Source: Coriobacteriia bacterium (GTDB lineage Bacteria > Actinomycetota > Coriobacteriia > Anaerosomatales > JAAXUF01). From it: 51,199 bases of DNA. Position 1 is the first letter of the stretch. The number at the start of each line of letters is the position of its first letter. The notes beneath the pieces were generated by a model. The model ran no database searches and had not been told where the DNA came from. It was given only the letters and a program-made list of their open reading frames with translations. Location: contig JAAXUF010000011.1 of the NCBI GenBank assembly GCA_013336165.1, positions 1-51,199 of the forward strand, written 5' to 3'. Positions 1 to 51,199 of this stretch are shown in pieces. Both the position numbers and the translations under genes were made by a program.

Positions 1-1
1 A

Positions 2-436
2 GCTCTTGAGGCTGCCGAAGGCAACGGTGCAATGGCGGCGCTCGCGGCCATGGACCGGGAAGCCGACGCAAAGATGCGGGCACAGGCGCCGAGCAAGACG
101 CCGGCTCCGGCCAGAGCGCAAGCTCCGGCGGCATCGGCGGCGGCCGAGCCGCAAGCCGAAGGCGGCCGCAAGCGGCGTCGGCGCGGCGGCGGTGCGAAGG
201 CGGGCGAGGGTGTGGCCGCGGCGCCGCAGGCGCAGGCCGAGACATCCGCTCCTGCAGAGAAGGCCGAGCGGACCGATCGCAAGCGCCGGACTTCGCAGCA
301 GCCGAAAGCGCAGGTGGCGCCCGAGGCAGGGCAGCCCGCCGGCGAGGCGGATGGGGCACGACCTGCGCGCAGGCGCCGGAGGCATCGCCCGGGATCGGGC
401 GGCGGGAGCGCAGAGGGACAGGCGCCCTCGGCGTAG
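2..436 (+). CDS. C-terminal tail of an unidentified basic protein (5' end outside window)
   Basis: An open frame enters from the left edge and ends at TAG 434-436. What is visible is low-complexity: Ala/Pro/Gln-rich stretches broken by strongly basic clusters (GRKRRRRGGG and ARRRRRHRPG). Tails like this occur on RNA helicases, RNases and other nucleic-acid proteins of high-GC bacteria, but no catalytic domain lies in the window, so the family cannot be named. The first internal ATG is at base 32, but the frame is open upstream of it with Ala/Glu-rich codons, so the gene very likely begins outside. A tRNA gene follows 12 bp after the stop on the same strand. Confidence 0.6.
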   Translation, partial: ALEAAEGNGAMAALAAMDREADAKMRAQAPSKTPAPARAQAPAASAAAEPQAEGGRKRRRRGGGAKAGEGVAAAPQAQAETSAPAEKAERTDRKRRTSQQPKAQVAPEAGQPAGEADGARPARRRRRHRPGSGGGSAEGQAPSA

Positions 437-448
437 AGGCACGGATAG

Positions 449-525
449 GCCGACGTAGCTCAGCTGGCCAGAGCACCGCACTCGTAATGCGGGGGTCAGG
501 GGTTCGAATCCCCTCGTCGGCTCCA
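449..525 (+). tRNA. tRNA-Thr (anticodon CGU)
   Basis: A full cloverleaf can be drawn. The acceptor stem GCCGACG pairs with CGTCGGC (515-521). The D arm is GCTC...GAGC. The anticodon stem CCGCA/TGCGG encloses the loop CTCGTAA, giving anticodon CGT, which reads ACG (Thr). The T arm is AGGGG-TTCGAAT-CCCCT. The discriminator is T522 and CCA is encoded (523-525). A strong terminator follows at 537. Confidence 0.95.
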
Positions 526-536
526 CACGCACATCC

Positions 537-571
537 GACCTGTCAGAATGGCGTTTCTGACGGGTCTTTTT
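537..571 (+). terminator. Rho-independent terminator after tRNA-Thr
   Basis: A 12-bp stem (GACCTGTCAGAA with TTCTGACGGGTC, one G-U pair) closes a 5-nt loop and is followed by TTTTT at 567-571. It ends the tRNA transcript. It also shows that the long frame open from 548 is not coding at its start, because that stretch is terminator stem. Confidence 0.9.
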
Positions 572-736
572 GATGAGCGCGGCTTTCCGATTGTCGCGGG
601 CGGGCCCTACTTGGAAATAGATTACAGATCGCTCTTGATGCCGCATTTGCGCGGGATTAGGATGGGGTCTAGGGAATATGGTGGTCTTGCGACTCAACGA
701 ATTCGATATACGACAGCGTCGAAAGAGGAGGGCATC

Positions 737-1876
737 GTGCGCGTCAGAGAAGTCTGTGTTCGGCGCAGACGATCGCGGATCACTGCGGTACTAGTGCTGT
801 TTCTTGCCGTCTTCATGCTCGTGCCATCGCTTGCTGGGGCTGCGAGCTTCGTCTCAATTCCATCTGAAGAGGTTCACTACTGGAGCGGCGGCTACTTGTG
901 GGTTGATGGATCGGTAACCAACAATACTGCGTCCCCAATGGGTCCCATCAAGATTTCCTACACCGTGACCTACAATGGGTATGTCATGGCGACGGAGCCA
1001 GATGGCGTAGCATTCGTGTACAACGTTGCACCTGGAGATTCGGCGACATTCAAGTGGATGTTCGATATGCCCGTTATCAGAGGTTTGCCCGTTACGGTCA
1101 CGGTATCGGCTTCAGGAGTGCAACCGTCGGAGTTCACGACGGCTGTCGATCTCACCTTGGTAAGCCAGGTCGAGAAGCCTGTTGTGGATGGCATTCGAAC
1201 CTACACCTGCACATTCAGGAACGATTCCGCCTACACGGTCGAAGAGCCGATGGTGGGCGGCTTGGAGCTGGATGCCGATGACAAAGTGATCGACAGCCTC
1301 TTCGGCGATGGCTCAGACGTCCGGATTGCCCCGGGAGGTGTCTGGAGCGTTGACGTCTATGGCCTCAATCCCGGCGCATCGCCCTATAAGGTAAGCATAT
1401 ATGCGCAGGCAGTGCGTGTGACACCCACGCTGAACTCGGTCTACCGCTTCTTCAACAAGAACAACGGCAGCCACTTCTACACCGCATCTGCCGATGAGCG
1501 CGACTACGTGATCGGGCACTACGGCGTGACTTACACCTACGAAGGTGCCGCCTACACCGTCAACACGTCCAACCCAAACAACAACGCACCGCTCTACCGC
1601 TTCTATAACAAGAACAACGGCAGCCACTTCTACACCGCCTCGGCGATTGAGCGCGACTACGTGATCGGGCACTACGGCGTGACTTACAGCTACGAAGGCC
1701 CTGCTTACAATGTGTGTGCCTCTCCGGCCGCCGGTGCCACTCCGGTCTACCGCTTCTTCAACAAGAACAACGGCAGCCACTTCTACACCGCCTCGGCGAT
1801 TGAGCGCGACTACGTGATCGGGCACTACGGGGTAACCTACAGCTATGAGGGTCCGGCGTTCTGGCTGGGACAGTAG
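737..1876 (+). CDS. Secreted protein: Ig-like/FxLYD-like region plus three DUF5648 repeats
   Basis: The GTG at 737 is chosen because AAAGAGGAGG sits just upstream and a clean signal peptide follows (Arg-rich start, hydrophobic RITAVLVLFLAVFMLVPSLA, then AGA). The frame is open back to 548, but that overlaps a terminator. Product is 379 aa. Residues about 40-235 form two beta-rich segments resembling FxLYD/Ig-like extracellular domains, with no catalytic motif seen. Residues about 235-379 are three copies of a 50-residue repeat (YRF-F/Y-NKNNGSHFYTAS, then ERDYVIGHYGVTY-YEG) that I recognise as DUF5648. The last copy ends the protein with AFWLGQ. Four other genes here carry the same tail. Likely exported and surface-associated; function unknown. 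Confidence 0.85.
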   Translation: MRVREVCVRRRRSRITAVLVLFLAVFMLVPSLAGAASFVSIPSEEVHYWSGGYLWVDGSVTNNTASPMGPIKISYTVTYNGYVMATEPDGVAFVYNVAPGDSATFKWMFDMPVIRGLPVTVTVSASGVQPSEFTTAVDLTLVSQVEKPVVDGIRTYTCTFRNDSAYTVEEPMVGGLELDADDKVIDSLFGDGSDVRIAPGGVWSVDVYGLNPGASPYKVSIYAQAVRVTPTLNSVYRFFNKNNGSHFYTASADERDYVIGHYGVTYTYEGAAYTVNTSNPNNNAPLYRFYNKNNGSHFYTASAIERDYVIGHYGVTYSYEGPAYNVCASPAAGATPVYRFFNKNNGSHFYTASAIERDYVIGHYGVTYSYEGPAFWLGQ

Positions 1877-1908
1877 GAAAGACGGCCTCATCATCGCGTT
1901 CTGTCGGA

Positions 1909-1930
1909 GGGGACTTCGGTCCCCGCTTTT
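1909..1930 (+). terminator. Rho-independent terminator
   Basis: GGGGAC-TTCG-GTCCCC forms a perfect 6-bp stem with a stable TTCG tetraloop, followed by GC and then TTTT (1927-1930). It lies 33 bp after the stop of the DUF5648 gene that ends at 1876. Confidence 0.85.
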
Positions 1931-1998
1931 CTTTGCTCCAGGTGCTCCGGCGGCATGCCAGAGCCGCTTTGCTCGTCGGTTCATCGGGGGAGGGGAAC

Positions 1999-2465
1999 AT
2001 CATTCAACCAGGACGCTACAGTGCCGCGCGCTCAATCCTGACCGGTGTGTTTGCGGCGGTGCTAGTGGTTGCTGCCTTGACGGGCGCTGCCTAGGCCGCA
2101 TCCCGTTCTGGCAAGGTCGCGACGGTCGGCAATCCCGACAAGGTCGTGATCGTCTTCTCCGGTCCCGCCGCGGACGGCGCTCAGGTGGCGCAGGTGATAG
2201 CGGTGATGGATGGTTCCGGTGGCTCGGTCCAGTTCGTGAATCCCGAGACCAGCGCGACCGTCGCGGGAACCAGCTATGGCTCGCTGCAGGATGCGTACCC
2301 CTTTGCCGGGGCAAAAGGGTACGCCAAGCAGGTTGCGGGTGAGGATGCGGGGTGGATCGACGTTCCCGTGAGCGCCTGGGGGAGCATGGTGACCGAGAAG
2401 GGGGCCTGCCGATAACGGTCCCGGTCACCATGGACGTGTTCGACGGCAGCAGGCCGACCTTGCGA
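1999..2465 (+). pseudogene. Decayed secreted-protein gene (lost start, amber stop, frameshift)
   Basis: A strong SD-like GGGGGAGGGG (1986-1995) is followed by ATC/ATT instead of a start codon. The frame then reads a typical signal peptide (SILTGVFAAVLVVAALTGAA), hits TAG at 2092-2094 exactly at the expected cleavage region, and resumes as AASRSGKVATVGNPDKVVIVFSG and on to VTEKGACR, TAA 2413. After the G-run at 2400-2404 the -1 frame continues with plausible protein (GGLPITVPVTMDVFDGSRPTL) up to about 2465, where the oppositely oriented phosphoesterase gene ends. That is at least three lesions plus probable 3' truncation. A shorter frame from GTG 2146 (89 aa) has no SD or signal peptide and is probably not a gene. 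The family is not recognised; the product was small and exported. Confidence 0.55.
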
Positions 2466-5012
2466 TCAGGGCGCCAGCCAGAATGCCGGACCCTCGTACC
2501 TGTAGACGTTGGGCCAGTTGGCAATGACGGCGTCTCTCTCGGTGTCTGAAGCGGTGTAGAAGTGAGAGCCGTTGGTCACGTTGTAGAAACGATAGACCGG
2601 AGTCGAGTCTGTCACGTTGGTCGCACACACGTTGTATGCGGGTCCATCGTAGGAGTAGATGTCGGGCCACGTGGCTATCACGGTATCTCGCTCGGAGGCC
2701 GAGACGGTGTAGAAGTGAGAACCGTTCTTCTTGTTGTAGAAACGGTAGAGCGGGGCGCTGTTGTCGGGATTGGAGGTGTTGATGGTGTACGCGGCGCCTT
2801 CAAACTTATACACGCTGTAGGTCGCTATCACGGTATCGCGCTCATCGGCAGATGCCGTGTAGAAGTGAGAGCCGTTCTGTAGGTTGTAGAAGCGGTAGAC
2901 AGGTGCAGGAACTGCCGGTGGAGCCGCAATCGTGATCGTTACAGTTGCCACATTGGAGTCATCGATTCTGTCGTTCACCTTGTAGGTGAAGGTGTCCACG
3001 CCCACATACCGGGCAGTCGGTGTGTAGGTGAACGAGCCGTCAGTCGCAAGTGAGAGCGAACCGTGCGCAGTGGTAGTGACGACGTGAGCGGCCAGCAGGT
3101 CTGCATCCGGATCCGTGTCGTTGGCACGCACACCGGAAGCCGCTGAAGCCGTAAGCACCATGTCCCGGCCAACGGTGTAGGTGTCACTTACTGCGACAGG
3201 AGCGTGATTGACGTGACTGGTCGCGACATTCGAGTACTCAGAGTCGCCTGCGCTGTTGTAGGCCCTCACGCGGAAGTACGCCACAGGGGGAGTAGCCGCA
3301 TAGACCAAAGTGAGCATTGGGCGATACGCCGATTCCGTCGCCTCTGACGCCCACAGCCAAGACTCGTCATCCACTACAGGGACGGTGTTTTCGATGTCGG
3401 CCCGGTCGCGCAAGCCGATCCACTTATACGGGCCGGTAGAGGAGAGATACGCCAGACCGGCGAAGTTGAAGTCAAACCGGGTCGGAGTGTCTGCTGTGGG
3501 CAGGTTAATGGCGTCGGTGAGCTTGGCCGTCCCAAGCCCGTCATAGTTGTAGGGGCTCAGGGCGGTCGCGTCGTACTGGTTCGACGCGCAGGCGAAAAAG
3601 TCGTCGTCGCCTGTTGCAGCGCCTTCGCGCGTGAGCGTTAGATATGCCGATTGGAGGGCTTCGCCCACAGGAAGAGCGCCGCAATCGAAGGCGAGATAGC
3701 CGCGGCTGCAGTAATAGGTCCCCGCGAAAAGGCGAGACCCAACCTCGATGTCGCCGGTCGCATACCTCGTGCCCTGTGTGGCGCCTTGGACCCTCGCCCA
3801 GTCCGCACCCGAAGTGGAGACTTGCCCGTCGGTCGCAGCCGCTGTGAAGCTGAGGGTGGTGTTTGAGCTAAGTCCGCTATTCGTGAAGGTGACGGTGTCG
3901 GCACCAACGGTGGCGACCTGCGTCCACGTGACACCATCAGCCGATCGTTCGATCTTGAACCCGTCCTCGTTGTCGGCCGTATCAATCCAAGAGAGGGTGG
4001 CCTGCGATGTGGAGATGATCGATGCAAGTAGATCGCTCGGTGCGGTAGGAGCGGTGGTCGGGGGGGAGGGAAGTTGATAGCTGTCGATCAGCGTGCCATC
4101 GATGCTGTAGAAATCGAAAGTCAGTGTCGCATCGGTGACGGTCACCTTCTGCGCACCCCAGTTTTCGCTATAGCGAACTGTGCTTCCGGAAACGGGAGTG
4201 ACGAAGACGTAGGGGTTGCTGCCGCCGAGACCATTGACGAAGTACACGATGTCATCGCGCATGATTCGCTCGTAGACGTGGGCATGCCCTGATATGACAG
4301 CGTCAGCGCCCCACTCGGCAAACGGCCACTGCATGTAGTCGGTCGAGCCATGGTCCTCATCAGACGAATAAGGTGGGTGGTGGTCGCAGACGATATTCCA
4401 CGTCGAAGTTGAGCGGGCAAGCCGGGCTTTGAGCCACTGCGCTTGCTTCGAAGTGCTGCTGCAGCCATCAGGGTCATCAGGGTTTGAGTCAAGGATGAAG
4501 AAGTGGATGGGTCCCTGTACGAAGTCGTAGTAGCGCTCGTTGCCCGAGGTATTGGTGAAATCAGTGCCGGGCAGAGTGAAGTACTCCAGATACGTCTCAG
4601 GTCCGGCGGGTGTGGGGTCGGAGTAGTCATGGTTGCCCATTGCGGGAAAGAAAGCGTTGATCGATGCAAGTCCCACCGGACAGCGTGTGCCCGTGGTTGT
4701 GATGTCTTTGAGCCAGGCGCCATAGTATGCGCCGACCGACTCGTCGTACTGACCGGTTCCGGTGCCGCCTGCGGGCGCATTGTAGTTGTCGCCGGCGCTG
4801 ATGATGTACGCGGGGTTCCATGACGCCACAAGGTTCGCGACTTGGGCTTCAGACCAGTTGTTCATGCCTTCGTCGCTGATGATGGCGAATGTCGTTTGCG
4901 TTGTGTCCATCGGCTCTGCGCTGCCCGCAATGACCTGGGCATTACCGAGTGAGCCAGACAGGACGATCAACGAGATCGTTGCGACGACAAGGAAAGCGAT
5001 CCTGCGTCGCAT
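2466..5012 (-). CDS. Secreted metallophosphoesterase with FN3, DNRLRE-like, cadherin-like and DUF5648 domains
   Basis: 848 aa. The start ATG (5012) is preceded on the minus strand by AAAGGAG 8 nt away. There is a signal peptide at 1-25 (RRRIAFLVVATISLIVLSGSLGNA). Residues 40-315 are a calcineurin-like phosphoesterase of the purple-acid-phosphatase/alkaline-phosphatase D type. Metal motifs visible are D47-E-G49, GDNY (74-77), GNHD (126-129), HH (211-212) and GHAH (242-245). An FN3 domain starts near 323 but is interrupted at about 387-575 by a beta-rich DNRLRE-like segment and resumes with YFRVRAYNSAGDSEYSN (about 579-595). A cadherin-like (Big_9-type) domain spans 603-695, and three DUF5648 repeats span 703-848. 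Likely an extracellular phosphomonoester/diester hydrolase held at the surface; the substrate is unknown. The tail is nearly identical in DNA to the start of the divergent gene at 5271. Confidence 0.88.
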   Translation of the reverse strand: MRRRIAFLVVATISLIVLSGSLGNAQVIAGSAEPMDTTQTTFAIISDEGMNNWSEAQVANLVASWNPAYIISAGDNYNAPAGGTGTGQYDESVGAYYGAWLKDITTTGTRCPVGLASINAFFPAMGNHDYSDPTPAGPETYLEYFTLPGTDFTNTSGNERYYDFVQGPIHFFILDSNPDDPDGCSSTSKQAQWLKARLARSTSTWNIVCDHHPPYSSDEDHGSTDYMQWPFAEWGADAVISGHAHVYERIMRDDIVYFVNGLGGSNPYVFVTPVSGSTVRYSENWGAQKVTVTDATLTFDFYSIDGTLIDSYQLPSPPTTAPTAPSDLLASIISTSQATLSWIDTADNEDGFKIERSADGVTWTQVATVGADTVTFTNSGLSSNTTLSFTAAATDGQVSTSGADWARVQGATQGTRYATGDIEVGSRLFAGTYYCSRGYLAFDCGALPVGEALQSAYLTLTREGAATGDDDFFACASNQYDATALSPYNYDGLGTAKLTDAINLPTADTPTRFDFNFAGLAYLSSTGPYKWIGLRDRADIENTVPVVDDESWLWASEATESAYRPMLTLVYAATPPVAYFRVRAYNSAGDSEYSNVATSHVNHAPVAVSDTYTVGRDMVLTASAASGVRANDTDPDADLLAAHVVTTTAHGSLSLATDGSFTYTPTARYVGVDTFTYKVNDRIDDSNVATVTITIAAPPAVPAPVYRFYNLQNGSHFYTASADERDTVIATYSVYKFEGAAYTINTSNPDNSAPLYRFYNKKNGSHFYTVSASERDTVIATWPDIYSYDGPAYNVCATNVTDSTPVYRFYNVTNGSHFYTASDTERDAVIANWPNVYRYEGPAFWLAP
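2473..2907 (-). repeat. Left arm of a 435-bp inverted repeat (DUF5648 coding)
   Basis: Read on the minus strand, this matches 5393-5827 with about five or six mismatches by hand alignment and no indels. It encodes all three DUF5648 repeats of the phosphoesterase. The match ends abruptly on both sides (before GCGCC at the gene end and after the TGCACC side), so the identity is limited to the repeat module. Confidence 0.9.
3288..3854 (-). other. DNRLRE-like domain inserted inside an FN3 domain
   Basis: This stretch encodes residues about 387-575 of the phosphoesterase. Upstream the FN3 fold stops at SGLSSNTT; downstream it resumes at AYFRVRAYNSAG, which would directly follow in an ordinary FN3 domain. 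The insert reads like the DNRLRE/CBM96-type beta domains of extracellular proteins (YLAFDCGALPVG, LQSAYLTLTREG, and a final RPMLTLVYA strand). The domain name is a judgement from pattern only. Confidence 0.55.
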
Positions 5013-5270
5013 CTCTGGCTCCTTTCGGGTCTCCGCTCAGTATCGACCGGCTCGTCGGCCGGAACGTTATTGTACCTGCTCGGCCGTGGCGGTGCCCATC
5101 GCACCCCAGATGGCGCGCACCAATTCGCTCGGGGTTCTTCCTATTCACCCCGAACCTCACGTACTATGAGGCATGAACACTAGCTTGGCTTGCGGGTCCG
5201 CTTCGGCTGGCCCCCTTGCAGGTCGGTCCAAGGGGGATCGGGATCTGCAGGCGTAGGAAGGGGAGTTGCA
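5013..5270. promoter_or_regulatory. Divergent intergenic region between phosphoesterase and repeat-protein genes
   Basis: 258 bp between two start codons pointing away from each other, so both promoters should lie here. Candidates seen are a TACAAT -10-like hexamer for the minus gene (complement of 5069-5074) and TACTAT (5162-5167) for the plus gene inside a small dyad CCTCA...TGAGG (5155-5171). No convincing -35 boxes were found. This segment lies inside the invertible interval bounded by the 435-bp repeats. Confidence 0.35.
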
Positions 5271-6857
5271 GTGAGGGAACAATGTGAACCGAGGACACCG
5301 GCGATGCGTTTTGTCGCGATGGCGGTCTTGGCCGTAGCGGTGCTCGGGATTGCGATGGTTGCGTTTCCGGCATCGGCATCGGCAGCGACCCGTGCACCTG
5401 TCTACCGCTTCTACAACCTACAGAACGGCTCTCACTTCTACACGGCATCTGCCGATGAGCGCGATACCGTGATAGCGACCTACAGCGTGTATAAGTTTGA
5501 AGGCGCCGCGTACACCATCAACACCTCCAATCCCGACAACAGCGCCCCGCTCTACCGTTTCTACAACAAGAAGAACGGTTCTCACTTCTACACCGTCTCG
5601 GCCTCCGAGCGCGATACCGTGATAGCCACGTGGCCCGACATCTACTCCTACGATGGACCTGCATACAACGTGTGTGCGACCAACGTGACAGGCTCGACTC
5701 CGGTCTATCGTTTCTACAACGTGACCAACGGCTCCCACTTCTACACGGCTTCAGACACCGAGAGAGACGCCGTCATTGCCAACTGGCCCAACGTCTACAG
5801 GTACGAGGGTCCGGCATTCTGGCTGGCCAACAACACGGTGCCGGTTGCAGCGAATGACGCCTACAATGTCGGCCATGACACGGTGCTCACCGTTTCGGCA
5901 GGCTCTGGGGTACTCGTAAACGACACCGATGCGGATGGAGACACGCTTTCCGCCTACGTTGTCACCACGGCGGCACACGGCACACTCTCGCTTGCGGCTG
6001 CCGGTTCGTTCACCTACACGCCCACTACCGGGTATGTGGGCGCCGACACCTTCACCTACAAGGCGAACGATGGGACGGCTGACTCGAACGTGGTCACCGT
6101 GACGATCACCGTGAGCGGTGTCAATCAGGCTCCGGTGGCTGTCAACGACGCCTACACCGTTGGTCAGGGCACGACACTTACCGTTCCGGCAGTTTCCGGA
6201 GTACTTGCCAACGATACTGACGCAGACGGTAACATCCTGACCGCCGCGGTCGTCTCGGGCCTGACGGATGGGGACGGAACACTCACGCTTGCAGCCGACG
6301 GCTCGTTTACCTATCGGGCACCGGACAACAATTGGGGCCACATCACCTTCACCTATAAGGTGAACGACGGCCTAGCTGAGTCCAATGTGGCGACAGTGAC
6401 GCTTACTGTGACTATCGCACAAGAGACCGTTACGTTTGATGCCAATGGTGGTTCCGGCGCCCCCAGCCCCATCGTGGTCGACTACCATTCCAAGATCGGG
6501 ACTCCGAGTCCCGATCCGACGCGCACAGGCTACACGTTCTCCGGCTGGTACACGGCCGCTACTGGCGGTGTCCAGTTCGACTTCACCAATACCTCGATTG
6601 TCGCGAACATCACTCTGTACGCACATTGGACCGTGAACAGCTACACCATCACGTTCGAAAGCAACGGCGGTTCGGCGGTGGGCGCCATCACCCTAGACTA
6701 TGGCAGTGCGGTCGCTTCTCCGACACCTGATCCGACTAGGGAAGAATATACATTCGCCGGGTGGTACAGCGACGCGGGGCTCACCACGCCGTACACGTTC
6801 TCGACGATGCCCGCCGCGAGCATCACGTTGTACGCCAAGTGGGACATGGATATCTAG
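5271..6857 (+). CDS. Secreted repeat protein: DUF5648 x3, cadherin-like x2, InlB-type B repeats x2
   Basis: GTG 5271 is chosen for the AGGAAGGGGAG just upstream; an internal ATG at 5304 is an alternative. 528 aa. The signal peptide covers about 1-39 (hydrophobic AMAVLAVAVLGIAMVAFPASASA). Three DUF5648 repeats follow at 43-186, so here the module is N-terminal. Next are two cadherin-like/Big_9 domains (about 188-385; VNDTDADGDTL, GSFTYTP-TGYVGADTFTYKAND). The C-terminus has two Listeria-Bacteroides/InlB B repeats (about 388-528; VTFDANGGSG..., GYTFSGWYT, ITLYAHW). No catalytic site or LPXTG-type sorting signal is seen. Likely a surface binding or adhesion protein. Its DUF5648 DNA forms an inverted repeat with the divergent phosphoesterase gene. 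Confidence 0.87.
   Translation: MREQCEPRTPAMRFVAMAVLAVAVLGIAMVAFPASASAATRAPVYRFYNLQNGSHFYTASADERDTVIATYSVYKFEGAAYTINTSNPDNSAPLYRFYNKKNGSHFYTVSASERDTVIATWPDIYSYDGPAYNVCATNVTGSTPVYRFYNVTNGSHFYTASDTERDAVIANWPNVYRYEGPAFWLANNTVPVAANDAYNVGHDTVLTVSAGSGVLVNDTDADGDTLSAYVVTTAAHGTLSLAAAGSFTYTPTTGYVGADTFTYKANDGTADSNVVTVTITVSGVNQAPVAVNDAYTVGQGTTLTVPAVSGVLANDTDADGNILTAAVVSGLTDGDGTLTLAADGSFTYRAPDNNWGHITFTYKVNDGLAESNVATVTLTVTIAQETVTFDANGGSGAPSPIVVDYHSKIGTPSPDPTRTGYTFSGWYTAATGGVQFDFTNTSIVANITLYAHWTVNSYTITFESNGGSAVGAITLDYGSAVASPTPDPTREEYTFAGWYSDAGLTTPYTFSTMPAASITLYAKWDMDI
5393..5827 (+). repeat. Right arm of a 435-bp inverted repeat (DUF5648 coding)
   Basis: Inverted copy of 2473-2907, same length, about 98-99% identical by eye. 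It encodes the three DUF5648 repeats of the 5271 gene, with a single residue difference (Gly for Asp between repeats 2 and 3). The 2,485 bp between the arms hold the phosphoesterase catalytic part, both promoters and the signal peptide of the 5271 gene. Confidence 0.9.
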
Positions 6858-6888
6858 GGTCCTGGCGCTTATGTGCTCTCGCAACGAT

Positions 6889-6918
6889 AGAGAGAGGTCC
6901 TCTTGGGGACCTCTCTCT
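6889..6918 (+). terminator. Terminator-like hairpin after the InlB-repeat protein gene
   Basis: AGAGAGAGGTCC (6889-6900) pairs perfectly with GGACCTCTCTCT (6907-6918) around TCTTGG: a 12-bp stem 31 bp after the stop. The downstream T-tract is poor (GATTGTCTG), so termination strength is uncertain. Confidence 0.6.
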
Positions 6919-7011
6919 GATTGTCTGTGAGAGAAGCGTGCGCATGACGCATAGCAGTGGATTGCTTCATGTGCAGGCACCTGCACTACCGATGGTTCGC
7001 AAGGGGGTATC

Positions 7012-10000
7012 TTGAGCGTCTTGCGCCGACTGGACCTTGGGCGTTTTGTGCGCACGCCAATGCAGGCGAACGCATTCGCACTCGTGGCGAACCAGGTACT
7101 GTCTGCGGCGCTCGGATTCACTTACTGGCTGCTCGCGGCACGGCTCTACCCTGTTGCGATCGTTGGAGAGAGCTCGGCTGTCATCTCTACGCTCGTGCTG
7201 GTTTCAAGTCTGTCCCAACTTGGCCTCGCCGGAGGCATGTCGCGATTCGTGCCGCGTGCGGGACGGCATGCGCGGCGTATGGTCGCCTCGGCGTATGCGG
7301 TTGCGATTGTCTCGGCGGCGATCGCCGGAGGTCTATGGGTTCTTCTGAGCGCTTCTCTCGGCTTCGATAGCAGGTTGCTGGGTGGTGCTATTCACCCGCT
7401 CTGGGCCGTGCTTGCTGTCGTGGCCTGGAGCGTGTTCTATCTGCAGGACGGCGTGCTGATCGGTACGCATCAAGCGGTCTGGGTTCTCGCCGAGAACTTC
7501 TTGTACAACTCTCTCAAGATCATCCTGCTCGTGCTAGGAGTTGGACTGCTGGGCGGGACCGGACTTGTGGCGTCTTGGTTCCTCCCAACGCCTGTTGCGA
7601 TCCTCCTAGTGTCATGGCTGGTGTTCGCGCGGTTCCTGCGTCCTGATCGCGTTGAACGTGCGCCCGCCGAGGGGCACGTCACCCTGCGCGAGTTCGCGGG
7701 ATCAGTCTCCGGCGATCATGTTGGTAACATGGTTGCGGAGGCGGCGGTCAGACTCCTTCCGCTGATCGTTCTGCAAATTCTTGGGCCCGCGGAAAACGCC
7801 TACTTCTATCAGGCGTGGATCATCATGAACATGCTGAGCTTGGTTGCCAGCGGGATGACCAATTCGTTTACTGCGGAGACGGCCGCGAACCGGCACAGGG
7901 CAGGCATCAACAGTCGATTGATACTGCGCAACATCGCCGTGCTTGTTGTACCGACTGCGGTCGTCGTGGGTATTGCCGCTCCATTTGTGCTTTCGATCTT
8001 CGGTTCCGCGTACGCCCAGGCCGGTACCGGTCTGCTGCGCTGGCTTGCGCTTGCCGCGTTGCCGCTCATGATCAACATTTGGTACCTGTCATACCTGCGG
8101 GTCATGCGCCGTATTCGGCGCGTTGTCGAGATACAAGTCTTAAGCTCGATTCTCTTGATCGGTCTGACTCTCGTAGGGCTGCGCATCTTTGGCATCGCGG
8201 GTGTCGGCATGGCTTGGCTGATCACGCAGATGGTGGTCATTGCGGTGACGGCGCCGGATATCCTGCGTGTTCTTCGCCCGGGGGACGCAATATCGCAAGG
8301 TGGCAGCGAGCTCTCTACCGCAGGCAATCTGCGTAGAAGCGACTGGCGGTTCCTCCTCCCTGGTCCCGCTCCCGTCAAGACAGCTGTCTTCGCCGACGGC
8401 GCACTCGGCGCGTCAGTGGCAGCACTTCCCGGCCAAATCGTTGCAGGGAGTTGTGCAGAGGCGGGCGACTGCGATTTGTGCGTCGTGGAGCAGCCGGACG
8501 CTCAAGCCATGCGTCTGTGCGTGAATGCGCTTCGTCCCGGCGGGATCTGCTACTCGGAGTGGATATCGATTCGCGCGGGAGGTATTCGTGGCATTCGTAA
8601 GAGACTTGCCGAGGCTGGGTTAGAGGACACGGTCATCTATTGGCGCGCTCCCGGGATTCGTAGCGCGGTACTGTGGCTGCAGGTGTTCCCGCACCCCGCC
8701 GGGTACAGAAGAGTGCTGCGACGAGTCGCCAACGAGCGCTTCGGTTCAGGGCTTACGGCAAGCGTCGCTTCTTGGCTGCTTGAGGCGATGCTCCACAACC
8801 CATTCATCCCCGTGGTGACGGTGGCTCGCAAACCACTGATACAGGGCTCTCATCCTGAGGCGCCGCATGACTTCGCAGGCTGGCTTGCACAGACGATCGC
8901 AGCAGCCGGTCAAGATGTCTCGGCATCCGAAATAGCTTCAGTTATGCGGACGGGCGGGCACACCGACGAAAACAAGATCAACTGGATGATATTCGCCGGT
9001 TCAGAGAGAGAGTTGCGTTGGGTGGCAAAGGCCCCACGCCATCCCGTGTCCGACTCGCAGGTGCGCCGCGAGCGAGCGATCCTCGATCAGCTGGCAAGCC
9101 AGCCCGTGGACAGGTTGACGAACATCGCGGTGCCGAAGACTGTGGCGTGGAGCGAGGAGCCGGGCTTCGCAGTGCTGGTCGAGACAGCGGTGGCGGGTCC
9201 TCCACTCGTCAGGGTCGCGAGCGAGCGCGGATACTCCAGCGTGGCAACCGAGATCTCGGATGCCTTGGCGACTTTCGCGGGGCGCCCGGGACTGCGGCCA
9301 CGCGAGCAGTGGTGGGGTGCCCTGATCGAGCCATGGCTGGTGCGTCTCGAGCGCCAGCTTGCTGTGCTCGGCGACGAGGAGTTGGCGCCTGCCGTTCGCA
9401 GAGCGCTTGCCGGTTTGGGCGAGTTGCCGCTCGTCTTCTCCCACAATGACTGCACGCCCTGGAACATCATGGTCACAGACACCGGTCTGGCGATCTTTGA
9501 TTGGGAGGCAGGCGAAGAAGAGGGACTGCCCGGGCTTGATCTCGTCTACTGCCTTGCGACGACGGCATTCATTCTGGACGGCACCGAGAACACCCCGTTG
9601 ATGATCGATTCATATCGGCGGCTGCTTGATCCTGCGGATGAGCATGGCGGAGCGTTTCACGACGCTCTTGTCTCGTATGCGTCCGCGGTCGGTGTGCGCT
9701 CGGAGGACATCAGCCGCCTGCGCATTGCCACGTGGCTGGTTCACACAACGCACAACCTGCACAATCTGTTGGTTGCGTCGCCCAAAACGCCGCCACGGCT
9801 TATCGATAGCAGTATCTGTCTCCCCTTATTGCGCGCGGAAATGGCCGCATTCGAGCATGTAGCGCATCCGGATACCACGAAGACGCCGCCGTCCGGCATC
9901 ACCACGGCGGACGTGACGGGTGCGGTCATCTTCGTCTCCCCGCATCTTGACGACGCCGCTCTGTCTTGCGGCGGCGGCATCCGGCGCATGGTCGGTACAG

Positions 10001-10782
10001 GTGCGGAAGTCATTGTGGTGACCGTCTGCACGGCGGATACCGAACCTGGGAAGCCACTCTCCGCATTGGCTCGGGAGTCTCACGGGCAATGGGGTCTTGG
10101 CGACACGCCTTTTGAGCAGAGGCGGACCGAAGATTTCGAGGCTGCGCGGCTTCTCGGCGTTCGTCCGGTTCACCTCGGGATGCATGACGCGATCTATCGA
10201 AGGGATGCCGCCGGTCATACCTTCTATGCCAAGCCTATTTGCAGCCCGGATGCCGACGACGCGGAGCGCTTCGTCGCGGCGTTGCGAGATCGGCTCGGCA
10301 GGGTGCTTGATGACTATCCCGAGGCCCCTGTCTTCTGTCCGGCGGGTGTTGGTGGACACGTGGATCACGAACTCGTCCGGCGCGGAGTTCAGGCGGTTTG
10401 CGGAGAGGAGCGCATCATCTACTACAGTGAATACCCTTATTCCTCGCGACCCGGTTGTGAGCTTCCGGACCCGGGTGAGATGGGCGAAACGGTCTGCCAT
10501 CGTCTGCTTGTGCTCAACGAAGATGAGATCCTTGGGCGTGTTGCGGCCGTAGCAAGCTATCGGTCTCAGCTTCGAGGGCTGTTTCCCTCGGCTGCGGAAA
10601 GGGCCGCTCAGGTGATCTACGCCCGCGTTCCGCTAGTCGGCACATGGATTCTCGGCACCGCGAATCATGCGAGGTCGAGCGAGCGTATGACAGAGTGTCT
10701 CGTTCGGGATATCACTGCTTGCGGCGGGGAAACCTACTGGTGGCCGGCTATCGAGGGAAGAACTCCGTTTCCGATTCCGTAG
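7012..10782 (+). CDS. Four-part fusion: Wzx-like flippase, methyltransferase-like region, APH-type kinase, PIG-L deacetylase
   Basis: TTG 7012 follows AAGGGGG; 1256 aa. Residues 1-425 are a polytopic MATE/MVF-type polysaccharide flippase with about twelve hydrophobic segments and a cytosolic-looking end. Residues about 440-610 look like a reduced Rossmann methyltransferase (LRPGGICYSEWISI at about 507-520) without a clear SAM loop. Residues about 650-940 are an aminoglycoside-phosphotransferase-type kinase: HND (811-813) with N818 as catalytic loop and DWE (830-832) as metal motif. Residues 965-1256 are a PIG-L/LmbE deacetylase: SPHLDD (976-981) and HVDH (1116-1119). It starts the glycan cluster and plausibly couples lipid-linked glycan export to phosphorylation and N-deacetylation; the substrates are inferred. 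The frame is uninterrupted, so this is a true fusion rather than an overlap. Confidence 0.85.
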   Translation: MSVLRRLDLGRFVRTPMQANAFALVANQVLSAALGFTYWLLAARLYPVAIVGESSAVISTLVLVSSLSQLGLAGGMSRFVPRAGRHARRMVASAYAVAIVSAAIAGGLWVLLSASLGFDSRLLGGAIHPLWAVLAVVAWSVFYLQDGVLIGTHQAVWVLAENFLYNSLKIILLVLGVGLLGGTGLVASWFLPTPVAILLVSWLVFARFLRPDRVERAPAEGHVTLREFAGSVSGDHVGNMVAEAAVRLLPLIVLQILGPAENAYFYQAWIIMNMLSLVASGMTNSFTAETAANRHRAGINSRLILRNIAVLVVPTAVVVGIAAPFVLSIFGSAYAQAGTGLLRWLALAALPLMINIWYLSYLRVMRRIRRVVEIQVLSSILLIGLTLVGLRIFGIAGVGMAWLITQMVVIAVTAPDILRVLRPGDAISQGGSELSTAGNLRRSDWRFLLPGPAPVKTAVFADGALGASVAALPGQIVAGSCAEAGDCDLCVVEQPDAQAMRLCVNALRPGGICYSEWISIRAGGIRGIRKRLAEAGLEDTVIYWRAPGIRSAVLWLQVFPHPAGYRRVLRRVANERFGSGLTASVASWLLEAMLHNPFIPVVTVARKPLIQGSHPEAPHDFAGWLAQTIAAAGQDVSASEIASVMRTGGHTDENKINWMIFAGSERELRWVAKAPRHPVSDSQVRRERAILDQLASQPVDRLTNIAVPKTVAWSEEPGFAVLVETAVAGPPLVRVASERGYSSVATEISDALATFAGRPGLRPREQWWGALIEPWLVRLERQLAVLGDEELAPAVRRALAGLGELPLVFSHNDCTPWNIMVTDTGLAIFDWEAGEEEGLPGLDLVYCLATTAFILDGTENTPLMIDSYRRLLDPADEHGGAFHDALVSYASAVGVRSEDISRLRIATWLVHTTHNLHNLLVASPKTPPRLIDSSICLPLLRAEMAAFEHVAHPDTTKTPPSGITTADVTGAVIFVSPHLDDAALSCGGGIRRMVGTGAEVIVVTVCTADTEPGKPLSALARESHGQWGLGDTPFEQRRTEDFEAARLLGVRPVHLGMHDAIYRRDAAGHTFYAKPICSPDADDAERFVAALRDRLGRVLDDYPEAPVFCPAGVGGHVDHELVRRGVQAVCGEERIIYYSEYPYSSRPGCELPDPGEMGETVCHRLLVLNEDEILGRVAAVASYRSQLRGLFPSAAERAAQVIYARVPLVGTWILGTANHARSSERMTECLVRDITACGGETYWWPAIEGRTPFPIP

Positions 10783-10806
10783 CCGCTGAGCAACACGCAA
10801 CTGCGG

Positions 10807-11607
10807 CTACTCGTGCTTGAACACCCGGATGTAGTCGATTTCGTACTCACACGGGAACACGGTATCGGCTGACGGTGCCCCTGCCCACTCGCCGCCGATC
10901 GAGAGGTTGGCGATCAGGTACATGGGCACGTCAGGGACGTTCGTGGTCTGGCGAGAACGCTCAATTCCGTCGACGTACCAGACGACCGCCTCGGGGCTCC
11001 AGTCGACGGCGAATGTGTGGAAGTCAGCCGAGAAGTCCGTGCCGAGGAATACGGTTCCAGTGTCTTCATGTCCTCCTAGGGTGTCTGCAAAATGCAGTGT
11101 CATGTGCACCGTGTTTGTCTCATGCCCCAGAATCTCCATGACGTCGATTTCACTCGTGCTGGCGTTGTCGCTCGGGGCAAGCCAGAAAGCTGGCCAGAGT
11201 CCTTGTCCTTTGGGAACGCGGGCCCTGATCTCCGCATAGCCGTACTTGAATTCGAACCGCCCTGAGGATGTGATGACGCCAGATGAGTACGCTCGGCCGT
11301 CGGACTGCTGCTTCTGCGCCATGATCACTAGATTGCCCTGGCGAAGCGCAAGTGCATTGGCATCATAGTGCTGCAATTCGCCCGTTGTGTTGCGGCCCCA
11401 GACCATCTGCGTGTTCCAGTGGTTGAGATTCAAGGATGTGCTCACGAACTCTTCGTTGAAGAGCAGGCGATAGCTTGGTTTAGTTGGGCCAGAGGGGGTG
11501 GGCGGATCCAGCCAGGCCAAGCCGATTATGCAGATGACCATGACGATGAATACGCCCATATAGATCTTTGCCACGCGTTTGCGCACGTGAGGTCTGTTTG
11601 GCCGCAT
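10807..11607 (-). CDS. Membrane-anchored GH16 beta-glycanase
   Basis: 266 aa, minus strand, beginning 25 bp beyond the convergent stop of the four-domain fusion. Residues about 12-32 are a single hydrophobic segment (AKIYMGVFIVMVICIIGLAWL), a signal anchor. The rest is one GH16 (laminarinase/lichenase-like) domain: GELQHYD near 76, KYGYAEIRARVPKGQGLWPAFWLAP, and the catalytic E153-I-D155-V-M-E158 motif with nucleophile E153 and acid/base E158. The C-terminus (YEIDYIRVFKH) is the normal family end. It probably cleaves beta-1,3 or 1,4 linkages, perhaps in the polysaccharide made next door. Unlike the GH16 at 20229 it has no DUF5648 tail. The start ATG has only a weak AGAAAGA SD-like stretch. 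Confidence 0.9.
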   Translation of the reverse strand: MRPNRPHVRKRVAKIYMGVFIVMVICIIGLAWLDPPTPSGPTKPSYRLLFNEEFVSTSLNLNHWNTQMVWGRNTTGELQHYDANALALRQGNLVIMAQKQQSDGRAYSSGVITSSGRFEFKYGYAEIRARVPKGQGLWPAFWLAPSDNASTSEIDVMEILGHETNTVHMTLHFADTLGGHEDTGTVFLGTDFSADFHTFAVDWSPEAVVWYVDGIERSRQTTNVPDVPMYLIANLSIGGEWAGAPSADTVFPCEYEIDYIRVFKHE

Positions 11608-11686
11608 CGGGATCTTTCTTGTCAGTGTGGTTGAGCATCATGTAGGATCATATTTCTATTCAGTGTGCTGTCAACCGGGGGATAGG

Positions 11687-12895
11687 ATGGAGCACGACCG
11701 CGATCTCAAACTCGGGTGGGTAGATACGCGGGATGGGTTCGCAGCCCTGGAGCCTGAATGGGATCCTTTGGTCAAAATCTCAGCTCCCACCGTGTTTCTT
11801 ACGCACTCGTGGCTCTCGAATTGGCTGTCCCTGCTCGGCGAAGGCCGTATCCTTCGCGTACTCACGGCGCATGCGGGCGATCGACTCGTGGCGGCGCTGC
11901 CCCTTGTAAGCCGAACAACACGGGCTCGTGTGAGGCTCTGGGAATTCATGGGTTCTGGGCTTCTGACGCCGAATCACCTCGACATGATTGCGTTGCCCGA
12001 CTACCGGGATGCCGCGCTCCGTGGGTTTGCAGGCATGCTCCTCGATTCGAGGGCCTTGTGGGACGTGCTGGATCTTAACAAGCTGCCGGCGGATAGTGCG
12101 ACAGCCTCGAAACTCGCGACGCTGTTCTCGGCCGCGGGGTTTCCGACATCATCGGAGGTCTCGGCGGTCTGCCCCTGTGCCGTCCTGCCAGACAGCTATG
12201 AGGTGTTCCTCGCGGGGCTCACGCGCAGGTCGAGGCGACGTGTCCGCCGGGGTTCGACGGAGATGCAAGTTGAGCATCCCGAGACACGTTTCAGTGTCGT
12301 GTGTGACGAGAAGGAACGAGCAGAAACGCTCGCAGCGCTTGTGCGCCTCCATCAGGCGCGCTGGGAGGGACGCGGCTACGCCGGCAGTTTCGCCGACCCG
12401 CACGTGGTCGAGTTTCACGAGGCGACTACGCGCTATGCGCTCCGTGAGGGGTCCCTGCGCTTCTTTCGAATCACCGAGGGAGATCAGGTGATCGCCGCGA
12501 CCCTGTGCTATCAGGTCGGCGATGTGCTGCAAGGCTATTCGACCGGTTTCGACTCTGATTGGGGTCAGTACGCTCCAGGAGTACTCCTCCTAGCGTATTC
12601 TATTGAACAGGCAATTGCCGAGGGTGCCACACTCTACGATGGACTCGAAGGTGAAGAGTTCTACAAGACCGTCTGGTGTCGCACAAACCGAGAGAACGTT
12701 CGCCTGCAGATTTTCAATCGGTCCGCCGGAGGGATTCTGGCGCGAACCCAGAAGAGTACGGCGAGTTGGTTCATCGCTGTTTCCCGACGAGTTGTACCTG
12801 CCAAAGCCCGGGTCGCGATTCTGAAGACAGTCAGTCGCAGCAGCGCTGTGCGACCTCGTGAACTCAAGCACCCGGAGTCGCTTGCCGATGAATAG
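11687..12895 (+). CDS. FemAB/CelD-type GNAT acyltransferase
   Basis: ATG 11687 is chosen because CCGGGGGA lies just upstream; the frame is open to 11627 but without an SD. 402 aa, no signal peptide. The order of features fits the CelD/BcsL (Acetyltransf_6) class: an N-terminal half-domain (WDPLVKISAPTVFLTHSWLSNWL), a basic RRSRRRVRRG segment, then the GNAT core (LRFFRITEGDQVIAATLCYQ, SDWGQYAPGVLLLAYSIEQAIAEGATLYDGLEGEEFYKTVW). Such proteins transfer acyl or aminoacyl groups to cell-wall or exopolysaccharide precursors in the cytoplasm. It is divergent from the GH16 gene at 10807-11607 and opens the main run of glycosyltransferase genes, so modification of the cluster's glycan is the natural inference. 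Confidence 0.8.
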   Translation: MEHDRDLKLGWVDTRDGFAALEPEWDPLVKISAPTVFLTHSWLSNWLSLLGEGRILRVLTAHAGDRLVAALPLVSRTTRARVRLWEFMGSGLLTPNHLDMIALPDYRDAALRGFAGMLLDSRALWDVLDLNKLPADSATASKLATLFSAAGFPTSSEVSAVCPCAVLPDSYEVFLAGLTRRSRRRVRRGSTEMQVEHPETRFSVVCDEKERAETLAALVRLHQARWEGRGYAGSFADPHVVEFHEATTRYALREGSLRFFRITEGDQVIAATLCYQVGDVLQGYSTGFDSDWGQYAPGVLLLAYSIEQAIAEGATLYDGLEGEEFYKTVWCRTNRENVRLQIFNRSAGGILARTQKSTASWFIAVSRRVVPAKARVAILKTVSRSSAVRPRELKHPESLADE

Positions 12896-12995
12896 AACCG
12901 CAGCCTGGAGTCTCATGCGTTCGACCCGGTCGGGGATCGGAAGACGTGGAGGTTTGCAGGGGTAGTTGGTAGTCCGGTCGTTGGGATCATGTCAC

Positions 12996-13013
12996 GAGAC
13001 TCGCCGGAGTCTC
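12996..13013 (+). terminator. Perfect small hairpin between acyltransferase and glycosyltransferase genes
   Basis: GAGACTC-GCCG-GAGTCTC, a 7-bp perfect stem 100 bp after the acyltransferase stop, followed by AGGGGGC with no T-run. It could be a weak terminator or processing hairpin. The rest of 12896-13080 shows no gene. Confidence 0.3.
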
Positions 13014-13095
13014 AGGGGGCGTCGTGCCTCGAGGCGTCAACTGAGGAGATCGTCCTGTTTGGCGATCAAGGCGAGAATAGAGGGGATCAGAGCAC

Positions 13096-13962
13096 ATGAA
13101 AGAAAGCACGAAGGCCAAGCGTTCATACTCGAGCTACATCGGGATCGAACGGCGGCGGCAGGGGGTAGGTGTTCGCGGACTGACCGCTCCTCGCGTCAGT
13201 GTGGTGATTGCCGCGCTCAACGAAGCGGAGAACCTTAGGCATGTTCTGCCGAGGATTCCGCGGGACGTCTACGAGGTGATTCTGGTCGACGGGCACTCTA
13301 CAGACGGGACCATTCAGACGGCGCGTTCGATAAGACCCGACATCCGGATTGTCTGCCAAGATGGTCAGGGCAAAGGGAATGCGCTCCGCTGCGGGTTCGC
13401 CGCCGCGACCGGCGATGCCATCGTTGCAATCGACGCCGATGGTTCAACCGATCCCGCCGAGATACCCGCTTTCGTCGGCGCTCTCCAAGCTGGAGCCGAA
13501 TACGTCAAGGGCAGCCGCTTCATACCCGGCGCGGGTACTGCTGACATGACTCGGACGCGGAAGCTTGGGAACTGGGGCTTCATCGTGCTCGTGCGCCTGC
13601 TGTTTGGGACGCGCTACACAGACTTCAACTATGGATACACGGCGTTTTGGAGGCGTGTTCTGCCTGAGTTGAATCTGCGCTCAGAGGGGTTTGAGATCGA
13701 GTGCGAGATGAACCTACGAGCTGCCATTACCGGTCTCCGAGTCGTCGAGGTGGCGAGTTTTGAGTACCGTCGGATCGCCGGAGAGGCCCATCTGCGACCG
13801 CTGCCCGATGGCTGGAGGGTTCTCAAGCAACTGTTGCGTGAACGGACAGGCGCTGTCAGCCGCCCGGGAGTAGACGATGGCATTCCGGTGCTCTTGGTCA
13901 AGTCGACACCACCTGAGACCCCTGTCTTGGATTTGTCCGTCAGTTCCGGACACGAGGCGTGA
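13096..13962 (+). CDS. GT2 glycosyltransferase, polyprenyl-phosphate sugar synthase-like
   Basis: 288 aa from ATG 13096, SD AGAGGGG 12 nt before. Residues about 32-235 are a GT-A fold of the DPM1/polyprenyl-phosphate glycosyltransferase kind: VSVVIAALNEAENL, the VDGHSTDGT turn, DADGSTDPAEIP (metal/nucleotide-binding DxD region), and KGSRFIPGAGTADMTRTRKLGN. No membrane helices follow, as in soluble DPM1-type enzymes. It should transfer a nucleotide sugar to a polyprenyl phosphate on the inner face, giving the donor used by GT-C enzymes, one of which appears to be fused in the next gene. The next gene's GTG follows directly on its TGA, so the two are translationally coupled. Confidence 0.85.
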   Translation: MKESTKAKRSYSSYIGIERRRQGVGVRGLTAPRVSVVIAALNEAENLRHVLPRIPRDVYEVILVDGHSTDGTIQTARSIRPDIRIVCQDGQGKGNALRCGFAAATGDAIVAIDADGSTDPAEIPAFVGALQAGAEYVKGSRFIPGAGTADMTRTRKLGNWGFIVLVRLLFGTRYTDFNYGYTAFWRRVLPELNLRSEGFEIECEMNLRAAITGLRVVEVASFEYRRIAGEAHLRPLPDGWRVLKQLLRERTGAVSRPGVDDGIPVLLVKSTPPETPVLDLSVSSGHEA

Positions 13963-16900
13963 GTGGCACTTCTGGACGCCCGCCAAGAAACGAGCCTCAA
14001 GACGACGTCCGACTCTTGGGGCTCGTGTGGCGGGGCAGTGCGGCGAATCTCGGTCATCATCTGCGCGTACTCGTTTGAGCGTTGGGTTGCCTTATGTGAT
14101 GCAGTTCGATCTGCACGCAACCAGACGCGCATTCCTGAAGAGATCATCGTCGTCATCGACCACAATCGAGAGATGCTGGCGCGCGCCGTTCTCGAGTTCA
14201 GCGATGCGGTAGTGATTGAGAATGCCGGTTGTCCGGGCCTGTCAGATGCTCGCAACTCGGGCGTGGCTGCAGCGACTTCGGAGGTCATTGCGTTTCTCGA
14301 TGACGACGCGGTCGCTGACCATGATTGGCTTGAGAACCTGATACGCGCCTACGATGACGACCGCGTTCTAGCAGTTGGTGGGAAGATCGACCCGATCTGG
14401 GAGACAACACAACCTCGCTGGATGCCCGAGGAGTTCTACTGGGTGTTCGGATGCAGCTATGTAGGGATGCCGCAGGACCGTTCTCCCGTACGCAACATCA
14501 TCGGCGCGAACATGTCATTTCGGCGCGACGTACTCCTTGAGACCGGCGGTTTCAGCGCGGAACTGGGACGTACCGCCGATCAGCCGCTGGGATGCGAAGA
14601 GACTGAGGTGTGTATCCGCGCACAACGGCTCCGGCCCGACGGTCTCATTCTGTTGGATCCGGCGGCACGTGTCGGCCATCGCGTTCCGGACACTCGGAGT
14701 CGCTGGTCGTATTTCTGGGCTCGCTGTTACGGCGAAGGCATTTCGAAGGCGCGGCTGGCACGTGCGCTTGGGCAGCAGGATGGCCTTTCCTCGGAGCGCC
14801 GGCAGGTGCTCCGAGTTCTTCCCGCGGGGGTAGTTCGCAATCTCGGTGCTGCTCTGACGGGCAAGGATATATGGGGATTCGCTCGTGCTTTCGCCATCGT
14901 CGGCGGACTCGCTGTCACCGCGGCGGGCTACGTTACGGGCACCTTGAAGCCGACTTCGCAGTCATCGGGCAAGGCACTATCGGCGCGCTCCTTGATCGAC
15001 ACGACCCCCGCATCTTCCGACGCTCAGCCTAAACGGCCACGAGTTCTGATGGTAACGCCGAGGTATCTTCCGCTGACTGGCGGTGTCGAGAATCACGTGG
15101 ACCAGGTCGCTCGGCGGCTTGCTCCGAATGTTGATCTCACCATCCTCACGACGGATCGCACGCAGAGGCTGCCGAAAGAGGAGTCAATTGACGGCGTTCG
15201 TGTTCTTCGCGTCCCCGCTTGGCCTCGCAACCGCGACTACTACTTCGCTCCGGCGATATGGCGGATCATCCGCAAGGGGGGTTGGGACGTAGTACACGTT
15301 CAGTCATACCACACGGCCGTGGCGCCGCTTGCGATGCTGGCGGCTTGGCGCACGGGCACTCCGTATGTCCTTACGTTCCACGGAGGCGGGCATTCGTCGG
15401 GCCTTCGAACAGCGTTGCGTGGAGTCCAGTGGAGCGTCCTGAGACCACTATTGGCTCGAGCTCGCAAACTCATTGCGGTTGCCCAATTCGAGGCGGAGTT
15501 CTTCGCGCAGCGGCTCGGCATTCCGAGTGAGCGGTTCGTGGTCATCCCAAATGGCTCTGACCTTCCGCATCCCAACGAGCCCCGGGGGGTGAATCGCGGA
15601 CGGCGGACCATTGTGTCTATCGGCCGTTTGGAGCGCTACAAGGGCCACCAGCGCATCATTGAGGCGCTGCCCCAGATTCTTCTCGCCGAACCGGACACAG
15701 ATTTGCTCATTTTGGGCTCCGGACCTTATCAGAACGAACTCGAGCAGTTGGCCGAGCGCCTAGGTGTGGCCGGACGCGTCAAGATCGAGTCAATACCGGC
15801 CGCAGATCGCCAGGCGATGGCCGACACGCTTGCGAGCAGCTCGTTGGTCGTGCTTCTGAGCCAATTCGAGACACATCCGCTTGCGATTGTTGAGGCGGTT
15901 TCCCTTGGACGCCCCGCACTTGTGACCGATACATCGGGCTTGAGGGAACTTGCGGCCCGCGGACTGGCGCGCTCAATCCCCCTCGACAGCGATGCAGCAG
16001 CGGTTGCTCTAACGGTGATCGAGGAGCTTCGAAACCCACGATCAGTACCGTCGATGACATTACCCAGTTGGGATGAGTGCGCCGCAGGCGTGCTGTCAAC
16101 GTATGGGGAGGTCCTAGCCCCCGGGCGTATGGTGGATTCCTCGACGGATTCAGAGGCTCGCCCGCAACGACCGCGGCCCGCAGTGAACTGGTGGCGTTTG
16201 GGATTGGCGGTCGTCTCTGTTTCCGCCGGCATGCTGACGGTTGCTGTGGCGGACAATGCTGCTCGCAATGGCGCTACCGGAGTCACTCCGCTGTATTGGC
16301 TGGGGTTACTACTGGTGTTTGCCCCGGCGGCGCTTCTGCTCTTGCGCAGACGTATTCCTCGCGCTGAAGCGTTGAGCATCCTAGTCCTGACGGGACTTGT
16401 GCTGTATTTCGTGAACGTCTTCCAGAGCCCCACGCTGTTCGTCGGATACGACGAGTTCATGCACTTCCGTACCCTCGATGACATCGTCCAGACGGGGCAT
16501 CTCTTTACCCAGAACCCGCTGTTGCCGATCTCTCCGTACTATCCCGGTCTTGAGATCGTGACTCATGCCGTGATGACGCTGACGGGACTTTCGGCGTTCT
16601 CCGCTGGCATCATGACTATCGGTGTCGCGCGACTCTTGACCGTTATTGCGCTCTACCTGTTGCTTGAGCGTGTTGCCGGTTCGACGTGGCTGGCGGGCTT
16701 GGGTACGCTCGTGTATATGACTTCGTCGAGCTTTCTGTTCTTTGACACACAATACTCGTACGAGTCACTTGCCCTGCCACTTGCCATCCTGTGCTTGTTC
16801 GTGGTGCATCGAGCGCAGCAGGAAGAGAGGGGACTTCGTGCCGGGCTGCATGTGTTCGCAGCGCTTCTGGTCTTGGTGGTCATCGTCACGCACCACGTGA

Positions 16901-17976
16901 CATCGTATGTTCTCATCGGTGCTTTGGTCGCTTGGGCCGTTCTTGTGCGGGTGTTTCGTAGCCGGACCTCCGAGAAGACCCCCGGAGGTGTATGGGTCCC
17001 GGTGCTCGGCGTCATCGCTGCTGTCGCATGGTTTGACGGTGTAGCCACCATGACCGTGAACTACCTCGCTCCCCATCTTGTCGGCGCTGCGCAGGAGATA
17101 TGGCGGATCATGACTGGCGAGGCTACGAGCCGGCGCTTGTTCGAATCCTCGTCGGGCCAGACGTCTTCTCTGACGGAACGGATCACCGGCCTTACGGCCG
17201 TTGCTCTTATCGTAGCTTCTATGCCGCTAGGCTTCCTCTACTTGCGACGCCACATACGTAGAGACGTGTTGCCAGCTCTCCTGATCGCCGCCTCAGTTGT
17301 CTATCCCGCTGCTCTCTTGCTGAGGTTCACGGCCACCGGCTGGCAGGTGGGATCTCGTGCTCTGGCGTTCGTATATGTCGGCCTTGCGCTGGTGGTTGGC
17401 GCCGGCGTCGCATCGATCAGGACTCAGAAGCGCTACCGAGTGCCGGCTCCGTTGCTCGCTATCCTGCTCCTCCTCGTGATGGCCGGAGGCGTGATCGCCG
17501 GCAGTTCACCCTATAGCCGCATGCCTCGGCCTTATGCCCCCGGCGCGAGTGACAGCTCTGTCAGTGCCGAGGGACTCGCGGCGGCTGCGTGGGCGCGCAC
17601 GGAACTTGGGCCGGGCCATCGCATTGCAGCCGACTCAACGAACACTAGCCTACTGGGCAGCTATGGGCGCCAGTGGATGATCACGACAACCGAAGGGGCC
17701 TCAGTCTCGGCGCTGTTCCTGACACCCCAGTTTGGGGACTACCAGCGCAGGATGATACGGAAGGCTGACATCCAGTACGCCGTGATCGATCGCCGGATCG
17801 CAGGAGCATCCGCGCCACAGGGGTTCTTCTATGAGAAATGGGAGAAAGAAGTCGTCGACTATGGTCCGGTCATCAGCGCAGCTACGCTGGACCAATTCGA
17901 CAACCTTACCGAGACGAGCCGAGTATTCGACAGCGGTAACATCCAGATGTATGACCTGACGAGGTTGGCCAAATGA
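13963..17976 (+). CDS. Three-part glycosyltransferase fusion: GT2, GT4, polytopic GT-C-like
   Basis: 1337 aa from GTG 13963, directly abutting the upstream stop. Residues 28-330 are a GT2 domain (ISVIICAYSFERW, FLDDDA at 111-116, GANMSFRR, GCEETEVCIRAQ) with a hydrophobic patch at 305-325. Residues 358-715 are a GT4/GT-B enzyme (PRYLPLTGGVENHVDQVARRL, ...IPNGSDLP, SIGRLERYKGHQ, QFETHPLAIVEAVSLGRPALV with the EX7E-like pattern). Residues 740-1337 have about ten membrane spans and an early loop with FVGYDEFMHF, resembling lipid-linked-sugar GT-C or DUF2206-type transferases. The first two activities would be cytosolic and the third would act outside the membrane. No frameshift or internal start was seen, so the fusion seems genuine. 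Confidence 0.85.
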   Translation: MALLDARQETSLKTTSDSWGSCGGAVRRISVIICAYSFERWVALCDAVRSARNQTRIPEEIIVVIDHNREMLARAVLEFSDAVVIENAGCPGLSDARNSGVAAATSEVIAFLDDDAVADHDWLENLIRAYDDDRVLAVGGKIDPIWETTQPRWMPEEFYWVFGCSYVGMPQDRSPVRNIIGANMSFRRDVLLETGGFSAELGRTADQPLGCEETEVCIRAQRLRPDGLILLDPAARVGHRVPDTRSRWSYFWARCYGEGISKARLARALGQQDGLSSERRQVLRVLPAGVVRNLGAALTGKDIWGFARAFAIVGGLAVTAAGYVTGTLKPTSQSSGKALSARSLIDTTPASSDAQPKRPRVLMVTPRYLPLTGGVENHVDQVARRLAPNVDLTILTTDRTQRLPKEESIDGVRVLRVPAWPRNRDYYFAPAIWRIIRKGGWDVVHVQSYHTAVAPLAMLAAWRTGTPYVLTFHGGGHSSGLRTALRGVQWSVLRPLLARARKLIAVAQFEAEFFAQRLGIPSERFVVIPNGSDLPHPNEPRGVNRGRRTIVSIGRLERYKGHQRIIEALPQILLAEPDTDLLILGSGPYQNELEQLAERLGVAGRVKIESIPAADRQAMADTLASSSLVVLLSQFETHPLAIVEAVSLGRPALVTDTSGLRELAARGLARSIPLDSDAAAVALTVIEELRNPRSVPSMTLPSWDECAAGVLSTYGEVLAPGRMVDSSTDSEARPQRPRPAVNWWRLGLAVVSVSAGMLTVAVADNAARNGATGVTPLYWLGLLLVFAPAALLLLRRRIPRAEALSILVLTGLVLYFVNVFQSPTLFVGYDEFMHFRTLDDIVQTGHLFTQNPLLPISPYYPGLEIVTHAVMTLTGLSAFSAGIMTIGVARLLTVIALYLLLERVAGSTWLAGLGTLVYMTSSSFLFFDTQYSYESLALPLAILCLFVVHRAQQEERGLRAGLHVFAALLVLVVIVTHHVTSYVLIGALVAWAVLVRVFRSRTSEKTPGGVWVPVLGVIAAVAWFDGVATMTVNYLAPHLVGAAQEIWRIMTGEATSRRLFESSSGQTSSLTERITGLTAVALIVASMPLGFLYLRRHIRRDVLPALLIAASVVYPAALLLRFTATGWQVGSRALAFVYVGLALVVGAGVASIRTQKRYRVPAPLLAILLLLVMAGGVIAGSSPYSRMPRPYAPGASDSSVSAEGLAAAAWARTELGPGHRIAADSTNTSLLGSYGRQWMITTTEGASVSALFLTPQFGDYQRRMIRKADIQYAVIDRRIAGASAPQGFFYEKWEKEVVDYGPVISAATLDQFDNLTETSRVFDSGNIQMYDLTRLAK

Positions 17977-18761
17977 ATGGGCGCCGTGCATCTCTCTGGG
18001 CCGCGAGTGCAATCGCCCTAGTGGCCGCGCTATTGTCTGTTGTGGGTGCGCCTTCTTGGCTCCGCTTGCCGTTTGGTCTTCTCCTCGTAGTGCTGCTGCC
18101 GGGCTATGGACTGGTTTCGATCATCGACCCCCGGGGCCATTTTGATCGCCTTGAGCGCTTCGCGATTGTGCTAGGCACGAGTCTGGCGCTCACGATACTT
18201 GTGGGGCTCGTTGTTGCGCAGCTTCCCACGGGTCTCAATACGACCAGCTGGGCGGCCTCACTTGGCGGTCTGACTCTTGTTGCGAATGCAGTTGCTCTTC
18301 GGCGCTGCAAGGGCGGGGAAGCGCAGAGTCGGGTTCGCCATGTGCCTCCACTGAAGCAATCGATTGCCGTGGCCCTGGTCGCAATCGGGTTCTACGCCGT
18401 ACTGGGTCTGGCCCTGTGGATCACCTCGGCGTCGGCGCCGCCCGCAGTCGATGTCAGCAGCTCCGCGGTTCCCGAAACCGCGAATGTGCTTCAACTTTGG
18501 ATGTTGCCGGATACCGGTTCCCCAGCCGGCGGCGTCCGTATTGGGGTGCGCAACGCGACATCATCAACGGGGAACTATCGTCTCCGTGTCACCCAGGGAA
18601 GCCAATTGCTGCACGAGAGTTCGCTTCGCCTCTCTCCGGGAGAAATCCGGATCCTTTCGGTACAATCCAGTGGCGATGCGAACTACATTGTGGAAGCAGT
18701 GCTTAGTGACGCTTCGGGGGACACTCAATTACGTCGGGTGACCCTGTGGCTGGAGCGCTGA
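17973..18761 (+). CDS. DUF1616-type membrane protein
   Basis: 262 aa; ATG overlaps the previous stop (ATGA), so it is translationally coupled. About four hydrophobic spans lie in the N-terminal half (SLWAASAIALVAALLSVVGAP, LPFGLLLVVLLPGYGLVSII, ...LGTSLALTILVGLVVAQLP), with the LPGYGL signature I associate with DUF1616 proteins. A further span is at about 125-145. The C-terminal 110 residues form an exported beta-rich segment (VGVRNATSSTGNYRLRVTQGSQLL...). DUF1616 proteins are often coded beside glycosyltransferases and archaeal-type N-glycosylation enzymes; their role is unknown. Here it probably assists the GT fusion. Confidence 0.75.
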   Translation: MNGRRASLWAASAIALVAALLSVVGAPSWLRLPFGLLLVVLLPGYGLVSIIDPRGHFDRLERFAIVLGTSLALTILVGLVVAQLPTGLNTTSWAASLGGLTLVANAVALRRCKGGEAQSRVRHVPPLKQSIAVALVAIGFYAVLGLALWITSASAPPAVDVSSSAVPETANVLQLWMLPDTGSPAGGVRIGVRNATSSTGNYRLRVTQGSQLLHESSLRLSPGEIRILSVQSSGDANYIVEAVLSDASGDTQLRRVTLWLER

Positions 18762-18813
18762 GGCGATGGTAGTCCCGCCCATCCAAGACAGTGTTGACGC
18801 AGGAGACCGTCCC

Positions 18814-20037
18814 ATGCGGATACTACTCTTGAGCCAGTTCTACCCGCCCGTGATAGGCGGTGTCGAGATCCATGTGCGTGCGCTTGCCCGCGGACTTGTC
18901 GCTCGCGGACATCAAGTCACGGTGGCGACGCTCGCAGACTCCGTGTTGCCTTCCGACGAGCTTGACGACGGTGTTCAGATTCACCGCCTCCAGGGCACCG
19001 CCCAGCGCATCACACCCTTGTTCACGACAGAGCGCCACCATGCACCTCCAGTCCCAGATCCCGAAATCGTTCTTGCCTTGCGTCGCCTTGTGGGGAAGTA
19101 CTCACCGGATATCGTGCACGCGCACAACTGGCTCGGCCGCTCGTTTGTGCCGATACGGCGAAGTTCGCACGCCCGCTACGTCGTGACGCTTCATGACTGT
19201 GGTCGAACATGTGCCCAGGGACGAATGATGTATTGCGGTGAGAGCCTGTGTGCAGGACCGGACCTGCGGAGGTGTCTTCGCTGTGTCCGCCACTGCTACG
19301 GAGCCGCGAAGGGTCCAGTGACGCTGCTCGGCAATCGATTGATGCTTCGCTCTGAGATCGCTGCCACCGACCTGTTCATACCAGTCAGCACTGCTGTGGC
19401 TCGGGCGAATCGCCTCGCCGAGAATGGCGTGCGTTACGAGGTGGTTCCCAACTTCGCCGAAGACAGTCAGCTCCTTCCATCCATTGCGGCCGACGAGGCT
19501 GAGGTGCTTCCGCAGGTACCGTTCATCTTACAGGTGGGAGATGTCGTCGCCGACAAGGGAGTGCATGTTCTCTCGGCGGCCTACTCTAGGCTGGTGTCGC
19601 CGCCGCCGCTCGTGCTGATCGGGCGGATTGAGCCGAATGTGCGGGATTCATTGCCATCCGGCGCGATCGCATTGGGGGTCCAGTCACATGCGTTGGTTCT
19701 TGAAGCATGGCGGCGGAGTCTCTTTGGCACCATACCGTCGCTGTGTCTCGACGCTTGCCCAACCGTCACGTTCGAGGCGATGGCGGCCAGTCGGTCGGTT
19801 ATAGCGTCTGATCTGGGCGGACTCTCCGACCAAGTTGACAATGGTGTCACCGGTATACTGGTGCCTCCCGGAGACTCAGAAGCGCTGCGTAAGGCGATGT
19901 CCCAGCTCTTGGACGAACCGGAGCTTGCGCATGAGATGGGTGCCTCGGCGCGAATACGATTCGAGAACGAGTACCGTGCCGATGTCGTGATCGGCCGCAT
20001 CGTGAGCCTTTATCGCGAACTCCTCGCAAGGGGCTAA
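18814..20037 (+). CDS. GT4 glycosyltransferase with a cysteine cluster
   Basis: 407 aa from ATG 18814, chosen for AGGAGA 8 nt upstream; an in-frame ATG at 18766, 4 nt after the previous stop, is possible. GT-B fold: N-terminal MRILLLSQFYPPVIGGVEIHVRALARGL acceptor loop, IVHAHNWLGRS (about 100-109), donor side LQVGDVVADKGVHVLSAAYSRL, then PTVTFEAMAASRSVIASDLGGLSDQVDNGVTGILVPPGD. Between about 129 and 161 there are seven Cys (129, 133, 141, 146, 154, 157, 161), a compact cluster that could bind a metal or form disulfides. It is the last biosynthetic gene of the cluster and is followed by a hairpin. Confidence 0.85.
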   Translation: MRILLLSQFYPPVIGGVEIHVRALARGLVARGHQVTVATLADSVLPSDELDDGVQIHRLQGTAQRITPLFTTERHHAPPVPDPEIVLALRRLVGKYSPDIVHAHNWLGRSFVPIRRSSHARYVVTLHDCGRTCAQGRMMYCGESLCAGPDLRRCLRCVRHCYGAAKGPVTLLGNRLMLRSEIAATDLFIPVSTAVARANRLAENGVRYEVVPNFAEDSQLLPSIAADEAEVLPQVPFILQVGDVVADKGVHVLSAAYSRLVSPPPLVLIGRIEPNVRDSLPSGAIALGVQSHALVLEAWRRSLFGTIPSLCLDACPTVTFEAMAASRSVIASDLGGLSDQVDNGVTGILVPPGDSEALRKAMSQLLDEPELAHEMGASARIRFENEYRADVVIGRIVSLYRELLARG

Positions 20038-20047
20038 AAGAGCCCCT
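20029..20047 (+). terminator. Hairpin at the end of the glycan cluster
   Basis: AGGGGCT-AAAAG-AGCCCCT, a perfect 7-bp stem overlapping the stop of the GT4 gene. No T-run follows, so termination is only suggested. Confidence 0.4.
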
Positions 20048-20228
20048 GGCGCCGTCCGTCATACAGTGTATGTGACGCCTCGCGTGATCCGATGTTCGCT
20101 TGCGGCCGTGTTTCCCCAGTGACCGTTCGTCGTAATTGCCTCAAGCCGAGTGGCCTGAGTGCCGACACTCCCTCTTGTAGGTCAGTCGCACGATCTTGTT
20201 GCGGCGAATTACAGGAAGGGTGTTTCAC

Positions 20229-21515
20229 ATGGCACGATTCATCAGACGGCTACTCGTTGTCCTCGTACTTGCTTTCGCCTTGTGCGCGATCGCCTTGCGC
20301 GTACAGCCGGCAGCTGCAACGCCTTCAACTCTCGTGTTCTCCGACGAGTTCAGCGGCTCCCTGAATACTGCGTCCTGGTCGAAGCTGACGCCGTGGAGCA
20401 CGCGCTACACGACTGGCGAGCTTGAGTACTATGACCCGGCGAACGCCACGCTTGTGAACGGCAATCTGCGGCTCACGAGCGAAAAGCGCGCGACCAATGG
20501 CTACGCGTATGCCTCAGGCATCCTCACAAGTCTGCCACACCAGAAGTTCAGCTATGGCTATTTCGAAATGCGCGCGCAGCTTCCGAAAGGACAGGGGATC
20601 TGGCCCGCGTTCTGGCTCACCAACGATTCGACGCTTGAGATCGACTGCATGGAGATGCTCGGCAACGCCCCCGGCACCATCTACATGACGTATCACAAGA
20701 ACGGCGTAGGCGTCGCTCAGTCGGTCTACAACGGTGTCGACTTCTCGCTCGCGTTCCACACATTCGCCGTTGATTGGCAGCCGACCTATATCAAGTACTA
20801 CATCGACGGCGTTCTCGCCGGTAGCTACACGGGCACGATTCCTTCTGATCCCATGTGGATATGTGTGAACACCGCCATAGGTGGTACATGGGGCGGCTTG
20901 CCAGATGCCTCGACGGCGTTCCCCGCGTACTACGACATCGACTATATTCGAGTGTACACTTCGAAACCTGCCGCAGTGACGGAACCGGTTCCGAGTCCCG
21001 AACCGACGGCAACCCCAACCACACCTTCACCGGTAACCCCAACCCCGGCTTTGCCTGGAACCATCAAAGTCAAGAAGCCCGTCTACCGATTCTACGACAA
21101 GCAGAACGGCAGCCATTTCTACACGGTGTCCGCAGCTGAGCGCGACCAAGTGATCACCACGTATTCAGATACGTACACCTATGAGGGAAGCGCGTTCAAT
21201 GTCAGTGCGTCTGATTCGGTCGACAGTCAACCGGTCTACCGCTTCTACAACAAGCAGAACGGCAGCCATTTCTACACGGTGTCCGCAGCTGAGCGCGATC
21301 AAGTGATCACCACGTATTCAGATACGTACACCTATGAGGGAAGCGCATTCAATGTCAGTACGTCTTCGGTCGACAGTCAACCTGTCTATCGATTCTACGA
21401 CAAGCAGAACGGCAGCCATTTCTACACGGTGTCCGCAGCTGAGCGCGACCAAGTGATCACCACGTATTCAGATACGTACACCTATGAGGGAAGCGCGTTT
21501 TGGGTGGGGAAATAG
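20229..21515 (+). CDS. Secreted GH16 glycanase with DUF5648 tail
   Basis: 428 aa from ATG 20229 (GGAAGGG upstream; the frame is open to 20196). The signal peptide is about 1-30 (RRLLVVLVLAFALCAIALRVQPAAA). The GH16 domain at 33-245 has the catalytic E137-I-D139-C-M-E142 motif and PKGQGIWPAFWL before it. A Pro/Thr-rich linker spans about 250-280, then three DUF5648 repeats to the C-terminus (ending SAFWVGK). The three repeats are almost identical in DNA. Likely a surface or extracellular beta-glucanase-like enzyme that acts on or remodels a glycan, held in place by the repeat tail. Together with the GH16 at 10807 it brackets the glycosyltransferase run. Confidence 0.92.
   Translation: MARFIRRLLVVLVLAFALCAIALRVQPAAATPSTLVFSDEFSGSLNTASWSKLTPWSTRYTTGELEYYDPANATLVNGNLRLTSEKRATNGYAYASGILTSLPHQKFSYGYFEMRAQLPKGQGIWPAFWLTNDSTLEIDCMEMLGNAPGTIYMTYHKNGVGVAQSVYNGVDFSLAFHTFAVDWQPTYIKYYIDGVLAGSYTGTIPSDPMWICVNTAIGGTWGGLPDASTAFPAYYDIDYIRVYTSKPAAVTEPVPSPEPTATPTTPSPVTPTPALPGTIKVKKPVYRFYDKQNGSHFYTVSAAERDQVITTYSDTYTYEGSAFNVSASDSVDSQPVYRFYNKQNGSHFYTVSAAERDQVITTYSDTYTYEGSAFNVSTSSVDSQPVYRFYDKQNGSHFYTVSAAERDQVITTYSDTYTYEGSAFWVGK
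21081..21506 (+). repeat. Three near-identical tandem DNA repeats (DUF5648 coding)
   Basis: Units start at 21081, 21234 and 21384, so the period is 153 then 150 bp. Within each unit about 115 bp, from the YRFY codons to YEGSAF, are almost unchanged, including synonymous positions, while the short linkers differ in length by one codon. This indicates recent duplication or conversion within the gene. Confidence 0.85.
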
Positions 21516-21581
21516 TGCTAACTCCTGAACTCAGGCTAGATTGAGCATCTCAAGAGGACGTTGGTCCGGCGTCATGGGCGC

Positions 21582-21712
21582 CTAGCCAGCCGCTGCATAC
21601 CGATCAGATAACCCCGGGCCTCATGTTGGCCCGGGGTTATCTCGCTCTCAATCCCGGCACGGTACCCAGACAGCGCAGTCTTCAGATCCGCCAGAAGTAA
21701 GTTGACCTCATT
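21582..21712 (-). pseudogene. Remnant of a degV 3' end
   Basis: On the minus strand this non-coding DNA reads NLLLADLKTALSGYRAGIESEITP, then, after a divergent patch, LIGMQRLA. The C-terminus of the intact DegV at 27995-28852 reads LLADLKAALQGYRIAIEGQITP...LIGIGVQRLA. At least 16 of the first 23 aligned residues are identical. The stop position is matched by a CTA with a 1-base slip. The homology ends at about 21712, where the marR promoter begins. It is a truncated leftover and not a gene. Confidence 0.75.
21607..21641. terminator. Strong hairpin, possible bidirectional terminator, inside the degV remnant
   Basis: GATAACCCCGGGCC pairs perfectly over 14 bp with GGCCCGGGGTTATC around TCATGTT. 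It lies about 90 bp downstream of the GH16 stop. There is no T-run on the plus side (TCGCTCTC). It occupies the patch where the degV remnant diverges from intact degV, so it arose within the dead sequence. Confidence 0.6.
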
Positions 21713-21739
21713 CTTGTGTGCGCGCGCGTCCGCTGTTTA

Positions 21740-21757
21740 TACTTAGGCACCTAAGTA
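21740..21757. promoter_or_regulatory. MarR-type operator palindrome over a -10 element
   Basis: TACTTAGG-CA-CCTAAGTA, a perfect 18-bp dyad 15 bp before the marR start codon. A -10-like TATACT (21738-21743) overlaps its left half, with a possible -35 TTGTGT (21714-21719, 18-bp spacer). The arrangement fits autorepression of marR and the following MFS gene. Confidence 0.75.
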
Positions 21758-21772
21758 TTGGAGACGGCGCGC

Positions 21773-22213
21773 ATGAACCATCCTGGTCCGGCGAAACAGG
21801 TCACCTATCGCGTGAGGCGTGTCCATCTGCGCGTCAGTCAGTTCATTGATGATGCGCTGAAGCCCTACGGTTTGGGGCGCAGCCAGTGGCAGGTCATAGT
21901 TCGCGTCCGTCGCGCAGGTGCGATCACGCAGCGCGATCTTCAGGCGATCCTTCAGGTCGAGCCAGCTACCTTGTCCGCTATCGTTGAGGCGCTTGTGTGC
22001 AAGTCATGGCTTGAGCGGCTTGAGAATCCCGATGACAAGCGGGGAAGGCTTCTCCGACTCGCCCCTGAAGCGGCAGCGCGCCTTGTCGAGATTCCCGATC
22101 CGATTACGGCCGTCGAGCATCGGATACTTGAGGGCGTTTCGGAACAGGACCTTGTGGTCGTTGAACGTGCGCTGGATCTGATGATCCAGAACCTGGAACG
22201 TGACCGTGGGTAG
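21773..22213 (+). CDS. MarR-family transcriptional regulator
   Basis: 146 aa from ATG 21773 (GGAG 9 nt upstream); the in-frame TTG at 21758 would lie against the operator and is less likely. The winged-helix core runs about 35-110: YGLGRSQWQVIVRVRRAGAITQRDLQAILQVEPATLSAIVEALVCKSWLERLENPDDKRGRLLRLAPEAA in order, with the DDKRGR wing typical of MarR. The N- and C-terminal helices make the dimer interface. It overlaps the MFS transporter gene by 14 bp, the classic arrangement of a ligand-released repressor and its exporter. The ligand is unknown. A perfect palindrome lies in its own promoter. Confidence 0.9.
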   Translation: MNHPGPAKQVTYRVRRVHLRVSQFIDDALKPYGLGRSQWQVIVRVRRAGAITQRDLQAILQVEPATLSAIVEALVCKSWLERLENPDDKRGRLLRLAPEAAARLVEIPDPITAVEHRILEGVSEQDLVVVERALDLMIQNLERDRG

Positions 22214-23528
22214 CGCAGACGACAGTGTGGGTATCTCACGAGGGGGTCCGCGCTCTGCGATTCGTGCGTGGACGCACTCCACATTCGTGTCACTTGGGGT
22301 GCGCAACTACCGTCTCTTCTTCGCCGGGCAGGCCATTTCCCTTTCGGGGACGTGGATGCAGGCGATCGCCATGTCATGGCTTGTTCTGAAGCTCACAAAC
22401 TCGGGTTCTGCGCTTGGCCTTGTGACCGCGCTTCAGTGTCTCCCTATTTTCATTCTGGCTCCCTACGGCGGAGTGCTTGCCGACCGGTTTCCAAAACGCA
22501 AGCTGCTATTTGTGACTCAAAGCTGTGCTGCCGTGCTTGCCCTGGCGCTTGGGGCCTTGGTGGCGGCGGACATGATCCGGCTATGGATGGTGTTCGTGTT
22601 CGCGCTGCTGCTGGGCTGTGTCAACGCGGTAGACAACCCCACGAGACAGACCTTCGTCCACGAGCTTGTCGGCGCTGTGACCCTACGCAACGCAGTGACG
22701 CTCAACTCGCTTGAGGTGAATCTCTGTCGCGTCATCGGCCCTGCGATTGCAGGGGTACTGATTGCGAGCGTTGGCCTTGCCTCATGCTTCGTGCTGAACG
22801 GGCTGTCTTTCATTGCCGCACTGTGGTCGTTGTGGCGTATGACCGGTTCCGAGTTGCACCGAAGTGCGTTGGTCAAGGCCGCGAAGGGTCAGATTCGCGA
22901 GGGTCTCATCTACGCGCGCAGAACGCCACTCATCTTCGGCGTACTCATGATGATGGCGATCATGGGCACACTGACTTACGAGTTTCAGGTGAGCTTGCCG
23001 CTCCTGGCCAAGTTCACCTTTCTGGGCGACGCCTCCTCGTACGCAGCGCTCACATCGGCCATGGGCGTGGGGGCCGTGATTGGGGGACTCTCCACCGCCG
23101 GGCGTCGAAGCGCTTCGGCCGGAGCCTTGATGCTTGCGACCCTGGGATTCGGTGTGGCCATGGTCGCGCTGTCGCTTTCGCCGACCATCACTGTGGCGAT
23201 GCTGTGTATGGTCGTTGTCGGTGTCTGCTCGATCACGTTCATGTCGCTCTGCAACACGATTCTCCAGCTGGAGTCGACGGCGACTATGCGCGGCCGGGTG
23301 ATGTCGCTGTGGAGTGTGGCGTTCCTCGGCTCAACACTGATCGGCGCACCTGTGATCGGATGGATCGGTGAGCACCTCGGTCCTCGTTGGAGCATAGCAA
23401 CAGGGGCCCTCGCTGCCCTGGCGGCTGCCACTGTGGGTTTCTATGCCCTGCGCTCCGTGCGTCGCGTGGACCTTCCCGAGGTGGAAATCGAAGCGCCCTT
23501 GATAACCGAGAAGGAGGACATGGCCTGA
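22200..23528 (+). CDS. MFS exporter (EntS-like MFS_3 type)
   Basis: 442 aa from GTG 22200 (GTG 22206 is also possible), overlapping the end of marR by 14 bp, so translationally coupled. Twelve membrane spans can be drawn. It shows the N-terminal pattern of this family: RNYRLFFAGQAISLSGTWMQAIAMSWLVLKLTNS, then the loop 2-3 motif GGVLADRFPKRKLL. Later features are DNPTRQTFVHELV, GPAIAGVLIASVG and GVCSITFMSLCNTILQL. Relatives export siderophores, macrolides or other small hydrophobic compounds. The substrate is unknown, but control by the adjacent MarR suggests an inducible drug or metabolite efflux pump. The C-terminus is charged and cytosolic. Confidence 0.88.
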   Translation: MTVGSADDSVGISRGGPRSAIRAWTHSTFVSLGVRNYRLFFAGQAISLSGTWMQAIAMSWLVLKLTNSGSALGLVTALQCLPIFILAPYGGVLADRFPKRKLLFVTQSCAAVLALALGALVAADMIRLWMVFVFALLLGCVNAVDNPTRQTFVHELVGAVTLRNAVTLNSLEVNLCRVIGPAIAGVLIASVGLASCFVLNGLSFIAALWSLWRMTGSELHRSALVKAAKGQIREGLIYARRTPLIFGVLMMMAIMGTLTYEFQVSLPLLAKFTFLGDASSYAALTSAMGVGAVIGGLSTAGRRSASAGALMLATLGFGVAMVALSLSPTITVAMLCMVVVGVCSITFMSLCNTILQLESTATMRGRVMSLWSVAFLGSTLIGAPVIGWIGEHLGPRWSIATGALAALAAATVGFYALRSVRRVDLPEVEIEAPLITEKEDMA

Positions 23529-23644
23529 CCACGAGTTTGGCATGCTTGTTGCCGGCCCTTATGCCAGCCACACTATTCTTACTGCCGATCCTGCTGCCGA
23601 TCTAAATCGCACCATACGTTTCTGTTTCTGGAGGGAAGGGTTTC

Positions 23645-25171
23645 ATGGGATTCTTGGCTGAGGTCGGGCTGCGGGTGGCGGAGCAGCCCGATCGCATTGC
23701 GGTCGTTGGAGAAGACCGCTCGATGACGTATCGCGAACTCTGGAACGCTTCTGATGCACTCGCCGTACACCTGCAGAAGGAATTCCGTGCCGACCGAACT
23801 CCGGTTGTCGTCTACGGGCACAAGTCCGCATATATGCCAGTATGCTTTCTCGGCGCGCTGAAGAGTGGTCGTGCCTACGTTCCAATGGATTACTCCATTC
23901 CTTCCGATCGAGTGTCAGAGATCGTCCGCCAGACGAAGGCCAAGACGGTCTTCTGCATGGGAAAACGAATGACGTGCATTGCTTCGGACCTCTCGGTCGT
24001 CAGCGAAGCCGACGTTGCGGGCCTTGCCGCCCTCTGGTCGAGTCAACCTCTGCCGGATTCGCACTGGGCTTGTGGGGACGACCCGTTTTACGTTCTCTTC
24101 ACGTCTGGAAGCACCGGGGCACCCAAAGGTGTGGAGATCACTTGCAACTGCGTGGACAACTTTCTGTCTTGGGCGATCACTTTGGGGGGTGTCGATAAAC
24201 TCGGCAGGACGTTCATCAATCAGGCGCCCTTCTCATTTGATCTTTCTGTATTCGAGCTGACGATGTCACTCGCCTCTGGCGGGACCCTCTTCTGCCTTGT
24301 CAAGGAGAGCCAGTCGAACATGAACGTATTGTTCGAGACTCTGGCGAGATCTGGTGCGCATGTGTGGGTTTCGACGCCGTCTTTCGCAGAGATGTGCCTT
24401 TCCGACAAAGGGTTTTCGTCAAAGCTGATGCCCGCAGTCGATCTCTTTCTCTTCTGCGGCGAGACCCTCTCCAACTCGACAGCGCGCAAGCTCCACGAGC
24501 GTTTTCCAGGCGCAAGCGTTGTAAACACCTATGGACCCACTGAGTCGACAGTCGCCGTTACTGCCGTGGAGATCACCAAGGAGCTTGCACATTGCACAGA
24601 GGCGCTGCCCGTCGGCTCCCCCAAACCAGGCACTCGCATCGAGATCATCGGAGCAGATGGGGAGGAGCTACCCATCGGCCAGCCCGGCGAGATTTGCATC
24701 GTGGGAGACACCGTTTCCACAGGGTACTTTGGGCGGCCGGATCTAACCGAAGCTGCCTTCGGAGTCGATACAGCGACGGGGATGAGAACCTATCGAACGG
24801 GTGACATGGGATGGCTTGATGAAGCCGGAAGCCTCCACTTCCTTGGGCGCATGGACTTTCAGGTGAAACTGAACGGATACCGAATAGAGCTTGGCGACAT
24901 CGAAAGCAACCTGCTCGCGTTGTGCTATGTCGATTCGGCAGTTGTCCTGCCGGTGTCCAAGGACGGTAGGGTTTCCTATCTGACAGCCTGTATCGTTGCG
25001 AATGAGCTGGCCGCCGGATCCCGCCTTCAGAAGGTCGCGCGGGTGAAAGAGGACCTGAAGTCTCTCCTCCCGGAGTATATGATTCCGCGCAAGATAGCCT
25101 TCTTCGACAAGCTTCCAATGACTGACAACGGGAAGATCGATCGAAAGCGACTCATTGGCGAGTTGGCATGA
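23645..25171 (+). CDS. dltA: D-alanine:carrier-protein ligase DltA
   Basis: 508 aa, the usual DltA length; ATG 23645 after GGAGGGAAGGG. An adenylate-forming enzyme that activates D-Ala with ATP and loads it on the DltC phosphopantetheine. Motifs in order: YVLFTSGSTGAPKGVEIT (A3), FSFDLSVFELTMSLASGGTL, NTYGPTESTVAVTAVEIT (A5), GYFGRPDLTEAAF, YRTGDMGWLDEAGSLHFLGRMDFQVKLNGYRIELGDIE (A7-A8), and LPMTDNGKIDRKRL with the A10 Lys. The TYGPTEST-VAVTAVEIT and PEYMIP patterns fit DltA rather than NRPS or acyl-CoA enzymes. First gene of dltABCD, with dltB overlapping by 4 bp. The 116 bp before it holds the operon leader; no clear promoter could be assigned. Confidence 0.92.
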   Translation: MGFLAEVGLRVAEQPDRIAVVGEDRSMTYRELWNASDALAVHLQKEFRADRTPVVVYGHKSAYMPVCFLGALKSGRAYVPMDYSIPSDRVSEIVRQTKAKTVFCMGKRMTCIASDLSVVSEADVAGLAALWSSQPLPDSHWACGDDPFYVLFTSGSTGAPKGVEITCNCVDNFLSWAITLGGVDKLGRTFINQAPFSFDLSVFELTMSLASGGTLFCLVKESQSNMNVLFETLARSGAHVWVSTPSFAEMCLSDKGFSSKLMPAVDLFLFCGETLSNSTARKLHERFPGASVVNTYGPTESTVAVTAVEITKELAHCTEALPVGSPKPGTRIEIIGADGEELPIGQPGEICIVGDTVSTGYFGRPDLTEAAFGVDTATGMRTYRTGDMGWLDEAGSLHFLGRMDFQVKLNGYRIELGDIESNLLALCYVDSAVVLPVSKDGRVSYLTACIVANELAAGSRLQKVARVKEDLKSLLPEYMIPRKIAFFDKLPMTDNGKIDRKRLIGELA

Positions 25172-26340
25172 CGTTTTATGCCGAACCGGCCTTCTTCATA
25201 CTGCTGGTCGTCGCGATTATTCCGGCAGCATACCTCGGCTTCACTCAACGCCGTATTGCTCCCTATGGACTGGCCGTTTCCTTGGTCTTTCTCGCTTTCC
25301 TGTTCGGGAAGGACTTGCGAGGACTCGCGGCGCTTGCCTTCTATCTGTGTCTCGAGACCGCAGTTACGTTTCCCTTTCTGCGGAGGCGGCTGAAGGGAGG
25401 GAAGAGCAAGGCGCTCTTCTGGCTTTGTGTATCCATATCCGTTCTACCCTTGGTGGCATACAAGGTCGCTGCGGTCTTTGACCACAATCTCCTAGGCTTC
25501 CTGGGAATCTCGTACATGACCTTCAAGGCCGTTCAGGTTGTCATTGAGGTTCACGACGGCCTCATCAAGGAGTTGTCCCTCTTTGACTATCTCTACTTCC
25601 TGCTGATCTTCGCGCCGTTCACTTCGGGCCCTATCGATCGAAGCAGGCGCTTTGGGGAGGATGTACGCCGTTCCTACACGAAAGAGGAATACGCCGATCT
25701 CTTCTCTGCCGGGATCTTGTACGTGTTGTTGGGCGCGGTATACAAGTTGGTGCTGTCAGGTATCTTCTTCCGGTTGTATACGCCGGCAGTTTTGACGCAA
25801 ACGGCGTTTCTGTGGGGTTCTCTGGATGCCGTGCGGGATGCGTACGCATATGGGCTGTACCTGTTCTTCGACTTCGCCGGATACAGCCTAATGGCAGTCG
25901 GCGTGAGCTACTGCTTTGGGATCAGAACCCCCAGGAACTTCAATGCTCCGTTCATCGCGCTCGACATCAAAGATTTCTGGAATCGCTGGCATATCACGTT
26001 GTCCTCATGGCTCAGGGACTTTGTCTTCATGCGGATCACAACGCTCGCGACGAAGAAGAGATGGTTCAAATCAAGACTGAGCGTCGCATGCTGTGGCTAC
26101 ATGGCGAACATGATCCTGATGGGCGCCTGGCACGGCCTCACGGCGAACTATCTTGCCTACGGTGTCTATCACGGGCTGCTCTTGTCGGCGACAGAGGTCT
26201 TCGAAAGGAAATCGAAGTTCCGCAAGAGGTTCAAGGATCGGCTATGGTTCAAGATGGTGTCATGGTTCGTCACCATCAATCTCGTGATGTTCGGGTTCGC
26301 ATTGTTCTCCGGGCAAGTGGCGATTCTCTTCAAACGATGA
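25168..26340 (+). CDS. dltB: MBOAT D-alanyl transferase DltB
   Basis: 390 aa; the start ATG overlaps the dltA stop (ATGA). Polytopic MBOAT protein with about eleven hydrophobic segments. It shows GISYMTFKAVQVVIEVHDG, FAPFTSGPIDRSRRF, FDFAGYSLMAVGVSYCFGI, NFNAPFIALDIKDFWNRWHITLSSWLRDFVF, and the catalytic-type His in MGAWHGLTANY (H322) with a second His at 335. It is thought to move D-Ala from DltC across the membrane towards the acceptor polymer. Length and motif order match DltB; alginate acetylase AlgI-like MBOATs share parts of this pattern, but the dltA and dltC neighbours decide. Confidence 0.92.
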   Translation: MTFYAEPAFFILLVVAIIPAAYLGFTQRRIAPYGLAVSLVFLAFLFGKDLRGLAALAFYLCLETAVTFPFLRRRLKGGKSKALFWLCVSISVLPLVAYKVAAVFDHNLLGFLGISYMTFKAVQVVIEVHDGLIKELSLFDYLYFLLIFAPFTSGPIDRSRRFGEDVRRSYTKEEYADLFSAGILYVLLGAVYKLVLSGIFFRLYTPAVLTQTAFLWGSLDAVRDAYAYGLYLFFDFAGYSLMAVGVSYCFGIRTPRNFNAPFIALDIKDFWNRWHITLSSWLRDFVFMRITTLATKKRWFKSRLSVACCGYMANMILMGAWHGLTANYLAYGVYHGLLLSATEVFERKSKFRKRFKDRLWFKMVSWFVTINLVMFGFALFSGQVAILFKR

Positions 26341-26354
26341 CAGAAGGAGTGACA

Positions 26355-26600
26355 ATGGCCGAGGAAGTTGAGAACACGGTACTTGCCCTGCTCATTGACA
26401 TCTGCGGTGAACCCGAGATTGAGAATGAGCGTGATGCCGATCTTTTCGAGTTGGGCCTTCTTGACTCAATGGCTGCAGTCGAGCTGTTAGTGGCGATAGA
26501 GGAGAACTTCGGTGTGGAGATAGCGCCGACGGAAGTCCAGCGTGAAGAAATGAACACGGTGAACAAGATCATCTTCCAGGTCGAAGAAAGAATCGGGTGA
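26355..26600 (+). CDS. dltC: D-alanyl carrier protein DltC
   Basis: 81 aa from ATG 26355, decided by a perfect AAGGAG 6-8 nt upstream; an in-frame ATG at 26337 overlaps the dltB stop but has no SD. It is an acyl-carrier-type four-helix protein. The phosphopantetheine Ser is S38 in FELGLLDSMAAVELLVAIEENFGVEIAP. The LDSM context and acidic helix 2 match DltC. It carries D-Ala as a thioester between DltA and DltB. Its TGA overlaps the dltD ATG by one base. Confidence 0.93.
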   Translation: MAEEVENTVLALLIDICGEPEIENERDADLFELGLLDSMAAVELLVAIEENFGVEIAPTEVQREEMNTVNKIIFQVEERIG

Positions 26601-27775
26601 TGAGACGGCTCAAGGCGATAGGGCTGGCATTCGCGCTGTTCATCTGCGCCTTCACCCTGTATCAGCTGTGCTTGCCACGACAGGGCGACATCAAGCCCGA
26701 CCTGCGTTTCGACTATGCAATGAACAGCGTGAAGTACTCAAGTTCAGACTACGTAACCGCCGGGATGACTAGGGACTCGATGCTCCTGCTGGGATCATCG
26801 GAGTTGCAGACCAAGTTCATATCGACTCACCCGGCGAATGTGTTCCCCGCGTATGACTGCGGCGTGAACGCGATGTGCGTGGGACAGGCGCATTATCAGA
26901 GTCTGTGGCATGCCATCTTCGCCGGCTCCATCGCGAGCGGATTGCCCGAGAAGAGAGTCGCGTTGATTCTCTCCCCGCAGTGGTTCAATCCCAAAGGCGT
27001 TGGCGGTGTCTTCAGGGGGACTTATTCGTGGGAACTCATACGAGGATTCTGCGAGAACAAGAGCATATCGCAGGCAACAAAGAATGCGGTGCTGAAGAGA
27101 GTCGTCGACGTGGGTGGGATCGACTCCGGCAAGATCAGAGGGATCAAGGCGGACTCCTTTCTGGGAGCGCTTGATGCAAAAGCAACCGGGATTGTGGATG
27201 ACTTGACCGTTCGCCGGAAGCTCGTCGGAGCCACTAGGGCGGTGAATAAGTCCCCGGTGGTTCTTCAGGGGAGTCAGGCCATTGACTGGGATTCTTTGCT
27301 TGCAGACGCGCAACGTGCCGGTGAAGCGTCATGCACCAACAACGATTTCGGAATGTACAACGAGTATTTCGACAAGTACGTGAAGCCGTCATTGGCTAAG
27401 GCGCAGGGATCCGCTGTTGGGGCGAAGTTCGATTGGTCCCCCGAATACTCCGATCTCGAGCTGTTCCTGGATGTCTGCAAGCAGTCCGGGATTGAGCCCC
27501 TCATAATCGTCGTTCCATTCAATGGGAAATGGATGGACTATACCGGATGTCCCTCAGACCTCAGAAGCGCGTACTACCAGAAGATCAAGGAGATCTGTGT
27601 GTCGAGAAATGTCTGTTGCGCAGATTACTCTGGAAGCGAGTATGAGGAGTACTTCTTGTGCGACACCATGCATCTTGGATGGCGTGGATGGGCTCACGTC
27701 GACAAGGATCTAGCGGAGTTCCACAGCACTGGCAGTCTGAGATCATGGAATGGCAGGGTTTCCGGTGATCAATAG
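26600..27775 (+). CDS. dltD: D-alanine esterase/transferase DltD
   Basis: 391 aa from ATG 26600, overlapping the dltC stop (TGATG); a GTG one codon earlier is possible. One N-terminal membrane anchor (AIGLAFALFICAFTLYQLC). The extracellular domain is SGNH-hydrolase-like: LLLGSSELQ with the nucleophile at about S66/S67, LSPQWFNPKGV oxyanion region, and C-terminal D355-T-M-H358 completing the triad. DltD passes D-Ala from the membrane intermediate to teichoic acid. It overlaps the small DltX-like frame by 26 bp. Confidence 0.92.
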   Translation: MRRLKAIGLAFALFICAFTLYQLCLPRQGDIKPDLRFDYAMNSVKYSSSDYVTAGMTRDSMLLLGSSELQTKFISTHPANVFPAYDCGVNAMCVGQAHYQSLWHAIFAGSIASGLPEKRVALILSPQWFNPKGVGGVFRGTYSWELIRGFCENKSISQATKNAVLKRVVDVGGIDSGKIRGIKADSFLGALDAKATGIVDDLTVRRKLVGATRAVNKSPVVLQGSQAIDWDSLLADAQRAGEASCTNNDFGMYNEYFDKYVKPSLAKAQGSAVGAKFDWSPEYSDLELFLDVCKQSGIEPLIIVVPFNGKWMDYTGCPSDLRSAYYQKIKEICVSRNVCCADYSGSEYEEYFLCDTMHLGWRGWAHVDKDLAEFHSTGSLRSWNGRVSGDQ

Positions 27776-27938
27776 GCTGAATAGGGTGAAGAAACGGTGT
27801 ACAGCGATTCTTCAGGATGAGAGAGCGGTATTCATTGGTGAAGTGCTGTTCTGCTTCGCCATGTTGGCGATTCTGTTCTACTTTCTCGCGATATCGGACT
27901 TCAACGCACCAAGGCCTTTTGTGTACAACCAGTTCTAG
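27750..27938 (+). CDS. DltX-like membrane microprotein
   Basis: 62 aa from ATG 27750; GTG 27765 with AGGG 6 nt before it would give 57 aa. A basic N-terminus (INRLNRVKKR) precedes a single transmembrane helix (about 29-48, GEVLFCFAMLAILFYFLAIS), and the chain ends exactly with RPFVYNQF. DltX of Firmicutes is a similar single-span protein of about 50 residues whose extreme C-terminus has an F-I/V-YN-x-F motif. Its Tyr is held to carry D-Ala between DltB and DltD. The topology and C-terminal motif here match, and the gene is last in the dlt operon. Position differs from Firmicutes, where dltX precedes dltA. Confidence 0.8.
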   Translation: MAGFPVINRLNRVKKRCTAILQDERAVFIGEVLFCFAMLAILFYFLAISDFNAPRPFVYNQF

Positions 27939-27994
27939 CTATTGTGGCGTCCCCGTTTCGGTTGCGTCCACCGCGTATTCGGCGTTGACTTCGC

Positions 27995-28852
27995 CTACGC
28001 CAGCCGCTGCACGCCGATCCCGATGAGTCCGGGTCCTGTATGGACCACGAGCGCCGGGGTTATCTGGCCCTCGATCGCGATACGGTATCCCTGCAGCGCA
28101 GCTTTCAGGTCCGCAAGCAATGCGTCGGCCTCTGCCTGTGCATCACCGTGCATCACCGTGATGTTGAACTCCTTGGCCCCGGAGGCGAACTTGACGGCCT
28201 GCTCGAGTGCGCCTTGGAGTGACTTCTTGCGCCCCCTGGTCTTCGCCACCGTGTAGTAGACGCCTTCCTCGTTGCAGGAGATGACTGGCTTCAAGTCGAG
28301 GATCGTACCCAGCATGGCCGAGACCAGCCCGATGCGCCCGCCCTTTCTGAGGTACTCGAGCGTCGAGACGCAGAAGAAGAGTTTCGTACTGAGTACCGCT
28401 TTCGCTACTTCGCGGCACACCTCTGCGAAGCTGAGGCCCTTCTCGATCAACTCGCCGGCACGTATCGCCGAGAAGCCACTGCCGATGCCGATGTTCTTCG
28501 TGTCTATGTAGTGAGCCTCAAGGCCCTCCGGGGTCGGCCCGAAGCTGCTTACCAGCCCGAATGTGCCGCTCAGTCCGCTTGAGATGTCGACGGCGATGAC
28601 CTTGTCGTAGCCATCCGCCTTGATCTGCCTGAAAGTCTCCGCGATCACCGAGGGGCTGGGCAGCGAGGTGGACGGGATCTCCTCGGAGAATCGCGCGTAT
28701 ACGTCCTCGGGCTGTATGTCGACGCCGTCGCGATACTCAGCATCCTTGTAGATGATCGTTAGAGGTACCACGTACATGTGGTATCGGTCCCGATACTCCT
28801 TGGGAACATCGCAACATGAGTCGGTGAGGATCGCTATCTTCTCGTCGGCCAT
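27995..28852 (-). CDS. DegV family fatty-acid-binding protein
   Basis: 285 aa, minus strand, convergent with the dlt operon (56 bp between stops). GAGGA lies 4-8 nt before the ATG. Typical DegV: N-terminal KIAILTDSCCDVPKEY, YRDGVDIQPEDVYARF, then PSTSLPSPSVIAETFRQI and VIAVDISSGLSGTFGLV, with the lipid-head binding SGLSGT loop. Later come GGRIGLVSAMLGTILDLKPVISCNEEGVY and C-terminal LIGIGVQRLA. DegV proteins (FakB-like) bind a fatty acid and present it to the FakA kinase; no FakA is in the window. A degenerate copy of its 3' end lies at 21582-21712. Confidence 0.92.
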   Translation of the reverse strand: MADEKIAILTDSCCDVPKEYRDRYHMYVVPLTIIYKDAEYRDGVDIQPEDVYARFSEEIPSTSLPSPSVIAETFRQIKADGYDKVIAVDISSGLSGTFGLVSSFGPTPEGLEAHYIDTKNIGIGSGFSAIRAGELIEKGLSFAEVCREVAKAVLSTKLFFCVSTLEYLRKGGRIGLVSAMLGTILDLKPVISCNEEGVYYTVAKTRGRKKSLQGALEQAVKFASGAKEFNITVMHGDAQAEADALLADLKAALQGYRIAIEGQITPALVVHTGPGLIGIGVQRLA

Positions 28853-29062
28853 TTCGTCCTCAAATTCCGTCGGATTCCTTTGGGTCGATTTCGCTTTCCT
28901 TCATACCACATTGGGTTCTTTCGAGCATACACCCTCCATCCCAAGATGTAATACCGCCGGATACCTCAAGGGTGGCCGCGATCAGGCCGATAACGGGTAT
29001 AGGACGAAGAAAGACGTCTCTATGTTGATGCCCTGTCGGCGCGAGGGGAAGGATTTAGGCAC

Positions 29063-30475
29063 GTGACGCGACGACGCACGCAGGCAGCGCGCTTGAGGAT
29101 CCTTCTCCTTGTGACCGTGGCGGCCATCTTCGTCTCGGCTACCGCAGCCTATGGTATTACTCGCGATCAAGTCTTGGCGCGCGCTCAATCTTGGGTGGAC
29201 AACCCGGTTCCCTATAGCCAAGGCGCGTACTATGACGGATATCGCACGGACTGTTCCGGGTACGCGTCCATGTGCCTGCAGACCGGGTTCTCCTATGCGA
29301 CGTTCACGTTCCACAACGTTGCCTACCCAATAGCTGCCGCGGATCTGAAGCCCGGCGATCTCATGCTGAACACCGAGCTTCACGTGAGGGTGTTCTATGG
29401 ATGGGTCGACGCTGCACACACCCAGTACGTAGCTTACGAACAGACGTCACCCAACACCATGTCGAGCGTGAGGACCTTCGCCAACGACATCGCCAACGGG
29501 TATGAGCCCTACCGATACAACAAGATTGTAGACAGCCCTGAACCGTGGAACCTGATCAAGAACCCGACGTTCGACGTGTGGTCCTACAGCAAAGCGGTTT
29601 GGTGGACCGTCAGCACGGATGCTGCCGGGACGGTAGGTCAGCGACTGCGGGGCCTGTCTCATGCGAGTTCATCATCCCTCCTTCTGGTAAACCGCGGCGT
29701 TGATCGCAATAACCCTTCCAAGGCGGCCCAGACAGTTGCCGTGTCAGCCGGTAAGACCTACGCGCTGTCCGCATGGGCGTGTTCGGCGGCGGTGCCCGGG
29801 TTGGTGGGCATGCGCCTTGAGTTCCTCGACACGTCGGGCGCGACGCTGAGCTCGACGTCGACCGCCGGGGACGCATGGAACATCAACGCCTCAGCTTTCA
29901 CCCAGATGTCGCGAGTCATGCAGGCCCCGGCCGGGGCGGTCAATGCGAGGGTCACGATTCAGGTTTCGCGCAGCGCAACTAACGCGACAAGCACGGCCGT
30001 GTTCGACGATGTAAGTCTTTCGGTGGTCTCGCCCATGCCGGTCTACCGGTTCTATAACGTTAACAACAGTTCCCACTTCTACACGGCATCGGGAGTGGAG
30101 CGGGACATCGTTGCAGCAAACTACTCGGCGACCTACATCTACGAGGGTCCGGCCTACGACATCAACATCTTGTCGCCCGCAGACAACACGCCTCTTTACC
30201 GCTTCTACAACAAGCGCAACGGCTCCCACTTCTACACAGCCTCCGCACAGGAGCGTGACCTGGTGATCGCGACCTATGGTGCCACCTACACCTACGAAGG
30301 CGCGGCGTACAACGTTTCCATGTCCGCGACCAATGCGACTCCGGTATACCGCTTCTTCAACATGGGTAACGGCTCCCATTTCTACACCGCGTCCGCGGAG
30401 GAGCGGGATAGCGTCATCGCCACCTATCCGGCTCTGTACGCATACGAAGGTATAGCCTACTACCTCCCCCGATAG
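29063..30475 (+). CDS. Secreted C40 peptidase-like protein with CBM-like domain and DUF5648 tail
   Basis: 470 aa from GTG 29063 (AGGGGAAGGA about 10 nt upstream). The signal peptide is about 1-30 (RLRILLLVTVAAIFVSATAAYG). Residues 33-155 resemble an NlpC/P60-type papain fold: TDCSGYASMCLQTG with candidate nucleophile C64, LKPGDLMLNTELHVRVFYGW with H107, and YVAYEQTSP closing. Residues about 160-320 are a jelly-roll, CBM_4_9-like domain (NLIKNPTFDVWS..., VFDDVSLSVV). Residues 325-470 are three DUF5648 repeats ending AYYLPR. Likely a cell-wall peptidoglycan hydrolase or amidase on the cell surface; activity is inferred from the Cys/His pattern only. Divergent from degV. Confidence 0.82.
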   Translation: MTRRRTQAARLRILLLVTVAAIFVSATAAYGITRDQVLARAQSWVDNPVPYSQGAYYDGYRTDCSGYASMCLQTGFSYATFTFHNVAYPIAAADLKPGDLMLNTELHVRVFYGWVDAAHTQYVAYEQTSPNTMSSVRTFANDIANGYEPYRYNKIVDSPEPWNLIKNPTFDVWSYSKAVWWTVSTDAAGTVGQRLRGLSHASSSSLLLVNRGVDRNNPSKAAQTVAVSAGKTYALSAWACSAAVPGLVGMRLEFLDTSGATLSSTSTAGDAWNINASAFTQMSRVMQAPAGAVNARVTIQVSRSATNATSTAVFDDVSLSVVSPMPVYRFYNVNNSSHFYTASGVERDIVAANYSATYIYEGPAYDINILSPADNTPLYRFYNKRNGSHFYTASAQERDLVIATYGATYTYEGAAYNVSMSATNATPVYRFFNMGNGSHFYTASAEERDSVIATYPALYAYEGIAYYLPR

Positions 30476-30676
30476 TTCCGACCAAGCGAGAGACTTCATC
30501 ACCGACTACCGCCGAGTGGCAGCCGTTCGCGAGCGTGAGTCCGCGGGCACATTCGGGTGGGTAAACACGTATGGTACTGTCCGTAGACCAGTCGCTCCCA
30601 GAGGCATAAGGGGCCGCACTTGGTGCTGACGCGGGTGGCACGGAACTGTTGATGGCAAGGGGAGGGATCGGCGAGA

Positions 30677-31033
30677 GTGAGCATCGATCATGTCATCATC
30701 TCGACTTTCGTCATCCTCGGCTTTTCCTTCGTGGTCCTCACGCTGAGTGCATCCTGGCTGCTCAGCCCGAAGAAGCCGTCCGCCGCGAAGTCCGAGACCT
30801 ACGAGTGCGGCGTCGAGCCCATCGGTACTGTGTGGGTTCAGTTCCGCCCTGGCTATTACGTCTATGCGCTCCTCTACGTCTTCTTCGACATTGAGACTGT
30901 CTTCCTCTACCCGTTCGCTCTGACATTCGGGCTTACGGGCTGGTTCATCTTCGTCGAGATGCTCATCTTCATCGCCATCCTTGTGGCCGGACTCGTCTAT
31001 GCCTGGAAGGAAGGTGCGCTCAAATGGCGATAG
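30677..31033 (+). CDS. nuoA: NADH-quinone oxidoreductase subunit A
   Basis: 118 aa, usual length; GTG 30677 with GGAGGG (30661-30666) upstream. Three membrane helices with the family hallmarks: [22 protein letters not shown] in the first loop (Cys of the ECG motif) and [20 protein letters not shown]. First gene of the nuo operon; nuoB overlaps by 10 bp. The 200 bp before it hold no gene. A TATGGT (30570-30575) is a possible -10, but no good -35 was seen. Confidence 0.93.
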
Positions 31034-31527
31034 AGCGCTTCACGGGCGAGAACTCGATTCTCTTCATCCGCAGCGAGCAGTTTTTCGACGTCGCTCGCCG
31101 CAAGTCGCTCTGGTACATGGCGTTTGGCATCGCGTGTTGCGCGATCGAGGGCCTCATGCACGCCTCGGGGCCGAGGTTTGACTTCGACCGGCTGGGCGTG
31201 TTCTTCCGCGCCAGCCCGCGCCAGGCCGACGTCATGATCGTCGCCGGCACGGTGAACTGGAAGATGGCCGAGGTGGTCCGCCGGCTCTACGACGAGATGC
31301 CGGAACCCAAGTACGTCGTCGCGATGGGTGCGTGCGCCTGCATGGGCGGCCCGTTCCGCGAGTACCCTAACGTCGTCATGGGCGTCGACAAGATCGTTCC
31401 GGTCGACGTCTATATCCCCGGGTGCCCGCCGCGTCCCGAGTCGGTTCAGTACGGCTTCATGACGCTCATGGACAAGATCAAGTCTCAGACGGAGGAGCGC
31501 CTTGCAGCGCGAAGCGCCAATGCATAG
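31024..31527 (+). CDS. nuoB: NADH-quinone oxidoreductase subunit B
   Basis: 167 aa. Carries cluster N2, the last iron-sulfur centre before quinone: ligand Cys in IACCAIEG (C38, C39), GACACMGG (C104 or C106) and IPGCPPRP (C144). All family landmarks are present. It overlaps nuoA by 10 bp and the nuoCD start by 8 bp. Acts in the peripheral arm at the membrane face. Confidence 0.95.
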
Positions 31528-33229
31528 CGCGCTCGAACAGGCGGGCATCCAAGTCACCCCCAAGGAGGTGCCAACGCTAGGCACCGTCCTGCGCATCCCG
31601 GCGGACTCAGTGCGCGCGGCTCTCACCGCGCTTCGCGATGCCGAGAACGGCTTCGAGTTCATGGTGGACCTCTTCGGCATCGACACCGGAGAGGGTATCG
31701 ATGCCGTCTATCACCTGCGGTCGTTCGACCGTGCCGAGGACATCATCCTCAAAGCGGCGCATCCCTACGGCGGCGTGCTCGACAGCGTCTGGGACGTCTA
31801 CCTCGCCGCTCTCATGCCCGAGCGCGAACTGTGCGAGCTGTTCGGCATGAGGCTGGCGGGACATCCCAACCCTAAGAGACTGCTCACCACCGATGGCTGC
31901 GAGCCGTTCTTGCTCAAAGCCATCGTGCTCCGCTCTGCCGAGGAGGTCCGCAACCGTGCCTTGCAGGTTGTGGACCGCGCGCACCTCAAGCGTACGGCGG
32001 GCTCGCTTGCCGCTGAGACGTCCGCCCCCGTGGCCCTTGGCGCAACGACGACCGACGGGATGACAGCCCTCGGCGAGTATGCGACGCCGCTGCAGCCGGC
32101 GTCGATCCGCCGCGCGCCTGCGGGCGTCGACCTCGTCGGCACCGAACACCTCATCGTCAACATGGGGCCGCAGCACCCCTCGACCCACGGCGTGCTGCGG
32201 CTGATGCTCGAGATCGACGGCGAAGAGGTAGTCACCGGCGAGGCCGTTGTCGGCCAGCTGCACCGAGGCATCGAGAAGCTCGCCGAGTCGCGGCGCTACG
32301 GAGCGATCGGCACGCTCATGGACCGCGGCGACTACGTCTCCGGCATCCACGGGGAGTTGGCAGTCGCGCTGGCGACCGAGAAGCTGCTCGGCATAGAGGC
32401 TCCGCCTCGCGCCCAGTGGCTGCGCTGTCTCTTCGGCGAACTCAACCGGATCGCAAGCCACTTCGTGTGGTTCGGGCCCAACGCGCTGGACTCAGGAATG
32501 ATGGGCCTGTTCCTCTACACGTTCAAAGACCGCGAAGCCATCCTCGACATCCTCGAAGACGTCAGCGGACAGCGCATGATGTTTAACTACGTGCGTCCCG
32601 GCGGCGTGCTCGCCGATATCACCCCGAGCGCCGAGGCGAAGATCCGCGCGTTTGTGAAGGACTTCGGCTGGCGCATGGACGAGCACGAGGAGATCGTCAT
32701 GGGTAACGAGATCTTCCAGTCTCGTACCCGTGGAGTCGGCGTGCTGACCTACGACGCGGCCATCGCCTACGGCCTCACCGGCGCCAACTTGCGAGCGAGC
32801 GGCAGTACGTGGGACGTCCGGCGCAACCGTCCTTACGCCGCATACAGCGAACTCGATTTCGACGTTCCGACGGCGAGCGAAGGCGACATCTACGCGCGCT
32901 TCGAGGTCCGCATCGGTGAAATGAGGCAGGCGCTTCGCATGATCGAGCAGTGCATCGACGGGCTGCCCGAAGGCGACGTCATGGCCAAAGTACCCAAGAT
33001 TCTTCGTCCGCCTGCGGGCGAAGCCTACGCCGCGGTCGAGTCGCCGAGAGGCGAGCTGGGCGTGCACATCGTCTCGGACGGCGGCGACACGCCGTACCGC
33101 ATGCGGTACCGTCCGCCGGCGCTCTTCGCGCTGCAGGCAGGTGAGTCCCTGCTTCCTGGCCTTCTGATCGCCGACTCGGTTGTCGCGTTGGGCAGCCTCG
33201 ACTTCGTGCTGGGGGAGATTGACCGATGA
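31520..33229 (+). CDS. nuoCD: NADH-quinone oxidoreductase fused subunits C and D
   Basis: 569 aa from ATG 31520, which overlaps the nuoB stop; an in-frame TTG at 31502 is only 2 nt after GGAGGAG and so badly spaced. Residues 1-150 are the NuoC part ([40 protein letters not shown]). Residues about 150-205 are an Ala-rich linker. Residues 205-569 are NuoD ([27 protein letters not shown] with the quinone-site His, [23 protein letters not shown]). The frame is continuous, so C and D are one chain, as in enterobacteria but not in most actinobacteria with 14-gene operons. nuoH overlaps by 4 bp. Confidence 0.93.
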
Positions 33230-34203
33230 GTCCTTGGTTGATCGCCGCACTCAGGTTTGTGGCAGCTCTCGGGCTGCTGCTCGTAAACGGCGTCGTCATG
33301 ATCTGGATGCTTCGCAAGGTGCTCGCATTCCTGCACCTGCGTCTCGGTCCGATGGAACAGGGCCCGCACGGCGTGTTCCAGACGCTGTTCGATGTCGTCA
33401 AGCTGCTCACGAAGGAAGACATCACGCCCAGAGCGGTCGACCGCTGGCTTCACTTCCTTGCGCCGGCGATCGTGTTCGTGCCGTCGCTGATGGCCTACAT
33501 CGTCCTGCCGTTCTCCAAGACGTGGGTGGTCGCCGATTTGAGCCTCGGGCTCCTCTTCGGCTTCGCGATCATGTCGCTCATCCCGCTGGGGATCCTGATG
33601 GCGGGCTGGTCCTCGAACAACAAGTGGTCGCTCATCGGCGCGATGCGTGTCGTCGGCGCTCAGATCACCTACGAGGTGCCGATGCTTCTCGCGGCCTTGC
33701 CGGTCGTCATGATGGCGGGCTCGCTCAATATGAACACCATCGTCGCGGCGCAAAGCCACGTGTGGTTCGTCGTCAACCTGCCGGCGTTCATCCTCTTTTT
33801 CATCGCCGGCCTCATCGAGAGCGGACAGACGCCGTTTGACCTCATCGAAGCCGACTCGGAACTCGTCTCCGGCTATGCGACGGAGTACTCGGCGATGAAG
33901 TTTGGGCTGCTGTTCCTTTCCGAGTTCTCCAACGTCTTCGTCTTCTCGGCGATGATGGTGACGCTGTTCTTCGGCGGATGGCAGGGCGGTTTTGGGATCA
34001 TCCCCGCGCCTGTTGTCTTCATGCTCAAGACCTACATCGGAATCTTCATCCTCATGACGATCCGCGGCACGATGCCGCGTGTGCGCGTGGACAACCTGCT
34101 CGCGCTGGGCTGGAAGTTCCTGCTGCCGGCTTCGATCGCGTGGACGATGATCACGGCGTTCGTCCTCAAACTCGCCCCTGGCCTGATCGGAGGCGGACGA
34201 TGA
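33226..34203 (+). CDS. nuoH: NADH-quinone oxidoreductase subunit H
   Basis: 325 aa, eight membrane helices, ATGA overlap with nuoCD. It forms the quinone chamber roof. Landmarks are RLGPMEQGPHGVFQTLFDVVKLLTKEDITPRAVD near the start, AQITYEVPMLLAALPV, QTPFDLIEADSELVSGYATEYSAMKFGLLFLSEF with the acidic loop residues, and TIRGTMPRVRVDNLLALGWKFLLP. A normal, complete member of the family; nuoI overlaps by 4 bp. Confidence 0.95.
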   Translation: MSPWLIAALRFVAALGLLLVNGVVMIWMLRKVLAFLHLRLGPMEQGPHGVFQTLFDVVKLLTKEDITPRAVDRWLHFLAPAIVFVPSLMAYIVLPFSKTWVVADLSLGLLFGFAIMSLIPLGILMAGWSSNNKWSLIGAMRVVGAQITYEVPMLLAALPVVMMAGSLNMNTIVAAQSHVWFVVNLPAFILFFIAGLIESGQTPFDLIEADSELVSGYATEYSAMKFGLLFLSEFSNVFVFSAMMVTLFFGGWQGGFGIIPAPVVFMLKTYIGIFILMTIRGTMPRVRVDNLLALGWKFLLPASIAWTMITAFVLKLAPGLIGGGR

Positions 34204-34703
34204 AGCGCATCTACGGCTGGGGCATGTTCCGCAGCATGGTGATCGCGTACAGGAACCTCTTCCGCGAGAAGATCACCGTCCAGTACCCGCACCAGAAGCT
34301 GACTCTGCCCGAGCGCGCGCGCTGGGCTGTCGAGCACAAGTTCTACGACGACGGCGATCCCAAGTGCACGGGTTGCCTCATCTGCGAGAAGACCTGCCCG
34401 GACTACGTCATCGAGATCCGGATGACGACTGCCGAGGACCGCAGCAAGCACATCGATCACTGGCGCTACGAGATCGGTGCCTGCATGATGTGCGGCCTGT
34501 GCGTGGAGGCCTGCCCGTTCGATGCGATCCGCATGGGTCACAACTACGAGCTTGCGCGCATCGACCCGGCGACTCTCGTGGTCGACCTGCTGACCGACGT
34601 GCCCGCCGCGCAGCCCAAGAAGCGCGCGGAAGCCGCGGCGGCGGCCGCGCCCGCGCCCGCGGCGACGACCGACGAGCCCAAAGGGGGTGGCGAGAATGCC
34701 TAG
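34200..34703 (+). CDS. nuoI: NADH-quinone oxidoreductase subunit I
   Basis: 167 aa; the ATG overlaps the nuoH stop and GGAGGCGG precedes it. Two 4Fe-4S clusters (N6a, N6b): CTGCLICEKTCP at about 57-68 and CMMCGLCVEACP at about 98-109. The last 35 residues are an Ala/Pro-rich, charged tail (KKRAEAAAAAAPAPAATTDEP), longer than needed for the fold. nuoJ overlaps its end by 8 bp. Confidence 0.95.
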   Translation: MKRIYGWGMFRSMVIAYRNLFREKITVQYPHQKLTLPERARWAVEHKFYDDGDPKCTGCLICEKTCPDYVIEIRMTTAEDRSKHIDHWRYEIGACMMCGLCVEACPFDAIRMGHNYELARIDPATLVVDLLTDVPAAQPKKRAEAAAAAAPAPAATTDEPKGGGENA

Positions 34704-35202
34704 CACCGTGGACGGCATCGCCTTCGGCGTCCTTGCGCTCGCGCTTGTGGGCGGAGCGTTGGGCATGCTGGTCACCCGGAATATCATGCACGCCGGCTTC
34801 TGGCTGCTGGAGATATCCGTTGCCGCCGCCGGTCTCTACTACCTTCTGGGCGCCGACTACATCGCGCTCGTGCAGCTGCTCGTGTACGCCGGCGCGGTTT
34901 CTGTGCTGATCATCTTCTCGATCATGATCACCCTTCGCCGCCGAGAAGACGCCGAGCGTCCACGTGACTTCTCATGGTCCGCTGCGCTTCTGGCGGTAGC
35001 GTTCTGCGTCATGATAGGCGCCGCCATCCTCGGGTTCCAAGCTCCGGTCATTCAGCAGGCCGAGACAGCTCCCGACCTCGTCGCGTTCGGCCGGATCCTG
35101 TTTTCGCCGTCCGGTTGGGCGCTGCCGTTCGAGATCGCCTCGGCCGTGCTGACGGCGGCGCTTGTCGGCGCCGTCTGGTGGTCAGGGAAGGGGGACAAGT
35201 AG
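34696..35202 (+). CDS. nuoJ: NADH-quinone oxidoreductase subunit J
   Basis: 168 aa from ATG 34696 after GGGGGTGG; the GTG at 34687 lies inside the SD. Five membrane helices, with the family's conserved stretch LLGADYIALVQLLVYAGAVSVLIIFSIMI, which contains the pi-bulge helix 3. Part of the proton-path core near NuoH and NuoK. nuoK starts directly after its stop. Confidence 0.93.
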   Translation: MPSTVDGIAFGVLALALVGGALGMLVTRNIMHAGFWLLEISVAAAGLYYLLGADYIALVQLLVYAGAVSVLIIFSIMITLRRREDAERPRDFSWSAALLAVAFCVMIGAAILGFQAPVIQQAETAPDLVAFGRILFSPSGWALPFEIASAVLTAALVGAVWWSGKGDK

Positions 35203-35514
35203 ATGCGAGTCGGAGTCGAGGCATTCCTCTTCCTGTCGGCGGTGTTGTTCTCACTGGGGCTGTATGGCGCCGTCTCGAAGAAAGGCGCGGTTCAAGTCCT
35301 CATGTCGCTCGAGGTCATGGCCGTTGCGGTGAACATCAACCTGATCGCCATCTCGAGGTTCATCACGCCTCTGACTATGGACGGCCAGTTCTTCACGGTC
35401 TTCTCCATGGTGATCTCAGCCGTCGAGGTCGGGCTCGGTCTGGCGCTCGTGCTGGCGATCTACCGTCAGTCGCGCAAGAGTGAAGTCACCGGTCTAGACG
35501 AGTTGAAGGGTTAG
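35203..35514 (+). CDS. nuoK: NADH-quinone oxidoreductase subunit K
   Basis: 103 aa, three membrane helices, an Mrp-type antiporter-like small subunit. SLEVMAVAVNINLIA carries the conserved Glu of helix 2; VISAVEVGLGLALVLAIYR carries the second Glu of helix 3. ATG abuts the nuoJ stop; nuoL follows 3 bp after its TAG. Confidence 0.95.
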   Translation: MRVGVEAFLFLSAVLFSLGLYGAVSKKGAVQVLMSLEVMAVAVNINLIAISRFITPLTMDGQFFTVFSMVISAVEVGLGLALVLAIYRQSRKSEVTGLDELKG

Positions 35515-35517
35515 CCG

Positions 35518-37365
35518 ATGACGTGGCTTCTCGCCATACCCGCACTGCCGGTAGCCGCCTTCGCGGTCATGGTTCTCATGCCGCGCACGGTGCGCAACAA
35601 GTCGACCTGGATCTCGATCGGCGCTATCTTGGCGTCGGCGGTGATTTCGGTCGTTGCGTTCTTCCAAGCGGTACCGGGAGATCACGAAGACCTGGCTGCG
35701 GTGATCTGGAGTGGTGCATGGAGGCTGGCAACGGTCGATGGTCACGCCTTCGATCTCGCAATGCGGTTCGACTACATCGCTGCCATCCTGCTTCCGACTG
35801 TGGCGATCGTCGGTGCGTGCGTGCAGATCTTCTCCCTTGGCTACATGCGTCACGACTCGCGCAAGGGCTGGTACTTCGCTGTTGTTTCGCTGTTCACCGC
35901 CGCGATGCTGGGCCTCGTGCTCGCCAACAATCTGCTCCTCGCATTCGTCATGTGGGAGATGATGGGCCTGTGTTCCTACCTGCTCATAGGCTTCTGGTTC
36001 GAGCAGGATGAGCCGAGGCGGGCGTCCCAGAAAGCGTTCATCACGACGCGTGTGGGCGACCTCGGATTCTTCTTCGCGCTGGTTGTAATCTACAAGACCG
36101 TCGGGACGTGGGATCTGACAGCCGTTCTGGCATCCGTGGAGACGTGGGCGCCCGGTGTTGCGATCGCGGTTGCAGCGGGTCTGCTTCTCGCGGCAATGGG
36201 CAAGTCGGCTCAGGTGCCGCTTCATGTGTGGCTGCCGGATGCGATGGCGGGTCCCACGCCGGCCTCGGCTTTGATCCACGCGGCCACGATGGTTGCTGCC
36301 GGCGTGTTCATCATCGCTCGCACGATGCCCATCTTCCTCGCGGCCCCCCCGGTGCTCACCGCCACTCTGATCGTGGGACTGGTTACGGCACTTGTCGGCG
36401 GGCTCATCGCCTGCGTGCAGTACGACATCAAGAAGGTGCTCGCGTATTCCACAATCTCGCAGCTCGGCCTGATGTTCGTGGCGCTGGGCGTCGGGAGCGT
36501 TCCGGCGGCGCTGTTTCATCTCGTGACGCATGCGTTCTTCAAATCACTTCTCTTCCTCGGCGCCGGTTCGATCATCCACGCTGTCGATTCGCAGGACATG
36601 CGGGAGATGGGCGGGCTGCGTAAGCGGCTACCGGTGACGTGGATCACATTCTTGGTCGGTTCGCTTGCTTTGGCGGGCGTGGCGCCGCTGTCCGGCTTCT
36701 TCAGCAAAGACGAGATCATCGCGGCGTTGCTGGGGGCGAACGTGGGCTGGGCGGTCGCCGGTGTACTCACGGCGTCGCTGCTCACGGCGTTCTACATGAC
36801 GAGGCTCTACTTCCGGGTCTTCGAGGGCTCGGCGCAGGGCACTTGTCATAGCGAGCGCGACACCGCGATGCTTGCGCCGCTCGCTCTGCTGGCGACCTCG
36901 ACGGTCATCATCGGCTGGTTCAGCCCGGCATTCTCGCGGTTCATCGGTCACGAAGGCGAATGGCCGACGATCGCGCTCATCGCGACATCCACCATCATCG
37001 CTGCTCTGGGCATCGGCACAGGTTGGTGGGCGTACGGACGGCGCTCGGGTGCCATCGACACCGCCCGGGTTCGACGCGGGCTCGGGCCTGTGTACACGGC
37101 GCTTGAGAACAAGCTCTACTTCGACGCGTTCAACGACGCGGCATTCGTCCGGCCGATCGCGGCGGCGTCGCGAGGTCTGGCCGCGTTCGATCGCACGGGC
37201 ATCGACGGCGTCGTCAACGGACTGGCGACTCTGGCTCGCGCGACAGGCCAGCGCCTGCGCGAGCTGCAGACAGGCCGCCTCCAGAGCTACCAGCGGCTGA
37301 TCTTCTCGGCGGTCGTGATCTTCATGGCCTATCTCATGATCTATGCTGCGGTGAAAGGGGCATGA
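35518..37365 (+). CDS. nuoL: NADH-quinone oxidoreductase subunit L
   Basis: 615 aa, usual length. Proton-pumping antiporter-like subunit with about 15-16 spans. Landmarks: MWEMMGLCSYLLIGFWFEQDEPRRASQKAFITTRVGDLGFF, GKSAQVPLHVWLPDAMAGPTPASALIHAATMV, QYDIKKVLAYSTISQLGLMFVALG, THAFFKSLLFLGAGSIIH, and the long C-terminal piston-helix region ending YLMIYAAVKGA. nuoM overlaps by 4 bp. Confidence 0.95.
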   Translation: MTWLLAIPALPVAAFAVMVLMPRTVRNKSTWISIGAILASAVISVVAFFQAVPGDHEDLAAVIWSGAWRLATVDGHAFDLAMRFDYIAAILLPTVAIVGACVQIFSLGYMRHDSRKGWYFAVVSLFTAAMLGLVLANNLLLAFVMWEMMGLCSYLLIGFWFEQDEPRRASQKAFITTRVGDLGFFFALVVIYKTVGTWDLTAVLASVETWAPGVAIAVAAGLLLAAMGKSAQVPLHVWLPDAMAGPTPASALIHAATMVAAGVFIIARTMPIFLAAPPVLTATLIVGLVTALVGGLIACVQYDIKKVLAYSTISQLGLMFVALGVGSVPAALFHLVTHAFFKSLLFLGAGSIIHAVDSQDMREMGGLRKRLPVTWITFLVGSLALAGVAPLSGFFSKDEIIAALLGANVGWAVAGVLTASLLTAFYMTRLYFRVFEGSAQGTCHSERDTAMLAPLALLATSTVIIGWFSPAFSRFIGHEGEWPTIALIATSTIIAALGIGTGWWAYGRRSGAIDTARVRRGLGPVYTALENKLYFDAFNDAAFVRPIAAASRGLAAFDRTGIDGVVNGLATLARATGQRLRELQTGRLQSYQRLIFSAVVIFMAYLMIYAAVKGA

Positions 37366-38825
37366 GGGCCGTGCTGAGCCTGATCATATTCCTCCCGCTG
37401 ATCGGCGCCGTCATCTGCACGCTGCTTCCCAAGAGCCGCCTCACTTGGCCGCGTTGGGTGGCTGTGGGGTTCTCGGCGGCCGATCTGGCGCTTGTTGCCT
37501 GGGTCGTCGCGAAGTTCGCGCCTGAAGGTGGTCGCCAGTTCGCCGAGTCCGCGGTGTGGGTTCCGCAGCTCAACATCAACTACACCCTTGGAGTTGATGG
37601 CATCTCGATCACCATGCTGGTGCTCTCGGCGCTGATCACGTTCCTCGCGGTGATCGCTTCATGGAAGGTTGAGAAGAAGCCGGCGTTCTACTTCACGATG
37701 CTGCTCCTGCTCGAGGTCGGGATGAACGGCGCGTTCCTTGCGCTCGACTTCATCCTCTTCTACCTGTTTTGGGAGCTCGTGCTGGTGCCGATGTATTTCC
37801 TCATCGCCCAGTGGGGCGGTCCGCGCCGCGCGTATGCCGCACTGAAGTTCTTCCTGTACACGCTCTTCGGGTCGATCTTCATGCTGGTGGGTATCGTGAT
37901 CCTGTACGTGCACTTCGGCACGTTCGACATGATCCGGTTGGTTGAACTCGGGCGTACGCTGCCCGTAGATCTCCAGTGGTGGCTGTTCCTGCTGTTCTTC
38001 CTGGGCTTTGCGGTCAAGGTGCCGATCTGGCCGTTGCACACGTGGTTGCCGGACGCTCACGTCGAGGCGCCGACGGCGGCCTCCGCGATCCTTGCCGGTG
38101 TCCTGCTGAAGATGGGTCTCTACGGCTTCCTGCGCGTCTCGCTGCCGGTCTTGCCCGACGCCTTCATGCAGTGGCAGTGGTTCCTCGCGGTGCTGGCCGT
38201 CATCTCGATCATCTACGGCGCGGCGGTTGCCTTCGCGCAGACCGACATCAAGAAGCTCGTTGCGTACTCGTCAATCTCGCACATGGGCTTTGCGATGCTG
38301 GCGATTGCCGCAGCCAATGTGATCGGCTTGGATGCCGCACTTGCGATCAGCTTCAGCCACGGGTTGATCTCGGCGATGCTGTTTCTCATGGTCGGGATGA
38401 TCTACGATCGCGCGCATACTCGCGAGATCGCCGAACTCTCCGGGATCGCGGGTAAGATGCCGGTCATCGGCGGGCTGCTGGTGTTCGCCTCGATCGCATC
38501 CGTCGGCGTCCCCGGCCTCTCTGGCTTCGTGGGCGAGTTCCTGGCGCTTCTGGGCGCGTGGGGTTCCGGTCTGAGTTACTGGTTCGTCATCATCGCGCTC
38601 GTCGGCGTTCTGCTCGGCGCGATCTACATGCTTTCGATGGTCAGGCGCGTTGCATTCGGGGTGCCGTCCATCGCGATCGCCGAGGCGCTCGACGCCTCCA
38701 AGCGCGAGATCTTCACCGTTGCGCCGCTCGTTGTGCTCATCGTCCTCATCGGCATCGACTGGAATCTGCTGATCCGCTACGTGGACCCAGCCGCCCGCGC
38801 GCTCATGAAGCTCTTGGAGGCCTAG
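37362..38825 (+). CDS. nuoM: NADH-quinone oxidoreductase subunit M
   Basis: 487 aa, about 14 spans, antiporter-like. FYLFWELVLVPMYFLIAQWGG with the conserved Glu, KVPIWPLHTWLPDAHVEAPTAASAILAGVLLKMGLYG, AFAQTDIKKLVAYSSISHMGFAMLAI and LSGFVGEFLALLGAW are all present. ATG overlaps the nuoL stop (ATGA); nuoN follows with no gap. Confidence 0.95.
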   Translation: MRAVLSLIIFLPLIGAVICTLLPKSRLTWPRWVAVGFSAADLALVAWVVAKFAPEGGRQFAESAVWVPQLNINYTLGVDGISITMLVLSALITFLAVIASWKVEKKPAFYFTMLLLLEVGMNGAFLALDFILFYLFWELVLVPMYFLIAQWGGPRRAYAALKFFLYTLFGSIFMLVGIVILYVHFGTFDMIRLVELGRTLPVDLQWWLFLLFFLGFAVKVPIWPLHTWLPDAHVEAPTAASAILAGVLLKMGLYGFLRVSLPVLPDAFMQWQWFLAVLAVISIIYGAAVAFAQTDIKKLVAYSSISHMGFAMLAIAAANVIGLDAALAISFSHGLISAMLFLMVGMIYDRAHTREIAELSGIAGKMPVIGGLLVFASIASVGVPGLSGFVGEFLALLGAWGSGLSYWFVIIALVGVLLGAIYMLSMVRRVAFGVPSIAIAEALDASKREIFTVAPLVVLIVLIGIDWNLLIRYVDPAARALMKLLEA

Positions 38826-40199
38826 GTGTCAGGTTACGCTCTCATGATCCCTGAGATCCTGCTCCTCGTCGGAGCGCTGGTTGCCCTTTTCGCCGAGCTT
38901 CTTCCGGGCGGGGACCGCAGCGCTGCGTGGATCGGGACGCTTGCCGCCACTAGTGCCGCTGTCTTCGCTGCGCTCACACCCGTGGGCGCGACGACGCCGT
39001 TTGGTGACCTGCTGGTTTTCGACGGCCCGGCTAGGTTCGCGCGCGTCTCGATAGCGGTGCTGACTGCGATCTGGATGCTGTGGACCGTCGGCCGTGGGCA
39101 AGGACGAATTCGCGAGGGTGTTGCACTCGCACTGTTCGCTTCGCTGGGCGCCATGCTCATGTCCGAGGCGCGCGAGCTCATCACCGTCTTGGTCGCTCTC
39201 GAGTTGGCGACGATTCCGGCCTACATTCTCATCGGCTATCGCCGTGCCGACGCGCGAAGTCTCGAAGGTGCGCTGAAGTACTTCCTCCTGTCGATACTTG
39301 CGACGCTTGTGACCCTATACGGATTCTCCTTCCTCTACGGTCTGACGGGTGTCACCCGCTACGCGGGGTTGGACATGAGTCGTCTCGGTACCCTTGGCTT
39401 GGTGGCTGCGGTGCTCTCGCTGGTCGGCATGTTCGCGAAACTCTCGGCGGCACCGTTCCACTACTGGGCACCCGATGCGTACGAGGGTTCGAGCGCATGG
39501 GCTGTCGCGTTCGTCTCGACGGTGCCCAAGATCGCGGGTGCGGTCGCGATCGTGCGGCTGGCATACGCGGTCGCGCCCGGGCTGGCGCCGGTCGGCGCCG
39601 TGCTTGCTGTCGTGGCGGGCGCTTCGATGCTGCTGGGCAACCTCGGCGCGCTCAACCAGACCGACGTTCGGCGCCTCATGGCGTATTCGGCGGTCGCGCA
39701 CACCGGCTACCTGCTGCTGGGCATCGTGGTCATCTCGACTTTCGGGATGTCGGCCACCGTCTTCTACGTGGTCGCCTACGCATTCGCCTCGATGGGCATC
39801 ATGCTCGTCTCGGCCGAGGAGGGCCCACTGCTTTCCGACTTCAACGGGCTGGCACAGAAGCGCCCGGCGACCGCTTGGGGCGTCGTCGTGCTGCTGCTCT
39901 CGCTCATCGGCATTCCGCCGATGGTCGGGTTCTTCGGCAAGCTCTACCTGTTCACGGCGGCGCTCAGAAGCGGCCAACTTGTCCTGGTGATCATCGCCGT
40001 CGTCATGAGCGTCGTGTCGGCCGGCTACTATCTGCGCATTGTGCGTGCTATGTTCTTTGGTGAGGCTGTCGCCAGTGGGCACGCACTCGCCCGGAGTCGC
40101 ACACGTTCGCTCGCGCTCGCGCTTTGCGTGGTGGCCGCCGTCGCTCTCGGTATCGCGGCCGGGCCCGTGTTTGGGGCGATTGGGTCATTCCTGCCCTAG
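38826..40199 (+). CDS. nuoN: NADH-quinone oxidoreductase subunit N
   Basis: 457 aa from GTG 38826, directly after the nuoM stop. Third antiporter-like subunit: LVALELATIPAYILIGYRRADARSLEGALKYFLLS, MFAKLSAAPFHYWAPDAYEGS, LNQTDVRRLMAYSAVAHTGYLLLGIV and IPPMVGFFGKLYLF. It closes the nuo operon. No nuoE, nuoF or nuoG is present between nuoD and nuoH or after nuoN, so the complex lacks the NADH-binding arm. Confidence 0.95.
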   Translation: MSGYALMIPEILLLVGALVALFAELLPGGDRSAAWIGTLAATSAAVFAALTPVGATTPFGDLLVFDGPARFARVSIAVLTAIWMLWTVGRGQGRIREGVALALFASLGAMLMSEARELITVLVALELATIPAYILIGYRRADARSLEGALKYFLLSILATLVTLYGFSFLYGLTGVTRYAGLDMSRLGTLGLVAAVLSLVGMFAKLSAAPFHYWAPDAYEGSSAWAVAFVSTVPKIAGAVAIVRLAYAVAPGLAPVGAVLAVVAGASMLLGNLGALNQTDVRRLMAYSAVAHTGYLLLGIVVISTFGMSATVFYVVAYAFASMGIMLVSAEEGPLLSDFNGLAQKRPATAWGVVVLLLSLIGIPPMVGFFGKLYLFTAALRSGQLVLVIIAVVMSVVSAGYYLRIVRAMFFGEAVASGHALARSRTRSLALALCVVAAVALGIAAGPVFGAIGSFLP

Positions 40200-40313
40200 C
40201 GCTCCAGCGCCGGTCGGCATTTTGGGTATCATTTCCTTGTATCGAAGCACCGCCTGCACGCGTGTCGGCGGGTTTCTCTTTCGTTTCGGGAATCACGGAT
40301 TGGGAGTGCCGGT

Positions 40314-41576
40314 ATGGATACCGAGGGGAATAACGAGCAGCTTGAGGAAACGACGGCACCAGAGCATGAGTCTCCGGTAGAGGGGCGCCCGCAGGAGATA
40401 CCCGTCGCCGACGGTCATGCCGGGCAGAAGAAGCGCTGGTCGAGCACCGCGGTTGTGATCGCGGCGACGGTCGGTGCGCTGGTGGGCGGCTTGCTGGTCG
40501 CCGCAGCGCTGGTGTGGGCGCTAGACCTCGGACCCAAAGCGAGCACCGCCGCCCAGAATGCTTCGACGGGCGCCACATCGGTGACGATCAACGCAACGTC
40601 CCAGTCCGTCGATGTGGCCGAGGCCGTATCAGCGAAAGTCATACTCTCGGTAGTCAACGTCACGGTCATGCAGAACGTCACCGCCCGAGGTACCGGCAAG
40701 ACGACGCTGCAAGAAGTCGGACTCGGCTCCGGTGTCATCATTCGTGCTGACGGCTACATTCTGACCAACTATCACGTGGTCGAAGGGGCCGATCAGCTCA
40801 TCGTCAAAGTCGGCGTCGACAGCAAGATCGCCACCGTCGTAGGGACCGACCCTTCGTCCGATCTGGCCGTCATCAAGATCGAGGGCACCGGGTACTCGGC
40901 CATTGAAGTGGGGTCTTCCAGGGATCTGAAGGTCGGCCAGTGGGTGATGGCGGTGGGCAGTCCGTTCGGTCTCGACAGGACGGTCACCAGCGGGATCGTC
41001 TCGGCGCTGCAACGCTCCGATATCGAGCAGGACCAGACCGCCGGTACCGTCACGCTGTACACGAACCTCATCCAGACCGATGCGGCCATCAACCCAGGCA
41101 ACTCGGGTGGTGCGCTGGTCAACGATAAGGGACAATTGGTCGGGATCAACTCGCTGATCCAGTCGCCGTCAGGCACCGTGGGTGCGGCGCAATCGGCTGG
41201 CATCGGCTTCGCGATACCCAGCGACTACGCAATCGCGATTGCGAACGAGCTGATCACGAGCGGAAAGGCGACGCACCCGTATCTTGGGATTTCGACGCAG
41301 ACTGTTGGCCAGGGTACGGCGCCTCAAGGGACGACTTCGGTGCAGAGTGGCGCTGTCGTGCAGAGCGTCGCCGCAGGTTCTCCCGCCGAGGCGGCAGGGA
41401 TCAAGGTCAATGACGTCATCACCAAGATCGGCGACATGCAGATCACCGGTGTGGCGGACGTGTTCTCGGCTATTCGTGACCACAAAATCGGCGACACCGT
41501 GGCGATTGTGCTGGTGCGAGGCGGACAGACACTGACGGTGAACGCAACGCTTGCGTCAGATGCGGCCGCGAAGTAG
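40314..41576 (+). CDS. HtrA-like membrane-anchored serine protease with PDZ domain
   Basis: 420 aa. A 43-residue acidic cytosolic tail precedes one membrane span (about 44-70). The trypsin-like domain is at about 95-300 with triad H154 (TNYHVVEG), D183 (SSDLAVIKI) and S264 (NPGNSGGALVN). A PDZ domain spans about 315-415 (LGISTQTVGQG...GSPAEAAGIKVNDVITKIGD). It is the S1C envelope quality-control protease of the DegP/HtrA type. The start ATG (40314) has only GGGAGTG upstream. The next gene, rlmH, begins on the last base of its stop codon, an association common in Gram-positives. Confidence 0.92.
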   Translation: MDTEGNNEQLEETTAPEHESPVEGRPQEIPVADGHAGQKKRWSSTAVVIAATVGALVGGLLVAAALVWALDLGPKASTAAQNASTGATSVTINATSQSVDVAEAVSAKVILSVVNVTVMQNVTARGTGKTTLQEVGLGSGVIIRADGYILTNYHVVEGADQLIVKVGVDSKIATVVGTDPSSDLAVIKIEGTGYSAIEVGSSRDLKVGQWVMAVGSPFGLDRTVTSGIVSALQRSDIEQDQTAGTVTLYTNLIQTDAAINPGNSGGALVNDKGQLVGINSLIQSPSGTVGAAQSAGIGFAIPSDYAIAIANELITSGKATHPYLGISTQTVGQGTAPQGTTSVQSGAVVQSVAAGSPAEAAGIKVNDVITKIGDMQITGVADVFSAIRDHKIGDTVAIVLVRGGQTLTVNATLASDAAAK

Positions 41577-42040
41577 TGAGACTTACGATTATCGCCGTCG
41601 GCCGCCTCAAGGAGCGCTTCTGGCGTGAGGCGGCCGACGAGTATCTGAAGCGTCTCGGGCCCTACGCGACGGTGCGCGTGGCCGAGGTGGCGGACCGTGA
41701 TCCGGCCAAGGGAGAGGTGCGCGCTCTTGCCGAGGAAGGCGCTGACGCGCTTCGCGCAATCCCCGAGGGATCGCATGTGGTCACGCTCGAAGTAGGCGGG
41801 ACGCAGCTATCCAGCGAGCAGTTCGCGGCCAAGCTGGAGGCGCTGGCACTGCAGGGGAAGAGCGCGGTGGCGTTTGTCATCGGCGGGTCGACCGGGCTTG
41901 CACCGGAGGTCCTTGCGCGTGCCGACGAGCGAATGTCGCTGGGTCCGATGACGCTTCCGCACAATCTCGCACGCGTAGTCCTCCTCGAGCAGGTCTATCG
42001 CGCGTTTCGCATCAACCGCGGAGAGCCGTACCACAAATAG
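41576..42040 (+). CDS. rlmH: 23S rRNA (pseudouridine1915-N3)-methyltransferase RlmH
   Basis: 154 aa, usual length; GTG 41576 overlaps the protease stop by one base. SPOUT-fold methyltransferase: N-terminal LTIIAVGRLKERFWREAADEYLKRLGPYA, cofactor loop FVIGGSTGLAPEVL, then MSLGPMTLPHNLARVVLLEQVYRAFRINRGEPYHK, with the canonical C-terminal YHK. Methylates helix 69 of 23S rRNA in assembled ribosomes. Confidence 0.96.
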   Translation: MRLTIIAVGRLKERFWREAADEYLKRLGPYATVRVAEVADRDPAKGEVRALAEEGADALRAIPEGSHVVTLEVGGTQLSSEQFAAKLEALALQGKSAVAFVIGGSTGLAPEVLARADERMSLGPMTLPHNLARVVLLEQVYRAFRINRGEPYHK

Positions 42041-42183
42041 GCGCAGGCGGCTGGGCTCCGAAAGCTGTGGAAGTGTCACCGTCGTGTCACGTCCGTGCCA
42101 CCGGGACGGCATGTGACTGCGGCATTCTGAATTCAGGCGTTTGTGCGCCGCACATTCGAACCTTCGAACCAAGGAGCGCGCCC

Positions 42184-43461
42184 ATGTCGGGGAGACGGCT
42201 CTTCGCAATCGGACTCATCTTCGTGTTGGCCTCAGTAGGTTGGCTGGTTCTGGCCGGATCGGTGCAGGTGCGCACCGCCACCAGTGATGCTCGGCTCGGC
42301 GATGCGGTGAGCGGGCTGTGGGGCTCGGCGCAGACACAGCAGGCTCCTGCGTTCAGTGCCTCCGGTGCGCAGGCACCCCAGGTTATTGGCAGCGACATCA
42401 CGGCGGCGTTCGATTCGGTGCAGCGGCGCAAGGGTCTCCTGTGGTACGCCACGTACGTGGTCGACTTCAAGGCCACATACCAAGTCAAGAATCCGGCCGC
42501 GACTCCTGCCGATGTGACGATGACATTCACGTTCCCGGACTCTTCGGGAATCTACGACGGATTCGCCGTCAAGGTTGACGGCTCGGAAGTTCCGGTGGCC
42601 TACAGTGAGGGCAAAGCGCTCGCGACGTTTGCGATCGCTTCAGGCAAGACCGCCAGCGTCGCCACCGGGTATCGGACAAACGGCATGGAGCGCTGGGTCT
42701 ATGTGCCGAGTCCCAAAGGTGCCGATGTGGTGCGCGGCTTCAAGCTCACCATGCTCACCGATTTCGCGAAGATCGACTATCCGGGCGATGGCGTTTCGCC
42801 GACAGCCTCAGTGCGCGACGGCGACGGTTGGCGGCTCGAGTGGAACTACGACAGCGTGGTCAGTGGCCGCCCGATCGGCCTCGTGATGCCGTCACCGGAG
42901 AATCCCGGCCCTCTCGTCTCTCGGATCACGATCTTCGCCCCCGTCTCGCTCCTCTTCTTCTTCGTGGCGCTGATTCTTCTGACCGCCACAAGCGGCGTCA
43001 AGCTGCATCCGGTTCACTACGGGTTCCTTGCTGCGGCCTTTTTCGCCTTCGACCTGCTTCTGGCCTACCTTGCCGATCAGATCGATATCAACCTCGCCTT
43101 CCTGATTGCAGCAGCGGTCTCGGTCGCACTTGCTGTCGGCTATCTGCTGGTGGTGGTCGGGAAGAAACGGGCGCTGGTCGAAATCGCACTGTGTCAGCTC
43201 GTCTTCCTCGTGCTGTTCAGCTACAGCTTCTTCTTCACCGGCTTCACCGGGCTGGCCATCACCATTGGCGTGGTGCTGACGCTGGCGTTCTTCATGGCGA
43301 AGACCGCACGGCTCGACTGGGAGACCATATTCCCCAAGAGGCCCCCGAAAGCGGAGCGTTGGAACCAGTACGGCGCGCCCGGACCGATGGCGCCGCCGCC
43401 CGCCCCGCCGGTTCCGACGGCCACTATAGCACCGCCTGAGGTTCCGACGCCGCAACAATAA
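42184..43461 (+). CDS. CreD-like inner membrane protein
   Basis: 425 aa from ATG 42184, chosen for AAGGAGCG 8 nt before; the frame is open to 42067 without an SD. An N-terminal membrane span (LFAIGLIFVLASVGWLVLAG) is followed by a 220-residue exported beta-rich domain (ATYVVDFKATYQVKNPAATPADVTMTFTFP...). Then about five spans with a pattern close to CreD: LHPVHYGFLAAAFFAFDLLLAYLADQIDINLAFLIAAAVSVALAVGYL and ending KTARLDWETIFP. The tail is Pro-rich. CreD is an envelope-integrity protein linked to CreBC and colicin tolerance in enterobacteria; its role here is unknown. No two-component genes are adjacent. Confidence 0.7.
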   Translation: MSGRRLFAIGLIFVLASVGWLVLAGSVQVRTATSDARLGDAVSGLWGSAQTQQAPAFSASGAQAPQVIGSDITAAFDSVQRRKGLLWYATYVVDFKATYQVKNPAATPADVTMTFTFPDSSGIYDGFAVKVDGSEVPVAYSEGKALATFAIASGKTASVATGYRTNGMERWVYVPSPKGADVVRGFKLTMLTDFAKIDYPGDGVSPTASVRDGDGWRLEWNYDSVVSGRPIGLVMPSPENPGPLVSRITIFAPVSLLFFFVALILLTATSGVKLHPVHYGFLAAAFFAFDLLLAYLADQIDINLAFLIAAAVSVALAVGYLLVVVGKKRALVEIALCQLVFLVLFSYSFFFTGFTGLAITIGVVLTLAFFMAKTARLDWETIFPKRPPKAERWNQYGAPGPMAPPPAPPVPTATIAPPEVPTPQQ

Positions 43462-43546
43462 GGACGCGGGGGTTCGCCGAGTCGTGCAGTTTCGGGTATC
43501 TTTACAACCCACATCCCTGCACGTCCGCGGAGGCTAGAAGATACCC

Positions 43547-45253
43547 GTGAAAGACGCGATTTCCAGACTCGTGACCGCTGCGGTTGCCGAGGCGATCGAA
43601 GCCGGAGAGCTGACGCTCGCCGCGCTGCCCGATCCCGCGCTCGAGCGTCCGCGCGAGGTCTCGCACGGCGACTGGGCGACCACCGTCGCACTGCGCTCGG
43701 CGAAGGAAGCCGGCGCGAACCCGCGCAAGATCGCCGAGATCATCTCGGCGCGTATGGCGGGGCATCCCGACATCGAGGCGGTCGAGATCGCGGGTCCCGG
43801 TTTCATCAACATCCGTCTTTCGGCGGCTGCACTGCAGCGCGTGCTGCGCGAGGCGCGCGAGCAGGGTCGCGAGTTCGGGCGCGTGAACCTGGGCCAGGGG
43901 CGCCGCGTGCAAGTCGAGTTCGTCTCGGCGAACCCGGTGGGGCCGATGCATGTGGGCCACGGCCGCTGGGCGGCGCTCGGCGACAGCATGGCGCGCGTGC
44001 TCGAGCATGCCGGGTGGGAAGTCGAGCGCGAGTTCTACGTCAACGACGCCGGCGTGCAGATGGACATCTTCGCGAAGTCGGTCGCCGCGCGCTATCTCGA
44101 GCTGTGCGGTCGCACCGTTGAGTTCGCGCCCGACTGGTACCAGGGCGCCTACATCGCCGAGATCGCAGCGGGCATCTTCGCCGATGAGGGCGACGCATGG
44201 GCCGATCGCGAGGCCTCGGAGCGCGAATCGCACTTCCTCGAGACCGCGTACGTGGCGGTGCTCGCGCACCTGAAGGCGGTCCTGCACGGCATGGGCGTCG
44301 ACTTCGACGTGTGGTTCTCGGAGCGGACCCTGCATGCGCGCACCGACGGCGGCGCCACGGCTGTTGAGCGCGCGATTGCCTCGCTTCGCGAAGCGGGCTA
44401 CATCTACGAGTCGGAAGGCGCGGTGTGGTTCCGCTCGACCGACTTTGAAGACGACAAGGACCGCGTGCTAGTCAAGGCGGACGGCGCCTACACGTACTTC
44501 GCGGCCGACATCGCCTACCACAAGAACAAGTTCGACCGCGGCTTCGACCGCGTCATCAACATCTGGGGCGCAGATCACCACGGCTACGTCGCGCGCATGA
44601 AGGCGGCTGCGGCTGCGCTGGGGCATCCGGGGCAGCTCGACGTGGTCATCGGCCAGCTCGTGAACCTGTTCCGCAACGGCGAGGCCGTCCGCATGAGCAA
44701 GCGCACCGGCGAGATGGTGACGTTCGAGGAGTTACTCGGCGAGGTTGGGGCCGACGCGGCGCGCTACTGGTTCCTGCGCCGCAACACGGACCAGACCGTC
44801 GACTTCGACATCGAGCTCGCGCGCCAGCAGTCCGCCGACAACCCCGTCTACTACGTGCAGTACGCGCATGCGCGCATCTGCTCGATCCTGCGCCGGGCGG
44901 CAAGCGAGGAAGTGCTCGCTCGCCATACGACCATCGCGTCGGTGGCCGCCGAGTTCGTACCCGGCGACGCCGATCTCTCGCTTCTGACCGGAGACGCCGA
45001 GCTGGCGCTCATGCGCAAGCTCTCGGAGTTCTCCGAAGTGGTCGAGAACGCCGCGCGCGACCTGTCGCCGCACCGCCTGACCCGCTACGCCGAGGAGCTT
45101 GCGGCGCTGTTCCACCAGTTCTACACCGTATGCCGGGTCATGACCGAAGAGCCCACTCTCACCGCTGCGCGCCTGTACGCGGTGGACGCGACTCGCAGCG
45201 TGCTTGAAGCGGTGCTGGCACTTCTCGGCGTATCAGCGCCCGAGAGAATGTAG
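43547..45253 (+). CDS. argS: Arginyl-tRNA synthetase
   Basis: 568 aa; GTG 43547 with GGAGG about 13 nt upstream. Class I enzyme. The N-terminal Arg-S additional domain spans about 1-110. The signature is VSANPVGPMHVGHGRWAALGDSMARVLEHAG (HIGH equivalent HVGH). The catalytic region has IWGADHHGYVARMKAAAAALG, and RMSKRTGEMVTFEELL occupies the KMSK position. A DALR anticodon domain ends the protein with VLALLGVSAPERM. It precedes lysA by 12 bp, the frequent actinobacterial argS-lysA pair. Confidence 0.96.
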   Translation: MKDAISRLVTAAVAEAIEAGELTLAALPDPALERPREVSHGDWATTVALRSAKEAGANPRKIAEIISARMAGHPDIEAVEIAGPGFINIRLSAAALQRVLREAREQGREFGRVNLGQGRRVQVEFVSANPVGPMHVGHGRWAALGDSMARVLEHAGWEVEREFYVNDAGVQMDIFAKSVAARYLELCGRTVEFAPDWYQGAYIAEIAAGIFADEGDAWADREASERESHFLETAYVAVLAHLKAVLHGMGVDFDVWFSERTLHARTDGGATAVERAIASLREAGYIYESEGAVWFRSTDFEDDKDRVLVKADGAYTYFAADIAYHKNKFDRGFDRVINIWGADHHGYVARMKAAAAALGHPGQLDVVIGQLVNLFRNGEAVRMSKRTGEMVTFEELLGEVGADAARYWFLRRNTDQTVDFDIELARQQSADNPVYYVQYAHARICSILRRAASEEVLARHTTIASVAAEFVPGDADLSLLTGDAELALMRKLSEFSEVVENAARDLSPHRLTRYAEELAALFHQFYTVCRVMTEEPTLTAARLYAVDATRSVLEAVLALLGVSAPERM

Positions 45254-45265
45254 GAGGACTCACCC

Positions 45266-46627
45266 ATGGGCAGACCGACCACACCTCGCACTCCGGCAAC
45301 ACCGGACGGCAAGACGGCCGCAGACCTCATGCCGGTCCTCCCGTTCACGGCCGAGGTGCGCGACGGCCACCTGTTCGTGGGCGGCGTCGACATGGTGACG
45401 CTCGCGCATGAGGCGGGAACCGCGCTCTACGTCATGGACGAGGAGACGATCCGCACCCAGCTGCGCGACTACGTTCGCTGGACGACGTTTCACTGGAACG
45501 ACGTCGACGTTGTCTACGCCGGCAAGGCGTTCATGTCGCTCGCGATGCTCAGAATAGTCGCCGAGGAGGGCTGCTGTCTCGACGTCTCGAGCGGCGGCGA
45601 ACTCGCATTCGCCCTGCGCGCGGGCTTCCCGATGGATCGCATCTACGTGCACGGCAACAACAAGACGCCGCTCGAGCTCTCCGAGTGCCTTGACGCCGGC
45701 GTGGGACGCATCGTGGTCGACAGCTTCGAGGAGATGGAGCGCCTCTCGGCGATGGCGAGCGAGCGCGGCTTGAGGCAGAGGATCCTGATCCGCGTCACCC
45801 CCGGTGTCGAAGCCGACACCCACGACTTCATCATGACCGGCGCCGAGGACTCGAAGTTCGGCTTCGGCCGCAACCAGGGGCTTGCGATGGCGGCGGTCAA
45901 GCGCGCCCTCGAGCTTCCGGGCATCGCCTTCGACGGGCTGCACATGCACATCGGCAGCCAGATCTTCGCGCTGCGCAGCTTCGCGAAGGCCATCGAGGTC
46001 ATCGTGGAGTTCATGGGCGAGATCAAAGCCGAGACCGGCGTCGAGGTCCGCATGCTCGACACGGGCGGCGGGCTGGGCATCGCCTACGGCCTGCCGGACG
46101 AACCATCCACCATCAAGGACTACGGCAAGGTCGTGGTCGACGGCATCAAGGAGGAGTGCGAGAAGCGCGGCCTCAACGTTCCCGCGATGGCCGTCGAGCC
46201 GGGCCGCAGCATCGTCGCCAACGCCGGCGTGACGCTCTACACCGTGGGCTCGATCAAGGAGATCCCCAACATCCGCACCTACGTCGCGGTCGATGGCGGC
46301 ATGTCCGACAACATCCGCACGTCGCTCTATGGCGCGCACTACGAGGCCCTGATCGCGAACAAGGCCGACCGGCCCCGCGAGATGGTGGCCACCGTCGCCG
46401 GCAAGCACTGCGAGAGCGGCGACATCGTCGTCACCGACGCGCCGCTGCAGTGCACCGAGGTCGGCGACATCCTGTGCGTGTGTGCCACGGGCGCCTACTG
46501 CCAGTCGATGTCGAGCAACTACAACAAGCAGGTTCGCCCCGGCGTCGTGTTCGTGCGCGACGGCGAGTGGCGATGGGCTGTGCGCCGCGAGACGTACGAC
46601 GACCTCATGAAGTGCGAAGTGAGCTAG
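45266..46627 (+). CDS. lysA: Diaminopimelate decarboxylase
   Basis: 453 aa; AGGAGG lies 8 nt before the ATG. PLP fold-III decarboxylase making L-lysine from meso-DAP. Landmarks: VVYAGKAFMSLAMLRIVAEEGCCLDVSSGGELAFAL with the Schiff-base Lys, IYVHGNNKTPLEL, GLHMHIGSQIF, LDTGGGLGIAYG, VEPGRSIVANAG, AVDGGMSDNIRTSLYGAHYEAL, and GKHCESGDIVVTDA with the catalytic Cys. It likely shares a transcript with argS. The usual follow-on genes hom and thrC are absent; a regulator gene follows instead. Confidence 0.95.
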   Translation: MGRPTTPRTPATPDGKTAADLMPVLPFTAEVRDGHLFVGGVDMVTLAHEAGTALYVMDEETIRTQLRDYVRWTTFHWNDVDVVYAGKAFMSLAMLRIVAEEGCCLDVSSGGELAFALRAGFPMDRIYVHGNNKTPLELSECLDAGVGRIVVDSFEEMERLSAMASERGLRQRILIRVTPGVEADTHDFIMTGAEDSKFGFGRNQGLAMAAVKRALELPGIAFDGLHMHIGSQIFALRSFAKAIEVIVEFMGEIKAETGVEVRMLDTGGGLGIAYGLPDEPSTIKDYGKVVVDGIKEECEKRGLNVPAMAVEPGRSIVANAGVTLYTVGSIKEIPNIRTYVAVDGGMSDNIRTSLYGAHYEALIANKADRPREMVATVAGKHCESGDIVVTDAPLQCTEVGDILCVCATGAYCQSMSSNYNKQVRPGVVFVRDGEWRWAVRRETYDDLMKCEVS

Positions 46628-46669
46628 TCCTTTCCGTGCGACGGCTGACGTTCTGACGGGGGAGTGAGT

Positions 46670-47305
46670 ATGCGGCTGTCAAGCGATGAGATAACCAGCC
46701 GAGTCCGTCTGAACCAAGCGCGAACCAAGCGGATCAAGGAAGTGCTTGGAATCGATGCGACGTCCTATGACGTGCTCGGGCTTCTTGCACGCGAGACGGA
46801 GCGCGCAACGGTGGGGGAGATTCGCAAGCGCCTTGGCATTTCCAAGTTCAAAGCGAGCCAAGCCGTTCACGCACTTGAGCTTCGCGGCTACGCGTCCAGT
46901 TGGTCGCCTTTGGAAGATCATCGCGCAGTCCTGACGGCGACAAGCCGATACGGACGTGAAATGCTCGATCACTCGCGTGCACGGATTGAGTCGACAGCAG
47001 ATGCGGATACCGACTGGTGGGATGCATTCCGGAGTGCTGTCAGTGAGTCGGATGCGGGCAGTGTCTGTGAAGCAAGGGTTCTCATACTCATGCGTGAGAA
47101 TGGTGACCTTGCGGTGCGCGAGATCGTCACGAGACTCGACCTCCCGCAATCGACCGCGAGTGTGGCATTGCGGGCACTTGTCGCGAGAGGTCTCGTCTCG
47201 TGCCGGCGTGGAACCGACGGGCGAAATCGCTTCTACTTCGTCACAGACGTTGGGATGCAGTGCGCCGACAAGATCCTTGATCGTGTCGACAAACGAACAG
47301 GGTAA
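46670..47305 (+). CDS. Regulator with two MarR-like winged-helix domains
   Basis: 211 aa from ATG 46670 (GGGGGAG 5 nt before); GTG 46664 sits inside the SD. Two helix-turn-helix units in one chain. The first is at about 25-95 (SYDVLGLLARETERATVGEIRKRLGISKFKASQAVHALELRGYASSWSPLEDHRAVLTAT), the second at about 135-205 (ARVLILMRENGDLAVREIVTRLDLPQSTASVALRALVARGLVSCRRGTDGRNRFYFVT). Both have a MarR-style wing. MarR proteins normally carry one such domain and dimerise; here an internal pseudodimer is plausible. It lies upstream of the molybdopterin oxidoreductase genes on the same strand and may control them. Confidence 0.8.
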   Translation: MRLSSDEITSRVRLNQARTKRIKEVLGIDATSYDVLGLLARETERATVGEIRKRLGISKFKASQAVHALELRGYASSWSPLEDHRAVLTATSRYGREMLDHSRARIESTADADTDWWDAFRSAVSESDAGSVCEARVLILMRENGDLAVREIVTRLDLPQSTASVALRALVARGLVSCRRGTDGRNRFYFVTDVGMQCADKILDRVDKRTG

Positions 47306-47312
47306 TGCACGT

Positions 47313-47362
47313 TGTCTGGCGCGTCGCGAGATTCATCATGCGTCTTGCGATCTGGCCAGACA
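47313..47362 (+). terminator. Long imperfect hairpin after the tandem winged-helix gene
   Basis: TGTCTGGC (47313-47320) pairs with GCCAGACA (47355-47362), with an inner helix CGCGAG/CTTGCG further in. TTCTCT follows. It begins 8 bp after the stop, so it is a likely terminator separating the regulator from the oxidoreductase genes. Confidence 0.4.
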
Positions 47363-47690
47363 TTCTCTGACATAGAAGCCGGTCTCGGGCCAGAGCGACG
47401 GGGATGCCGCCTTCGTTCTTGACGCATGCAGTGGCATGGCATTCGCGACGAACACTTGCAGAGTAACTGGCGCACAAGTACATCATGTATCGGACTATTA
47501 TTATAGTTCGCCGTTGCCTCGGTTGTGGGACATGCGAGCGGCTCCTACACTGCGAACCGCGACTGTGTGTGGAGTGGTCTCGAATATGCGCACCGGAGAG
47601 AGAGGCTGTTCCCCATACTATCGCAGTTCCTCACTCTGATGGGCCCGTTGGAGTGAGCGAGGTTCTGTCGCTTTAAACGAAGGAGGACAG
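47363..47690 (+). promoter_or_regulatory. Leader of the molybdopterin oxidoreductase operon
   Basis: 328 bp with no confident gene. It contains a small perfect dyad TACAT-C-ATGTA (47479-47489) followed by an AT-rich patch (TATTATTATAG), unusual for this GC-rich sequence and a reasonable place for a promoter and operator. AAGGAGGA before 47691 is the SD of the oxidoreductase gene. A 63-codon frame lies at 47485-47676 (separate entry). Confidence 0.35.
47485..47676 (+). CDS. Doubtful small ORF with a ferredoxin-like Cys motif
   Basis: A 63-aa frame from ATG 47485, ending 14 bp before the oxidoreductase start. Its beginning, YRTIIIVRRCLGCGTCERLLHC, resembles the first cluster of small 4Fe-4S proteins (C-x2-C-x2-C), but the fourth Cys is five residues on instead of three, and the rest is not family-like. 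No SD precedes the ATG. It could be a decayed ferredoxin gene, a leader peptide or chance. Confidence 0.2.
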   Translation: MYRTIIIVRRCLGCGTCERLLHCEPRLCVEWSRICAPEREAVPHTIAVPHSDGPVGVSEVLSL

Positions 47691-50180
47691 ATGTCAAAAG
47701 AAGAAGCGGGGCAAGTTGGTATCTCGCGCCGCAGTTTCGTGAAGACCGCCGCCGTTGCCGCAGGTGCGACTGCGCTCACCTACAGTGCGCAACCGGTGCT
47801 TAGAACGCTGGCTGCTGACTACAAGGCTGGGCAAGCCGCCGACGCTGGAGAACAGATATTCAGGGTTGTCTGTCAGCCCAACTGCGGGCAGGCGCACTGT
47901 GGCCTCGTTGCTCATGTTCGCGACGGGAAGCTGGTGAAGACGGCCGCAGTCCTCGACAATCCCGACCCACGTTTTGATCGTCGGGGATGTGTGAAGGGGC
48001 TGTCTCACGTACAGTGGGTGTACAACGCAGAGCGCATCAAGTACCCCATGAAGCGCGCAGGTGAACGCGGCGAGGGTAAGTGGGAACGCATCACTTGGGA
48101 TGAGGCGATCACGACTATCGCGGACAAGTTCAACGGGCTTCGTAAGGATTATGGAAACCAGAGCATCGCGGTGACGTCCATGACGGGTTCCTACGGGATG
48201 GTGCATGGGACGTACGGGGCTGTGTATCGCTTCCGGTGCGCTTCCGGCGCGACGTTGCCGGAGTATTGCATTGACTGGGCCGCCGCGGTTGGGTTCGCTC
48301 GAGTCTTCAGCGGCTCAGGGACGGTCGAAGATATGGGAAATGGGTATTGGGATATGCCCAACGCCCGAACCATTTTTGCTTGGGGTTGGAACATCACTGA
48401 ATCATCGCCCCAGAACTGGCACTGGATGGCGGACGCCATTGAGAACGGGACCAAATTGGTCGTAGTCGATCCGCGACTCTCCGGGGTTGCGACCAAGGCC
48501 GACACTCACGTGAGACTGCGACCCGGCTCAGATACGGTCCTGGCTCTTTCCATGATGCAGGTCATTATCGAGAATGGGCTTGAGAACAAGGACTTTCTGC
48601 GCAAGACGACAGTGGCTCCGTTTCTCGTCAGAAACGACACCAAGCAGTTTCTGCGAGCCAACGATTTGACCGGGACGGCTCCAAAGATGAGTGCGTCGAG
48701 TCCCACCAAGAGCGTAGAGCCCTATATGGTTTGGAATCCGGCTACGGGCGCAGTGGGTACCTCAGATGAGGTCGCCGAGTCTGCTCTCGAGGGCTCATAC
48801 GTCGTCAATGGAATCAAGGTGACGACAGCATTCCAGCTACTCAAGGATCTGGTAGACGAGTACACACCTGAAGCAGCATCCAAGCTCACGGACGTGAGTC
48901 CCAAGGTCATTCAGGAGATTGCAGTTCTGTATGCGACGAACGGGCCAGCGACCATTCATATCGGTTACGGCTTCGACAAATACTACAATGGTGATGTCAC
49001 AGCTCACGCCTTGTCGACGCTTGCTTCGATCACCGGCAACATCGGTATCCCCGGTGGTTCGGTCGGCTTCAACGCAGAAATGAAGGGTGGGGCCCTCCAT
49101 TTCAATTTGGAGTACATGGCTCCGGGCTTCAAGTTCGCGCCAAGTATTCCTTGGGTGGTGTTCTTGGACGTGCTGAAAGACGGCACCTTCAAGGGGAAGC
49201 CGTACCCAATCAAGGCGATGCTCAATCTCAACGGCAATGTGGTCTCCAACATGGCAGACCAGCGCGAAACCATCGATGTCGTGCTTCCGAAGCTCGAGTT
49301 GATCGTCACGGCCGATTCGGTCATGACGGACACATGTCGCTACTCTGACATTGTCCTTCCAGCCACTCATTGGTTCGAAACCAACGAGTTGACGACCCCC
49401 TTTGGTGGGTACCTCAGTTACGTGCAACTCAGTGAGAAAGCGCTCGAACCGGCGTTTGAGGCCAAGTCAAATCTGGATGTGCTCAGTCTGTTGGCTGCGA
49501 AGATGGGAATTGGGCAGCATTTCGATCGGACGGATGAGCAGTTCATGGAGTTCATCCTGGACCAGGAGGCTCCCAAGAAGTTGGGGATCACGCTGCCGGC
49601 TCTGAAGGAGAGGAAAGCCATCTTCAACTTCGCTCCGGGAGCAGGCAATGGTGTCGCAAATCCTGAGTTGAAATTCGCAACGGCTTCGGGTCGTCTGGAG
49701 TTCTATCAGCCGAACCCAGTTCCTCGCATGGACTGGGGACAGGAGTTCGATGCTGACTTTTACCGGCTGCCCAGGTTCCAGCCGCCGGCTGAGGCCTGGC
49801 CGGACAATCCGCTTCACGCGAAATACCCGCTGGTAAACAATCAAGAGCACCCTCGCTGGCGCGCACACACCACCTTCGGCAGGATCCCATGGCTTAAGGA
49901 ACTTGATCCGGAGCCAATCATCAAGCTCAGCCGGGCAGATGCTGATGCGCGCGGGATCAAGTCCGGAGACACCGTCGAAGCGTTCAATGATCGTGGCAGC
50001 GTGACGCTCAAGGCGATCGTGGACGACGGCCTTCCACCCGGTATGACGAACATCCCGAAGGGCTGGGAGCGGCACCAGTTCATCAAGGGTGGATATCAAG
50101 AATTGACGGCGCGCCATGTCAACCCGATGAACGCCAACCAAGCATATTCCGACGTTCTCATTGAAGTGAAGAAGGCATAG
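47691..50180 (+). CDS. Tat-exported molybdopterin oxidoreductase catalytic subunit (DMSO reductase family)
   Basis: 829 aa from ATG 47691 after AAGGAGGA. A twin-arginine signal is present (SRRSFVKTAAVAAGATALT). An N-terminal 4Fe-4S site is likely in VCQPNCGQAHCGL with the fourth Cys at RRGCVKG. Molybdopterin regions follow: WERITWDEAITTIADKF, TKLVVVDPRLSGVATKADTHVRLRPGSDTVLALSMM, GNIGIPGGSVGFN, DTCRYSDIVLPATHWFETNE, and the C-terminal dinucleotide-binding domain (NNQEHPRWRAHTTFGRIPWL, ...HVNPMNANQAYSDVLIEV). With the FeS and NrfD-like genes it makes a membrane-bound reductase of the Psr/Dms/Phs kind. The substrate (S-oxide, polysulfide, thiosulfate or other) cannot be read from sequence. Confidence 0.92.
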   Translation: MSKEEAGQVGISRRSFVKTAAVAAGATALTYSAQPVLRTLAADYKAGQAADAGEQIFRVVCQPNCGQAHCGLVAHVRDGKLVKTAAVLDNPDPRFDRRGCVKGLSHVQWVYNAERIKYPMKRAGERGEGKWERITWDEAITTIADKFNGLRKDYGNQSIAVTSMTGSYGMVHGTYGAVYRFRCASGATLPEYCIDWAAAVGFARVFSGSGTVEDMGNGYWDMPNARTIFAWGWNITESSPQNWHWMADAIENGTKLVVVDPRLSGVATKADTHVRLRPGSDTVLALSMMQVIIENGLENKDFLRKTTVAPFLVRNDTKQFLRANDLTGTAPKMSASSPTKSVEPYMVWNPATGAVGTSDEVAESALEGSYVVNGIKVTTAFQLLKDLVDEYTPEAASKLTDVSPKVIQEIAVLYATNGPATIHIGYGFDKYYNGDVTAHALSTLASITGNIGIPGGSVGFNAEMKGGALHFNLEYMAPGFKFAPSIPWVVFLDVLKDGTFKGKPYPIKAMLNLNGNVVSNMADQRETIDVVLPKLELIVTADSVMTDTCRYSDIVLPATHWFETNELTTPFGGYLSYVQLSEKALEPAFEAKSNLDVLSLLAAKMGIGQHFDRTDEQFMEFILDQEAPKKLGITLPALKERKAIFNFAPGAGNGVANPELKFATASGRLEFYQPNPVPRMDWGQEFDADFYRLPRFQPPAEAWPDNPLHAKYPLVNNQEHPRWRAHTTFGRIPWLKELDPEPIIKLSRADADARGIKSGDTVEAFNDRGSVTLKAIVDDGLPPGMTNIPKGWERHQFIKGGYQELTARHVNPMNANQAYSDVLIEVKKA

Positions 50181-50192
50181 GAGGCGCAACCG

Positions 50193-50822
50193 ATGGCAAA
50201 TAAGAGACTCGGCATGGTGATCGACACCAAGAGATGCATCGGGTGCCACACATGCGCGATGGCGTGCAAGGTGGAGAACAACCTGCCAGACAAGAACTGG
50301 TGGAACAGGGTCCTTACCGTCGGCGGCGACGATATGGACACTCCGGCTGGCGAGTACCCCAACGTTTCAATGTCCTACATCACCCTGGCCTGCCAGCACT
50401 GCGAGAACCCGGCCTGCGTGAAGGTCTGCCCCGTGGGCGCGACCTACAAGCGCGAAGAGGACGGCGTGGTCATCCAGGACTACGACAAGTGCATCGGATG
50501 CAGGTACTGCATGGCCGCCTGCCCCTACACCGGCGTGCGCGTCTTCAACTGGGAGAAGCCCAAGTACCAGGTGGATTTCGCGGTCGGCGACGCCGACGTG
50601 CCTGCGCACCAGAAGCACACGGTCGAGAAGTGCACGCTGTGCGTACACAGGTTGGCAAAGGGACTGGAACCCCGGTGCATTGGAGCATGCCTTGGCCGTG
50701 CCCGTCACTTCGGCGACTTCAACGACCCCAACTCCGAGGTCTCCCAGCTCCTCCTGAAGCGGCCGCACTTCCAGCTGCTGCCCGAGAAAGAGACCAACCC
50801 CTCCATCTACTTCCTCTCATAA
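50193..50822 (+). CDS. Four-cluster 4Fe-4S electron-transfer subunit (DmsB/NrfC/PhsB-like)
   Basis: 209 aa from ATG 50193, preceded by AGGAGG, 12 bp after the catalytic subunit. Cys groups for four clusters: CIGCHTCAMACKVENN, CQHCENPACVKVCP, CIGCRYCMAACP, and CTLCVHRLAKG...CIGACLGRARHFGD. The protein passes electrons between the membrane anchor and the molybdenum subunit. It has no Tat signal and is presumably exported with its partner. Confidence 0.95.
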   Translation: MANKRLGMVIDTKRCIGCHTCAMACKVENNLPDKNWWNRVLTVGGDDMDTPAGEYPNVSMSYITLACQHCENPACVKVCPVGATYKREEDGVVIQDYDKCIGCRYCMAACPYTGVRVFNWEKPKYQVDFAVGDADVPAHQKHTVEKCTLCVHRLAKGLEPRCIGACLGRARHFGDFNDPNSEVSQLLLKRPHFQLLPEKETNPSIYFLS

Positions 50823-50856
50823 GTCCCCCGAGAACCAAGAAAGGAGTGACATCAAC

Positions 50857-51199
50857 GTGAGCACAACAACCAACACAAGCCCCAAGACCTCCGGTCTGGC
50901 CTTCCTCGGCATCACCGGGGCCTTGACCGTCGGCGGTCTGGCTCTCTGGGCCTACCAGCTCTCCCGCGGCCTCTGGGTCACTGACATGCGCAACCTCTCC
51001 TCGTGGGGACTCTACATCACGATGTTCATGTTCTTCGTGGGACTCTCCGCCGGCGGTCTCATCATCGCCACGGTCCCGAGGGTCTTTAACCTCAAAGGCT
51101 TCAAGTCCGTCTCCAAGATCGCGGTCTACCTCTCGATCTGCTGCACGGTGCTCGCCGCCGCCTTCGTCGTCATCGACATAGGGCGTCCCGAGCGTCTCT
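50857..51199 (+). CDS. NrfD-like membrane anchor, partial (runs off the window)
   Basis: GTG 50857 with AAGGAG 9 nt before. The visible 114 codons encode at least three hydrophobic segments (GLAFLGITGALTVGGLALWAYQ, WGLYITMFMFFVGLSAGGLIIAT and VYLSICCTVLAAAFVVIDIGRPER). LSAGG and the terminal DIGRPER motif are typical of NrfD/PsrC proteins. It would anchor the complex and exchange electrons with the quinone pool. The 3' end is beyond 51199. Confidence 0.88.
   Translation, partial: MSTTTNTSPKTSGLAFLGITGALTVGGLALWAYQLSRGLWVTDMRNLSSWGLYITMFMFFVGLSAGGLIIATVPRVFNLKGFKSVSKIAVYLSICCTVLAAAFVVIDIGRPERL

Follow-up and report, generated by a model that had tools for sequence, protein, structure and literature searches.

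The Rci shufflons and the Gin/Cin and Hin systems rely on a dedicated recombinase that acts at short specific sites. Inversion at the sap S-layer locus of Campylobacter fetus is said, after Dworkin and Blaser in 1996, to move one promoter among silent genes. At the Spn556II hsdS locus of Streptococcus pneumoniae, inversion across repeats of 298 bp and 85 bp has been demonstrated and gives in-frame chimeras (PMC4948785). Regarding the protein module treated here, DUF5648, two reports place it, usually at the C-terminus, on unrelated catalytic or binding heads, in receptor-binding domains of BSAP toxins and in GH25 endolysins (PMC12853789, PMC13379245).

We have analyzed a 51,199-nt stretch of DNA from a Coriobacteriia bacterium of the order Anaerosomatales (contig JAAXUF010000011.1, positions 1 to 51,199; hereafter the window), in which two divergent genes, A and B, carry near-identical DUF5648 modules in inverted orientation (Table 1). 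Like the hsdS genes of type I restriction systems, this locus has inverted repeats of hundreds of base pairs inside opposed homologous coding regions; unlike there, where inversion is demonstrated and one reaction is carried out by the local PsrA, the A/B locus has neither a local recombinase nor an observed inversion. With C. fetus sap it shares an invertible segment between opposed surface-protein genes with a common conserved coding block, but the A and B heads are each preceded by an upstream region of their own, and there is no sign of a silent cassette. As in shufflons and invertase switches, C-terminal tails would be exchanged between expressed heads, although the A/B locus lacks the short specific sites and the dedicated recombinase of the Rci, Gin/Cin and Hin systems. 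It also differs from the BSAP toxins and GH25 endolysins, for which the available text of the reports describes no near-identical inverted DUF5648 pair (PMC12853789, PMC13379245).

Table 1. Features of the A/B locus and the adjoining gene C, in positions of the window
Feature	Positions	Strand	Description
Gene C	548..1876	+	442 aa; adjoining secreted protein, C-terminal DUF5648 73% identical to the arms
Gene A	2466..5012	-	848 aa; putative signal peptide, calcineurin-like phosphoesterase (Metallophos), fn3-like, Big_9/cadherin-like, DUF5648, stop
Left arm	2473..2907	-	Complete three-blade DUF5648 module, C-terminus of gene A
Segment that would invert	2908..5392	.	Both divergent heads and shared intergenic region 5013-5303; simulated only
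Big_9 of gene A	2932..3200	-	Inside the invertible segment
Gene B	5190..6857	+	555 aa from the listed start, 517 aa from the likely true start at ATG 5304
Right arm	5393..5827	+	Near-identical DUF5648 module directly 3' of the gene B signal peptide
First Big_9 of gene B	5841..6109	+	Outside the invertible segment

The inverted arms and their genes

The repeat finder returned one outstanding inverted pair, with arms of 435 nt that are 99% complementary and a spacer of 2,485 nt. The initial annotation had described this repeat, and had rightly placed both arms in the same codon phase of the divergent genes; it had put the differences between them at five or six, and while the low divergence holds, a base-by-base comparison gives exactly five (98.9% identity), at coding positions 220, 268, 300, 343 and 355. 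Four of these are silent third-position changes and the remaining one replaces Asp with Gly. The first 219 coding nt carry no mismatch at all. We considered whether the clustering of the five mismatches marks a conversion tract and rejected it, as the 219-bp free run is not significant (P=0.18). With five differences, four of them silent, and no significant clustering, the arms look like the outcome of simple divergence, as they would if gene B had received the module by one duplication and exchange had then stopped.

The flanks of both arms cannot be aligned, so identity ends at the module edges, and the shared stretch is one DUF5648 module running from APVYRFYN to AFWLA. No other DUF5648 module of the genome comes nearer to the arms than 73% identity, a family background that their 99% far exceeds. 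Between the arms, dS is 0.042 and dN 0.003, which indicates that the copies have been diverging for some time under purifying selection. A dS of about 0.04 would argue against very frequent exchange. Of the recent exchange or ongoing conversion first proposed for the arms, a recent common origin stands, while constant exchange would not be expected to leave such a dS.

Gene B encodes, in this order, a putative signal peptide, DUF5648, two Big_9/cadherin-like domains and two Flg_new (Listeria-Bacteroides) repeats. The Big_9 of gene A and the first Big_9 of gene B share 75% DNA identity, and Big_9 domains of this type were found in this genome only in these two genes. In a tree of Big_9 domains, the three from this genome group weakly (93/50), which is not decisive. 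Such a distribution would fit a former contiguity of the A head and the B tail, that is, the inverted state, and would also fit local duplication. A promoter scan gave nothing above chance expectation.

Simulated inversion, module architecture and assembly

When the segment between the arms was inverted in silico, both junction frames stayed open, and the inverted homologous arms enclose a segment whose reading frames are uninterrupted in either orientation. The first product (~1,189 aa) joins the A head, DUF5648 and the B tail; the second (~176 aa) consists of the signal peptide and DUF5648. The in-frame recombinant proteins that the initial annotation had expected upon inverting 2,485 bp were therefore both recovered. 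Two paralogous modules read in opposite directions give open in-frame fusions automatically, and hence the fusions are no evidence of switching. Regarding the machinery, RecA is present in the genome, the nine matches to tyrosine recombinases (PF00589) all lie on contigs other than C11, and no match to serine recombinases (PF00239) was found in the genome. Homology would therefore have to drive any inversion at the locus; a site-specific invertase was rejected, since the contig gave no recombinase match and the genome no serine recombinase match. An identical run of 219 bp amply suffices for pairing by RecA.

One could argue, then, that the locus is a phase-variable switch, in which RecA-type (or other) recombination flips 2908-5392 and the population mixes both head/tail pairings. 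The near-identical, same-frame inverted arms lying 2.5 kb apart around divergent heads, with both fusions open, speak for it, as do the length of the identical run and the hint of former contiguity in the Big_9 distribution. The in-frame hsdS chimeras of S. pneumoniae, formed across the 298-bp and 85-bp repeats, provide a precedent (PMC4948785). Against it stands the architecture of the proteins that carry the module.

The DUF5648 (PF18885) profile scores 128 bits in genes A and B and 122 bits in gene C, for a family cut-off of 25. The predicted model of the module (mean pLDDT 81, pTM 0.70, built on a 5-sequence alignment) has three E-E-H-E (strand-strand-helix-strand) units, matching a three-bladed propeller; a search of solved structures with the module gave no convincing match. 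DUF5648 is described as a three-bladed propeller with suggested glycan binding (PMC12853789) and is reported in phage GH25 endolysins (PMC13379245). Within this order, inspection places it on proteins resembling amidases and M23 peptidases; it also sits on one GH16 protein, and it is most likely an envelope-binding module. Two GH16 glycosidase genes lie on the window contig (20196-21515 and 10807-11607), within an exopolysaccharide-like gene cluster; one of them bears a C-terminal DUF5648 with blades that are internally 94-98% identical, and the other has none.

Among 99 complete DUF5648 proteins from the fetched neighbourhoods, the module is C-terminal in 83 and N-terminal in 6, ten hold little beyond it (one such module-only case being a 50-aa fragment), and none has it internally. 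The present architectures of A (C-terminal) and B (N-terminal) both have precedents in this census. The ~176-aa flip product would fit the module-only class, while the ~1,189-aa product would hold DUF5648 internally, for which there is no precedent (0/99); this counts against a switch. DUF5648 stands at the N-terminus of long secreted proteins in G053 C7 (L164), G061 C6 (L213) and G041 C3 (L203), the first of them multihaem cytochrome-like with many CXXCH motifs. In G036 C11 (L139) and G053 C7 (L197), a signal peptide and DUF5648 are followed by an M23-like peptidase (by inspection), likely an N-terminal binding module on a peptidoglycan hydrolase.

The orientation in which the segment is printed depends on the assembly. 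The start of C16 and the end of C3 have an overlap of exactly 127 bp, as do the start of C6 and the end of C1, which makes it probable that this genome was assembled from short reads with a de Bruijn graph of k=127. Every other identical run between the arms (<=80 bp) is below k, which secures the tails to distinguishing sites; the 219-bp run exceeds k, and therefore the pairing of A and B heads with their tails rests on read pairs and not on contiguous k-mers. At best, the printed orientation shows a majority and no fixed state. The modules might thus be real and the heads and tails mispaired at the shared 219-bp node, the true fixed state being the inverted one. We regard this as very unlikely: although k is exceeded, paired reads usually bridge 219 bp, and the printed pairing yields two architectures with precedent while the alternative includes one without. 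That the contig was assembled through both arms also weighs against a switch, since a near-equal mixture of orientations would hinder it.

Several contig ends of this genome (G000) carry repeats. The C16 start (L134:1-429) and the C3 end (L135) have 429 bp in common at 94.6%, of which the first 127 bp are exact, and past this stretch each end has an amidase-like, phage-lysin-like protein with DUF5648 blades; the two ends are possibly two related prophages. At the C6 start (L133:1-127), a repeat of 97-127 bp common to the ends of C1, C6, C15, C16, C17, C19 and C26 breaks the assembly, near a DUF5648 gene on C6.

Near-identical modules in relatives

We searched 98 relatives, a set with no other genome of this genus, and found an orthologous A/B locus in none of them (0/98). 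The phosphoesterase orthologues in four genomes (G059, G003, G038 and G044) are single-domain proteins that stand alone without DUF5648, and the matches to the gene B tail amount to Big_9 or Flg_new repeats in scattered places. When 84,980 species genomes were scanned, relatives of the phosphoesterase and of the module came up, with no A/B locus among the matches listed. No second orientation of the segment was seen in any genome searched.

Near-identical DUF5648 modules do occur elsewhere in the order. In G036, a 434-bp module at C12:81208-81641 (L138) is 99.3% identical to one at C13:29898-30331 (L140), in two otherwise unrelated proteins on different contigs. Their 3 differences all fall within the first 21 coding nt, beyond which the two are identical as far as the stop codon, where the identity ceases; this is likely a recent gene-conversion tract. 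In G041, the starts of C28, C9, C22 and C23 (L202, L205, L206 and L207) share an exact 132-bp last blade of DUF5648, so that the assembly is left with two heads and two tails unpaired. Finally, G053 has a 449-bp DUF5648 pair at 91%. None of these sites can form an inversion switch of the A/B kind. According to these three cases, recent copying or conversion of DUF5648 recurs in the order, and A/B is an instance in which the two copies chance to lie near each other in opposite orientation.

Set against these results, the proposed switching function of the layout is unsupported. Similar module pairs arise elsewhere in layouts that cannot invert, an internal DUF5648 is without example, the dS of the arms would speak against constant exchange, and neither a second orientation nor an orthologous locus was seen; a phase-variable switch is in our view unlikely. 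Still harder to favor is the reading in which a recombinase-independent inversion swaps C-terminal tails through the shared propeller, toggling a cadherin/InlB-like extension on the phosphoesterase. The single duplication into gene B fares better and is a tentative possibility, overlapping with our preferred explanation as a sub-case of it; it is difficult to tell from conversion, and the recurrence in other genera suggests a repeated process.

Origin of the module pair and its significance

We consider it probable that the arms stem from a recent module duplication or homologous conversion between adjacent divergent secreted-protein genes, with inversion as a possible by-product. Duplication or gene conversion would recently have copied or homogenised the module between genes A and B, and the copied tract would stop at the module edges because homology stops there. 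The same process would recur in the order, as an ordinary shuffling of envelope-binding modules among surface proteins and enzymes. As the two copies are close and inverted, crossover of the RecA type could now and then invert 2908-5392 and exchange heads and tails with the frame preserved; such an inversion would be a by-product and no evolved switch, and presumably rare. In the single assembly compared, duplication, conversion and a past inversion would look alike.

If the flip is true, this DUF5648 locus would be the first that is phase-variable, homology-driven inversion would gain a new class of target, and the known inversion systems that make chimeras would extend to a propeller domain and to a lineage of uncultured Actinomycetota. 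If there is no flip, the locus remains an example of DUF5648 being copied with hardly a change between secreted enzymes and adhesins, one of several recent events of this kind in the order. Such copying helps to explain the growth of these surface repertoires, and also the breaks of short-read assemblies at such modules.
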